From a virus: a stretch of DNA of 47,802 nucleotides. A program made the position numbers and the translations under genes. How positions within the stretch are numbered: position 1 is the stretch's first letter; each line of letters starts with the position of its first letter. The notes beneath the pieces were generated by a model. The model saw only the letters and a list, made by a program, of their open reading frames with translations. It had not been told where the DNA came from and did not search any database. The stretch spans positions 1 to 47,802 of the IMG/VR virus record IMGVR_UViG_3300025646_000073; one strand, given 5' to 3'. Positions 1 through 47,802 of the stretch are shown here, piece after piece.

Positions 1-915
1 ACCAGAGCCATCCCTTGCAACGATTGCGCTGGCTGTGTTGGCGCTCGTAGCAGTCGTTGCGCTGTTTGATACTTTTCCTGCGGTACTGATAGTAGCAAGC
101 TTAGTATCAGCAATCGCAGCAGATGCGTTGATGTCTGAGTTGACGATCTGTCCAGCGCGATTCGTCAACGATGCATAGTCATAACTCTGTCTGAGTCGGA
201 CATAGTTAGAATCGATCGTACTCGTAACATATGACTGATTAGCCAGAGTACCAGACGTAGGCAATGTAACACTAGTCGTGCCTGTCTGGGTCAAGGTCAA
301 ACCAAACGCGCCGCTAGTCGTGAATGATCCAGCGACGGTAATATCACCTGTTAATGAGATCGTACGGTTTGCGTTGTTGACGTCAAGTGTAAGAGTACGA
401 TCCGCACTCAAAGCAGGAGAAGCGTTGTTTGAAACGATTCTCGTCTCATAAGCGGTAGTCGTTACATCCCTTAAACCAAAGGTAGTAAGGTCTGTAAAAG
501 AACCACCCGATACACTCGGTGTATTGATCGTTGGACTAGTCAGAGTTTTGTTTGTAAGAGTCTCTGTACCAGTCAATGTAGCGACGTTATCTCCAGTCAA
601 GGCAGCATTAAGTTGCCCGACCGTCATCGATAAAGTGTTATTCGTAAGGTTGATCGTCTTGTTCGTCAGAGTCTGAGTAGCGTTCGGGATCACCACTCTA
701 CTCGAGTCGACTGACAAGACGACCGTGGCTCCATGAGCGCCAGAGCCTGCGACTACAACGCCGTCACTTGCAGTAATTGCTTTTACATAATTTCCTGTCG
801 TGTTTGAATCTAGCGGGATGCCAGGAGTAGATACGACAATAGCCGCGACTTCAGAAGAGTCGAGTACATCAAGGACGAAAGACGTTGATAGGAAATTACT
901 AAGATTTACTGCCAT
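1..915 (-). CDS. Tail-fibre-like virion protein, C-terminus beyond the window
   Basis: An open frame of 305 codons runs from ATG at 915 to the window edge without a stop, so the C-terminus is missing. A clear ribosome site (AGGA, 7 nt before the ATG) supports the start. The protein is rich in Thr, Ser, Asn and Val, with no Cys and no membrane segment. It carries the phage-fibre motif TLTNKT twice (near residues 80 and 117) and, near the edge, a segment reading INASAAIADTKLATI, typical of phage tail fibres. It is the last gene of the minus-strand fibre cluster and follows the 970-residue protein after 11 nt. Fibre identity is inferred from composition and motifs. A receptor-binding tip, if there is one, would lie in the missing part. 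Confidence 0.7.
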   Translation of the reverse strand, partial: MAVNLSNFLSTSFVLDVLDSSEVAAIVVSTPGIPLDSNTTGNYVKAITASDGVVVAGSGAHGATVVLSVDSSRVVIPNATQTLTNKTINLTNNTLSMTVGQLNAALTGDNVATLTGTETLTNKTLTSPTINTPSVSGGSFTDLTTFGLRDVTTTAYETRIVSNNASPALSADRTLTLDVNNANRTISLTGDITVAGSFTTSGAFGLTLTQTGTTSVTLPTSGTLANQSYVTSTIDSNYVRLRQSYDYASLTNRAGQIVNSDINASAAIADTKLATISTAGKVSNSATTATSANTASAIVARDGSG

Positions 916-926
916 TTACTTTCCTG

Positions 927-3839
927 TTAAGCTTGCGCCTCCATCCATCGGAGCATCGTAGAGACTCGTGCTGCGCCGGTGGTAGTGCGTACGTTGATAG
1001 CTAAGATGTCTGAGCCATCTGGGAACTTATAGTCTCCACCAAGTGGTGCACCAGTGAGTTCTTTTAGTTTTCTTAAATCGAGTGTTTCTGAAACAGATCC
1101 AGTGTCAGCCGCCGGAAATACTGCACCAAAAATCTGTTCACCAGGTAACGCATATGAACCAGTTGACCATGTCACCGAAGTTGCAACTTGTGCAAAACTA
1201 GGTTGTCCACCATCATTTTCAGATGTCAAGCTATTCCATGTGGCATCAACGAAGTTTTTCGGATTCAAGATGCCTTCAACGATAATGGCTCCAGAAGATG
1301 TACCGTTTGCTCCAGCAATCGTGATACCTTCTAACAATAGCTGTGATCGATTTAACAAGTTCTTTGCACCAAGTCGACCGACCTGACCGTTGTCCACACT
1401 TGGGGCCAAACGAATAATGAACACTGTTACTTTCGTGGTAGTAGTGTATCGATGTACATCTTGGTAGTTAAACATGTAACCACGGTCTTCGGTAAATCCG
1501 CCATCCATGATCAACGCTGAACCCCAGTGAGTGAGCGTCGGACTACATGTATTAGAGATCTCAATCACACCAACGTTATTATTATGAGTTGCTGCAGATC
1601 CAGCTGTCAGGTTGTTCGTCGTACCTTGTTGGTACTGAACTAATGTAGCAGAACGAGTCGCACCAGTCAAGTTACCTGGGCCCTCAGAGACTGACTTACC
1701 AGTATAACTGATGATCTCGTTATCGATCAAGAGAGTACCCTCATCTGAGAACTCAGTACAGTCCGCGATTGGGATAGTTCCAGTCGAAGCATCAATGCCT
1801 GCTGTTAAGTACGTCGTAGGAGCATCATTCTCGATTGAGTAACGAACTGGTAAGTTACCAGCTCTCATGTAAGCTTCGTTATTGATGTTGTTATTCTTCA
1901 TACGATGGACGTAAGTCCAGTTACCGTTACTTCCACGAACCATGAAATCAATAAAACCAGCACCATACCAACTATATTGCAAGCCGATCATCTGCATCTT
2001 ATTCAGGTTCCAGTTATAACCGCTAGGGCCATTACCATCAACAGTATCTAAGTTCCATCTGAATTGAGGAACGCGCACTTCTTCAATCAGTTGGGCTCTC
2101 ACGCCTGAAGCAGTGATGCCTCGATAGTCTGGCGTAACATAGATTGAAGTATCAGACACGACTTGAGTCACAAAGTGAGTCATACCTCGAATCACGATCC
2201 TACTACCGGCTCTGACCTGTTCGGTGAATCGAGTATTGGTTCCAGTAACCGTAGCGCTGTTTTGAGTAACTGCGAGAGTACCGGTAATGTTCTGAGAAGC
2301 TGCTCTCTTTACACAGTACAAATATTGACCGTCAAACTCAAAGAACACTCCGTTTTGGTCGTCAAACAATCCAGCACGCACACAACTACCAACCCAAGAC
2401 TTTACATATACTTTTGAAGTTGCTTCAAGGACAGCAGTAGTATCTCCGAGGGTACCAGCAGCTGTTAAAGTAAACGTATAATCGTCTACAATAGTTTGTA
2501 CGGTATATTGACCTTCATATCCACTAGTAATTATTCCATCAAGTTCAACAACTGCACCTGGTTGTAAACCGTGATCGATATCATCAGTCTTTACAGTAAT
2601 TGTAGAACTCGCTGCAGTACCACTCGCTGTGACTGATTGTAAGTCATAGTTAGGAGCAAAGAGAGTACCCGACGACCATAAGAAACCTTTACCTGATTGA
2701 TAACGGAAATAACGTTTCGTCTGTCGTACAACGGTTGCGGCATACGTCGGCGTCTTTGTTGATAAGATAACACCGCCGTCAAACGGTCTATGCACGATCG
2801 TGGCGTTTGATAACGCATAGAGCGTAGGAGCACCAGGACTACTGATTGCACCTCCTGCTCTGGCAGTATAAGTCATAGAAGTCAACGAAGGTGTTGACTT
2901 GATAAAGAATGGACCAGATCCAAGAGCTGCGTTCGTTCCTGAACCAAGAGCTACGTGAATGTTTGTTCCTGGGATCAACCCGTGAGGAGCTGAAAAGTTC
3001 AATGTAATAATAGACGGGTCTGCACCATTACTTGTGACTGATGATACTGGGATTGATGCACCATCAAACAACTTACCTAGTTTAACTAAAGTTTCTTCTG
3101 TATAAAGAGAATCTCCAGGAGTTGCACCAACAAGACCTCGAGCAAAGTACTTCAGACTAGTACTACTTGGCACTTGATAGATGATAAAGCTACCATCAGC
3201 ACGAGAGAAGCCTCCGATACCTGAGTTCAATCCTGTCACGTTTACTACGTCATTAACAGATAATCCATGTGCCGTCGTAAAGGTAACTGTGATAACGCTA
3301 TTCGTACTACTCGTCGTAGTATAGTCAGTCACAATCGTAGAAACAGTAAGGTCAACACCGGGCAACTCATATGTGGAAGGATACCCTTTCACAATACCAT
3401 AGCCTGCCCACTTTGTAGGCTGAAGACCATATTCAAAGTCAGCATCGATCATTGACTGCGGATTCGATACACGAATACGTTCGATCGCATCAGTACCAAA
3501 GTTCCATGGACGAATCGTTTGACCATAATCTTCTGTGTCTTCACAGAAGATCTGCAGTTGGTCACTTGAGCTCATCGTCGATGTATCATACGCGAGAGTA
3601 AAAGTCGTATAACCGTCGTGTGCTGTATTGATAGCAGGAAAATCAGTAGAGTTTCCTGCAGTAAAAGTCGCAGTAGTACCTGCAAACGTAGCGTCTGCAA
3701 AGTTATAGATGATAACGTTATCAGTTACGTTGGTAATCAGCAACAGCTTATCAAGTTTATACCGCTGAGGGACCTTTACCGTACCAGATCCAGCTCCACC
3801 AGGAGTAAACACATAGTCACGAATTAGTTTTTTAGCCAT
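927..3839 (-). CDS. Large virion structural protein (cyanophage-type tail/fibre component)
   Basis: 970 residues with an AAGGA ribosome site before ATG 3839. The N-terminal ~140 residues (starting MAKKLIRDYVFTP) resemble virion structural proteins of T4-like cyanophages, including a segment reading RVSNPQSMIDADFEYGLQPT. The middle holds at least three beta-rich repeats, each containing a variant of 'TTAHGL..ND.V.V.G', a module common in marine phage fibres. No enzymatic motif is visible. It lies between the 1811-residue fibre and the C-terminally incomplete fibre gene and shares their late transcription unit. A role as adaptor or fibre at the baseplate periphery is inferred from context. Confidence 0.65.
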   Translation of the reverse strand: MAKKLIRDYVFTPGGAGSGTVKVPQRYKLDKLLLITNVTDNVIIYNFADATFAGTTATFTAGNSTDFPAINTAHDGYTTFTLAYDTSTMSSSDQLQIFCEDTEDYGQTIRPWNFGTDAIERIRVSNPQSMIDADFEYGLQPTKWAGYGIVKGYPSTYELPGVDLTVSTIVTDYTTTSSTNSVITVTFTTAHGLSVNDVVNVTGLNSGIGGFSRADGSFIIYQVPSSTSLKYFARGLVGATPGDSLYTEETLVKLGKLFDGASIPVSSVTSNGADPSIITLNFSAPHGLIPGTNIHVALGSGTNAALGSGPFFIKSTPSLTSMTYTARAGGAISSPGAPTLYALSNATIVHRPFDGGVILSTKTPTYAATVVRQTKRYFRYQSGKGFLWSSGTLFAPNYDLQSVTASGTAASSTITVKTDDIDHGLQPGAVVELDGIITSGYEGQYTVQTIVDDYTFTLTAAGTLGDTTAVLEATSKVYVKSWVGSCVRAGLFDDQNGVFFEFDGQYLYCVKRAASQNITGTLAVTQNSATVTGTNTRFTEQVRAGSRIVIRGMTHFVTQVVSDTSIYVTPDYRGITASGVRAQLIEEVRVPQFRWNLDTVDGNGPSGYNWNLNKMQMIGLQYSWYGAGFIDFMVRGSNGNWTYVHRMKNNNINNEAYMRAGNLPVRYSIENDAPTTYLTAGIDASTGTIPIADCTEFSDEGTLLIDNEIISYTGKSVSEGPGNLTGATRSATLVQYQQGTTNNLTAGSAATHNNNVGVIEISNTCSPTLTHWGSALIMDGGFTEDRGYMFNYQDVHRYTTTTKVTVFIIRLAPSVDNGQVGRLGAKNLLNRSQLLLEGITIAGANGTSSGAIIVEGILNPKNFVDATWNSLTSENDGGQPSFAQVATSVTWSTGSYALPGEQIFGAVFPAADTGSVSETLDLRKLKELTGAPLGGDYKFPDGSDILAINVRTTTGAARVSTMLRWMEAQA

Positions 3840-3846
3840 TATCCTT

Positions 3847-6800
3847 TTATCCTAAAGCAATTGAGAAGGCAATTGATTGACTCCGAGTCGCAAAAGCTGC
3901 TGCGTCAGCCGAATCACCTTTTGGACCTTGTGGTCCACGTTGTCCAATAGAAGTAAATACTTGCCAAGTACTATTTATGTAGATGAATTCAATGATATTT
4001 TGGCCGATATCGATAAAGAAGTCATCAGCATAACCTTCGATAGTATTACCGTTCCTACCAACTGTCAGGCCAGTAGTTGACCAGTTACCTACATCGATCA
4101 ACTTGACATAGTGTCCGGTCGTTGGGGTGGCAGGTAAGTTAATCGTAAATGTTCCACCAGTCGTATCTACTGCGATCCGCTCAGCGTTACTTGCGGTATA
4201 AGGTCCGCTTGACACAGTAGTGTAAGTCGATGAGAATACAGCAAAGTCTGAATCAAAACCAAGGTATCTACCACGAAGGTTACCAAAGTTCCAAGTGGGT
4301 AGGTTCCAACCAGTGCCACCAACGTTGATGGTCTGATCAGGAGATGAGCTATCAACACCGTCTTGGACTAAACCATCAAATACGTACCATTCACCGTTAG
4401 TCGCATCGCGAATGAAACCAGTACGGCGGATAGTTGAACCACCGTCATCAGAGTAGCGACCGATGATACCAATGTCGACTGTATCTGCACTGTTACTATC
4501 AGCAACTTTGATGTATGCGTTTCCAACACTCAAGTTCGAAGTAGCGTTGACCGTCTGTGTACCAAGAACCGTCAAGTTACCATTGATGATCACGTTACCA
4601 GAAGTAGCCAATGCAGAGAACTGCACTGAGTCTGTCGTTCCAACCGCTTGACCAATCGCGATTACACCAGTGCCACTATTATAAGTTACACCAGTACCGC
4701 CTGATAGCTTAGCTCTGACTTCAGTTGCGCTTGGACCGGTGTATGTCAATACGCCAGTTGAGGCGTTGTACGACATTGAACCATCACCGCCAGCATCATT
4801 GACAGAGAAGAGTGCACGAATCTGGCTGGTAGTCCTTTGAGTAAAGGATATTACTCCAGTACTGGAGTTATAGCTTAATGAGCCAGAGACAGAGATCGCT
4901 GATCTTGCACGAGCGTTGGTAAAGTACTGGTTAGTGCCTTCAGCAAGCGCTGTAGTCGTTTGGTTAGACAAGCTGCTAACAGTACCAGTAACATTACCAG
5001 TGAAACCGCCTGTTGCTTGGATATTACCTGTGGCATAGATGTCAGCACCACGTAAGTTGCCGCTAACGCCGATACCACCAGTAACGACCAAAGCACCAGT
5101 CGTCTTGTTCGACGAGTTAGTACTAGAAGGGATATAGAAGTTGCCGCTTGCGTCCATGCGCAAGAGGTCTGTACCACCTTCTAAGTTAAATGGTGCTCTA
5201 CCTACATTATTACGGATCTTAAATTGGCTATTCGTACCTTGGAAACCGAGATACGTCGTATTCGAATCAAGTCTTCCTTTGACTGCAAGTACGTTGTGGA
5301 ACTGGTTATCGATACCTAACGCAAGACCAGCAGAGTGTGTAGAGTCATCAGAAGTATATGTTAAGATGTCCTGTTGACTATCACCCACAAAGATGTCTTT
5401 GTTGATAGCCAAACTACCATGTGACTCTTCATAGATGCGAACATTGCCGATTTGCAAGTAGTCTTCAACATCGATGCGAGTAAATCCGCCTAATATAGTG
5501 TTGAATGAGTTACCATCAGCAGTGTTGATGGTCATGACATTCGTTGCAGAATCCCATGCAGTAGATGCAACACCAGCAACCGTTACGGTACCAATACTAT
5601 CAATGAAGCCGGATGCATCAACCGTAAACTTAGGGATCTGAGTAGCAGAACCCCAGGTACCAGCATAGCTAGTCGCTCCAGTACGAGAGATCGTCGTGAA
5701 GTTTGCGGTTGAACCAGATATGTCAGTGATGACCGCAGAATCAGCAGTGATATTTGTGGCGCTGATCGAATCAGCTGTTACTAAACCAGTAACTGCAGCA
5801 CCAGTCGTGGTCGTCTGTACTCTTGTAACACCATCGCGATACAGTCTAACTCCATTTGCTTGACCTGCGGTCATGTATGGAGTATTACCACGGTTTGCTA
5901 CATTGATGGAGTCTGCTTGTACGTTGATCGCACCAGCAGCGTTGTTCAGCATCAATAAGTTGGTGCCATCATGAGAGATGTCAAGGTCTGCACTATCTAT
6001 CGTACCAAACGTTAACTTGAGACCGTCATTGATGCGAATGTCGCCAGACGTATGAGTCGTAGCGGCATCAACACGCATGAACTGAGTAGAGTTCAAGCCG
6101 TCTAATGTATCAGCATCAACGTTCAAGGCATCGATAAATGCCTTTGTTACTCGAGCATCGATGTTTGAGTCAACTCGAGCCTTTGTATAGTACTTGTTTC
6201 CGCCTTCAGTTAGATTAGATGTAGTGAAGGGATCAAGTGTGATGGTCTCAACGAATGAGTTACCATCAGCAGTATTGATCGTAAAGTTACCGTTCGTACT
6301 ATCAAAGTTGATAGAAGAAACACCAGCGACGGTAACAGTGCCAACACTATCGATACGACCTTGAGCGTTGACTGTAAAGACAGGAATCTCTGTGGCACTA
6401 CCGTACGTGCCTGAATCAACTGTCGTATTCGCTAAGCTGAGAGTATTTGTCGAAGAATCATAGTTTAAACCAAGGCCGTTGAGAGTTGCCTCATCAATGG
6501 CCATGTTAAAGTCTGAGTCAAAGTTAGCCTTCGTATAGACTTGCTCAACATCGAATGAGAACTGACCAGTACTACTATTATAAGATAAGTCACCAGCAGC
6601 AGAGAACATCTGACGAATGCCACCGATGCTTGAGTCTCTACCTAAAGCTAAGTAATACTGTTGTAAGCTATAGAAACGAGTAGCCGAGTCTCTCAAGTCA
6701 GAGTCAAATCGGGCTCTCGTATAGTATAGGTTATTACCTTCAGTGAGGTTAGTCGTCGTCTTCTGAGCAAAGTCAGAATCAAAACCTAAGTACTGGCCTT

Positions 6801-9282
6801 CAAGCGTACTTGCTTGGAACGGTGCAAGCTCAAACGTAGAGTCGTTAGTATCGATCTGAGGAGCATCAGGCTCAGGCAAGTAATTTTGGAATACCTTCCA
6901 AGTACCTGCATCTGAAGCATCTCTAAAGAAACCAGCGTGGGCATATGTGCCACCTTCGTTATGATTACCAGCAAAGCCGAGATCGATCGTTGCGGTTGGG
7001 CTTCCAGCTGATTCACTAGCGTTCAAGTAGAACAGGTTATCACTAATGTTCAGGTTGGTAGAGTTAACAGTAACTGTAGTGCCGTTGACTTGCAAGTTAC
7101 CGCCAACTATCACGTTACCAGTCGTAGCGAGAGCACTAAAGTTGACCGAGTCGCCAGTTCCTACAGGTTGACCGATAGAGATGACGCCAGTCGTAGAGTC
7201 ATAACCAACACCAGTGCCAGCAACTAAGTGGGCTCTGACTTCAGTAGGTGAAGGACCTGTATAAGTGAATACACCGCTTCCAGAGTCATACGTAAAGCTA
7301 CCATCACCACCAGCATCGACCGCGGTTAGATGTGCACGAACCTCTGTCGCAGAAGGACCAGTGTAAGTAAACACACCAGTCGACTCACTGTACGTAAAGC
7401 TGCCGTCACCCCCATTATCAACGGCTGAGAAGTGTGCTCTGACTTCGGCAGCAGATGGTCCAGTGTATGTGAATGTACCAGTTGACTCATTGTAAGAGAA
7501 GAATCCGTCTCCGCCGTTATCAACAGCATTGAGGTGTGCTCTTACTTCTGCAGAAGATGGACCATTATAAGAGATCTCTCCAGTGATAGGGTTGTATGAG
7601 AGAGAACCGTCACCGCCAACGTCAGTTACTCTGATCGAGAAGCGAGCTCTGCTCTCATGGTCTGCAGAGTCATGCAAACGAGTAAGGAACGTATTACCGT
7701 CTGCAGTATTGATCGTTAAGACGCCAGTCGCAGAGTCATAAGCAGTAGAAGAAACTCCAGCAACGAGTACTTCGCCGATAGAGTCGATCTGACCTTGAGC
7801 ATTGACGCTGAAGATCGGGATCTGAGTCGTAGAACCATAAGATCCCGCAACGACTCCAGTGTTAGTGATGCTTAATGTGTTGGTTGAGCTGTCATATGAG
7901 AGGCCAGTGCCATTCAACGCGGCTTCATCGATCGCCATGTTGAAGTCACTATCAAAGTTAGCCTTTGTATAGACTTGTTCAACATCAAAACTAAACTCGC
8001 CAGTACTTGCATTATAGCTTAAGTCACCAGCTGCAGAGAAGTAATTACGAATCGTCTGAGTAGAAGTCGCGTCGCCTAAAGCAGAGTCAAACCTTGCTCT
8101 CGTATAATATAGGTTGTCGCCTTCAGTGATATTGTTCGTCGTAAAGTACGCAGCAAGCTCAGCACTATCGATCGACAATGTATTCGTTGCGGCATCATAG
8201 GCAAGACCAACTCCGTCAGTTCCAGCAGCATCGAGTGCTACGTTAAAGTCAGAGTCAAAGCCTAAGTAACGACCTTCAAAGTCAGGAGCCTGAACTCCCT
8301 TGTTGAACACCCAGTCGTCAGCAGCCGCATTGTATGTCAGGTCTGCATTGGCACCAGCGATCGTGATGCCTGCACCGTCAGCAGCTGCAGCGTTAGGAGC
8401 ACTATCAGCAAGGACGATGTTCTTATCATTGACCGACAATGTGGTCGAGTTGATCGTCGTGGTCGTACCATTGACGGTAAGATCACCTCCAACGGTCACA
8501 TTGCTTGTAGTGACGACAGTATTGAAAGTTACGTCGCTTGTGGTCTCAACCGGCTGGCCGATCGAGAGAGTATTCGTAGCAGAATCATAATGCAAACCTG
8601 TACCATTCAACGTGGCTTCGTCAATAGCCATGTTGAAGTCAGAGTCAAAGTTTGCTTTCGTGTAGACTTGTTCTACGTCAAATGAGAATACGCCAGTCGT
8701 TGAGTTGTAGCTGAGGTCTCCGCCAGCGCTAAACTTTGAACGAACGACTTGAGTAGAATGCGCATCAAGAAGAGCAGAGTCGAATCGTGCTCTTGTGTAG
8801 TATAGGTTTGTGCTGTCCTCAGCAAGGTCAGCAGTCGTGTTCTGATCGAGGTTAAGCTTAGCGATGTTATTATCGCTATCTCGTACGACAAGTATGCCAC
8901 CAGAATCTTGTATCCTAAGGCCACCAAGGTAGATCGTGCCACCACTCAGGTGCAAGTCTTTCCATTTTAGAGCTGCAGTACCAAGGTTATGAGTGCTATC
9001 TTCGTCTGGTACTAGATCACTATGGACACGGTTAACTACTAAGTTACCATCTACGGTGACATCACCTGTAGAATGGATCTCAGCAAACTGTACGCTATCA
9101 GCAATACCTAAGAATTGGCCTCTACGGGCAGTCCAATCTCCAGTGGCTGAATCGTAGACGAGTATGTCTTTATTAACCGCACCGTCGACGTTAACGTGCT
9201 GAAGCGTGTTAAGGTCGTTAGGGTTGGTTATGTATTTGTTTGTAGGTACTCCTACAATAATACGTTTTACGATTGTCGGCAT
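3847..9282 (-). CDS. Giant repeat-rich tail fibre, 1811 aa
   Basis: The longest gene here. GAGAGGAAC directly before ATG 9282 is a strong ribosome site. Nearly the whole length is beta-rich repeats. One class is a ~34-residue GGDGS..Y...G.F.YTGPS..EVRAHL module (four tandem copies, a fifth near the C-end). The other is a ~50-residue module with [19 protein letters not shown] followed by [13 protein letters not shown] (three copies). 'YYTRARFDS' and 'YLGFDSDF' recur throughout. The C-end has a domain like those of phage short fibres (ending [14 protein letters not shown]), then a short collagen-like G-X-Y stretch ([12 protein letters not shown]) and a final ~20 residues. The likely role is a long fibre for host recognition; the receptor is unknown. 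The repeats suggest growth by internal duplication. Confidence 0.75.
6440..8740 (-). repeat. Three dispersed copies of a ~150-bp fibre module
   Basis: Three close copies lie at about 6440-6605, 7890-8040 and 8590-8735. They encode the segment around [20 protein letters not shown] plus the flanking N(G)TGL.YDS.TNTLSI and the YNSSTG.F.FDVEQ part. Protein identity is higher than DNA identity, since third bases differ, so these are old or selected duplications rather than recent ones. The span given is the outer limit of the three copies. Confidence 0.75.
7232..7640 (-). repeat. Tandem array of four ~102-bp units in the fibre gene
   Basis: Four consecutive units, each ~102 bp (34 residues), encode GGDG(S/F)F.Y...G.FTYTGPS..EVRAHL. 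The shared 'gctctgacttc'-like word falls near 7231, 7333, 7435 and 7537, which fixes the period. A more diverged unit abuts at about 7640, and a single related unit lies near 4700-4810. The period is a multiple of three, so copy number can change without a frameshift. Confidence 0.8.
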
Positions 9283-9289
9283 GTTCCTC

Positions 9290-9643
9290 TCACCTTGTCA
9301 CTGAAGGAGTTACGTGAATATGACCCTCGAGGATCCTTTCTATCACTCTATCTCCATCACTATCTAAAAAGGAGAGTTCTACATCATAAACATATCTTCC
9401 GGCTTTTAACGTATCTGTCTGTAGGTTGGTAAGGGAGATGCTACATTTTCCAGCGGTCGCGGGGTCATAGATGCCTTGTGTAAAGACAATGGTGTCAGCG
9501 CTATCGCTATTATAGGTTCTTTTTAACTTAGCAGCTAGAGAGTGGTTGGTGAGGTCTTTGACAGAGCCATCTTGGTTCACAAGATGTAGCTCGATCGAGA
9601 CGTCAGCTCCCTGATCAATTGTAATTTCTTCGTATTTCGCCAT
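9290..9643 (-). CDS. Small Ig-like/beta-sandwich virion protein
   Basis: 117 residues. ATG 9643 follows AAGGGA at good spacing. The sequence looks like an all-beta domain: alternating hydrophobics, '[15 protein letters not shown]', '[13 protein letters not shown]', and a C-half '[14 protein letters not shown]' then '[15 protein letters not shown]'. This pattern is shared by small baseplate/neck-associated proteins of marine myophages and the BppU-like N-domain of other phages. It has no Cys or signal peptide. It is the first gene after the late promoter at 9673-9680 and lies 7 nt upstream of the giant fibre, so a fibre-attachment or accessory role is likely but inferred. Confidence 0.6.
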
Positions 9644-9672
9644 CTTCCCTTACCTTAGACGATATCTCTGTT

Positions 9673-9680
9673 TATTTATA
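9673..9680 (-). promoter_or_regulatory. T4-type late promoter box TATAAATA
   Basis: A perfect TATAAATA on the minus strand, 29 nt before ATG 9643. It overlaps the last codons of the radical-SAM gene ending at 9676. T4-like late promoters consist of essentially this -10 element, recognised by the phage sigma factor gp55 with coactivator gp33. The box separates the fibre genes from the accessory cassette upstream and gives them their own late start. Confidence 0.75.
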
Positions 9681-10434
9681 CTTTGGGCAGATTAAAGTTA
9701 TAGTCAACGGATTCTTTTATGCCCTTGGTAACAAATAGACCTCGGTCTTTTTCTATTTGTTGTACATCCTTGAACATGACGACTGGTTTAAACTTATCAG
9801 AAGCAGGCTTGATCGATGACGAGGACCTATCTGTCTTGACAATCTTTAGGTTTAACTTATGCATCTCTGCAAGCATCTTGGCTTCTTCGATCTGATGCTC
9901 ATTATGACCAAACACAATGAACTGCCATGTGATCCGTTTTCCCATCTCAGAGCCTAAGACGATGGCCTGATATATTAACTCTGCATTCTGTCCAACTCGA
10001 TATATTGGGCTAGTATCAGGTAAACCATCAAGACCAAAGATCCATATCACGTTTGGAGGAGTGAGCTCAAACGCTTTACGATACCATGAGATGTTCTTTT
10101 GATGAGAGGCAGTATGGATCCTAAACGTTGTATCTGGAAACTCAGCACAGAGTCTAAGCACATCATAGAACTTTTTATGATATACTGGATCACTAAATTG
10201 TCCGCATAAGGATATATTATTTTCAAAGAACTCAAATATCTTTCGAAGGTTATCGATGCTGATGTCGCCAGACTCTCTCATCTTTTGCTTCATGCCAATG
10301 TGTCTTTTATCATCCTTCGGAAGCTTAAGGAAAGCCCTTACACATTGAGCACAATAAAGCCCACACTTATTTGTAATCTCTATATTAGCATTCGACGAAT
10401 ACTTTTGAGCTATAACATACTTACTATGACTCAT
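9676..10434 (-). CDS. Radical-SAM domain protein lacking a C-terminal SPASM-like domain
   Basis: 252 residues from ATG 10434. GGAG six nt upstream supports this start over an in-frame ATG at 10488, which would overlap the preceding gene by 65 nt. Cys24, Cys28 and Cys31 form the CX3CX2C motif for the SAM-binding [4Fe-4S] cluster. LCGQFSDP (76-83) takes the place of the GGEP motif, and 'FGLDGLPDTSPIYRVG' and 'TWQFIVFGHNEHQIEEAK' follow. The latter two match the 403-residue radical-SAM protein at 15064-16275 closely, so the two are paralogues. Unlike that paralogue it ends soon after the barrel. The matching Cys-rich domain is encoded separately just upstream (10424-10723). Substrate unknown. 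Confidence 0.85.
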   Translation of the reverse strand: MSHSKYVIAQKYSSNANIEITNKCGLYCAQCVRAFLKLPKDDKRHIGMKQKMRESGDISIDNLRKIFEFFENNISLCGQFSDPVYHKKFYDVLRLCAEFPDTTFRIHTASHQKNISWYRKAFELTPPNVIWIFGLDGLPDTSPIYRVGQNAELIYQAIVLGSEMGKRITWQFIVFGHNEHQIEEAKMLAEMHKLNLKIVKTDRSSSSIKPASDKFKPVVMFKDVQQIEKDRGLFVTKGIKESVDYNFNLPKV

Positions 10435-10723
10435 CTCTGACTCCGCAGTATAGATGACATCTTGACAAACACTTATCTGGCTCTTCATCTAACTTTCGAA
10501 AGTATTCTACCCACACATCTGATGTAAGGATTTCTTCAACTGTATCATTATTTTCAAGTTTTAATCCTTCATCATAAAACCCATGTGCTTCGAGCTCGGG
10601 TTTAATATGAACGACATCTAACCAACAGCAAGGAAGCAAATAGCCATTTGAAGCATAAGCGATACCTCTGATCTCTTTGTCATAACCATCATTCTGCTTT
10701 TTGCATCGTGGTTTAATCTTCAT
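10424..10723 (-). CDS. Stand-alone SPASM-like Cys-rich domain
   Basis: 99 residues with Cys7, Cys32, Cys33, Cys85, Cys89 and Cys93. The order C..., LLPCCW, CX3CX3C matches the C-terminal domain of the 403-residue radical-SAM protein (C299, YPCCW at 329-332, C382, C386). In SPASM/Twitch families such cysteines hold auxiliary [4Fe-4S] clusters. The gene precedes its presumed radical-SAM partner and overlaps it by 11 nt, so the natural domain order is reversed in the operon. Function as the auxiliary-cluster subunit of the 252-residue protein is inferred. It is intact and has no degenerate codons, which argues against a pseudogene. Confidence 0.7.
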   Translation of the reverse strand: MKIKPRCKKQNDGYDKEIRGIAYASNGYLLPCCWLDVVHIKPELEAHGFYDEGLKLENNDTVEEILTSDVWVEYFRKLDEEPDKCLSRCHLYCGVRDES

Positions 10724-11549
10724 ATGTCACTCCAAGTATCTTCCTGGCACCAAAAATCTGCTCCCGGATTACGTCTGGCGGATACTGGAGCCTGCCAACC
10801 ACAGCATAACCTAACGCATTACGAGGGTCATCTTTCTCAAAACCTAGCTCTGAGAGCCTTTCAGCGTTATGATCCCACCATCTATCAAACTTTTCTTTAT
10901 AACTGATCGGTCCATTGTTAAATGAGACGATGAAGTCAGAAGAATACTTACGTTGAGGACGAATGTTTTCTTCTCCAACGTAGAGGTCATCATCTTTAAA
11001 TACATCCCACAATGTTTTTCCCTTATGACAATAGTTTAATCTAATGTCACCGGGTTTCCAATCAAGTGTCCAATGTTGATAGTCTGAAGGATCTAAGTCG
11101 ATCAACTCAGAGTTCATGTTCACGACGATCCTTCCAGGATTGCCAAAGTCTTCATAACGATGGATCAATACGTTATACTGATCTATCGTGTGTTTAACTT
11201 TACGAGGCGCGTTCTTATAGAACTCGTTAGGGTCTTCTTGCGCACCTCTCATATCTTCGAAGTATTTATGCAGTATGTTCAACAGCTCTTGGTCAAGACC
11301 TTTATCTTCATCGATCTCATGGTCAATAAAGTGTTCCCATGCGTTGATGATATGGATGCACTGATTTAACTCATATACGACTCGCTCTTTGGTCCAATAG
11401 TAGTTTAAGTTGTATATGCGATCATTAAAGTATACGGTGCCATCCTTATCGATCGTCTCTTTCAAGAGCATAGCCCACTTATGACCAAGCGAATGGTCAC
11501 ACGACTCTATGCTAAACTCAGAGTTATCGAGGATGACGTTGAACTTCAT
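10713..11549 (-). CDS. Unknown cassette protein, 278 aa
   Basis: I do not recognise a named domain. The protein is soluble, rich in aromatic and acidic residues, and has no signal or membrane segment. The N-half is helical (ELNQCIHIINAWEHFIDHEI). The C-half has a distinctive block, WTLDWKPGDIRLNY then GKTLWDVFKDDD, followed by a conserved-looking SSDFIVSFNN and RWWDHNAE. It overlaps the radical-SAM gene upstream by 4 nt (ATGA) and the SPASM-like gene downstream by 11 nt. It is therefore translationally coupled between two radical-SAM components and probably acts with them as partner or substrate carrier; this is inference from context only. Confidence 0.75.
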   Translation of the reverse strand: MKFNVILDNSEFSIESCDHSLGHKWAMLLKETIDKDGTVYFNDRIYNLNYYWTKERVVYELNQCIHIINAWEHFIDHEIDEDKGLDQELLNILHKYFEDMRGAQEDPNEFYKNAPRKVKHTIDQYNVLIHRYEDFGNPGRIVVNMNSELIDLDPSDYQHWTLDWKPGDIRLNYCHKGKTLWDVFKDDDLYVGEENIRPQRKYSSDFIVSFNNGPISYKEKFDRWWDHNAERLSELGFEKDDPRNALGYAVVGRLQYPPDVIREQIFGARKILGVTYED

Positions 11550-12781
11550 AGTTGTCCGCTAAAGATGTACTTGTTCGTGATGTTACGAAAGTCTGACATC
11601 TCCTTTGCCTTTGGTACACATATCCCACATCCGCAGTATGAGTTAGGACATACCACAGTAGGAGTACGACCTGCATCAAACTGGGCTTGGAGCCATTCAA
11701 GGTAATCATCTGACTTGGTCAAAGAACAGATCGGACCTTTTCGATCTGTAGCCTTTTCTTTAGTAAACTTAGACAAGTCTACGTCTGGCATGGGAGTGCC
11801 TTCGATCTTTGCCATACATGTCTGATGGTGATAGACTGCATCTTTATCTTCTTCGATATGTAAGAAGAACCAATTTACCATGCAGTGATAGTCTTTAAAG
11901 TTAGACTGCTCGATGAACATCACGTCATCTTCTTTGCCATCATTCTTTACTGTCATGCATCGGCCGCCACAACACATCCGACCCATCTTTCTGGCTAAAC
12001 CATCTTGGTCAAGTGAGATTGCAGGAGGCTTCCTTAACTGTACGTCCTTGATAGGGATACGAGTGACTTGTTCGTTCTTTGACTGCCAATGCATCTTGAT
12101 GTATTGCATCTGATCTTTCTCATAGACCTGAGTCGTACGTCGCATCTTACCGTCAACGTCTTCAAACCATTCTGACTTAAACTTATTATCGTCTCCAATA
12201 GTTCGAGGGATGTAAGGGATCTCATTAGGCTTGAGGAAGTTTTCGATCAAGTCCACACACTCATCAAAGTAATCAGCATGCATCATCACGTTGACCTTTG
12301 ACATCTTCTTACGAGCCTGATTCTCTTTTAAGAATAAGAGGTTCTCACGCACCAAAGCTTTCTGTTTATCAGTGCCTTCACAATGATAAGACACCGTGAT
12401 CGTATTCATGTGATCGAGCAAGAACTGACCGCGTCTCTTGCTCCATGTTCCGTTAGTCGTGAGGTTCAACTCCATATATGGGTAGTTTTCTCTCAAGTAT
12501 GGCACTAAGTCATAGAATGCAGGGTTGACTGCAGGTTCTCCACCTGTAAATGAGATCTTGCATGTCCAGTTACGATCTGCTCGATGAAAGTCATCATAGA
12601 TCTTCCAGTACTTGTCGATAAAGTCTGCTGTCTTCTTGTACTTTTCAAATGAGTTAAATGGTGCAGTTGTAGAGTGCATCCATCCAGTGCAGTATGAGCA
12701 GTCATAGTTGCATCGACGACCAAGGTCCCATACAACCATCTTTGTTGGTTTGTGTAACTCAGAGTAGATATAATCAAGCAT
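11546..12781 (-). CDS. Radical-SAM enzyme with Cys-rich C-terminal auxiliary-cluster region
   Basis: 411 residues. DLGRRCNYDCSYC puts Cys24, Cys28 and Cys31 in the CX3CX2C cluster motif, and FTGGEP (78-83) is the classical SAM-binding GGEP motif. After the barrel are further cysteines: MCCGGRC (270-275), C300, C322, C352 and a C-terminal CPNSYCGCGIC (378-388), probably binding one or two extra iron-sulfur clusters as in SPASM-type enzymes. It is not a close paralogue of the other two radical-SAM proteins. It overlaps the glycosyltransferase upstream by 8 nt. It may modify a peptide, sugar or other small substrate; nothing in the sequence identifies which. Confidence 0.85.
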   Translation of the reverse strand: MLDYIYSELHKPTKMVVWDLGRRCNYDCSYCTGWMHSTTAPFNSFEKYKKTADFIDKYWKIYDDFHRADRNWTCKISFTGGEPAVNPAFYDLVPYLRENYPYMELNLTTNGTWSKRRGQFLLDHMNTITVSYHCEGTDKQKALVRENLLFLKENQARKKMSKVNVMMHADYFDECVDLIENFLKPNEIPYIPRTIGDDNKFKSEWFEDVDGKMRRTTQVYEKDQMQYIKMHWQSKNEQVTRIPIKDVQLRKPPAISLDQDGLARKMGRMCCGGRCMTVKNDGKEDDVMFIEQSNFKDYHCMVNWFFLHIEEDKDAVYHHQTCMAKIEGTPMPDVDLSKFTKEKATDRKGPICSLTKSDDYLEWLQAQFDAGRTPTVVCPNSYCGCGICVPKAKEMSDFRNITNKYIFSGQL

Positions 12782-13334
12782 TTGTATATTTTGAGAACCA
12801 GTCTCGTTGTTTCAATAGGTCTTTCTGCTGATTAAACAGGTAGACGGGGTAAGGCTTTTCGTCCTTTGTCCAGTTGATAGAGCTATAGTTGCTTTTATCA
12901 TAAACATCATAATCAACTTGTTCTTCGATGAATTGATCCATACCTTTATAGTACTTCAACATCCAATACTCAGGATCTTGGTCGAACTTCTTATATATGT
13001 CAGACCTATCTCCTTGCCATGACATGATGGAGGAGTTTAGTTTCGTATGAAATGTTGGTCTCCACCATGCATGGCAGAGCGTGAATCGTTCTGTAAGGAA
13101 TGAGTTGCAGTCTCCTTTGATGAGCATATCAAGGTCAAAGTAGATGTTTTGACCGTCTCTAAACTTATCAAAGATCTGTAACTTATTAAAGACCTGGATC
13201 TCATATCGATCTTCGGTCATCACCTCAAACGAATCATACTTTAGGTTTGAGTACGTATCAACCATATGTTTAAGGTTGTCTACGTACCAATCATCATACT
13301 TTGTGCCAGTCTGGACACATATCACTCTCAGCAT
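12774..13334 (-). CDS. Small GT-A-like glycosyltransferase
   Basis: 186 residues from ATG 13334. This start fits the paralogues (MLRVICVQTGTKYDDWYVD against FCLKWGTKYDAKYV), although the frame stays open upstream to 13448, across the divergent promoter. IYFDLDMLIKGD has the DXD-type metal and nucleotide-sugar motif (DLD, 67-69) expected of GT-A enzymes of the GT8-like kind. 'HAWWRPTF' and 'SSIMSWQGD' resemble the acceptor-side loop of the two other glycosyltransferases here. First gene of the minus arm, with no obvious ribosome site. Sugar donor and acceptor unknown. Confidence 0.7.
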   Translation of the reverse strand: MLRVICVQTGTKYDDWYVDNLKHMVDTYSNLKYDSFEVMTEDRYEIQVFNKLQIFDKFRDGQNIYFDLDMLIKGDCNSFLTERFTLCHAWWRPTFHTKLNSSIMSWQGDRSDIYKKFDQDPEYWMLKYYKGMDQFIEEQVDYDVYDKSNYSSINWTKDEKPYPVYLFNQQKDLLKQRDWFSKYTNA

Positions 13335-13372
13335 ATAGATAATATCATTGAAAACATGAATATATCTATATG
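13332..13372. promoter_or_regulatory. Divergent promoter dyad of the cassette
   Basis: The region between the arms is a 10-bp perfect inverted repeat, CATATAGATA (13332-13341) and TATCTATATG (13363-13372), separated by 21 bp. The outermost triplets are the two start codons (CAT for the minus arm, ATG for the plus arm). Inside each repeat lies TATAGATA, one base from the late box TATAAATA. The plus-strand box is at 13334-13341 and the minus-strand box at 13363-13370, each 28 nt before the start it would drive. No ribosome site is visible in either leader. A symmetric pair of late-type promoters is the simplest reading. Confidence 0.5.
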
Positions 13373-13972
13373 GACATCCGATACTCCAAAGTGATGAAGT
13401 GGTTTTGGCATAATCATAGAGAGAACTTTGACCGACTACTCGAGTCACTCTCTCCCAACCAACTCGAATGTAAACACTGGCTGATCGACGAGCTAAACCC
13501 TGTCTGGTTTAGGGATCACTCGTTAAAGATAGAGATCATAGGATCTTGGTTTGCCTGGCCTCTTGTAGACTTCTTAGCTCGTAAGTTTGACATCGAAAGG
13601 ATCAGACTATACGATCCTGACCCATTCGCATGCATGGTGGCAAGAAGGTATATCGAAGAGTTTAAGTTCCCATTTGAGATACAGACATTTGAGATGTCAT
13701 ATTGGGACCATGAACAAGATGAAGTGGGTTGTCACTTACTCATCAATACATCAGCTGAACACATGTATGAAACCCTTGCGACCAGTAAACAGAAATACGC
13801 AAAGGCTCCAGTCGTTGCTCTACAGTCAAATAATATGTTCAACGAAGAAGATCATGTGAACTGCGTATCAAGTGCTGAATCATTATCAAAGCAAAACGGG
13901 TTAAAAAGCATCTTATATTCTGGCACAAAGAGCTTTGATCGGTATGATCGTTACATGGTGATCGGCGTATGA
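13370..13972 (+). CDS. Rossmann-type methyltransferase-like protein
   Basis: 200 residues from ATG 13370, which is part of the promoter dyad; a second in-frame ATG at 13394 is possible. IEIIGSWFAWP (54-64) looks like a nucleotide-binding glycine loop (motif I) and IRLYDPDPFA (78-87) like the acidic strand-2 end (motif II), as in class I SAM-dependent methyltransferases. Motif I has one Gly rather than the usual GxGxG, so activity is uncertain. The remainder, with GCHLLINTSAEHMY and a C-terminal YDRYMVIGV, aligns with the protein at 14681-15067. It ends in a 4-nt ATGA overlap with the next glycosyltransferase. It may equally be a non-catalytic SAM- or nucleotide-binding protein. Confidence 0.55.
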   Translation: MDIRYSKVMKWFWHNHRENFDRLLESLSPNQLECKHWLIDELNPVWFRDHSLKIEIIGSWFAWPLVDFLARKFDIERIRLYDPDPFACMVARRYIEEFKFPFEIQTFEMSYWDHEQDEVGCHLLINTSAEHMYETLATSKQKYAKAPVVALQSNNMFNEEDHVNCVSSAESLSKQNGLKSILYSGTKSFDRYDRYMVIGV

Positions 13973-14667
13973 ACTTCTTTTGTTTGAAGTGGGGTACTAA
14001 GTATGACGCTAAGTACGTCAATCGACTTTATGGCAGTCTAAAGAAAAACTGTCAAGTTGATTTTACATTTACGTGTTATACTGATGATCCAACGGAGTTA
14101 AGAGAAGAGATCGAGGTCAAGGACATCAGAGAACTACGACCTTATGATACTGATAGAGTCTTTACGTATGAGAAACTCATCTTGCTTGAGAAGCATGAGA
14201 AAGGTATGTGGATCGACTTAGATGTCCTTATACATAAAGACATCACAGACCTCGTGACAAGAGACGTAGATTCTTTCACGATGATATGGAATGATTGGAA
14301 CGACTACGAGTACAAGACTGCATTGAACTGGGGGAAAGGTACAGCATGTCATGTGAACAGCTCGTTCGTGCGGTTTGAGAACGCAGAGTGGCTAGTACGA
14401 TATACTCATGACAACTGGGATAAGATCGAGTTTACCTATAAGTCTCTTGACAAATACTTGTTTTATCAACACTTTCGAAAGAATAACCTAGCATTTTGGG
14501 AACCTGGTATCTTCTCTAACTATAATGTGCAAGGTCAAGTATTAAAGAACAGAGTGACCTTGTTTAATACATCCCATGTCCATGCGAATAATTTAAAAGA
14601 CAGAGCGATTGAACTTCATGAAGCAGAGCCAAATGTACAGAGAATCTGGAAGTCGTACTCCCTTTGA
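13969..14667 (+). CDS. Small GT-A-like glycosyltransferase
   Basis: 232 residues. N-terminal FCLKWGTKYDAKYVNRLYGS and the central MWIDLDVLIHKDI with a DXD motif (DLD, 83-85) mark a GT-A nucleotide-sugar transferase related to the one at 12774-13334. 'NSSFVRFENAEW' and a late 'HVHANN' fit the usual acceptor and second metal-ligand regions. It starts in a 4-nt ATGA overlap with the methyltransferase-like gene and is followed closely by the second member of that family. Cytoplasmic, with no membrane anchor. Sugar unknown. Confidence 0.7.
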   Translation: MNFFCLKWGTKYDAKYVNRLYGSLKKNCQVDFTFTCYTDDPTELREEIEVKDIRELRPYDTDRVFTYEKLILLEKHEKGMWIDLDVLIHKDITDLVTRDVDSFTMIWNDWNDYEYKTALNWGKGTACHVNSSFVRFENAEWLVRYTHDNWDKIEFTYKSLDKYLFYQHFRKNNLAFWEPGIFSNYNVQGQVLKNRVTLFNTSHVHANNLKDRAIELHEAEPNVQRIWKSYSL

Positions 14668-14680
14668 AGGTTGGATCATC

Positions 14681-15067
14681 TTGTATGACAGAGTAGTCTT
14701 GTTGGCTCCTGGGAATAAAGAAGATCAGATCGAGCAGTTTGTTGATATGGGAGTAGAGGTTCGTGCTCTAGACTATAACCCTAAGTTTCATCAATACAAG
14801 CACTATGAGGTCGTTGACTTCATCTTTGACGATGTAAGTCTTAAAGCTGATTGTTTGGTTCATTATAACTGTGAGAAGACGTACTATAAGATCAACTATA
14901 CAGGTGACATCATACTCAGAGGTGATGACAGGCATAAGAACGGGGACTGTAACCCTATCACGTCATGCGAGCAGCTTATCATGCAGTACGAATTGAAAGA
15001 AGTGTATGATACTGTAATACAAGACTGTGGTAAGCATAAGCAATATATCGTATGGGGTAAAAGATGA
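14681..15067 (+). CDS. Second methyltransferase-like paralogue, short form
   Basis: The frame is open from 14609, but the best start I see is TTG 14681: AAGG lies 10 nt upstream and no overlap with the previous gene is needed. An alternative ATG is at 14633. From TTG it has 128 residues. VVLLAPGNKEDQIEQF then EVRALDYNPKF parallels motif I/II of the 200-residue protein. DCLVHYNCEKTYY parallels GCHLLINTSAEHMY, and C-terminal KQYIVWGKR parallels DRYMVIGV. It is thus a shorter, diverged paralogue lacking the N-terminal ~50 residues. The glycine-rich loop is weak, so it may be a partner subunit rather than an enzyme. It ends in a 4-nt overlap with the radical-SAM gene. Confidence 0.55.
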   Translation: MYDRVVLLAPGNKEDQIEQFVDMGVEVRALDYNPKFHQYKHYEVVDFIFDDVSLKADCLVHYNCEKTYYKINYTGDIILRGDDRHKNGDCNPITSCEQLIMQYELKEVYDTVIQDCGKHKQYIVWGKR

Positions 15068-16275
15068 CCAAATGGTTTGAAATAAATGATGTTGGAAGGG
15101 TCCAACTCGAGATCACAAACTATTGCAATGCAGCATGTCCATACTGCGAAAGAGCACTTAGACCTAAAGATCAGCTTAATAATAGTTACATGTCTCTTGA
15201 TACTATCAAGAAGTTTTTTGATCCCTATGAATGGTTAAGTCTAAATCAAATCCACCTTTGCGGTAATGTAGATGAACCGACAATCCATCCTCAACTCTTT
15301 GAGATGATCGATTATTTTCTTGGAGTAAGCCATAATAATTCTACACATATAACGATCTCTACGAATGGAGGAGCCAGAGACGAGGAGTTTTGGACTGAAC
15401 TAGGTAAAGTATCATCTGCAAATAAAGTCAGCGTATTATGGGGAATCGATGGCTTAGAAGATACTAATCATCTTTATCGAGTTGGTGTCAAGTGGAATAC
15501 ACTCATGCGTAATGTAAAGGCATTCATCTCAGCCGGAGGTCATGCATCATGGCAGTTTATCGTATTTGACCATAATAAACATCAAATAGACGAAGCCAAA
15601 GCTCTCGCAAAGGAATTAGGGTTTAGACTGTTCAAGACCATATCTTCAAATAGGATTCCAAAAGAAGAACAAAGTCAAAGACCAAGCAAGATAAAACCTG
15701 AGCCAGTTAAGTTTTATAAAGAGCATGAAGCAAAAACCTTCTTGACAATACCTCCACAGACTAGGCGTGCCAATTTGATAAAGCCAGTATTTGAAAAGAA
15801 GGAATATGTAGAAAAAACTCGTGTAGATATGGTGCCAGTAGTAGAAGAAAAGAAGTCATTCAGAGTCTTTGTTCCCATACACGGAATAAAACCAAAGCTA
15901 AATACATTTAGGATTTCATTGCCTGCAAAGGGAACGCAGACGCATCCAGAAATCACTTGTGCAGCAAAGCCATGGTCTTATAAGAAACATTTTTCTCATG
16001 ATGGTATCAGAGCTAACATCTATATGACGCACGAAGGATTAGTGTACCCATGTTGTTGGGTTACTTCGAAAAGAGGACTGACTGAATTAAAACAGACGGC
16101 GTTTGGTATACCTGCTGAAGATTATTCTATACATCATAATGAGCTCGTAGACATCATCAACGGAGAGATGTGGACACATATCGATGAATCTATGGATCAA
16201 CTAAGATGCGGTTATATGTGTAAGAACTCTATCGAACATGAAACGGTAGACATCAATCAATATACACAACTATGA
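15064..16275 (+). CDS. Radical-SAM/SPASM-like enzyme, fused form
   Basis: 403 residues. Cys21, Cys25 and Cys28 form CX3CX2C, LCGNVDEP (65-72) is the GGEP equivalent, and WGIDGLEDTNHLYRVG (126-141) and WQFIVFDHNKHQIDEAKAL (163-181) follow. A ~100-residue basic and Pro-rich linker (about 195-295) leads to a C-terminal domain with C299, YPCCW (329-332), C382 and C386. The barrel matches the 252-residue protein at 9676-10434 and the C-domain matches the 99-residue protein at 10424-10723, so this gene is the fused counterpart of that split pair. Overlaps by 4 nt with both neighbours couple it to the methyltransferase-like and glycosyltransferase genes. Confidence 0.85.
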   Translation: MTKWFEINDVGRVQLEITNYCNAACPYCERALRPKDQLNNSYMSLDTIKKFFDPYEWLSLNQIHLCGNVDEPTIHPQLFEMIDYFLGVSHNNSTHITISTNGGARDEEFWTELGKVSSANKVSVLWGIDGLEDTNHLYRVGVKWNTLMRNVKAFISAGGHASWQFIVFDHNKHQIDEAKALAKELGFRLFKTISSNRIPKEEQSQRPSKIKPEPVKFYKEHEAKTFLTIPPQTRRANLIKPVFEKKEYVEKTRVDMVPVVEEKKSFRVFVPIHGIKPKLNTFRISLPAKGTQTHPEITCAAKPWSYKKHFSHDGIRANIYMTHEGLVYPCCWVTSKRGLTELKQTAFGIPAEDYSIHHNELVDIINGEMWTHIDESMDQLRCGYMCKNSIEHETVDINQYTQL

Positions 16276-16940
16276 CGAAAGTATTTGCAGTAAGGATCGG
16301 TGAGAAGTATGGTCCAGAATATGAGGAGTATATTGACTCTCTCATCCCTAACGTGACATGGATACATGAACCCATTCGGTATGACGTTAAGTTTCAATGG
16401 AATAAGCTGTATCCAATGTCTCTTGACTTAGACGAGCCCGTCGTGATGATCGACATTGACATGGTATTCATGAATGCTTATATGGATCTGATTGAATACC
16501 CGATCGAGAGAGGCCAGTTCATTGGTATGCATAACTGGTGGGCGACTGGCGGATGTCCTCTTCAAGGAGGGTTTCAGAAGTACTATCCTAAAGACTGTCG
16601 CTACATCTATGACAAGTTCATGAGAGACCCATCATATTGGCAACGTTATTACATTGAGAAGAAAGAAACTTCTGGGCTTGTGAACGGCGAACAGAACTTT
16701 GTATATGAGTCAGTAAATGAAAGGCTTGAACTGAAGTATTTGCCAGATCAATGGTGCACAAAGTGGAAAGCAGACCCGCAAAAAGAATGGGTAGTTAACA
16801 TGAACGCTAACTACCCAGGAGACTGGCTGTACTTAGGTGAAGAGTTTAACCCTGAGATTCGGGTTCTCCACTTTCTGGGGCGGGAGCAGGTTCCGGAGCA
16901 GGTTCGTCAACCGAAGTGGGAGTGGCTGCTGCCTGTTTAG
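16272..16940 (+). CDS. Small GT-A-like glycosyltransferase, overlaps a convergent gene
   Basis: 222 residues. PVVMIDIDMVFMNAYMD holds the DXD motif (DID, 61-63), and N-terminal FAVRIGEKYGPEYEEYIDSL matches the start of the other two glycosyltransferases. 'HNWWATGGCPLQGGF' resembles the HAWW loop of the minus-arm enzyme. The C-terminal RVLHFLG is the usual closing element of such enzymes and lies within the 95-nt stretch shared with the opposite-strand gene at 16846-17403. The last ~18 residues (EQVPEQVRQP...) read antisense to that gene's Pro/Ala/Glu tail and may be an added extension. Last gene of the plus arm; no terminator seen. Confidence 0.7.
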   Translation: MTKVFAVRIGEKYGPEYEEYIDSLIPNVTWIHEPIRYDVKFQWNKLYPMSLDLDEPVVMIDIDMVFMNAYMDLIEYPIERGQFIGMHNWWATGGCPLQGGFQKYYPKDCRYIYDKFMRDPSYWQRYYIEKKETSGLVNGEQNFVYESVNERLELKYLPDQWCTKWKADPQKEWVVNMNANYPGDWLYLGEEFNPEIRVLHFLGREQVPEQVRQPKWEWLLPV

Positions 16941-17403
16941 GACCAGCATGAAACATAGAGATCAATTCTAGCATATCTGTCGACTTACGCATCGCTGCTT
17001 TCCATTCACGATCAGTCGACTCTTTAATCTTTTCATGCTCAAACAAGTTGAGCTTGAACTCAAAGAACTCTTCCTTCTTATTCGAAATGTCGATGATACT
17101 TTGGATCGTGATGGTTGTAGTAGGTGCTTTATCAGCAGAATAGATCAGGCCTTCATCAGTAGCGATCTGCTTGACCAGGCCTAAAAATGCTTGACGTTCA
17201 AGACTTCTTTTCTCGTCAGTATTCTTATTGATCTTATCCACTGTAACATGTTTTAACAACTCTTGAAACTGTACCATGTTTTCATCAGCAGGGATCACTT
17301 CTTCATAATCAGTTCCATCTGGCTGAACCCATAACGTACAGACGTTTTCTCTCTCTAGATCAACAAAGTATGCTGTTCTAAGGTTCTTTTTTTCGCTTGA
17401 CAT
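16846..17403 (-). CDS. Unknown protein with an acidic Pro/Ala tail, 185 aa
   Basis: No domain recognised. Residues 1-160 look globular and partly helical: TAYFVDLERENVCTLWVQPDG near the start, KRSLERQAFLGLVKQIATDEG in the middle, and a charged helix with FKLNLFEHEKIKES. The last ~25 residues are low-complexity (DEPAPEPAPAPESGEPES). They are encoded by the DNA that also encodes the end of the glycosyltransferase on the other strand. It follows the 335-residue virion protein after 12 nt in the same transcription unit, so it may be a virion or tail-assembly accessory protein. Confidence 0.65.
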   Translation of the reverse strand: MSSEKKNLRTAYFVDLERENVCTLWVQPDGTDYEEVIPADENMVQFQELLKHVTVDKINKNTDEKRSLERQAFLGLVKQIATDEGLIYSADKAPTTTITIQSIIDISNKKEEFFEFKLNLFEHEKIKESTDREWKAAMRKSTDMLELISMFHAGPKQAAATPTSVDEPAPEPAPAPESGEPESQG

Positions 17404-17415
17404 ATTATAGTCCTC

Positions 17416-18423
17416 TTATGTTAAGTACACCCAAAGGTAGTTGGTTTTAACTGATGTCGACGCTCCCGATGGCACGTCTTGTGATCGATAGTCGTTTGCG
17501 TTGACAAATCGGTATAGAGTAGTTTGACCGGCGAGCTTGGTATCGATCATGCCGCTACCTCTAATAGCGGCTCCTGTCGCAGGAGAAGTCGTAGAAACTT
17601 CGTAACGTGTACGATAGCCAACATGTGATTCGTTCGCCTCGTAGATATAATCTTGAATCCACTCAAAAAATCTACGAGCAAAGTTATTGTCTCCAAGAGG
17701 AGCAGAACTATACGGTTTAATCAAGCTTCCGTCTGACTTTACGAAAGCTGGCAATCTTCCTCCCCAAAGGCCAGTGGTCGCGTTCCAGTTTGTAACATTC
17801 AAATAATATTCCCCGGTGGTCTGAGGTTGATCTAGAGTGTTAGGGATACTTCCCGCAACATAAGCTGCAGCGTTTGCTCTCGTATCGACGTAGACTGTAG
17901 AAGCGTCCACGTTCGAAGCGCCAGTCACTGACGTAGTTGTATTAACCATATACAGGTTGCCTGCTGTCGCATCGCCAATCAGATTAGCCGCGCCTTTCTT
18001 TCCAGTAATTGCTGGATATACAAGCGTGTCAAACACGTCTTGTTTTGTCATTACTTTGATGTTTCCAGCTTCATAATAACAAGGTCTTAATGTAGTAGCA
18101 TCAGTAGTGAATTTTTCAGTCCATGCTTTTCCAGTATAACCGGTAGCGGTTACGGTTTGCTCAATGCGGTCATAAGTAACAGTAACAGTAGAAGTATCTG
18201 CAGGGTTTTGATAAGTGACTGCGTTAGTTGTATAAGCACCAGCTTGCAAACGAGTATCAGTGATACCGTTCAAGTTTGCATCATTAGTGCTTTTACGCGA
18301 TAAACTTGTACCCACTAGTGTACGTCTTTGTATTTCTGCAATCAACGAATCCAACTCGCCCTGAGTAAAAGATCTGGGTTGACCAGTTACCGCATCTAAC
18401 CACATTGGTCTTCTCACTGCCAT
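17416..18423 (-). CDS. Virion structural protein, 335 aa
   Basis: The sequence starts MAVRRPMWLDAVTGQPRSFT and continues with an N-terminal helix (LDSLIAEIQRRTLVG), then Thr/Val/Asn-rich beta sequence. Later blocks include YYLNVTNWNATTGLWGGR and FARRFFEWIQDYIYE, and the C-end has NANDYRSQDVPSGAS. The pattern is that of uncharacterised virion proteins next to fibre genes of marine T4-like phages. It is 2 nt downstream of the 204-residue fibre-like gene. No catalytic motif. Confidence 0.65.
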   Translation of the reverse strand: MAVRRPMWLDAVTGQPRSFTQGELDSLIAEIQRRTLVGTSLSRKSTNDANLNGITDTRLQAGAYTTNAVTYQNPADTSTVTVTYDRIEQTVTATGYTGKAWTEKFTTDATTLRPCYYEAGNIKVMTKQDVFDTLVYPAITGKKGAANLIGDATAGNLYMVNTTTSVTGASNVDASTVYVDTRANAAAYVAGSIPNTLDQPQTTGEYYLNVTNWNATTGLWGGRLPAFVKSDGSLIKPYSSAPLGDNNFARRFFEWIQDYIYEANESHVGYRTRYEVSTTSPATGAAIRGSGMIDTKLAGQTTLYRFVNANDYRSQDVPSGASTSVKTNYLWVYLT

Positions 18424-18425
18424 AA

Positions 18426-19040
18426 TTAAGCTCCTGGACTATATATTGTTTTAAGTACTGATCCGTCTGAATCTTGGATTTCAAGTGTTACTAAATTATA
18501 GAACCGACTTGAACGAATTGTTGCGGCAGTAATCATATTATTCGTGACGCTGTTCGGAGCTACACTAAATGCACCAGTTGATGAATCGAATAAGATGCCA
18601 CCTGCACTATCTTTTTGGAATACTGACTTGATCTGTGTCGCAGTAGCTCCGCTGTAAGTGAAAGCGCCAGTACCCGAATTATAAGAGAGCGAACCAAACC
18701 CTGATCCACTTACACTTAAACTCGACTTCGCAAGAGTTTGTACTGAATCTGAAGATGAATAATATCCTATAATTCCACTCGCCGAATCATAATCGATACG
18801 ACCGACCGCAGTACCAGAAGTAGTAGTATTTAGCGCTGAGAAACCTCCACGAGCAAGAATAGCTACTTCAATCGAATCATCAAGATCAACTACGATCGCA
18901 TCAATACGATTGATAGCAGCAACAACGTCTGAATCCCCGCCGGTGAGCAATGCAGGGTCACCAACGTTCGTAGAGATCGTGTTGGTCTTACTTACCAGCG
19001 TTGATACTGGATCTGATAAGTTAACTATTGGTCTAGTCAT
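18426..19040 (-). CDS. Fibre-like virion protein, 204 aa
   Basis: Strong ribosome site (AAAGGGAAG) before ATG 19040. The second half, with GSLSYNSGTGAFTYSGATATQI then GGILFDSSTGAFSVA, is the same module as the repeats of the giant fibre at 3847-9282, so the two genes share ancestry or exchange modules. The N-terminal ~60 residues (helical, SKTNTISTNVGDPALLTGG) may be the attachment part. It overlaps the coiled-coil gene by 8 nt and has an internal late box 127 nt upstream. Probably a short fibre or fibre connector. Confidence 0.65.
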   Translation of the reverse strand: MTRPIVNLSDPVSTLVSKTNTISTNVGDPALLTGGDSDVVAAINRIDAIVVDLDDSIEVAILARGGFSALNTTTSGTAVGRIDYDSASGIIGYYSSSDSVQTLAKSSLSVSGSGFGSLSYNSGTGAFTYSGATATQIKSVFQKDSAGGILFDSSTGAFSVAPNSVTNNMITAATIRSSRFYNLVTLEIQDSDGSVLKTIYSPGA

Positions 19041-19251
19041 TTCTTCCCTTTATGAGAGTCTGTAACATGGATTTGATTTCAGCCATGTCATCCTCAAGTC
19101 TATCAAGCCGCTTGGCTGATTGGACCTTCGCTCTCTTTACCTGTTTTGCTTGGTCAATCTTTTGTTTATTTATATTGATGATGGCACCACTTACCCGGTC
19201 TCTCACGAAACCGGGATGTCCTTCAACCTTTATGTACCGTTGTTCTGTCAT
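19033..19251 (-). CDS. Small basic coiled-coil protein, 72 aa
   Basis: ATG 19251 overlaps the stop of the DUF4815-type gene (ATGA) and the 3' end overlaps the next gene by 8 nt, typical of a real coupled gene. The N-terminal third (YIKVEGHPGFVRDRVSGAIIN) has the pattern of short marine-phage proteins. The rest is a Lys/Gln-rich amphipathic helix (QAKQVKRAKVQSAKRLDRLEDDMAEI) likely to form a coiled coil. Function unknown; an assembly chaperone or fibre adaptor would fit the setting. Confidence 0.65.
   Translation of the reverse strand: MTEQRYIKVEGHPGFVRDRVSGAIININKQKIDQAKQVKRAKVQSAKRLDRLEDDMAEIKSMLQTLIKGRND
19167..19174 (-). promoter_or_regulatory. T4-type late promoter box TATAAATA, intragenic
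   Basis: A perfect TATAAATA on the minus strand inside the coiled-coil gene (its Asn-Ile-Asn-Lys codons), 127 nt before ATG 19040. It could give the 204-residue fibre-like gene and those downstream an extra late start. Because it also codes for protein, chance is a fair alternative. Confidence 0.45.
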
Positions 19252-22200
19252 GTGGCTAAGGCAATGATCCTCAAGTCTTTGATGCGAGGTACACGAGAAG
19301 AGTTTGTAGAAGTCATTACCACCTTGACTTGGAACTGACTGAATGGAGCCAACGTACCAGTATCGCCTCCTGCAAGGAACGAGTACTCACGGTATGTAAC
19401 TCTGTCGTTATCAGCTGGGAGCTCGGCCTCTTTTGCGATCTCTGTCCAAACTACATCATCAAGTACAGTGTCTGATGTGCCGCTCTTATAGTATACCTTG
19501 ATGTCAGCTTCAGCTGGTCTGTTCGCGCTCAAGAACACTTTAATGCCGCTAGCTGGTTCAGCGAGAGTAACCTTCTTGGTCAAGTGTTTAGCAGCGATAG
19601 AACCTTCTGTTGGGTCAGCCTCATCGATCCAAACCAATGGGACGTTAAATCCAGTAGTTGCAGCAGAGTCTTGATTATCAATGACGTTCTCAGTCAAGAT
19701 CATCGAGACACGTTGCAAGTCAATGACCGGAGACACTTTTGTATCAGCAGTCGTAAGGTCGATACGCATCGTAGCAGACTTTGCAGAGATCAATGTTTCG
19801 TTTGCTGGTGTCAAGATAACCTTTGGCTCATCGAGATAGTTCTTCTCGTTTAGCTGGATAGTCGTGTATGAACTTGACTTACTCCGAGTACCTGAACCAG
19901 TCATGCGATTACGAGTCGTACTCGCATAAGATCCACCAGCAGTAAGCTTCACGCCTGCACCAACGGTTGTTTCTTCTGGTTGCATGATTGTAACCAACGG
20001 GTGAATCTCATCAAAGTGTGCTTGTTGAGACACTAAGATACTTCCGCCTCCGATAGCAGAGAAGTCTGCTTGAGAGTCAGAACCAACAGAGATTCCAGTC
20101 CAATCAAGGTCATATACCTTATGCGTACCATTGATCGCGCTTGGCACAACACCACCGACAGAATCTGTAAGTCCGCTGATCGTCACTACGTCACCATAGA
20201 TGAATCCATGTCCAGGGAACAGAATGGTCACGTCAGAATCTCCAGACACCGTACGAATTCGGTTTGCTGGTAGACGTTCTGCAGCCATAACACCGTTCTC
20301 AAGGATGGCATAACCGCTTGTATCAAACTCTGCACGATACAACTTAAACATCAAGTCTCTCGTTTGGTCTGGAGTCCAAGTAGAAGAGTTTTGTGACTGG
20401 AACAATGAACCAAGTGAAGGCTGTTTAGTCACACGAGATGAAGTAGTACCAATCACAAAGTCATACGTCTTAGCAACATATACGTTGTAACCAGCAGTCT
20501 CTGCCTTCAAGCGAATCGCATACTCTCTACCTGGAGATAAGTACACTGGCTCATCAAAGACAAAGTTTGTCGGGTTAGCTTTCACCACGTCGATGTCATC
20601 TACGTCGCCGATGTCTTCGATCGCCACGACAGCTGAACCTGAGATGCCACCACCACGAATAGAGAACGCACCAGGAACAACGATCTGCGTAGGAGTACCA
20701 TTTTCCATCGTCACGATCTCGCATTGGATCGGCACGTCTGCATCTTTCGTCTTGATAAAGATGTCACACGACGTGATGAATACGCCGTTGGGGTATTGCA
20801 CTCTATCGATGTAGAAAGATTGTGCCAACGGATCAGAAGGAGGAGGCGGAGGTACGATCGCCACAGTAACTGAACGTGTAGATCTGATCGTCTTTTGACG
20901 GATGTCAAGCGTACCAGCTGAGGTGAAGGAAGAGATACTTGTGCTGATCGCCTCATTATCATAGACGCTCACATCCATCAACTTAAACTCGGCAGTTCCA
21001 GTACGGAATCGAATGTTGTCAGTTGCAGGGATGAAGAATGATCCAGTCAAGATACCATCTGCATCAGAGATCAACTGGCCTGGAGTCAACGGGTGTTGTG
21101 TTGCATTCTGATACGTATTGCCATAGTCTGAATCAGTCGTAGCATAAAGTTGGAAGCCACCTTCAGGACGAACCCAATCAGATACATCAATACCGTTAAA
21201 GAATGCAAAGTAACGAGTATTAGGTCTCAAGCTAACGGTCTTGAAACGCACAAGCTTTGATCTCATCCATGGGATGATCTCTGTCCGTAGCTGCTTGTTG
21301 CCGATAGTCTCATTAGTGGTCTTATCACCAGTAATGTATGCGGTTCCTACACCACCAGCAGTCCAGCCATTCTCGAGAGCTTGTCTTAAAATCTCAGATG
21401 ATTGGTTTGAAACTGTTACATATTCGAACAAGTCTGGTTCATATCGAGTCTCTACCCACTCATCAGTAGCAGGAGAAAGGATGGTGTAACCCTGTGAAGT
21501 AATCACCTCGAACGGGTTTACGTTCATCGTTTCAGTCGCAAGCAACTGCTGAGCAAAACTTACTTCACTATAGTCAAGAGTAGCAAACTCACCAGTCCTA
21601 CGAACATTGCCAACCAAAGACGCATCAGAGTCAAAGATCAAGCGTACGTTCTTCTTGACGAAAGGAGGCAGCAGCTGTTGTTCATCAGTGTCGATCGAAG
21701 CGCGATATCTTCCAGGGATATAGTCTGCAAAGATTGACGTTGAGAAGTTGTCTGCCAAGAATCCAGACTTTGTACGAGGTAGACCATCAGAGTCAAGTAC
21801 CAATTCAGTCTGAGCTGCATTTTCAAGTAAGGTCAAAGAAGTAAGCTCTTCAAGCTTACTCAACCTACGCTCAAGGCGACCGATGTCTTGCATCGTATAA
21901 CCAAGGTTCTTGATCGAGCTGAATGAAAGGTCTGATTCACCCAGCGTATTCGCATTCAAGTTGAATTCATAGATCAACATGGACCCAACAGGAATATCAG
22001 GCACTGTAGGCTGTAAAGAAGATACACCTTGAATGTACTTTATTTCTGCACGATTAGATTTAATCGCTGCCTCTTCTCTACGAAGGACCAAGCGATCTTT
22101 ACGCGGCATATAGTAGACAACATCAGTGTCGATAGATGTCTGGTTCTCAGGTAAGTGAACCACATAGTCTTCATCGTGGCTAGGATATGTTCCGTTTGAG

Positions 22201-24287
22201 TCTTGTACTGGTCTAAAGTCGAGTACGTCTGCCAAGAATACGTTTTGACCATCGTTCTTACGATAGTACGGGATCTCTGAATAAGGAACACCGTTATATG
22301 AGTTGGCAGAGAAGAAGTGTCCAGTACCATGTGCAAAGTACTTATAACGTACAAAGACGTTACCAGTAGGAACGTTTGTGCCAGTCTTACGAATGATTCT
22401 ACCGCGTGCATAGAAGTTATCGCGTTGACCGTTATCAATCCCGAACAGAGGAGAGAGGTCGCGACCGTCTGAGTCAGTCTCTCTAATAGAGGTAACTTTA
22501 TATACGTCTGAACGATCGAGGTGCATGTACCAGAGTCCAGAGCCGTCTGATTCGATATCACCACCGCCTGGTGTCCAGTTTAAAGTCTCGGTACGATCAG
22601 TGATCGTCTTTGCCTTGAATGTTGGAGTTGAGATATCGATCTTTGCATAGATCTCATAAGAAACGCCAGCAGTCAATCCGCTGATCACCATCGTACTACC
22701 GCCTGCTGCGCCGAACGTAGGACTTACGACGGCACCAGTCGTTGCAGCAACGATCCAATCACCTGGATCAGTAAAGGTAAAGCTTGAACCACCCCAAGAA
22801 ACTGAGGATATGGTAATCTCGCCTGAACCGTTAGCCGTATCTTGGTATCTGCGTTGAACGATCAACGAGTTGACAGTCACACCAGTCGTGGTGGGACGAG
22901 TATTCGAGAGAGGGAATAACAGCGAGTTATTGCCCGTATTGTACAATACAGCAATGCCATCTGTCTGTTTGACGTTAACATAGTTTGTACCACTACTACC
23001 AAAGCTCTTCACCGAAGCAAAGCTTTGACCAGCATTCATCTGGATATCAAACAAGTAGTAACGAATGTCGCCGGCAAAGCGTTCACCATAACGAACTCGA
23101 GCAGTACCAATCGCTGTACCGCCTGCAGTTACTGCATTGTAAAGCGATACTAACTCATACTCGTTGATGTCAGGAATGCCGCTCGATGTATCTGCAAGTA
23201 CATAGTTACCATACTGAGCCGTCACATTACGACCAGTAATCGTAGTCGTATCATCTGCTTTTGGTACGATGATACGAGTTAACGGCGTCTCCATACGATA
23301 GCCGTCTACATATGCAATACCGGGAGTGACGTTTAACAGCAAGTTAGAATCATTATAGGATTCCATCTTGGCAGTAAAGTTCTTGACGATATAGTCTCCA
23401 GATTCTTCTTTCGTACGAAGAGCCAGGATTTCGTTGATCTGATTATAATCACTAAAGCCAGCAGCAGTGATAGATTGCACACCGTTAACGATACGAGAGA
23501 TGAACACAAAGTTATCTGCAGAATCAACTTCGTCTCTCGTAGTAAGGATCAATCGAATACGATATCGATCTGCACCAGGAGCAGAAGTATTAGGCACTAC
23601 ACCTTGGTTGTCATACAAGCCATCATCGTCGATGGCAGTAATCACATCTTCTACGACCTTAAAACCTAAGTCCGCAGTAGGATTATTCGTGTACTTACTT
23701 ACAAAATGAGTCTGAGCTTCAGCAAAGACAAAGTGATCTTTCGTGAAGTATTCGCCAGGAGCAACACCAGCCAAACAACCTTGACCAGTCGAAGCGCTGC
23801 CATATGACGTAAACGTGTATGTACCGTTTGAGATGTCTGTACCATCAGGGACTCGAATGGTCGTAGCACCAGCGCTAGCTGCCGACGTGTCAGTATACTT
23901 GATGTAGAGCGTTGCGCCCCAATCATCACTAGCAACTGCGTCTTCAACTCTCAAGATCTTAAACGAGATGGTGCCATCTGCCGTAGACCAACTATTGCTT
24001 ACCGTTAGGAGATCAACTCCAGCTGGTAAGGTCGAACCTTTGTCAAGCTTGATGTACTCAATCGAACGATTGATGGTAACACCACCTGGATTTACGACTG
24101 CACCTTCATTAAAGATGTTACGGGCAAAACGACCCATCTCTTTTTGGATGATCGTCTGCATCTGAGTAAGTTCTCTTGCTTGAAGAGTCCTACCAGCATT
24201 AAATAATATACGATAGTAATTATCGCTGTCGCGATAGTCATCTTTATACGTCGTCGCAAAAGTATCAGTATTCAGAAGTGTTGCCAT
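19248..24287 (-). CDS. Very large baseplate/tail virion protein (DUF4815 type), 1679 aa
   Basis: Starts MATLLNTDTFATTYKDDYRD. The N-terminal ~350 residues include AGRTLQARELTQMQTIIQKE, the signature I associate with DUF4815 structural proteins of T4-like cyanophages. It continues with beta-rich domains, a helical segment near residues 810-835 (QDIGRLERRLSKLEELTSLTLL) and a jelly-roll-like C-terminal third. No Cys-rich or catalytic motif. Good ribosome site (AAGG before ATG 24287). Located between gp8 and smaller fibre genes, it probably forms a peripheral baseplate or side-fibre structure replacing T4 proteins such as gp9-gp12; this last step is inference. Confidence 0.7.
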   Translation of the reverse strand: MATLLNTDTFATTYKDDYRDSDNYYRILFNAGRTLQARELTQMQTIIQKEMGRFARNIFNEGAVVNPGGVTINRSIEYIKLDKGSTLPAGVDLLTVSNSWSTADGTISFKILRVEDAVASDDWGATLYIKYTDTSAASAGATTIRVPDGTDISNGTYTFTSYGSASTGQGCLAGVAPGEYFTKDHFVFAEAQTHFVSKYTNNPTADLGFKVVEDVITAIDDDGLYDNQGVVPNTSAPGADRYRIRLILTTRDEVDSADNFVFISRIVNGVQSITAAGFSDYNQINEILALRTKEESGDYIVKNFTAKMESYNDSNLLLNVTPGIAYVDGYRMETPLTRIIVPKADDTTTITGRNVTAQYGNYVLADTSSGIPDINEYELVSLYNAVTAGGTAIGTARVRYGERFAGDIRYYLFDIQMNAGQSFASVKSFGSSGTNYVNVKQTDGIAVLYNTGNNSLLFPLSNTRPTTTGVTVNSLIVQRRYQDTANGSGEITISSVSWGGSSFTFTDPGDWIVAATTGAVVSPTFGAAGGSTMVISGLTAGVSYEIYAKIDISTPTFKAKTITDRTETLNWTPGGGDIESDGSGLWYMHLDRSDVYKVTSIRETDSDGRDLSPLFGIDNGQRDNFYARGRIIRKTGTNVPTGNVFVRYKYFAHGTGHFFSANSYNGVPYSEIPYYRKNDGQNVFLADVLDFRPVQDSNGTYPSHDEDYVVHLPENQTSIDTDVVYYMPRKDRLVLRREEAAIKSNRAEIKYIQGVSSLQPTVPDIPVGSMLIYEFNLNANTLGESDLSFSSIKNLGYTMQDIGRLERRLSKLEELTSLTLLENAAQTELVLDSDGLPRTKSGFLADNFSTSIFADYIPGRYRASIDTDEQQLLPPFVKKNVRLIFDSDASLVGNVRRTGEFATLDYSEVSFAQQLLATETMNVNPFEVITSQGYTILSPATDEWVETRYEPDLFEYVTVSNQSSEILRQALENGWTAGGVGTAYITGDKTTNETIGNKQLRTEIIPWMRSKLVRFKTVSLRPNTRYFAFFNGIDVSDWVRPEGGFQLYATTDSDYGNTYQNATQHPLTPGQLISDADGILTGSFFIPATDNIRFRTGTAEFKLMDVSVYDNEAISTSISSFTSAGTLDIRQKTIRSTRSVTVAIVPPPPPSDPLAQSFYIDRVQYPNGVFITSCDIFIKTKDADVPIQCEIVTMENGTPTQIVVPGAFSIRGGGISGSAVVAIEDIGDVDDIDVVKANPTNFVFDEPVYLSPGREYAIRLKAETAGYNVYVAKTYDFVIGTTSSRVTKQPSLGSLFQSQNSSTWTPDQTRDLMFKLYRAEFDTSGYAILENGVMAAERLPANRIRTVSGDSDVTILFPGHGFIYGDVVTISGLTDSVGGVVPSAINGTHKVYDLDWTGISVGSDSQADFSAIGGGSILVSQQAHFDEIHPLVTIMQPEETTVGAGVKLTAGGSYASTTRNRMTGSGTRSKSSSYTTIQLNEKNYLDEPKVILTPANETLISAKSATMRIDLTTADTKVSPVIDLQRVSMILTENVIDNQDSAATTGFNVPLVWIDEADPTEGSIAAKHLTKKVTLAEPASGIKVFLSANRPAEADIKVYYKSGTSDTVLDDVVWTEIAKEAELPADNDRVTYREYSFLAGGDTGTLAPFSQFQVKVVMTSTNSSRVPRIKDLRIIALAT

Positions 24288-24296
24288 CTACTTACC

Positions 24297-25709
24297 TTAG
24301 AATGTTAAGACAACTTTAATGTCTTCAGTTTGAGAAGTGCTTCTCAAGATTCGAGCTCTGTTTTCAACATAGATTAGTTCACCTGAGAATGCATCGACTG
24401 GTGCACCTCTTCCTGCGCTATCGATAGCTCCATTTGCAGCAGCGATCGTACCAGTTGCACCGCCTGCACCCGTAACGACTTCGTTATTCGCAAATGTTCC
24501 AAATCCAGTTTTTTCATTTTGATGATAGAAGATATTGTTGCTATCATCGATGTAATCTATATATGCGGATGCCGAGTCTCCTGAAATCAAGAGGTCCTTG
24601 ACAAACCCCGTTGAAGCAGACATCTTGAGAGACTTTAACGCCATACCTGTAGGAAGATCATAGATCGCGCTTGAGTCTTTGAACTCTAAGTTTCTGAACA
24701 AAGAGATCTGTCTAAAGTCTTGATCAACGATAAAATCTCCGCCTTCAGCACCATTTGGTTTAGCAGTAATCATCAATGAAGTGGCTTTCATCTCAGAACG
24801 AGGATCATAACCAATGCCTTGTTGAGGTCCGATGATTGCTCTTGCTACTGCAGGAGAAGTTGGACTACCACCACTAAACACTACGCTCGCATAATCATAC
24901 CCGCTACCAAGCGCAGCAGATTCATTGTTCATCTCGATCTTTACGACTGAACCGTTATAGATTGTAGCAGTCGCTGCAGCATTAACTCCATTACCACGAA
25001 TGATTACTGTAGGAGCAGAACTATAACCAGTGCCACCACTTGTGCGGGCTATTCCTAACACTTGTCCAGATACAGCAGCTTCTTTGACTTGAGCTTGATA
25101 GAGTTTATAGAGGTCTGATGAGATTGCAGGATCTCCTGCAGATTCTTCCACAAACTGAACAGGCATAAAACCAGAAGATAAGAAGTTACTTGCTTTCGTT
25201 GGGCTCAAAGAATACATGTACTTCCACACATAACCGTCAGTATTCTTAAAAGCTTCTGTCTTATCTCTGATACCAGCAGGGACGTGATCAGCTCCGGCCG
25301 AATAGTCAGGAAGCACAGTAGATTGAACGATGTTACCTTCAGTATCTTTACCTTGCTGAAGGCAAAGGTAAACGTCGTTATTTTCAGTCAACACATAGTA
25401 GCTATTTGTTGGGATACCAGTGTAGTTGTCATCATAGCCAGAAAAAACAGTACCAGATGTCCAGTTGTATCGTGGGATGACAAATGATGCTGCATCGCTA
25501 GCAACTTGCTTTACGGACTGTAAATTAGATCTTGCGAGTCTCTCTTCGCGAAGAGAACGAATAGGAGTGGCCGCGGTGTCTGAAGAATCCCATGCGTCAG
25601 ACTTTCCAATGCCGATATAGTATTCGTTACTATCCACAGAGTTCAAGATCTCGTTCAAAAGATCATTCGCGATCTTTTTACGAAATGCGTTAGTGATGAT
25701 TGCTGCCAT
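24297..25709 (-). CDS. gp8: Baseplate wedge protein gp8
   Basis: 470 residues. The N-terminal third matches T4 gp8 in pattern: YIGIGKSDAWDSSDTAATPI (T4: ITFGRSEPW), a VIPRYNWTSG equivalent, NDVYLCLQQGK, and TDGYVWKYMYSLSP (T4: GDGYVWEYLFEIPP). In T4 gp8 dimers sit in each wedge and bind gp10, gp7 and gp6. It is longer than T4 gp8 (334 aa) by an inserted Gly-rich beta region in the C-half, as in cyanophages. AAGGA ribosome site before ATG 25709. It lies next to the gp10-like gene, as expected for interacting wedge components. Confidence 0.8.
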   Translation of the reverse strand: MAAIITNAFRKKIANDLLNEILNSVDSNEYYIGIGKSDAWDSSDTAATPIRSLREERLARSNLQSVKQVASDAASFVIPRYNWTSGTVFSGYDDNYTGIPTNSYYVLTENNDVYLCLQQGKDTEGNIVQSTVLPDYSAGADHVPAGIRDKTEAFKNTDGYVWKYMYSLSPTKASNFLSSGFMPVQFVEESAGDPAISSDLYKLYQAQVKEAAVSGQVLGIARTSGGTGYSSAPTVIIRGNGVNAAATATIYNGSVVKIEMNNESAALGSGYDYASVVFSGGSPTSPAVARAIIGPQQGIGYDPRSEMKATSLMITAKPNGAEGGDFIVDQDFRQISLFRNLEFKDSSAIYDLPTGMALKSLKMSASTGFVKDLLISGDSASAYIDYIDDSNNIFYHQNEKTGFGTFANNEVVTGAGGATGTIAAANGAIDSAGRGAPVDAFSGELIYVENRARILRSTSQTEDIKVVLTF

Positions 25710-25724
25710 TTAATTTATCCTTCT

Positions 25725-26537
25725 TTATGCAATCGTTATCTCACCTTGGTTACCAACGAGGTACCAATTAGATCCGTCCCAAATCGTTGTACACCCATCA
25801 TATTGAGCAAGTGCAAATGATGTGCCCTGAGCAAAGTTTGCAGGAGTCACAGTTGCAACTCCAGTATTCTTATTCGTAAATATCTTTTGTTCGCCTACAG
25901 TAGTTCCATTTCCCAATGAGACAGCAATACCGCTTGATGCGTCAAAGATGATATAGCCTGAAGATGAATCAATCAAACCGCTAGCAGTCATACTTGCGGC
26001 TGGTGCGACAGCAAGCTTTTTCACTCGTACTGAGCCAGTACCTTTTGCTTCGAGCCGCATGTTGATGTTGGCATCATTACCAGTCGCAGTGATCTGCACA
26101 GGAGATCCAGACACTGCGTTATGCACAGTAATCTCGTTCACAGCAGAAGCACCAGCATCTGATAACTTGATGATCTCTCCTCCACCAGTACCATTGATCT
26201 GAGTCTGGATCGTGGGAGAAGTCAGCGTTTTATTCGTTAACGTCTGAGTAGTAACGTCTAAGACGACGATGCCGTTGGAGTTGGGGATCAAGACTTGTCT
26301 ATCGGCTGTAGGGTTCACTACGCCAAGTCTTGTCTCATAGTCATCAGTAGAAGAACCTTCAAAGACGAGTGCACTGTCTTCAAGGTGAATGCCTGAAGAG
26401 ACTGCACTACTATCTCCACCTCCAAGGAAGGCGTAAAGCTCTGCAAAGTTTTGATTGATCTTTTGTCCGGCAGTGCGCAGGGTATCACCTGTACCGTCGT
26501 TGGCACTTGTACCTGTACTGATCGCTTGTCTTGACAT
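25725..26537 (-). CDS. gp10-like baseplate/fibre protein
   Basis: 270 residues. The N-terminal NDGTGDTLRTAGQKINQNF matches the start of T4 gp10 (DDGTGDYLRKGGIKINENF), the wedge protein carrying gp11 and gp12. The rest is fibre-like and much shorter than T4 gp10 (602 aa). It contains TLTNKTLTSPTI, shared with the fibre at 1-915, and a C-terminal domain ending CTTIWDGSNWYLVGNQG. A perfect late box lies 24 nt upstream of its ATG. Best read as a gp10-type attachment domain fused to a short fibre. Confidence 0.65.
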   Translation of the reverse strand: MSRQAISTGTSANDGTGDTLRTAGQKINQNFAELYAFLGGGDSSAVSSGIHLEDSALVFEGSSTDDYETRLGVVNPTADRQVLIPNSNGIVVLDVTTQTLTNKTLTSPTIQTQINGTGGGEIIKLSDAGASAVNEITVHNAVSGSPVQITATGNDANINMRLEAKGTGSVRVKKLAVAPAASMTASGLIDSSSGYIIFDASSGIAVSLGNGTTVGEQKIFTNKNTGVATVTPANFAQGTSFALAQYDGCTTIWDGSNWYLVGNQGEITIA

Positions 26538-26560
26538 GTTTTTACCTCAGAATCTGTCTG

Positions 26561-26568
26561 TATTTATA
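26561..26568 (-). promoter_or_regulatory. T4-type late promoter box TATAAATA
   Basis: Perfect TATAAATA on the minus strand in the 31-bp gap between the gp7-like gene (stop at 26569) and ATG 26537. Being intergenic and at the right distance (leader ~18 nt, with GAGG ribosome site), it is a good late promoter for the gp10-like, gp8 and DUF4815-type genes. Confidence 0.75.
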
Positions 26569-27519
26569 TCAATAAGTTGAATCGCTCAAATAACGAGTAT
26601 ACATTGCGTTGTCCATCGTCTCGAGCGACATAGAGAAGTCCGGACCTGGGTTCGCGCTGTCGTCAAACGTGAATGAGTTCGGCGTAAGGATCTCTGCCAC
26701 GCTGGTGTACAAACTGCTCAAGCTTGTCAAAGTAATACTATCGAATGCGCTGATCGGCTGATCGACAGTAAACACAAAGTCATTGACCGCATCTCCATCA
26801 GAGTCATAACGAGCAACGATCTGCGTAAACGGAGTAGCGATAGCACCATCTCCAGTTGACAAAATGATTGGGTTACCATCAGATTCAAGCGGATTGACTG
26901 ATGTTGAACTCAATCCAAATTCTTTTGTGCCTATAGTTTCTAATTCACCTTCATAGTAAAAACCAGAAGGGTGAACAAACTTGACATAAAGGTCTTGCCA
27001 ATCTTGAACAGAAAGGCCTGTCTTATATACTAAAGATCTGAGTTGATACCTAGCATTGTTTTGAATCCTCTTCAAGTCGCCATGACCTACATGAGATTCT
27101 CCGACAACGAACAGGTCTCTCTTCGGATAGATGACAGCTACCTCTTCTCCGAAGAACCCGCGAAAGAAGCCTTCGATCGAAACAAGAGAACCTTTGACTC
27201 GATAGAAGCGTGAGAGTAACGCAGTCATCAATCGAGGACGACTGAAGAAAGAAGCAGACTTTAAACCAGCTCCTATCTCATTTAAGAGAAGGTCAAGCTC
27301 TTCAGTTGAGTTTTGTTCTGGATCTCTTGCAACAAACAATCGATTGATCTGAGTCTTAAACGCATCATCAGCTTCGCCTTGCAAGTAGTCATAATATTTT
27401 TCTAAGAACGTGATGAGCGTAGGATAAGATTCCTGAAAGTATTCAGGCAGGACTTCACGAACCTTGCTTCTCGAGAAGCTTAGGTTTCTCCTATTCAGGT
27501 CTTCTACTGAGTGACTCAT
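26569..27519 (-). CDS. gp7/P2 gpI-like baseplate wedge protein
   Basis: 316 residues. The N-half reads LPEYFQESYPTLITFLEKYY, then FFSRPRLMTALLSRFYRVKG and LVSIEGFFRGFFGEE. This 'helical wedge, then KG..SIE..FR..FG' arrangement is that of P2 gpI-type proteins and of the T4 gp7 N-terminal region, which links gp6 to peripheral proteins. It is far shorter than T4 gp7 (1032 aa). The C-half is beta-rich and Asp-rich. Position directly after gp6, as in contractile-tail operons generally, supports the call. Confidence 0.6.
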   Translation of the reverse strand: MSHSVEDLNRRNLSFSRSKVREVLPEYFQESYPTLITFLEKYYDYLQGEADDAFKTQINRLFVARDPEQNSTEELDLLLNEIGAGLKSASFFSRPRLMTALLSRFYRVKGSLVSIEGFFRGFFGEEVAVIYPKRDLFVVGESHVGHGDLKRIQNNARYQLRSLVYKTGLSVQDWQDLYVKFVHPSGFYYEGELETIGTKEFGLSSTSVNPLESDGNPIILSTGDGAIATPFTQIVARYDSDGDAVNDFVFTVDQPISAFDSITLTSLSSLYTSVAEILTPNSFTFDDSANPGPDFSMSLETMDNAMYTRYLSDSTY

Positions 27520-27522
27520 CTT

Positions 27523-29349
27523 TTAGATCGATGCCTTTGTATTCTGATAGTCGATGGTGGCTCTCGAGTAAGAAGTCGTTGTATCAATGTTGATGATATA
27601 GTTTCTGAGAGGTCTGACCGTTGCTTGGTTTGCCGGTAAAACACTGAGCTTCAGTTGTTCACCGACGATAGACTCAGGATTAAATGATATGAGTTGTAAG
27701 ACACCAGTCGCTGCATCATAAGAGCCGATATTGTCAAGTATGATACTACCAGAAGCAAGGTTTTCGATATGCAATGTATTCGTTTTTAAAGTGTTACGAA
27801 TCACACACGCTTGATCTCTGTACGTGAAGCGAGAAGATTCTACAACATAGTTCACGTCGTCTGGGTCAGCGATCTCCATCGGGAATGCTACATAATAGTT
27901 AGTCAGACTACCAATTACAGGAGTAATACGTAATTGAGCCCGTACATTCATGCGAGAATCAAGTATCGCAGGAGAAGTATTATCTACTACAGTCAATAGT
28001 TTAGATCTACGAAATACTGCATCAAACGTATTTAAGTTATTTGCAAAATAGTTGTTAATCGTATTTTGTACGGTTACTTCAGCTGCAGCCGCAGTGATGT
28101 TAGTCAAGTTAGGATCGAAGTCAAAGAAAGTATTCAGTTCGAGGTACAATGTCTCAGGATCAGAGAACACAGTATCGATAGACATAATCGCTAGGTTATT
28201 CGTTAAGTTTGTTACGATACTATCTTTTACACTTTGTTGCTGAGATGCAGTCAGACCATCTACGAACTTTAATCCCACATACACTCGACCATAGACTGGA
28301 GGAACGTTATCTTGTCCACCCCACGCTGCAACATCTCTTACATAAGAAGAATAGTTAGCAAGGATCTGGGCTCTATAGTCTTCTGCCGTAATCATACGCT
28401 GTTGAGATGCAAAGGCGATCGACGCATTCTTTTTGATAGAAGCGATAGTCTCTTTATCATTTCCTCCGGCAGCAGCGGTAACAGTACTCGTGTTCAAAGT
28501 ATAATCTGTGCCATCAACGTCGACGTCATTCTGAGCCGAAAAGATAGACGCGCCATTCGCAGCCCGAGCTGACGTAGAGATGTATGTAATGACGATCTTA
28601 TTTCCAGCAACAGGAGATTGACCTAATACGCTTCCGTCTCCAAAGATTATTTCATAGAACCCGTTCGGTGCTTCTTTGACTTGGTATATCTTTGATGTAG
28701 AATCGATTCGTATCGTTGAAGTCAAGCTCGTATAAGTATCAAACTCATCTGAAGTTGCTGATTGATATACATTCACCTTAATCGTAGAAGTGTCAATCGT
28801 GTCGTCAGGTATCACATAAACCTGTTCTTCACTAACCTCTCCAACAAGGAATGTTTTCGTGCGAATTGTACCTTCAATGATCTCGATATTTTCTGATCCG
28901 CTTGAGTTTACAAACGTATATGTGCCGCCTCCATCATCAGTTGCAGTATATTGTTCCCATGTCTGGAATACGTATGTAACGTCATCTATCTCAGCTGAAA
29001 ACTTAGTATAAGGAGGAAGGCTGATCGTGAATGGACGACTTGGGCTCGAGACTGTGACAGATAAGTTTACAGCACCGCGAGCAGCAGTCTTTGATCGTGG
29101 GATGTATCCTAAGATATTTGCATGAGACACGACAGAAGAACGAAGCTGAGCGGTATTCAGAAATGATTCGTTCAACGCAAAGTTAGCGATCAACCCGTTA
29201 ATATGAGTATTATATGCGAGTACGTCCAAGATATTAGACAGACCTGAAGTTTCAAAGTCGTAGTCAGAGAACTCAGACTGTTGTCTAAGGTATTCTTTTA
29301 ATCTTGACTTAATATCGCTAAAATCTAAGTCAGTCGGTTGGATAGCCAT
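27523..29349 (-). CDS. gp6: Baseplate wedge protein gp6 (baseplate J family)
   Basis: 608 residues (T4 gp6: 660). The N-terminal LKEYLRQQSEFSDYDFETSG, then VLAYNTHINGLIANFALNES and 'LRSSVVSHANILGYIPRSKTA', are hallmark gp6 sequences. The middle has AAGGNDKETIASIKKNA and 'MITAEDYRAQIL' of baseplate J proteins. gp6 dimers form the inner iris ring that joins the six wedges. Directly between gp25 and the gp7-like gene (1-3 nt gaps), as in T4 and other contractile systems. Confidence 0.9.
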   Translation of the reverse strand: MAIQPTDLDFSDIKSRLKEYLRQQSEFSDYDFETSGLSNILDVLAYNTHINGLIANFALNESFLNTAQLRSSVVSHANILGYIPRSKTAARGAVNLSVTVSSPSRPFTISLPPYTKFSAEIDDVTYVFQTWEQYTATDDGGGTYTFVNSSGSENIEIIEGTIRTKTFLVGEVSEEQVYVIPDDTIDTSTIKVNVYQSATSDEFDTYTSLTSTIRIDSTSKIYQVKEAPNGFYEIIFGDGSVLGQSPVAGNKIVITYISTSARAANGASIFSAQNDVDVDGTDYTLNTSTVTAAAGGNDKETIASIKKNASIAFASQQRMITAEDYRAQILANYSSYVRDVAAWGGQDNVPPVYGRVYVGLKFVDGLTASQQQSVKDSIVTNLTNNLAIMSIDTVFSDPETLYLELNTFFDFDPNLTNITAAAAEVTVQNTINNYFANNLNTFDAVFRRSKLLTVVDNTSPAILDSRMNVRAQLRITPVIGSLTNYYVAFPMEIADPDDVNYVVESSRFTYRDQACVIRNTLKTNTLHIENLASGSIILDNIGSYDAATGVLQLISFNPESIVGEQLKLSVLPANQATVRPLRNYIINIDTTTSYSRATIDYQNTKASI

Positions 29350-29793
29350 TTATCTTACCCTCGAGATTGTTATGTCAAGAGACACAGTCTCAGTTGTGTT
29401 TATTACTTCAAAGATCACAGTCACCTTTGCGTCGTGGATGTCTGGAAATATAAAAACTTGAACATCTTTGATCGCAACTCTTGGTTCATAGTTAACGATG
29501 GTTGAAACGATCTGTTCTTTTATCTCATCTACATCAAAGTCTTCTGATAATGAAAATAGAAACCTATTTAAGTCTCCGCCATATAGCGGGTTAAAAGGCT
29601 TTTCAGTCATGTTGGTCAACAAGAGGTTCTTGATAGCCTGCTTTACTGCGGCCGCATCCCTCTTCTTGTAAATATCTCCTGAGCCTCGAGCGATAAAGTT
29701 CAAGTCTATGTCAAGATAGTCTCTTATCCGCGCAGCATTGATGGTCCTCGTGTTAAGGTTTCCATCTTCGATCGAAAAAGCTTTTGTAGGCAT
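29350..29793 (-). CDS. gp25: Baseplate wedge protein gp25
   Basis: 147 residues (T4 gp25: 132). The core is DLDLNF, then AAVKQAIKNLLLTNMTEKPFNP and GGDLNRFLFSLSED, with 'YEPRVAIKDVQVF' near the end, the conserved gp25/TssE-type sequence. gp25 nucleates sheath polymerisation and sits in the wedge core with gp6 and gp53. No ribosome site is visible; an AATAAATA box ends 5 nt before the ATG. Confidence 0.88.
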   Translation of the reverse strand: MPTKAFSIEDGNLNTRTINAARIRDYLDIDLNFIARGSGDIYKKRDAAAVKQAIKNLLLTNMTEKPFNPLYGGDLNRFLFSLSEDFDVDEIKEQIVSTIVNYEPRVAIKDVQVFIFPDIHDAKVTVIFEVINTTETVSLDITISRVR

Positions 29794-29798
29794 GATAC

Positions 29799-29806
29799 TA
29801 TTTATT
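29799..29806 (-). promoter_or_regulatory. Possible late box AATAAATA
   Basis: One mismatch from TATAAATA on the minus strand, in the 13-bp gap before gp25. If used, transcription would begin at or next to the gp25 ATG, giving a leaderless message. Weak on its own. Confidence 0.25.
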
Positions 29807-30412
29807 CTAGATTTCCAAAACTTCGATCAATTCATTCGTGCTTTGTACATAATTATTGAACTGAGTCTCGATCTTATTTTTATATGTCACTGCCCATGGA
29901 GCTCTGATCTTTGGCATGATCATGACGATCTGAGCATTCAGCTCTCCATTAGGATCATATGAATCATAATCAAGGATCATCTTATCAAAGTCGATGTGAT
30001 CTTTAAGGTACACCGCTAAGTCGAACGTGGCTTCTGCCGCATTATTACCATCTTCATCTATCAGTTCATAGACTACTGCTTGGCCGTTCGCCATAAAGTA
30101 GTTGATACTCCCAATGTCTAAGACCTCATTCTGAGTCGGTTTGTATAGTCCTTCTGCGACTGCAAGGCGATAGTCTGCAAATTGACCAGTATTGTCTTCT
30201 GATACTACTCGAATGACTTGTGCTTGTAGATAATATTGCTTTGCAAGGTCCAACTTCTTTGAAGGGTTTGAGATGTGGTTCATCGTCTGTTTATCACCAT
30301 ATCCACCTAAGAATCGAGCCATCGTGATGCCGGGAGCAAGACGAGTACGTGGACCAATTGACGATGCAACTTGGTTTTCAGGATTATATTTTGGATCAGG
30401 AGTAATAATCAT
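29807..30412 (-). CDS. Unknown baseplate-region virion protein, 201 aa
   Basis: Not recognised as a named T4 protein. The sequence has TRLAPGITMARFLGGYGDKQ near the N-end, a helix with DLAKQYYLQAQVIRVV, 'ADYRLAVAEGLYKP' and a C-terminal 'PWAVTYKNKIETQFN'. It overlaps the spike gene by 4 nt and sits where T4 has the gene for the PAAR tip protein (gp5.4), but it has no PAAR repeats. A minor hub or wedge component of marine T4-like phages is likely. Confidence 0.6.
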   Translation of the reverse strand: MIITPDPKYNPENQVASSIGPRTRLAPGITMARFLGGYGDKQTMNHISNPSKKLDLAKQYYLQAQVIRVVSEDNTGQFADYRLAVAEGLYKPTQNEVLDIGSINYFMANGQAVVYELIDEDGNNAAEATFDLAVYLKDHIDFDKMILDYDSYDPNGELNAQIVMIMPKIRAPWAVTYKNKIETQFNNYVQSTNELIEVLEI

Positions 30413-31749
30413 GTAGTGTACCTCTTCGTGATATCACCTCTATTACCGAGAGGATTGATACCTCTACGCGGAGTAGGATCAATGCCTTTTACTCTTCCTA
30501 CTTTACTCGGAGCCATCTGAACATAAGTCGGGTTGAGCTTACCTTCAGAGATCATTGCTCCAATGAACTGTTCATTATTCAAGTTATTCTTATCTCTTAA
30601 TTTAGATCTTACTTCAGACACTGTAAGTTCTCTATTTGATAGACCACCATAGTCTTCTGAGCGGTCGATCGTATTCTTCAATGAGTTTCCAGGGTCTACG
30701 TCAACCTCACGAATACCAAAGCTAGAGTTGTGTAAGTAGTCGTTCATGATACCTGAAGTTGCTTGCACAGTAGAAGAATGAGAAGGATAGCTAGGTGAAC
30801 CAGGCGAACCCAAACCACCAGCAACATAAGCGCCAGACGCAACATCTGCAAGTGCAGCTTCATCTGCTTTACCATTTAATGTCCCGTGAAATGTATTACC
30901 ATAGTGAGTGATACCAGCGCCACCGATTGTTCCTGTTGCGCCAATGACTGTCATATCATTTGCAGCGATGTTAGTGTTATCTGCACTCATCACGATCGTG
31001 TCTTCAGCAGTCATCGTAATATCATCACCGCTATAGAAGTCAAAGCCACCCTCGACGATCTGTTTGACATTACCTTTGATGATCTTATTCGCATCACCAA
31101 GGATCGTCTCAGTCTGTGTGCCACCTACGAAGTTTGATTGATGCTCAGTGACGATCGTCTTTTGTGTCTTACGAATCTGTTGCTTATGAGAACCACGAAC
31201 CTCATCATTCTTATTACCGCCAACGGTAACGTTGTAGTTACCACCGACGACAACATCAAAGTCTCCAGCGACCTGAAGCGTAAGGTTACCATTATAAACC
31301 AATTCACCATCGCCATCGACGATCACCTTCTCATCACAGCATGTGACTCTTACAGTATTGTTTGTTGAGCTAATGATGACAGTACCATCTGCTCTCATTT
31401 CTACTCCTGATCCAGTTCGATGGCGGAACATCATACGTTCTGCACCTGGAGTATCATCGATCTCTGTGATATGACCGCTCACCGTCTCTTTCACTTGGTT
31501 GTAGGGATATACAGAACCACCTACAGTTTTCAAATCAAGTGAAATGTTTTTGTATCCACCTCCAGTAGAAACTTTATTGATCTTTAATCCAGTGGCAGCA
31601 AAGTTCGTCGTAGGCGTATTGATGTACGCCTTCTTCGGAAAGAGTGCGCTTGAGTTATCAAACCCGTTTTTAGATACGCCAGCGGTGATACCACCTGTTT
31701 CAAGGGACGTTTCTACGGTAGAGCTTACGTTCGTGATTGAGTTTGCCAT
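30409..31749 (-). CDS. Central spike beta-helix protein (gp5 C-domain equivalent)
   Basis: 446 residues. Residues ~120-290 are a run of short beta repeats, e.g. GDFDVVVGGNYNVTVGGNKN and NVKQIVEGG, the triple-stranded beta-helix of gp5C/VgrG spikes. The N-terminal ~110 residues carry no OB-fold or lysozyme domain; those are in the gene at 34466-35488. The C-terminal ~130 residues (NNEQFIGAMISEG, KVGRVKGIDPTPRRG) are non-repetitive. In T4 one gp5 chain is cleaved into lysozyme and spike parts; here the parts are separate genes. A Thr-Cys-Cys at the start of the helix is unusual. Confidence 0.75.
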   Translation of the reverse strand: MANSITNVSSTVETSLETGGITAGVSKNGFDNSSALFPKKAYINTPTTNFAATGLKINKVSTGGGYKNISLDLKTVGGSVYPYNQVKETVSGHITEIDDTPGAERMMFRHRTGSGVEMRADGTVIISSTNNTVRVTCCDEKVIVDGDGELVYNGNLTLQVAGDFDVVVGGNYNVTVGGNKNDEVRGSHKQQIRKTQKTIVTEHQSNFVGGTQTETILGDANKIIKGNVKQIVEGGFDFYSGDDITMTAEDTIVMSADNTNIAANDMTVIGATGTIGGAGITHYGNTFHGTLNGKADEAALADVASGAYVAGGLGSPGSPSYPSHSSTVQATSGIMNDYLHNSSFGIREVDVDPGNSLKNTIDRSEDYGGLSNRELTVSEVRSKLRDKNNLNNEQFIGAMISEGKLNPTYVQMAPSKVGRVKGIDPTPRRGINPLGNRGDITKRYTT

Positions 31750-31751
31750 GA

Positions 31752-34463
31752 TTACCTGTTATTCGAAGTGTTTTGATCTCGCAAAGCAACTTCTTCTTGT
31801 CTATTTGCATTCGCAAGTTTATTTACTGCTGCTGTTACACCTTCTTTTGCATTTTGCAATAGCTGAGTGAAAGAGTTAGTCGACCCATACTTTGATACGA
31901 GAGTCTGACTTGATGCTCCTGCGTCTGCGCTTAGCTTTGAATAGTTTGTTGTCGCTGATTCTTTTTCTTGCTCTGCATTGACTTTCTTTGCTGAAGCCAC
32001 TCTCGCTCTATCATATCGATTCTTATAGTATTCTCCACCTTCTTCAGTCAACTGATCTCTCTCGGCCTCAAGCTCTGTTATCTTATTTTTTATCTTTGCG
32101 AGTACATCTTGAACAGGAAACCCATATGACATGTCCCACTGATGACGAAGATCCTCCAGCTCAACCTCGATCTGATCAAGCCTCTTCTGTATGAAGAGTA
32201 AGCGTTTTTCTTCGCTCTCTAACTCTTCTTCAGATTTTTCAGGTGGTTTACCGGTCTCAGGGTCTGCAACTACGCGTGGAGGTTCCACAGGCTTAGTGAC
32301 TACAGGAGTTACTGTTGGCTTAGCCACTTCAACAGGAGCGCTTCGATTCATCTCGTCTGGTCGCATAGGCCCAAGCGCCAGATTATAACGAGTCTTGAAT
32401 TCGTTCTGACCATGATAAAGAGTTTCCCATCCAAATCGAGACTTTTGCCATTCGGTTCCAAAGAACCCGGCATCGATGACCAGAGTACCCTTTTGTTCGT
32501 CTCGAGTAATGATCTCTGCTCCAGGTATCGCTTCTCTAAATGCTTTAGCCATAATCTCTAGAGATTTCCATTGTACAGGAGTATAGGATGCAGAAGAGAT
32601 GAGTTGTTTTACAGCGGTTCCAGGGGGGAATGGATACTCTGCATCTACACCTCCAGCTAGAAACACACAAATCGTACGTTGATTCCATCCTCCGTTAATC
32701 TTTGGATTTCCATCGAGCACAGGTAATGATACGGGTCTACCTCTTTGCACACTGCCGTCTCTGCGAATCATGTAATGTGCTTGAGTTCCTCCAAATACAG
32801 AAAGGTCAAAATTTTCTTTTTCAAGCACTTTTACGTGTTTCTTATGAAGATCCATCATATCGATGTCTTGGTTCGTTCCGGTCTTTGTAGAATAGATGGT
32901 CATACAAGTAATCGTTCTTTGACCGGGTCCAACCAACATACGCATCTCTGACTCAAGCTCTTCTTGCGAGTTGATATGTGTAAACTCATATTTGTCAACT
33001 AATTGAGAATTTGCAGCTGTCGTATTCTTTGCTTCTTCTTCAGAGATCAATTTGTCTAAGTCTTCGATTAGCTTTGCTGTCTCTCTAAATTTTATCTGAT
33101 AAGATTGATATTCTAGGTCAGAAGGCTTGAGTCCGCCCTTTACCTTTGTATCAAACTCGGAACGATACTTTGCATCTAAGTCTTTAGTCTCCTTCTTCAG
33201 CTCTCTATATTGCAATACTTTACGAGCAGAGATTGTTAGGTTTTCATACTTAGTGCCAATGTAGCTACCTTTCCAATTCTTTGGAGTCTTACCTACAGCA
33301 ATCTGTACAGGAGGCACGCTCGGTTTTACAGCCTCTGGCAACGTCTCTGACTTATTGATCGCTTGGTTAATATTTGTTGACCCATCAGGCTTGATGATGT
33401 TAACGACTTCTGGCTTTTGCGATACGCCCGGGATCGTGACGTTCTTTGAAGTGACTTCAGTAAAACCAGCAGATTGAGCCTTTCCTGGCACTGGCATAGG
33501 AAGACTTATGCCTAACACAGAAGAAGCAAGTCCAGTGAGTTGCGAGTTGAGCGCAAAGTTCCTAGACTCTTGAGCCTTATCAACAGTAAACTGAGACTTT
33601 CCTTCATTGGCTCGAGTAGTAGGCACCGCTCCTACTTGAGTAGTCGTAGCGGTAGGTCCAGCATTCTTTGGCAAAGCTCCACCAAGCACTGCTCCTAAGT
33701 TAGCCAATATGTTTGCGAATGGGTTTCCAGCTGCTCCGCCTAAGGCTCCATTTAAAGAACCAAATGGGTTCGCAAGAGCATTTGATGTCTTCTTTGTTAC
33801 TGTCTTTACATCAGAAGTGACTTCTGTCGCTACGTTTACATTATAGCTAGTCTCTGCTACATCTCCATTGCTTGAAGTCTCTTTGATCTTTGCTTTGATC
33901 GCAGTAGGACTTGCACCAACTGCCAACTCAAGTGCTTTTGCAATACCCTTTGGAGAACCTTGAGTGATAGTCGCATTTAAAAATCCATTTGCGGCAGGCT
34001 TACCAGTGAGAGTAGTAATCTCTGTCTTATTCCCAGAAGTACGTGTGACGGTGACTCCACCTCCGTCGACAGAACTCGTCATCAAAGCAACAGTAGGTTC
34101 AACAGTTACGGTCTCTCCCTCAGAAGTAGTCACACTTAGAGATTGAAAACCGCCTGCGCTTTGATTCATCGTAACGCCGATCACTGAGCCTTCAACCGCA
34201 TCTCGCTTGATCTTTGCGTTATCGCCTGTCGTCTTGAGCGAGTTGACACCTGCGCGCTTGATGATAGCTTCTAAGTTAATGTTTAACTTGTTTGGTGATA
34301 TCGCAGTGGGATTACCACTCGTACCAAGAAGACTAGCTGTAAGGCTTGTATTTAGAGAAGTATTACGATCGATCTGAGCTTCAGCCTCGGCACGAGTCAT
34401 GCCAGGATTGCTCTTCATCACATTGATGATGTCCTGTTCTCTGTCGTAGGGTTTATTCGCCAT
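31752..34463 (-). CDS. Large baseplate hub-region protein with degenerate amidase domain
   Basis: 903 residues. Residues 1-480 are low-complexity, Ala/Thr/Ser-rich. Residues ~517-670 follow the T7 lysozyme (amidase_2) fold in order: CMTIYSTKT, MMDLHKKH, AHYMIRRDGSVQRGRP (562-577), NQRTICVFLAGG (594-605) and YTPVQWKSLEIM. However, T7 zinc ligands His17, His122 and Cys130 align with Tyr524, a TRDEQ segment (653-657) and an AGFFG segment, so it probably has no zinc and no amidase activity. Residues 745-835 are a charged coiled coil. Coupled between the gp5 lysozyme gene and the spike gene, it is probably a structural hub part with a peptidoglycan-binding relic. Confidence 0.6.
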   Translation of the reverse strand: MANKPYDREQDIINVMKSNPGMTRAEAEAQIDRNTSLNTSLTASLLGTSGNPTAISPNKLNINLEAIIKRAGVNSLKTTGDNAKIKRDAVEGSVIGVTMNQSAGGFQSLSVTTSEGETVTVEPTVALMTSSVDGGGVTVTRTSGNKTEITTLTGKPAANGFLNATITQGSPKGIAKALELAVGASPTAIKAKIKETSSNGDVAETSYNVNVATEVTSDVKTVTKKTSNALANPFGSLNGALGGAAGNPFANILANLGAVLGGALPKNAGPTATTTQVGAVPTTRANEGKSQFTVDKAQESRNFALNSQLTGLASSVLGISLPMPVPGKAQSAGFTEVTSKNVTIPGVSQKPEVVNIIKPDGSTNINQAINKSETLPEAVKPSVPPVQIAVGKTPKNWKGSYIGTKYENLTISARKVLQYRELKKETKDLDAKYRSEFDTKVKGGLKPSDLEYQSYQIKFRETAKLIEDLDKLISEEEAKNTTAANSQLVDKYEFTHINSQEELESEMRMLVGPGQRTITCMTIYSTKTGTNQDIDMMDLHKKHVKVLEKENFDLSVFGGTQAHYMIRRDGSVQRGRPVSLPVLDGNPKINGGWNQRTICVFLAGGVDAEYPFPPGTAVKQLISSASYTPVQWKSLEIMAKAFREAIPGAEIITRDEQKGTLVIDAGFFGTEWQKSRFGWETLYHGQNEFKTRYNLALGPMRPDEMNRSAPVEVAKPTVTPVVTKPVEPPRVVADPETGKPPEKSEEELESEEKRLLFIQKRLDQIEVELEDLRHQWDMSYGFPVQDVLAKIKNKITELEAERDQLTEEGGEYYKNRYDRARVASAKKVNAEQEKESATTNYSKLSADAGASSQTLVSKYGSTNSFTQLLQNAKEGVTAAVNKLANANRQEEVALRDQNTSNNR

Positions 34464-34465
34464 GT

Positions 34466-35488
34466 TTAATCTTCCACAAAACGCTCAAATACTGCCAATG
34501 CACTCTTATATCTTTTTTCCCAACCTTCAGGAGTCACATCACCCTTCGGGTATTCAGGAGGTGCACCTTTCTCACTGATTGGGTTCTCATAGTAACGAGC
34601 GAACAAGTAAGCAGCTTCTGCCTTACTCTGTGTTTGCATGAACTTATCAGTCCTATAATACCTTCTTGTCTTTTCACTCGCTAACTCATGCTTCACAAAT
34701 GCGCATTGTGCTTGCATAGAGTTCCACGGTAAGTTTCGTTCAGCCGCAAAGTTCCTCAATGCGCCGAGTCGATTACCAGCATTTTCAGCTGGGTTCCATT
34801 GCGCAATACCCATCGAACCTTCCATCTCTCCAGTCTTCAACTTAAATTCAGATATTGCGTTTGGATCAATGTCACCTGTGTACTTAAACCTTCGACTTCC
34901 TCTGCTGTTCAAGAGCGGTTGACCATCTTTGCCTGTAAGGTACACCTTCTGTGGAGCTTCTACCATGAAGTTACCGATCATAGCACAAGCTTGTATAGGT
35001 CCATAGCGTGTACCACCTTCATCTGAGATAAAGTAGTTAAAAGCTTTCTCAATGTTTGTTTTTCCTGGCATACGAGCGTCTACATCAGTAACGTTGTTCT
35101 TCACAGATCCATCTGCTATCTTTACAGTATCTGTTGGCTCGCCGCGTGCTTCTTTTGACTCGTTCGACATGGTCTCAACTTTTGGTATAGAACCAATAAC
35201 GAGAGGCAACTGAGATGATTTTCCATCTAAGAATATGCCAAATACCTGAGCATTTTCTTTGATCCCAGTAGTCGCGCCGATACCTGAAGTGCCACCTTCT
35301 GTGATAGGTAATACAGTCTGAGCCCAAGGTAAGTATGAGTTAGGAACATCTTGGACATCGGATGAATGCACACCATAGATCCTTACTCTTACTCTTCCAA
35401 GCTTGAGTGGGTCATTCACATTTACGACAGTGCCGATGAACCATCGCGTTTGATCGCCATAATAGTTGATATAACTTTGTGGTATCAT
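34466..35488 (-). CDS. gp5: gp5-type hub protein: OB-fold plus tail lysozyme
   Basis: 340 residues. Residues 13-100 form the gp5/VgrG-type OB-fold (RWFIGTVVNVNDPLKLGRVRVRIYG, then YLPWAQTVLPIT). Residues ~145-305 look like a phage tail lysozyme (Phage_lysozyme2 type) domain: YGPIQACAMIGNFMVEAP with Glu177 as candidate catalytic acid, GSMGIAQWNP (224-233), and an AQCAFVKHEL helix. This is a different lysozyme family from the T4L-like domain inside T4 gp5. No spike follows; the beta-helix is encoded two genes downstream. It starts in a 4-nt overlap with gp27, its hub partner in T4. Confidence 0.75.
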   Translation of the reverse strand: MIPQSYINYYGDQTRWFIGTVVNVNDPLKLGRVRVRIYGVHSSDVQDVPNSYLPWAQTVLPITEGGTSGIGATTGIKENAQVFGIFLDGKSSQLPLVIGSIPKVETMSNESKEARGEPTDTVKIADGSVKNNVTDVDARMPGKTNIEKAFNYFISDEGGTRYGPIQACAMIGNFMVEAPQKVYLTGKDGQPLLNSRGSRRFKYTGDIDPNAISEFKLKTGEMEGSMGIAQWNPAENAGNRLGALRNFAAERNLPWNSMQAQCAFVKHELASEKTRRYYRTDKFMQTQSKAEAAYLFARYYENPISEKGAPPEYPKGDVTPEGWEKRYKSALAVFERFVED

Positions 35489-36810
35489 GTGTTACCAATC
35501 TTTACACAATTAAGCGCAATGTCGTATCTCTCGCGTTTAAACATATGACGAGTAGCATATATGACATAGTCTCCAGATAATTTAGGATCTTTACGATTGT
35601 CTCCTTCTTTTGGAGTTGAGCTCTTTATGAACTCAAGCCTTATCTTATTTGAGATGGTAGTATTATTTTCTCCATCTAAGAAGTCATAGCCATTCACGAC
35701 GACGTTCAGCGCTGCCTTACCTAAAAATTTATTTACGGCCCTTGAAGCAGCTCTTCTCTTGTATGCAGCATCAGTTCGTTCAGCTGAGTATGAGAGCGCA
35801 GCCATATTTCCTTCATTAAAGACACCAGCAGAAGATACTTGAGTTATCTGTCTACTTGATAGCTCGTTATACGGGATATTCTCATGATTAAACTTAGGAT
35901 CAAACGGGAAAGACTTCGGCTTATTACCCACCGTAGCATTGTCGAGCATGGGATTAAATACGTCTTTCATTACGTCAAACTTTATTGACCTATGTGCACC
36001 AGTCAAAGTATTCAAATACGTATATCCAGCTCCTACTACTGCATCATCGATTAACCTAAATAGGTTTTCTGCTTTGGTGTATGAATAGCTGTATATCGTT
36101 CTTCTCTGGGTCGTAGTATCATCTGAAGTCGATGCTGATTGCCAGTATGAGTAAGGCTTTGTCTTATTCATTACTAAGCTTTCAAGTATCGTGCCAAGAT
36201 CTTTAAACACCAGACTATTTCCTACAAGAGTAGAATACAAGTAGAAAGGTAATCCATTTTTGTTCGTTGACCTGTTGCGAATCCAACACATCGCATCAAT
36301 AGGGTTCAAGTACGGGACGATCACTCTAAACTTTTCTTGGAATTCATCACCTACCTTGATGACTTCTCTTCCTAAGTATTCACGCGCAATGTTTTCTATC
36401 ATGCGAAAGCCCACGTCATCGTATGCTTTACTGATAGAGAATAAGTTAGACTTATACCCAATATCTTCTACGAGCGCTAGAGCTATCGTTTGGTTATTAT
36501 CATTGACCTTGATGGCGTTGATGATCGATACAACATAAAAATTCTTTCGTATCTCTACAGAACCTTGACGCGTGCTCTCTAAAACGATATTGATAGTCTC
36601 TCCACCGATAAAGTCAATATTCGAGAATATGCTTTCTGTATCGTTGAATACGATAGAACCAGTCAAGTATGGTTTATCAATGTGTTCATAGATGTCTAGG
36701 TCTGAGACTACGTTCTCAATCCTTACATCTATTGGAAGACGAGCAGAGCTGATCGTGACTTCTTTGAATATAAAGCCAGCGACTGTCTCTAAGTTAGGTG
36801 CAACTGCCAT
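35485..36810 (-). CDS. gp27: Baseplate hub protein gp27
   Basis: 441 residues (T4 gp27: 391). The N-terminal half has the hub tube-domain pattern (LDIYEHIDKPYLTGSIVFND, GGETINIVLES, YVVSIINAIKVND). The centre has 'YLNPIDAMCWIRNRS', 'GLPFYLYSTL' and 'LVFKDLG', which are typical of gp27 and VgrG N-domains. The trimer adapts the six-fold tube to the three-fold spike. Overlaps by 4 nt with gp5 and by 1 nt with gp53. Confidence 0.82.
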   Translation of the reverse strand: MAVAPNLETVAGFIFKEVTISSARLPIDVRIENVVSDLDIYEHIDKPYLTGSIVFNDTESIFSNIDFIGGETINIVLESTRQGSVEIRKNFYVVSIINAIKVNDNNQTIALALVEDIGYKSNLFSISKAYDDVGFRMIENIAREYLGREVIKVGDEFQEKFRVIVPYLNPIDAMCWIRNRSTNKNGLPFYLYSTLVGNSLVFKDLGTILESLVMNKTKPYSYWQSASTSDDTTTQRRTIYSYSYTKAENLFRLIDDAVVGAGYTYLNTLTGAHRSIKFDVMKDVFNPMLDNATVGNKPKSFPFDPKFNHENIPYNELSSRQITQVSSAGVFNEGNMAALSYSAERTDAAYKRRAASRAVNKFLGKAALNVVVNGYDFLDGENNTTISNKIRLEFIKSSTPKEGDNRKDPKLSGDYVIYATRHMFKRERYDIALNCVKIGNT

Positions 36811-37538
36811 TACTGTCTTAATGCTTCGTTAAAATACTCTGCAATCTCAAAGACGTTCTCTCTCTTGATTACCTTGATCTCTTTGAGAACATCATTTAAT
36901 GAGTGTAGTCGATCAAGGTACGTGACTTCAGTGAGTAATGCGCCAGGACCAACCGTAGGATCAAAGTCTGTCCATACTCCATTCGCATCTTCATAATGAT
37001 GTGCAGAAATATACTCTGGGCCGTGAGTGATCGCATCAATAGTTTCAAGACCATCATCAGTGATACTAAAGCATGACTCTCCAGTCGTGAACGTTCCAGT
37101 CACGTTTCTCAAGACGATTTGACCCAAGTCTAAGTGTCTATGTGCGACATAACCTTGAGCTGCTGAACTAAACCCTCGGACAAGTTGACCAGGCTTCATC
37201 TTATCTGTCAGTACAGTCTTTGTCGTAAGTACGGTATTCGGGTATTCGGCTTCGGCTTTTAAACTAATTTCACGAGAAGATAACGGCCAACCTTGTTCGC
37301 GAATATTATCGTTCATGATGAAGAAGGTCCAATAAAAGGCTGTAGTTCCATACAACTTATAAGACAACTGATCGGGTCTTTCATTGTCTAAGATGTAGTA
37401 TTTTGTATAAGTCGCGACTGAACTCTTGATGTTATCAATGATGTCAGAGTAAGAAGAAAGATCTTGAAAGAGAACACTCTCAGTCGAGTTTGCAAACTTA
37501 TAAAGAGTCTTTGGAAAGTTTTGAAAGTATGATGCCAT
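36810..37538 (-). CDS. gp53: Baseplate wedge protein gp53
   Basis: 242 residues (T4 gp53: 196). RPDQLSYKLYGTTAFYWTFF followed by IMNDNIREQGWPLSS is the gp53 signature (T4: PEELANAIYGNPQLYWVLL then MCNDNYDPYYGW). An inserted beta segment (~110-190) explains the extra length. The C-terminal helix (LNDVLKEIKVIKRENVFEIA) matches the T4 C-end. gp53 clamps wedges together via gp6 and gp25. It lies between gp48 and gp27 with 0-1 nt gaps. Confidence 0.85.
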   Translation of the reverse strand: MASYFQNFPKTLYKFANSTESVLFQDLSSYSDIIDNIKSSVATYTKYYILDNERPDQLSYKLYGTTAFYWTFFIMNDNIREQGWPLSSREISLKAEAEYPNTVLTTKTVLTDKMKPGQLVRGFSSAAQGYVAHRHLDLGQIVLRNVTGTFTTGESCFSITDDGLETIDAITHGPEYISAHHYEDANGVWTDFDPTVGPGALLTEVTYLDRLHSLNDVLKEIKVIKRENVFEIAEYFNEALRQ

Positions 37539-38705
37539 TTAGAAGCCACTCCCAATGTCTAATACGCGCGCGTCATCTTGACTATAGTTTGTAGTTGATG
37601 GATTTGTGGCTCCAACGATGTCTTCACGAGTGATCGTCTTATGCTCAACAAAGGCAAGAGACAAGTCATATTCAGTAGGAGAACCATCTGCATGAAAGCT
37701 TGAAGACGTGGCGTTATAGTTAACACTGATGTTACGAAGGTATGCTAGCTTGATACGTGTACCTACTTGTTGACCATTATACGAGATATTGATCTTAAAC
37801 ATGTTTGGATACAAGAATGCAAGAGACACGCCTTTCACATCAAAAGATTCTGGATATGCATGCTTACGAAAGAAACGAATGATGTCTTTGATCTCCTTTG
37901 ATTCTGCAGCAGAAGTAGGTATCAGCTTAAACTGAAACTGAAACTCTCTGAGAGCCACGTTACGGAAAATAGATCTTACGTTAGGGTTCACAGCAACTTG
38001 TGCTGCGTTTTCAATGATGTTTCTTGCTTTTTGGTTTGGGATAAGTGCTGCTCCACGGCCAAGCGCAACGCGAGCTGCAATACCGTTTAATGATCCACCC
38101 GTAGCAAACATATCTGTTAAGCTAGAGATACCAGAGGTGATAGCAGTCTTTGCAGCTGATAACACATCTCCGGTATTTTGCAATGCTTGTAATCCAGCAG
38201 TACCTGCAGCCCCGAACTCTGCGTTCTCATAAGCAATCGCATCAGTCACTACGAAAGACACAGGAATATACATCTCTGCTCTTTCGCCGTTCAAGATCTC
38301 CATCCTCATCGGAGCTACAGCAATCTTACTTTTCTCTGCTGCCTTTTGCTTTTTCTGAGCTTCGATGGCATTGTCTACTTTTCGTACGTCAGCCTGAGAG
38401 CTAGATTTTTTTGCTTCGTCTGTAGCTTCACTCTCTCTTACAGGAGAATCTATTTTCACCACCTCAGCTATTAGCTCTTGATCTACGGTGACATCCGCAG
38501 GATGCACTTTCACCGCTTGAAAGGTGATCTTACCGCGATGACGATCTTGATTGTCGACTGGGTATTTCAGAACTCTCGTTTGAGCCGCTTGTCCAGCTTT
38601 TTGCCCATCGTTGACGCTAGGTGTAACCGCTGCTTCTTTTTGTTCAGCTGTCTGTGTAGGAGCGTCATCTACTCTTGAATACCCGTATCCGCCTGTTGTT
38701 GCCAT
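37539..38705 (-). CDS. gp48: Baseplate-tail tube junction protein, gp48-like
   Basis: 388 residues. The N-terminal ~130 residues are charged and Gln/Lys-rich. Residues ~240-345 hold the conserved core with IFRNVALREFQFQFKLIPTS, EIKDIIRFFRKHAYPE and 'LAYLRNISVNYN', a tube-like fold as in T4 gp48/gp54, which cap the hub and start tube assembly. I prefer gp48 because a second tube-like protein (gp54 candidate) lies at 39862-40557. First gene of the long minus baseplate operon, with a perfect late box 36 nt upstream. Confidence 0.7.
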   Translation of the reverse strand: MATTGGYGYSRVDDAPTQTAEQKEAAVTPSVNDGQKAGQAAQTRVLKYPVDNQDRHRGKITFQAVKVHPADVTVDQELIAEVVKIDSPVRESEATDEAKKSSSQADVRKVDNAIEAQKKQKAAEKSKIAVAPMRMEILNGERAEMYIPVSFVVTDAIAYENAEFGAAGTAGLQALQNTGDVLSAAKTAITSGISSLTDMFATGGSLNGIAARVALGRGAALIPNQKARNIIENAAQVAVNPNVRSIFRNVALREFQFQFKLIPTSAAESKEIKDIIRFFRKHAYPESFDVKGVSLAFLYPNMFKINISYNGQQVGTRIKLAYLRNISVNYNATSSSFHADGSPTEYDLSLAFVEHKTITREDIVGATNPSTTNYSQDDARVLDIGSGF

Positions 38706-38714
38706 GTAAAACCC

Positions 38715-38722
38715 TATAGATA
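38715..38722 (+). promoter_or_regulatory. Possible late box TATAGATA for the plus operon
   Basis: One base from TATAAATA and identical to the two boxes in the cassette dyad. It lies 42 nt before the GTG of gp4. With the minus-strand box at 38742-38749 it would make a compact divergent promoter pair. Confidence 0.35.
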
Positions 38723-38741
38723 GGTTGGATTAACTCAATGT

Positions 38742-38749
38742 TATTTATA
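38742..38749 (-). promoter_or_regulatory. T4-type late promoter box TATAAATA for the baseplate operon
   Basis: Perfect TATAAATA on the minus strand in the gp48/gp4 intergenic region, giving a leader of about 31 nt for gp48. No other strong late box is seen until 26561, so it may serve the whole gp48-gp7 series. Confidence 0.75.
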
Positions 38750-38764
38750 TCCCAGGGAGGAAAG

Positions 38765-39253
38765 GTGGCTACGTACTCAGGTAGGTACAAAGTATTGAAT
38801 AAAGAAAAGTATAAAGGCGATCATACAAACGTTATATACCGTTCTCACTGGGAAATGCTTTGTTTTAAGTGGTGTGATACTCAACCATCGGTAAAAGAAT
38901 GGAGCTCTGAAGAGATCATCATACCATACTATTATGATGTCGATAAGAAGTACCATCGTTATTTTCCAGACCTCAAGATCAAGTTTACTGATGGGTCTAC
39001 TTATCTGATCGAGATAAAACCAGATAAAGAAACACGACCTCCAAAGGGTAAAAGAAAGACGAGACAATACATCACCGAAGGCTTGACTTATGTAAAGAAT
39101 ATGAATAAGTGGGAAGCAGCAAAGTCTTATGCAGATGATCGTGGCTGGAAGTTTGAGATATGGACAGAGAAGACGCTGCAGAAGATGAAGATCATGCCTG
39201 TTTTAAAGCCAATAAAGCCATTGCCACCGTTTAAACCGAAGAAACCGATATAA
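38765..39253 (+). CDS. gp4: Head completion protein gp4 (nuclease-like fold)
   Basis: Start chosen at GTG 38765: AGGGAGG ends 4 nt upstream and the product begins MATYSGRYKV, like T4-type gp4. The in-frame ATG 38738 lacks a ribosome site and would begin before the opposing promoter. 162 residues (T4 gp4: 150). YKGDHTNVIYRSHWEMLCF, WSSEEIIIPY, HRYFPDLKIKF and YLIEIKP follow. The E..PDxxxx..IEIKP arrangement is that of a PD-(D/E)XK nuclease-like fold, as noted for this family. gp4 acts after packaging to prepare heads for tail joining. The tail of the protein is Lys/Pro-rich. Confidence 0.85.
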   Translation: MATYSGRYKVLNKEKYKGDHTNVIYRSHWEMLCFKWCDTQPSVKEWSSEEIIIPYYYDVDKKYHRYFPDLKIKFTDGSTYLIEIKPDKETRPPKGKRKTRQYITEGLTYVKNMNKWEAAKSYADDRGWKFEIWTEKTLQKMKIMPVLKPIKPLPPFKPKKPI

Positions 39254-39256
39254 ATA
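39249..39256 (+). promoter_or_regulatory. T4-type late box TATAAATA overlapping the gp4 stop codon
   Basis: Perfect TATAAATA on the plus strand; its TAA is the gp4 stop. It ends only 6 nt before ATG 39263, so the predicted start site would leave a leader of about 1 nt. Either a leaderless late transcript or a chance match. Confidence 0.4.
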
Positions 39257-39262
39257 TCGGGT

Positions 39263-39862
39263 ATGAGTAACTTATTTCAAAAACTATCACAAGAAGCTTT
39301 TCGAGCTGGCATTAACCCGCGTACAAAGGAGTCTCGTGCATGGTTCATGGGAAAAGTAGCGAACATGAGGAGTATCAATCGATCAGCGTTGATGCGAGAA
39401 GATGTCATATCTCTAGAACAACCGAGATATACAAGAGACCTTATTGGTCGAATGTTCATGTTCTTCTATGACCCAAAGACGAAGGACGACTTACCTTACT
39501 ATGATAAATTCCCTTTGATTATCCTCGTTGGTCCTGCGCCTGGCGGATTTTATGGTTTAAACTTACATTATCTTCCGCCGATCTTTCGCGCAAAGATGTT
39601 AGACGCGCTGATGGACATCACGAATAATAAAGCATACGATGAGACGACTAAGTTTAGAATACGATATGAAGTGTTGAATCGTATGCGTAAGCTAAGATAT
39701 TTTAAACCATGTTGGAAACACTACTTACTTGACCACGTAAAAGGCAGGTTCGGTAGAGTAGATGCTCCTGAATGGGAGATCGCGACGTTTTTACCAACAG
39801 CCCAGTGGAAGAAGGCAACCTTCAACACTGTTTACAGAGATTCACGAAGGATGGTACTGTAA
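39263..39862 (+). CDS. gp2: DNA end protector, gp2-like
   Basis: 199 residues. The N-terminal FQKLSQEAFRAGINPRTKES, the central RMFMFFYDPKTKDDLPYYDKFPLI (split around residue 75) and GFYGLNLHYLPPI match the protein annotated in marine T4-like phages as gp2, from memory. T4 gp2 (274 aa) binds DNA ends in the mature head and blocks RecBCD. T4 genes 2 and 4 also lie close together, which fits. No strong ribosome site; translation may be coupled to gp4, 10 nt upstream. Basic C-half (WKHYLLDHVKGRFGR) suits DNA binding. Confidence 0.55.
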   Translation: MSNLFQKLSQEAFRAGINPRTKESRAWFMGKVANMRSINRSALMREDVISLEQPRYTRDLIGRMFMFFYDPKTKDDLPYYDKFPLIILVGPAPGGFYGLNLHYLPPIFRAKMLDALMDITNNKAYDETTKFRIRYEVLNRMRKLRYFKPCWKHYLLDHVKGRFGRVDAPEWEIATFLPTAQWKKATFNTVYRDSRRMVL

Positions 39863-40557
39863 TGCCAAGTATTGACGAGTTGAAAGGTATTGCCTCTGCC
39901 AAGCTAGGCTTTGCTCGTAACAATAACTTTTTAGTTGAGCTCCCGCCCCTGGGCAGAGGCGGGTTGTTTGGAGGCGGTCTCTTAGGCCAACTCGCGTCTT
40001 TTGTTCCTAGCATCCCGGGGTTGACCGGAACTCCAAGTCCAAGTACTCGTGAACTTAATGTGTTGTGCGAGACAGTCACTTTGCCTGGAAAACAGATGCT
40101 TACTCAAGAAAAGAGGATAGGCACCACGGTTGAAAAGGTAGCATACGGATACGCTGTCGATGATGTGAGCATGTCCTTTTACTTGTTGAACGACTATGGC
40201 GTAAAGCATTATTTTGATGGTTGGATGAACACCGTATTCAATGGCGAGACATATGAACCAGGATACAAGAAAGACTATGCAAAGACAGTGAAGATCCATC
40301 AGCTGAGAAAGCCACTCTTAGGTCTTTCAGGTGGACTTGGTCCTATCAGAGTGAACATCGGCGTTGGCGGTGGATCAGTGTACACAGTAGAACTGTTAGA
40401 AGCATTTCCTACGACTGTACAACAGATTGACTTTTCGAACGAACAAGACGGACTCGTACGAGTCACTGTCCAGTTATCTTACACGAACTGGAGAACAGCT
40501 AAGCCGTCTCAGAATTTCTTGAATATAGACATTAACCCAGGTCAGATTTTTGGTTGA
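39862..40557 (+). CDS. gp54: Tail-tube-like baseplate protein, gp54-like
   Basis: 232 residues from ATG 39862, overlapping the previous stop by one base (TAATG); the longer frame from 39772 would overlap gp2 by 91 nt. The N-terminal KLGFARNNNFLVELPPLG, central LCETVTLPGKQMLTQEKRI and GYAVDDVSMSFYLLNDYGV, and the C-terminal QQIDFSNEQDGLVRVTVQLSYTNW (in two parts) are the tail-tube fold shared by gp19, gp48 and gp54. In T4 gp54 sits on gp48 and starts tube polymerisation. Which of the two it is cannot be settled by eye. Confidence 0.6.
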   Translation: MPSIDELKGIASAKLGFARNNNFLVELPPLGRGGLFGGGLLGQLASFVPSIPGLTGTPSPSTRELNVLCETVTLPGKQMLTQEKRIGTTVEKVAYGYAVDDVSMSFYLLNDYGVKHYFDGWMNTVFNGETYEPGYKKDYAKTVKIHQLRKPLLGLSGGLGPIRVNIGVGGGSVYTVELLEAFPTTVQQIDFSNEQDGLVRVTVQLSYTNWRTAKPSQNFLNIDINPGQIFG

Positions 40558-40575
40558 CGTGAAAAGGAGTAAATC

Positions 40576-41283
40576 ATGGCGTTACCACAGTTAAACACAA
40601 CCCCACGGTATCAAGTAAAGATCCCGTCAACAGGAAAGACGGTTCGTTTTCGTCCGTTCCTTGTCAAAGAACAAAAGGTATTGTTGATCGCATATGAATC
40701 GCAAGATAAGCAAGCGATCATCCAAGCGATGCTCGATACCTTAGACTCATGTACTGAAGGCATCAGCGCGGCTAAGTTGTCGACCTTTGATGCTGACTAT
40801 CTGTTTACACAGATCAGAGCAAAGTCTGTAGGTGAAGTCGTAGACTTAAACATCCAGTGTACTGAGTGTGAGACTCATAACGAGGTGAAAGTAAACCTCG
40901 AAGACATCAAGATGAAGGTCCCTAAGAAGGATATGGACGTTCAACTGACTGACCAGATCACGATGAAGATGAAGTACCCTGACTACAACTACTTCCTCAA
41001 GAATCCTAAGATCTTAGGCAATGACTCGATGGCCGAATCGCTGGTCGACATCGTGATCGCATGTATCGAATCAGTCAAGACTGATGATGAGATCATCAAC
41101 ATCTCAGATGAGCCAAGAGAAGAAGTCATTCGATTCATCGAGTCTCTGACAGCTAATCAGTTTGAGAAGGTTGCTTCTTTTGTGCAAGACATCCCGAAGA
41201 TGGAACACACGCTCAAGTTCAAGTGTATCAACTGTGAACATGAAAACGAAAGACACTTGGAGGGCCTCGAAGATTTTTTTTAG
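40576..41283 (+). CDS. gp26: gp26-type baseplate hub/assembly protein, unshifted form
   Basis: 235 residues (T4 gp26: 208). AAAAGGAG lies 6 nt before the ATG. The N-terminal FRPFLVKEQKVLLIAYES and central FDADYLFTQIRAKSVGE are typical of the T4 gp26/baseplate family (PF12322). Two CxxC pairs, C95/C98 (CTEC) and C217/C220 (CINC), probably form one zinc ribbon that brackets a helical centre. Like lambda gpG it sits directly before the tape-measure gene. Its stop codon overlaps a U8 run, where a -1 shift would extend it (see 40576-41468). Confidence 0.78.
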   Translation: MALPQLNTTPRYQVKIPSTGKTVRFRPFLVKEQKVLLIAYESQDKQAIIQAMLDTLDSCTEGISAAKLSTFDADYLFTQIRAKSVGEVVDLNIQCTECETHNEVKVNLEDIKMKVPKKDMDVQLTDQITMKMKYPDYNYFLKNPKILGNDSMAESLVDIVIACIESVKTDDEIINISDEPREEVIRFIESLTANQFEKVASFVQDIPKMEHTLKFKCINCEHENERHLEGLEDFF

Positions 41284-41468
41284 TATGCCTCTCTCATGAA
41301 TCCTTAGAGAACTACTATAAGGTGAACTTTCAGCTCTTACAAGAGTTTCACTACTCTCTTACAGAATTAGAAAGCATGTTACCTTGGGAGAGGGAGATTT
41401 ATTTGATTATGTTGATCGAGGATGTAAAAGAAAAGAACGACCAGATAAGACGCCAGCAACAAGGATAA
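40576..41468 (+). CDS. gp26 -1 frameshift fusion product (G/GT-like), 297 aa
   Basis: After slippage the ribosome reads TTA at 41280 and continues through 62 open codons to TAA 41466-41468, adding SHESLENYYKVNFQLLQEF, then LTELESMLPWEREIYLIMLI and EKNDQIRRQQQG. The extension is helical, and its 'PWEREIYLIML' block resembles the compact helical T-part of tail assembly chaperones. It has no ATG until codon 33 and no good ribosome site, so independent translation is unlikely. It ends 4 nt before the tape-measure start, as in lambda G/GT. The fusion would be the minor product that recruits the tape measure; that role is by analogy. Confidence 0.65.
41259..41283 (+). promoter_or_regulatory. Programmed -1 ribosomal frameshift signal
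   Basis: Elements in order: GGAGGG at 41259-41264 (internal Shine-Dalgarno-like), a 9-nt spacer, slippery heptamer T TTT TTT at 41274-41280 in correct zero-frame phase (GAT TTT TTT), then TAG 41281-41283. The spacing matches the stimulatory Shine-Dalgarno of E. coli dnaX. A stop straight after the slip site raises pausing. I see no strong downstream hairpin. Confidence 0.7.
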
Positions 41469-41472
41469 AAAC

Positions 41473-43107
41473 ATGGCATTAATAACTCTAGCACAGATCA
41501 ACGCTACTCTCGAAAAGCAGAACGAGATCCAATCTCAGACGCTTGACGAGACAAAAGCGGTAAGGTCTAATATTTCTTATCTGATAGAGACAGCAAAGGC
41601 TTCAAAGCTTGATAACCTCGAGAAGGAACGAGAGGCTAGTCAACAAAAGTCAAGGGCCGGTGCCAAGAGTGGTGCAGGTGGTGGCGAGATGAAAGGCGGT
41701 TCAGGTCTTGGAGGCATCTTTAGCGGGATCGCTGGCATGATCGGCGGTGCTGTAGGCACCATCAGTAGCATGTTAGGCTTGACAGCTCTCACTCCTCTCA
41801 TCACCTCTATCATGAGTTTTGCCAGACTCTTCTTAAGAGGAGGTGCCATAGGCTTTGTTTTATACTTGATCTACGATAACTGGGAATCTATCAAAGGCAC
41901 CTTCGAGAATATTTACAAAGCGCTTGAGCCTATCATCAAGTGGTTTAAGACAACGACGGTATACAAGTATTTAGAAGAAAACTGGGAACAACTCGTTACT
42001 GACTTCTTTGGCTTGTTCAGAAAGCTATTCAAAGGGATCGAACGACTCACTGCAGGTGACTTTAAAGGCGCGCTTGAAAACTTAGACGGACTTGCATTTG
42101 GTCTAGCAGGATTGATCGCGTTTACCAAGACAGGAAGAGGTATTGTGATGAGCGCGCTTGGTAGTGTGAAAGACCTCGTCACGACTGGTGTTGATAAGCT
42201 GACGGGGGGACCAAAAGGAAAAGGTCCATTAGGAAAAAGTCCACTTGAAGTGCGACAACTTGGTACCATAACAAACCCGATGTACGTAAAGGTTGTTGGC
42301 GGTATGGGCGGTGGATTGACTGACGTTGGTGGCCCAGGTGACCCAGATAAAGATAAAGGTAAAGATAAAGGTAAAGGCGGTAAAGGTAAAGGAGGAAGAT
42401 TTAGTAAGTTCCTAGATAGTGCGAAAGAGCTTGGTAAAACCGCTCTTGAAAAGGGAAAAGCAGTCGTAGGTGCTGGAGCCACTGCAGCTGCAAGCGGGTT
42501 GAAGACTGGCGCAGCTTATGCGGCGTCAGCGACAGGCGCAGCGACTCTTAGTCTTGGTGCAACCGCAGCTGCGATCGGATATGCAACCTACAAAGGTAAG
42601 GTACAAGCTGAAGAATGGGCAAAGCTTAAAGCTGAGATCGAAAAGAATGGCTTACCTGCTTTGAATGAAGAAGACTTGAAGAAGTTTATAGCTGCGCAAG
42701 AAGACTTTGCTGAAGCTGAAGATGCACCTGAAGGATTGATTCGCACGCCTGACGGAAATCCAGTCGATCGCTTCCTAACAGAACAAGCAAAGAGTTTATT
42801 AGAGAGTCGTAAGCTAAAGCCAAAGACTCGCGGCCTTGTCCCTGGAGGAATGGCCAAACGTGTAGGCGAACCGATCCCTCAACCTGCAATCAGCAAGCCT
42901 ATGCCTCAGACCGCTCCCGCACTGACTGCATTGAATAGAGAATCAAGAGCAACAAGTAACAAGCCAGTGGTCATCATGCAAGACGGTTCAAGTAAGGTAG
43001 TGAACAACGTGAACACGAGTAACCAAGGACTCGTCTTACCTTCTCCTCCAGTATTCGATCACCATGATCCGTTCTATGCCACCAGGGGATATGGCGTACC
43101 TTTGTAA
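41473..43107 (+). CDS. Probable tail tape measure protein (gp29 position)
   Basis: 544 residues (T4 gp29: 590). N-terminal coiled coil (LAQINATLEKQNEIQSQTL), Gly-rich linker, then hydrophobic stretches at ~115-137 (FLRGGAIGFVLYLIYDNW), ~205-225 and ~345-375 (Ala/Gly-rich). A Lys/Gly linker lies near 290-306. The C-end has 'VVIMQDGSSKVVNNVNTS' and a His/Tyr-rich tip. Long helical parts with hydrophobic segments, and position right after a G/GT-like gene, fit a tape measure. At ~0.15 nm per residue it would give a tail of roughly 80 nm. Ribosome site AAGG 9 nt upstream lies in the end of the frameshift frame. Confidence 0.6.
   Translation: MALITLAQINATLEKQNEIQSQTLDETKAVRSNISYLIETAKASKLDNLEKEREASQQKSRAGAKSGAGGGEMKGGSGLGGIFSGIAGMIGGAVGTISSMLGLTALTPLITSIMSFARLFLRGGAIGFVLYLIYDNWESIKGTFENIYKALEPIIKWFKTTTVYKYLEENWEQLVTDFFGLFRKLFKGIERLTAGDFKGALENLDGLAFGLAGLIAFTKTGRGIVMSALGSVKDLVTTGVDKLTGGPKGKGPLGKSPLEVRQLGTITNPMYVKVVGGMGGGLTDVGGPGDPDKDKGKDKGKGGKGKGGRFSKFLDSAKELGKTALEKGKAVVGAGATAAASGLKTGAAYAASATGAATLSLGATAAAIGYATYKGKVQAEEWAKLKAEIEKNGLPALNEEDLKKFIAAQEDFAEAEDAPEGLIRTPDGNPVDRFLTEQAKSLLESRKLKPKTRGLVPGGMAKRVGEPIPQPAISKPMPQTAPALTALNRESRATSNKPVVIMQDGSSKVVNNVNTSNQGLVLPSPPVFDHHDPFYATRGYGVPL
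42346..42392 (+). repeat. GATAAAG/GTAAAG microrepeat coding a Lys/Gly linker
   Basis: Alternating 6-bp units (GATAAA, GGTAAA) encode Asp-Lys and Gly-Lys pairs, a flexible basic linker in the tape-measure candidate. Units are multiples of three, so length can change without losing frame. Confidence 0.7.
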
Positions 43108-43295
43108 TACTAAGGTTCTATCGGCCAGGAGCTCCCTGGCGCTGCGGAGCCCTGGGGCCTATGTTGGGCTATAGGCTACCCCTCCCCAAGAGGTCCAGGT
43201 GGTTCTGGAAGCTCCTCGTAATAACGGCTCTGGTATTGATTACCAGAGCCGCCTTTTGGGGTTATGAGAACGTCGTAACGTTCTTACTTTCTACC
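43108..43295. other. GC-rich, hairpin-rich spacer between convergent genes
   Basis: 188 bp clearly more GC-rich than the rest. Inverted repeats: GCCAGG/CCTGGC (43124-43140), AGGAGCT (43127-43133) with AGCTCCT (43210-43216), TCCAG/CTGGA (43194-43209), the 11-bp hairpin at 43225-43251, and AGAACGT/ACGTTCT (43267-43284). It may be a 3' end processing or termination region, or a small structured RNA. A short membrane-like reading frame also lies inside (43161-43313). Confidence 0.45.
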
Positions 43296-43313
43296 TCAAT
43301 CTTCGTTTGCTAA
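43161..43313 (+). CDS. Possible 50-aa membrane protein
   Basis: ATG 43161 to TAA 43313. The product has a basic start (PKRSR), then WFWKLLVITALVLIT and, after RAAFWGYEN, a second hydrophobic run VVTFLLSTSIFVC: one or two membrane segments with a positive-inside N-end. GGAG at 43146 is 11 nt upstream, a poor distance. It overlaps the gp32 end on the other strand by 18 nt, and an 11-bp hairpin lies inside it. It resembles small holin-like or membrane proteins but may be chance reading of a structured spacer. Confidence 0.35.
   Translation: MLGYRLPLPKRSRWFWKLLVITALVLITRAAFWGYENVVTFLLSTSIFVC
43225..43251 (+). terminator. Terminator-like hairpin after the tape-measure operon
   Basis: CGGCTCTGGTA / TACCAGAGCCG, 11 perfect base pairs with a 5-nt loop TTGAT, followed by CCTTTTGGGG. 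The U-tract is short (4), so efficiency is doubtful. The stem could act in either direction between the two convergent operons. Confidence 0.5.
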
Positions 43314-44192
43314 CTTAGCAAAGTAGCTCATCGTATCGTCGTCATCATCTTCCATTTGAGAAGCTGCGACTGGTTGACGAGGTGCTGGAGCCGATACTGG
43401 CTCATTCATGACACGTTCTTCACGCATCGTAGGTACACCACCTTCAACTTCTTGGCCAAGCACTCGCATCAGCTTTGCCTTCAGCTCAGCGTATGACTTA
43501 TAGTTGCTAGGATCGGTGAACTCTTTGAGAGGGTGCACCTTACCATAGATGGCTTCAAGCTTTGCATCGTCTTCTGACAACGGAGAAGGTGAAGAGAACT
43601 CAGACTTATCGTAGTTACGATAGCCTTCAACATTACGAATCTTCAACTTAAAGTCAGCGCCTTCCCATAGATCAAATGGGTTGACTGGCTTTTCGTCTTG
43701 AAACTGAGGCTGCATCACATCCATGATCTTGTCAAAGATCTTCTTACCAAACTTAAACAAGAAGACTTTACCTTCGTTGTCTGGGTTTGCAGAGTCACTG
43801 ACGACGTAGACGTTAGCGACATAGTGCAATCGACGCTTCTGCTTACGAGCAGTCTCTTTGTCGTCTTCAGAGCCTGAGTTCCATAGCTTGCTGTTCAGCT
43901 CGCCGACTGGATCAGGTTGACCAATAGACGTCAAACTGTTCTCGATGTACCACAAACCAGTAGGTCCTTTGAAGCCATGGTCCCAATAACGGACCCAAGG
44001 CAAATCTTCACCAGTAGCTGCAGGCAAGAAGCGAAGTACGGCATAACCGTTACCTGCCTTGTCGACAGTGGGTTTCCAGATTCGATTGTCTTCGTAGGAT
44101 TTTTGTTCAGTTTGACCTCCGCCAACTTTTTCGGCGGCCTGAACCAGTTTGGAGATTTGATCGCGATTGCGCTTAAGATTTTCGAATGACAT
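43296..44192 (-). CDS. gp32: Single-stranded DNA-binding protein gp32
   Basis: 298 residues (T4: 301). The basic N-terminal LAST-like region (MSFENLKRNRDQISKL) gives cooperativity. The OB core includes YAVLRFLPAATGEDLPWVRY, GLWYIENSLTSIG and NPDNEGKVFLFKFGKKIFDKI (split near the middle), matching T4 gp32. The acidic C-end (EDDDDDTMSYFAKLANED) is the protein-interaction tail. The T4 zinc ligands (His64, Cys77, Cys87, Cys90) are missing; the whole protein has no Cys. Own promoter upstream (44230-44258) and ribosome site AAAGGA. Confidence 0.92.
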   Translation of the reverse strand: MSFENLKRNRDQISKLVQAAEKVGGGQTEQKSYEDNRIWKPTVDKAGNGYAVLRFLPAATGEDLPWVRYWDHGFKGPTGLWYIENSLTSIGQPDPVGELNSKLWNSGSEDDKETARKQKRRLHYVANVYVVSDSANPDNEGKVFLFKFGKKIFDKIMDVMQPQFQDEKPVNPFDLWEGADFKLKIRNVEGYRNYDKSEFSSPSPLSEDDAKLEAIYGKVHPLKEFTDPSNYKSYAELKAKLMRVLGQEVEGGVPTMREERVMNEPVSAPAPRQPVAASQMEDDDDDTMSYFAKLANED

Positions 44193-44229
44193 TGTATTTT
44201 CCTTTGTATAACTGAAATGTTACTGAAGT

Positions 44230-44258
44230 ATTATACCACACCTTTTTGATGTTGTACA
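44230..44258 (-). promoter_or_regulatory. Sigma70-like promoter TGTACA-N17-TATAAT for gp32
   Basis: On the minus strand: -35-like TGTACA (44253-44258), 17-bp spacer, -10 TATAAT (44230-44235). It gives a leader of about 32 nt before ATG 44192. The same two hexamers with the same spacing occur upstream of the gene at 45394-46506. Confidence 0.6.
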
Positions 44259-44260
44259 TA

Positions 44261-44500
44261 TTATATATCATCAAACGGTAGTGAATTTAGCTTTGGCAAG
44301 TAATTTAGCTCACGAGCCTCTGCCTCTAGCTTATCTTTGATTGCAGGTGATACGAACTTACGAACGTCTTCAAGATCGATAAAGTGTTTCTCACATACAT
44401 CAATGATAGCATCCATATAAGACAGTCTACTATTCAAGACCGTCTCTTCTATTAACATAGAAAACTTTTGTTTATTTAAGAAGTTATCTTCAACCGTCAT
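44261..44500 (-). CDS. gp33: Late-transcription coactivator gp33
   Basis: 79 residues from ATG 44500: GGAG 6 nt upstream favours it over ATG 44512. KFSMLIEETV, LSYMDAIIDVCEKHFIDLED, VRKFVSPAIKDKLEAEA and LNYLPKLNSLPF match gp33 of cyanophages (T4 gp33 is 112 aa). gp33 bridges RNA polymerase to the sliding clamp with sigma factor gp55 at TATAAATA promoters, several of which are in this window. In T4 gene 33 also lies near gene 32. Confidence 0.8.
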   Translation of the reverse strand: MTVEDNFLNKQKFSMLIEETVLNSRLSYMDAIIDVCEKHFIDLEDVRKFVSPAIKDKLEAEARELNYLPKLNSLPFDDI

Positions 44501-44729
44501 CACGCTCTCCATAATACTTAAGCAAGAGCTTGGCTGAATTAATGTGTTCTTTAATCATGGCTCTTTCAATAGATTCGTCATGATTCCAAATCACCATACG
44601 TTGCTGATGAGAAGATTCTAAGATCTCAAGTTCTCGTTTCATGTTGTTTAATAGTTGTCGTAATTCACTTTTCACGATATGATCTACTTGATCATAATCT
44701 ACTGTTAACTGATATTCTTTCATGGCCAT
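44490..44729 (-). CDS. Small conserved-looking helical protein, 79 aa
   Basis: ATG 44729 overlaps the previous stop (TAATG), with GGGA 4 nt upstream; a longer start at 44738 is less likely. It is mostly helical and charged: YDQVDHIVKSELRQLLNNMK, then ERAMIKEHINSAKLLLKYYG. The closing 'LLLKYYGER' is common in short marine-phage proteins placed near gp33. Function unknown. Overlaps the gp33 gene by 11 nt. Confidence 0.65.
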   Translation of the reverse strand: MAMKEYQLTVDYDQVDHIVKSELRQLLNNMKRELEILESSHQQRMVIWNHDESIERAMIKEHINSAKLLLKYYGERDDG

Positions 44730-45397
44730 TAGTCCCACAACCCTCTGTAATATTTGCCAAACAATCTAACCCCGTTTGACACTCGATCTTCTACTTCTAC
44801 ATTAAAATCGAGTGAATAGCGATCGTCCTCATTCAATATAAACTCAAACGCAAAGATCATCTCATCCATCACCCAGTTCCAACGATCGTGAGTATCACAT
44901 TGAATATTTTGTTTTGTCAATTCAGGATCATTGTAGAAGTCAAACACTATTTGATCATCCCAATCTTGAGTGCTGGTCATTCTCATTTCAGGCGGTAAAT
45001 CCTCTAAGTCGACATGAGGAGAACCGTGATTGGTTTCTTTAAGTTGCTTGAGTAGCGGTAGTACAATCAAAGCGAGTGTATGATCCATTGACCACGTATC
45101 GTACTCGTCAATTCGAATCTTGATATTACGTTTACGTTTAGATTCAACTCGTTCTAAAAACCGATACAACCATGTAGGTTGCTCACTTTCAACAAACAGG
45201 CTTTTCTTACTAGTAGGAATATCATCGATACCGCGCCACTTGCCATAGGCCAAGAACTCCCCGAGCTTGAAGACATATTCGGGGTAGTCTCTCATACCGT
45301 ATTCATCAACAATATTCTTCCTAGCCCAGAAGCATAACTTCTCAGCCAGTTGATGTGGACCAAACCAGTTCTTATAAGGACCAATATAAACTTTCAT
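44729..45397 (-). CDS. Conserved marine T4-like phage protein of unknown function, 222 aa
   Basis: Starts MKVYIGPYKNWFGPHQLAE, a beginning I recognise from many T4-like marine phages. Later blocks are SMDHTLALIVLPLLKQLKE, 'WDDQIVFDFYND' and HDRWNWVMDEMIFAFEFIL. Trp/Asp-rich, soluble, no known catalytic motif. Overlaps the upstream gene by 4 nt (ATGA) and the downstream one by 1 nt. It is in the gp33-gp32 neighbourhood, so replication or transcription support is plausible but unproven. Confidence 0.7.
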   Translation of the reverse strand: MKVYIGPYKNWFGPHQLAEKLCFWARKNIVDEYGMRDYPEYVFKLGEFLAYGKWRGIDDIPTSKKSLFVESEQPTWLYRFLERVESKRKRNIKIRIDEYDTWSMDHTLALIVLPLLKQLKETNHGSPHVDLEDLPPEMRMTSTQDWDDQIVFDFYNDPELTKQNIQCDTHDRWNWVMDEMIFAFEFILNEDDRYSLDFNVEVEDRVSNGVRLFGKYYRGLWD

Positions 45398-46506
45398 TTT
45401 GCAATTGCTTTCAATAAGATCGTGTCTGCGTTGAGTCGGCCGTTTGCCGCTCCAGTCTTCGTCGTAAGCTTAGACCATTCAGCATCGATCTGCTTAGGTG
45501 TCTTATTCATGACTACCTTTAAGAACTCATCTGGCTTACGTAGCTTAACAGAACGACTCAGTTCAACACTAAAGTTCTTGATCGATGTACCTGAGATCTC
45601 AAAGCCATTTACATCTTCAGTCACGAGTTCAGTCAATGACTTATACTTAGTATTGAAGACGTAAAGCCTAAATGCACCTACGATCTTCACAGGATTGATA
45701 GAGACCAACTTAAACTCGTTGTCTTCTTTCTTATACTGCACCTTCGCGACCTGTTTATCAAGCGCCTTAGGCTTCTTTGCTCGAGGCAACCGCGTAGCCT
45801 TGACTGTCGCTTTCAATCGATCTAAGTCATCAAGCATCTTCTTGTATTGATCCATACGATGCTTGACCACTTTACGAGATAAATGACTATAAGCTTCTAC
45901 GAGTTGTTTGTCTTCTTTCGCATAGACTTCTGCGTACTCATCATAGTGTCTCTTGACGACAGGCAATACATGAGAGATGGCACTCGTAGGCAATCCATGG
46001 ATCTTAAACGCAGTAAACATATCGTACGAGCTTTGTACACCTGCATGCCAATCGTCTTCAAGCTTATATAAGTCTTCGAAGACGGTGAAGTCAAGCTTCT
46101 GCAAGATCTTATCACGTGGCTGAAAGATGATTACGTTCTTTGCGGCTTTCTCTTGCTGCTTACGCGTAGATAAGATGTCTTTGCCTTTTTCTTTCAGCTC
46201 TAACAAGTGTCTTGTTAAACCTTCTTGGAACTCGACGATCTCTTCATCGATAGGCAGCTTGAGAGTAATCCAATACGCTGCAGCTGCAAGATGAGAGAAC
46301 ATGGTGAACTGATACTCAGGGTTCGCGAGTATCATCTCAACGTCACGTTTAGGAAAGTTAGACTTCACATATGACTTGATAACGTCGCTGACCTGCTTCT
46401 TGTCAAGATCCGTATGAAAATAATATTTCATGTTACGGAAGCTGGTCGTAGGGACGCCGCGAAGTCCAGTCTTCGCACGAACGATTGGTTTACGAGGTTT
46501 AGCCAT
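45394..46506 (-). CDS. Unknown basic protein, 370 aa
   Basis: Very Lys-rich. N-terminal FHTDLDKKQVSDVIKSYVKS, helical middle (KRHYDEYAEVYAKEDKQLV, a Lys/Arg-rich coiled segment near 225-250), and a C-half with VKIVGAFRLYVFNTKYKSL and LRKPDEFLKVVMNKTPKQID. Its basic charge suggests nucleic-acid contact. GGAG lies 6 nt before ATG 46506, with a TGTACA-N17-TATAAT promoter 27 nt further upstream. First gene of the unit leading to gp33. Not recognised as a named T4 protein. Confidence 0.7.
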   Translation of the reverse strand: MAKPRKPIVRAKTGLRGVPTTSFRNMKYYFHTDLDKKQVSDVIKSYVKSNFPKRDVEMILANPEYQFTMFSHLAAAAYWITLKLPIDEEIVEFQEGLTRHLLELKEKGKDILSTRKQQEKAAKNVIIFQPRDKILQKLDFTVFEDLYKLEDDWHAGVQSSYDMFTAFKIHGLPTSAISHVLPVVKRHYDEYAEVYAKEDKQLVEAYSHLSRKVVKHRMDQYKKMLDDLDRLKATVKATRLPRAKKPKALDKQVAKVQYKKEDNEFKLVSINPVKIVGAFRLYVFNTKYKSLTELVTEDVNGFEISGTSIKNFSVELSRSVKLRKPDEFLKVVMNKTPKQIDAEWSKLTTKTGAANGRLNADTILLKAIAK

Positions 46507-46532
46507 TCAACGCTCCATATTGTATTCACATT

Positions 46533-46561
46533 ATTATACCATAGAATTTATGGTATGTACA
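46533..46561 (-). promoter_or_regulatory. Sigma70-like promoter TGTACA-N17-TATAAT
   Basis: Minus strand: TGTACA (46556-46561), 17-bp spacer, TATAAT (46533-46538). It lies between the endolysin stop and ATG 46506. Hexamers, spacing and the GG before TATAAT are all the same as at the gp32 promoter. Confidence 0.6.
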
Positions 46562-46564
46562 TGC

Positions 46565-47050
46565 TTACGTGGCTGGACGAGGTCGATAGAAGATATGATC
46601 TCCGATCTTCGCTACTTTTTCGTAGTGTTTTCTCCACCATGGCTTGACATACGCAGCATGATAGTGAGTTGCGCCATCTGTGACATCAAACCCTATATGA
46701 TGGACCATGTAGGCATCAAGTGCAACTTGCAATGATCGATCCCAAACATCTTTCTCAAGTGGATCATCTGGTTTTCCGTCGCAGAACCATGAGAACTGAC
46801 AAGCATCAATGACTGGGACACCCCATTTCACCTTTGCTTGCTTGATTACTTTACATGGTGTGTCTGGATACCTATCTGATTTTACTCTGTTAAGGACAAC
46901 GTGCGTGACAGCGAACTGTCCTTGCACACTTTGGTTTCGTGCTTCATAGTAAACATTCTTCGCTAAGCACTCGACTTCAGCCTTACTAATTGCCGGCAAC
47001 GAGATGCCGCTGGTTGCAATCATCATGCTGATCGTCAAATGTTCGAACAT
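46565..47050 (-). CDS. Cell-wall hydrolase, SleB/CwlJ family endolysin
   Basis: 161 residues from ATG 47050, with a perfect ribosome site GGAGGAAC upstream; a longer frame from 47101 overlaps the previous gene. The SleB/CwlJ (Hydrolase_2) domain starts at CLAKNVYYEARNQSVQGQ, the Glu being the conserved catalytic-type acid, followed by 'AVTHVVLNRVKSDRYPDTPC', CQFSWFCDGK, GATHYHAAYVKPWW and IGDHIFYR. The first ~20 residues (EHLTISMMIATSGISLPA) are hydrophobic and could be a weak signal peptide or signal-anchor. It cleaves peptidoglycan glycan strands or cross-links at lysis. A late box lies about 330 nt upstream. Confidence 0.85.
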   Translation of the reverse strand: MFEHLTISMMIATSGISLPAISKAEVECLAKNVYYEARNQSVQGQFAVTHVVLNRVKSDRYPDTPCKVIKQAKVKWGVPVIDACQFSWFCDGKPDDPLEKDVWDRSLQVALDAYMVHHIGFDVTDGATHYHAAYVKPWWRKHYEKVAKIGDHIFYRPRPAT

Positions 47051-47051
47051 A

Positions 47052-47402
47052 TTAGTTCCTCCGCATAGTGGCATAGTCCCGAGCATCTTGCTCTCGGCCA
47101 ACAGGCACTAAGTTAGACTTGTGCATAGTGGCAATGCCGACAAAGTAGTCGCCAGTGTACTGATGTGATTTCGCTTTAGACGTCTCTCCTCTGCCAGTGG
47201 ATAGACTTGGATAATATGGAGTTTCACGGACATATGTTTCTTTTGGAGATACATACGGCTCTGGCTGCTCCTTCTTCCTCTGAGACGGATGAGTACCATG
47301 CTTCATTAGCCATTGCTCATACTCGGCCTCAACCTGTTTCCAACCAGGCTTTTTATTAGCCTTCTTTTTGGTTGATCTATTATTTATATAAACTATGCCC
47401 AT
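47052..47402 (-). CDS. Small basic conserved phage protein, 116 aa
   Basis: ATG 47402 begins 4 nt after the upstream stop; an in-frame ATG at 47441 would overlap that gene by 35 nt. NNRSTKKKANKKPGWKQVEA, then EQWLMKHGTHPSQRKKEQPE, is a pattern of small cyanophage proteins. The C-end 'SNLVPVGREQDARDYATMRR' is strongly typical of that family. Function unknown. Directly upstream of the endolysin (1-nt gap). Confidence 0.7.
   Translation of the reverse strand: MGIVYINNRSTKKKANKKPGWKQVEAEYEQWLMKHGTHPSQRKKEQPEPYVSPKETYVRETPYYPSLSTGRGETSKAKSHQYTGDYFVGIATMHKSNLVPVGREQDARDYATMRRN
47381..47388 (-). promoter_or_regulatory. T4-type late box TATAAATA near the start of the 116-aa gene
   Basis: Perfect TATAAATA on the minus strand, 14 nt inside the coding region (Tyr-Ile-Asn codons). 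If active it would make a late message starting inside this gene, with the endolysin as first complete gene, which suits a lysis gene. Chance is possible since the box codes for residues. Confidence 0.4.
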
Positions 47403-47406
47403 ATGG

Positions 47407-47601
47407 TCAGTCCCAATCGTTGTCAAACCTCGTAGTGCCATAGGCTACATCGCTGACATAGTCATTGGCAAAGTCCTTCGAGTCGCCCCAGTACTGGAGA
47501 TCATCGTCGAGCAGTTCCTCGTCCTTCTTCTTACGGCCGCGCTTACGCTTTGGCTCTACGTCGAAGTCATAGTCTTTAGTTTCCGTATAGATCTTCCGCA
47601 T
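47407..47601 (-). CDS. Small protein with basic and acidic blocks, 64 aa
   Basis: GAGG 6 nt before ATG 47601. YTETKDYDFDVEPKRKRGRK is followed by an acidic DEELLDDD block, WGDSKDFANDYVSDVAYG, and an Asp-rich end. The KRKRGRKKK patch suggests contact with nucleic acid or an acidic partner. Similar short proteins occur in cyanophages. Overlaps the upstream gene by 26 nt. Function unknown. Confidence 0.65.
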   Translation of the reverse strand: MRKIYTETKDYDFDVEPKRKRGRKKKDEELLDDDLQYWGDSKDFANDYVSDVAYGTTRFDNDWD

Positions 47602-47743
47602 CTAACACCTCATCAATCAAGTTATAAGCAAAGTCCAAGTCAATGTCGTACTGAAGCGATAAGACTTCAGCGATCTCTGACTCATCCATACCATCTGTAT
47701 ACATGTCGCAGATGTCCATGTAAACTGCACTCATTTTAGCCAT
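47576..47743 (-). CDS. Small acidic protein, 55 aa
   Basis: ATG 47743 shares its A with the preceding TAA (TAATG), and GGAG lies 5 nt upstream. The product starts MAKMSAVYMDICDMYTDGMD and continues DESEIAEVLSLQYDIDLDFA, then NLIDEVLDAEDLYGN. It is acidic and helical, with an 'SEIAEVL' helix reminiscent of short helix-turn-helix-like phage proteins. Function unknown. Confidence 0.65.
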   Translation of the reverse strand: MAKMSAVYMDICDMYTDGMDESEIAEVLSLQYDIDLDFAYNLIDEVLDAEDLYGN

Positions 47744-47802
47744 TATTGCTCCATAGTAGTGTTAACTTCAACAGTATTGGTTTTTACAACCTTAGTAATC
47801 TT
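47743..47802 (-). CDS. C-terminal end of a gene entering from the right edge
   Basis: Twenty codons including the stop, reading KITKVVKTNTVEVNTTMEQ, coupled by TAATG to the next gene. Too short to identify; included because the coupling and codon use match the neighbours. Confidence 0.5.
   Translation of the reverse strand, partial: KITKVVKTNTVEVNTTMEQ

Follow-up and report, generated by a model that had tools for sequence, protein, structure and literature searches.

In phage lambda, a -1 slip close to where the short frame ends yields gpGT alongside gpG; the two share an N-terminal domain, with a long putative tape-measure gene downstream, as is predicted for the locus described here. The lambda slippery sequence is G GGA AAG, and tail frameshifts were reportedly found to be conserved by Xu, Hendrix and Duda in 2004. 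The -1 frameshift of E. coli dnaX uses a Shine-Dalgarno (SD)-like element about 10 nt upstream, a slippery heptamer and a 3' hairpin. In T4-like phages, Vladimirov, Gautam and Davidson are said to have identified the tail assembly chaperones (TACs) in 2022 and to have proposed a mechanism other than frameshifting.

Hardies et al. (2007) described a two-gene chaperonin in Bacillus phage 0305phi8-36 that has short and long forms of one domain in a G/GT-like manner, encoded without a frameshift; the short/long pair is what it has in common with the family studied here (PMC2147016). Vandenendeviridae and Andersonviridae, which are other myovirus families and not T4-like, have a poly-U -1 site at the end of the TAC gene and an extension that is misannotated as a hypothetical protein, both of which recall the present locus; their site is an invariant GTTTTT, whereas the group studied here has T TTT TTN (PMC12846349). 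In an excerpt of the PRFect paper that draws on Vladimirov et al., some T4-like phages are given a separate short gene and a fused long gene (PMC10885494), and an excerpt of another paper cites the same authors for poly-T frameshift signals in T4-like TAC genes (PMC12846349). This later citation limits novelty. The link between the gp26 family and G/GT chaperones, which the earlier note on this DNA took to be new, is already known from Vladimirov, Gautam and Davidson (2022); as far as these excerpts go, the same may be true of the marine frameshift. T4 gp51 has been called essential in hub assembly, with a function there that is unknown, and is reported to be absent from the particle (PMC3004832). 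Sullivan et al. (2010) noted that gp51 in cyanophages reaches only about 20% of the length that it has in other phages and that Aeh1 lacks the protein (PMC3037559).

The window is the whole stretch of DNA analysed, 47,802 nt from a virus in the T4-like group (IMG/VR record IMGVR_UViG_3300025646_000073). Judged from its sequence, 40576-41468 is very probably a single tail-assembly-chaperone gene, predicted to specify two proteins via a -1 frameshift. The layout at 40576-43107 is a short gp26, a -1 extension and then a long putative tape-measure gene:

40576..41283, + strand: gp26, predicted short chaperone form, T4_baseplate family, 0 frame; 235 aa; PF12322, PHROG 150
41259..41264, + strand: GGAGGG, SD-like stimulator 5' of the slip site; read directly; anti-SD energy peak, GAG bias
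41274..41280, + strand: slippery heptamer U UUU UUU, phased for tandem -1 slippage; read directly; conserved in relatives
41281..41283, + strand: 0-frame stop TAG, abutting the heptamer; read directly
41280..41468, + strand: -1 extension, 62 codons plus TAA, predicted gp51 C-terminal part of the long form; PHROG 634; third positions vary most
41473..43107, + strand: following gene, coding for 544 aa, probably the tail tape measure protein; position, length, hydrophobic segments, weak PHROG 4200 match

The last codons of gp26 are GGC CUC GAA GAU UUU UUU UAG. The heptamer has the phase GA(U UUU UUU) UAG, lies within an 8-T run (41274-41281) and is separated from GGAGGG by a 9-nt gap (41265-41273). 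After the slip, 62 sense codons (41280-41465) lead to TAA (41466-41468), and the next ATG (41473) is 4 nt on. The -1 frame opens at 41244 and contains no ATG, GTG or TTG ahead of a conserved LSHESLENYY motif, well inside the extension. The earlier note had described this arrangement, from the GGAGGG, the gap, the phased heptamer and the abutting TAG to the 62 open codons ending 4 nt before the tape-measure candidate and the lack of an early start codon, and all of it was confirmed from the sequence. Among 12,647 codon positions in 26 window ORFs, an in-phase T TTT TTT occurs only once, at the gp26 site. The window combines a phased X XXY YYZ heptamer, a stimulatory element and a -1 frame under coding selection that has no start of its own.

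The sequence, its conservation, the selection acting on the signals, homology and copy number lead us to infer a mechanism in which most ribosomes would read gp26 and terminate at UAG to give 235 aa. In a minority, with GGAGGG paired to 16S rRNA, the two Phe tRNAs on U UUU UUU would slip back in tandem by one base, and these ribosomes would add 62 codons to produce a 297-aa gp26-gp51 fusion with the predicted junction peptide HLEGLEDFFLVCLSHESLENYYK. The slip frequency, or efficiency, would set the short:long ratio. If lambda G/GT is a guide, the domain common to both forms would coat the tape measure protein and the extension would bring in the tube subunit, and both forms probably help to build the viral tail; chaperone action of this kind is suggested by gene order, the short/long pair and T4 genetics. 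T4 makes its short form from gene 26 and its long form from the paralogous gene 51.

Homology searches were consistent with these assignments. Gp26 of the window matched Pfam PF12322 (E=2.8e-65) and PHROG 150 (E=2e-68), and it is the single PF12322 copy in the record. The -1 extension matched PHROG 634, annotated as baseplate hub assembly catalyst gp51 (E = 4.4e-23, match 41274-41465), and its 62 residues also matched the C-terminus of PHROG 150. PF12322 is present in both the short and the long forms, as in the gp26/gp51 family. The frameshift proposed for gp26 in the earlier note stood, and an identity is now added to the -1 frame: it is gp51, and the pair is gp26 and gp26-gp51. The product of 41473-43107 is probably the tail tape measure protein, on the basis of position, length, hydrophobic segments and a weak match to PHROG 4200, 'tail length tape measure' (E=0.0016); BLASTP of T4 gp29 against this product gave no significant match. 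The G/GT analogy of the earlier note was apt: the short and long forms have a common N-terminal domain, and a long gene for the putative tape measure follows. The window differs from lambda in its slippery sequence, its SD-like stimulator and the contractile T4-like tail, and no sequence similarity of its chaperone to lambda G/GT was found. It has the SD-like element and heptamer in common with dnaX, whose 3' hairpin is shared with a P-SSM2-like subgroup of relatives; dnaX differs in that it is a host gene with A AAA AAG and in that its shift truncates rather than extends the product.

A structure model of gp26 had a pLDDT of 86.6, and no solved-structure match was found by sequence. In the fold search with gp26, HK97 gp13 entries 2ob9 (0.51) and 3fgx (0.41) had the highest probabilities among the PDB matches listed, but these matches were not significant, at E > 1 (E = 1.2 for 2ob9). 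A T4-type gp51 was folded in place of the long form, since MAFFT alignments put the extensions mid-alignment, and the fold search with this model found no chaperone. Window gp26 contains two CxxC motifs, CTEC and CINC, which might together make up a zinc site; in T4 gp26 and gp51, cysteines occupy similar positions, and cyanophage-type proteins have CPDD and lack the second CxxC motif. Upstream in the window, 38738-39253 matched a head closure (gp4-like) protein (PHROG 218, E=2e-54) and also a TnsA-like endonuclease N-terminal domain (PF08722, E=7e-19). Taken from its first ATG, the tail tube initiator ORF (39772-40557) shares 91 nt with the DNA end protector ORF; the true start is probably the later one, close to where the upstream gene ends.

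Relatives were drawn from viral contigs and annotated phages. The site is carried by 175 complete loci, of which 126 were non-redundant after filtering at <85% nucleotide identity. T TTT TT[T/C/A] was in phase at the same place in all 126, whereas the amino acids and the codon usage of gp26 predict about 61; the formal p of about 1e-41 is too small, as the loci are related and the chance estimate overstates their independence, but the contrast is still large. At comparable residue pairs elsewhere in gp26, U UUU was found in 155 of 422 cases. The last base of the heptamer is C in 72 loci, U in 51 and A in 3, and these U UUU UUU/C/A variants are those permitted by the tandem-slippage model. The 0-frame stop ends 3 nt past the heptamer in 47 of the 126 loci and 6 nt past it in 75. 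In the first set of relatives, the extension, wherever present, was always in the -1 frame. In 19 loci a -1 frame stop lies just 5' of the heptamer and the -1 frame opens exactly there, such that the two frames could be joined only by a slip at the heptamer. A long ORF starts within about 10 nt of the extension stop in most relatives checked. Relatives with the site include KVP40-type (L178) and Aeromonas 65-type (L192) loci, Caulobacter Cr30, Agrobacterium OLIVR5 and pelagiphage Mosig. Conservation in relatives, which the earlier note had proposed as a check, holds for the U-run, the SD-like element and the -1 frame alike.

Two loci groups depart from this pattern. In a 236-kb viral contig (L148:2501-3391; also L201), gp26 and the extension occupy one frame (TCT TTT TGG TTA GGA ATG), and neither a slip site nor a second gp26 copy was found in L148. 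It differs from close relatives by a net 2 nt, so a simple one-base homopolymer error is not the cause. Ackermannviridae KN2-1 and Kuja (L090:3001-3960; L095:2992-3935) have one PF12322 gene each, with -1 open extensions of 53 and 63 codons. U UUU UUN was not found in either phage, whose genes end in GAG ATT TTC ATT TAA and AAC CTT TTT CAA TAA; any slip site there is of another kind.

The signals around the heptamer were analyzed across the same loci. The energy of anti-SD duplexes over the 126 loci showed one sharp peak, with a mean of -6.9 kcal/mol for the segment ending 7 nt 5' of the heptamer and values of about zero nearby, and this peak partly follows from a conserved Gly codon. The Glu codon ahead of that Gly is GAG in 67/83 loci, compared to a background of 27% elsewhere (p = 3e-24), and no comparable codon bias was found in loci with Lys or Gln in place of Glu. 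From the excess of GAG, the SD-like element is under synonymous selection. No downstream RNA structure was found in the window (z = +1.1), and the hairpin of the P-SSM2-like group is missing from its lineage. This hairpin, in 40 cyanophage-type loci, has an 11-bp stem 5 nt 3' of the heptamer (e.g. L003:3708-3750). One of its pairs is UA in 20, GC in 10 and AU in 7 of the distinct rows. Cells changed on both sides numbered 19 versus 6.0, above all 500 shuffles; the 40 loci were selected for at least 9 pairs, which biases the percentage paired, but this choice of loci alone does not explain the covariation.

Open length in the -1 frame is weak evidence alone (base composition gives P about 0.01 for 62 codons), but the PHROG 634 match, the substitution pattern and the conserved site show that the open frame has not arisen by chance. 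Substitutions relative to close relatives fell at -1 codon positions 1/2/3 in counts of 12/6/29, 13/7/30 and 13/6/30, and this concentration at third positions indicates that the extension is translated in the -1 frame. Readthrough of the TAG in the 0 frame was rejected, as that frame has many further stops. Translation of gp51 as a separate short gene, with its own start codon and termination-reinitiation at the end of gp26, agrees with public records that annotate gp51 separately, with an ATG 5 codons past the heptamer in 38/126 loci, and with Cr30 and S-CRM01, where the stop overlaps an ATG. However, 121/126 loci have no -1 ATG, GTG or TTG at or 5' of the heptamer, 72/126, window included, have none until more than 8 codons past it, annotated gp51 starts can remove conserved residues (C48C1, 34 aa), and in the P-SSM2-like group the ATG 5 codons past the slip site sits inside the hairpin stem. 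A separate gene would also leave the selection on U UUU UUN unexplained. The homologues, in which the earlier note had suggested looking for a separate start, mostly have none. We consider a separately started gp51 very improbable overall, and it was rejected for the window, where the start codon is missing.

Slippage by RNA polymerase, in which a U added to some transcripts at the 8-T run would yield the fusion from edited mRNA, appears more improbable still. Eight T is long enough for some transcriptional slippage, but the run is only 6 T long in 75/126 relatives, which is too short for productive slippage, and the presence of only 6 T in most relatives disfavours this explanation. Ribosomal slippage, by contrast, agrees with the phase, with the third base allowed and with the SD-like element. 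A sequencing or assembly error splitting one long gene at the T-run, in keeping with the error-prone nature of homopolymers and the single fused frame of L148, has next to no likelihood and is already refuted as a general explanation, since 175 loci from finished phage genomes and many assemblies are divided at this very position, mostly with a run of only 6 T. The predicted ribosomal frameshift is very well supported by the evolution of these sequences.

In T4, gp26 (208 aa) and gp51 (249 aa) both match PF12322; in gp51 the match covers residues 1-201, followed by residues that align with the extension. Gp26 is thus the short form and gp51 the long form, encoded by two divergent genes without a frameshift, whereas the window has one gene and a slip site. 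T4, JS98 and AS-gz have two PF12322 copies (short gp26, long gp51), compared to one in the window and in the nine complete genomes with the slip site that were checked, and PHROG 634 has no matches other than at the -1 extension or within gp51. From these copy numbers, the marine T4-like "gp51" is, on sequence grounds, the extension of gp26 and not a truncated gene. Genes 26 and 51 of T4 (L084:2803-4229) are adjacent, divergent and 50 nt apart, as they are in JS98 and AS-gz, which suggests an inverted duplication. A tree of the shared domain placed T4-type gp26 and gp51 together on one side of a branch with support of 96/93, which is what a single duplication taking the place of the frameshift in that lineage would produce. 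Because this tree has long branches and no root, the direction of change is read from the spread of the frameshift over many lineages, KVP40 and 65-type phages among them.

We tentatively hypothesize, with slightly more doubt than confidence, that the frameshift is ancestral across the T4 superfamily (Kyanoviridae, pelagiphages, Caulobacter Cr30, Agrobacterium OLIVR5, KVP40-type and Aeromonas 65-type), that T-evens replaced it once by inverted duplication into divergent 26/51, that misannotation accounts for both the 'truncated gp51' of cyanophages and the Aeh1-type 'missing gp51', and that no earlier description of the site, the SD-like element and the lineage-specific hairpin reaches this level of detail. 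The frameshift accounts directly for the short cyanophage gp51 and, by analogy with Aeromonas P19 and 65-type loci, would account for the 'missing' gp51 of Aeh1.

The standing oddity of the short cyanophage gp51 is thereby explained as the frameshifted end of gp26, and many public T4-like records annotate gp26/gp51 wrongly. T4 gp26 and gp51 are tied to the short/long chaperone logic of lambda, and the two arrangements offer a natural comparison between two ways to set one protein ratio. The main value of the finding lies in clearing up gp51 and the evolution of the T4 tail.
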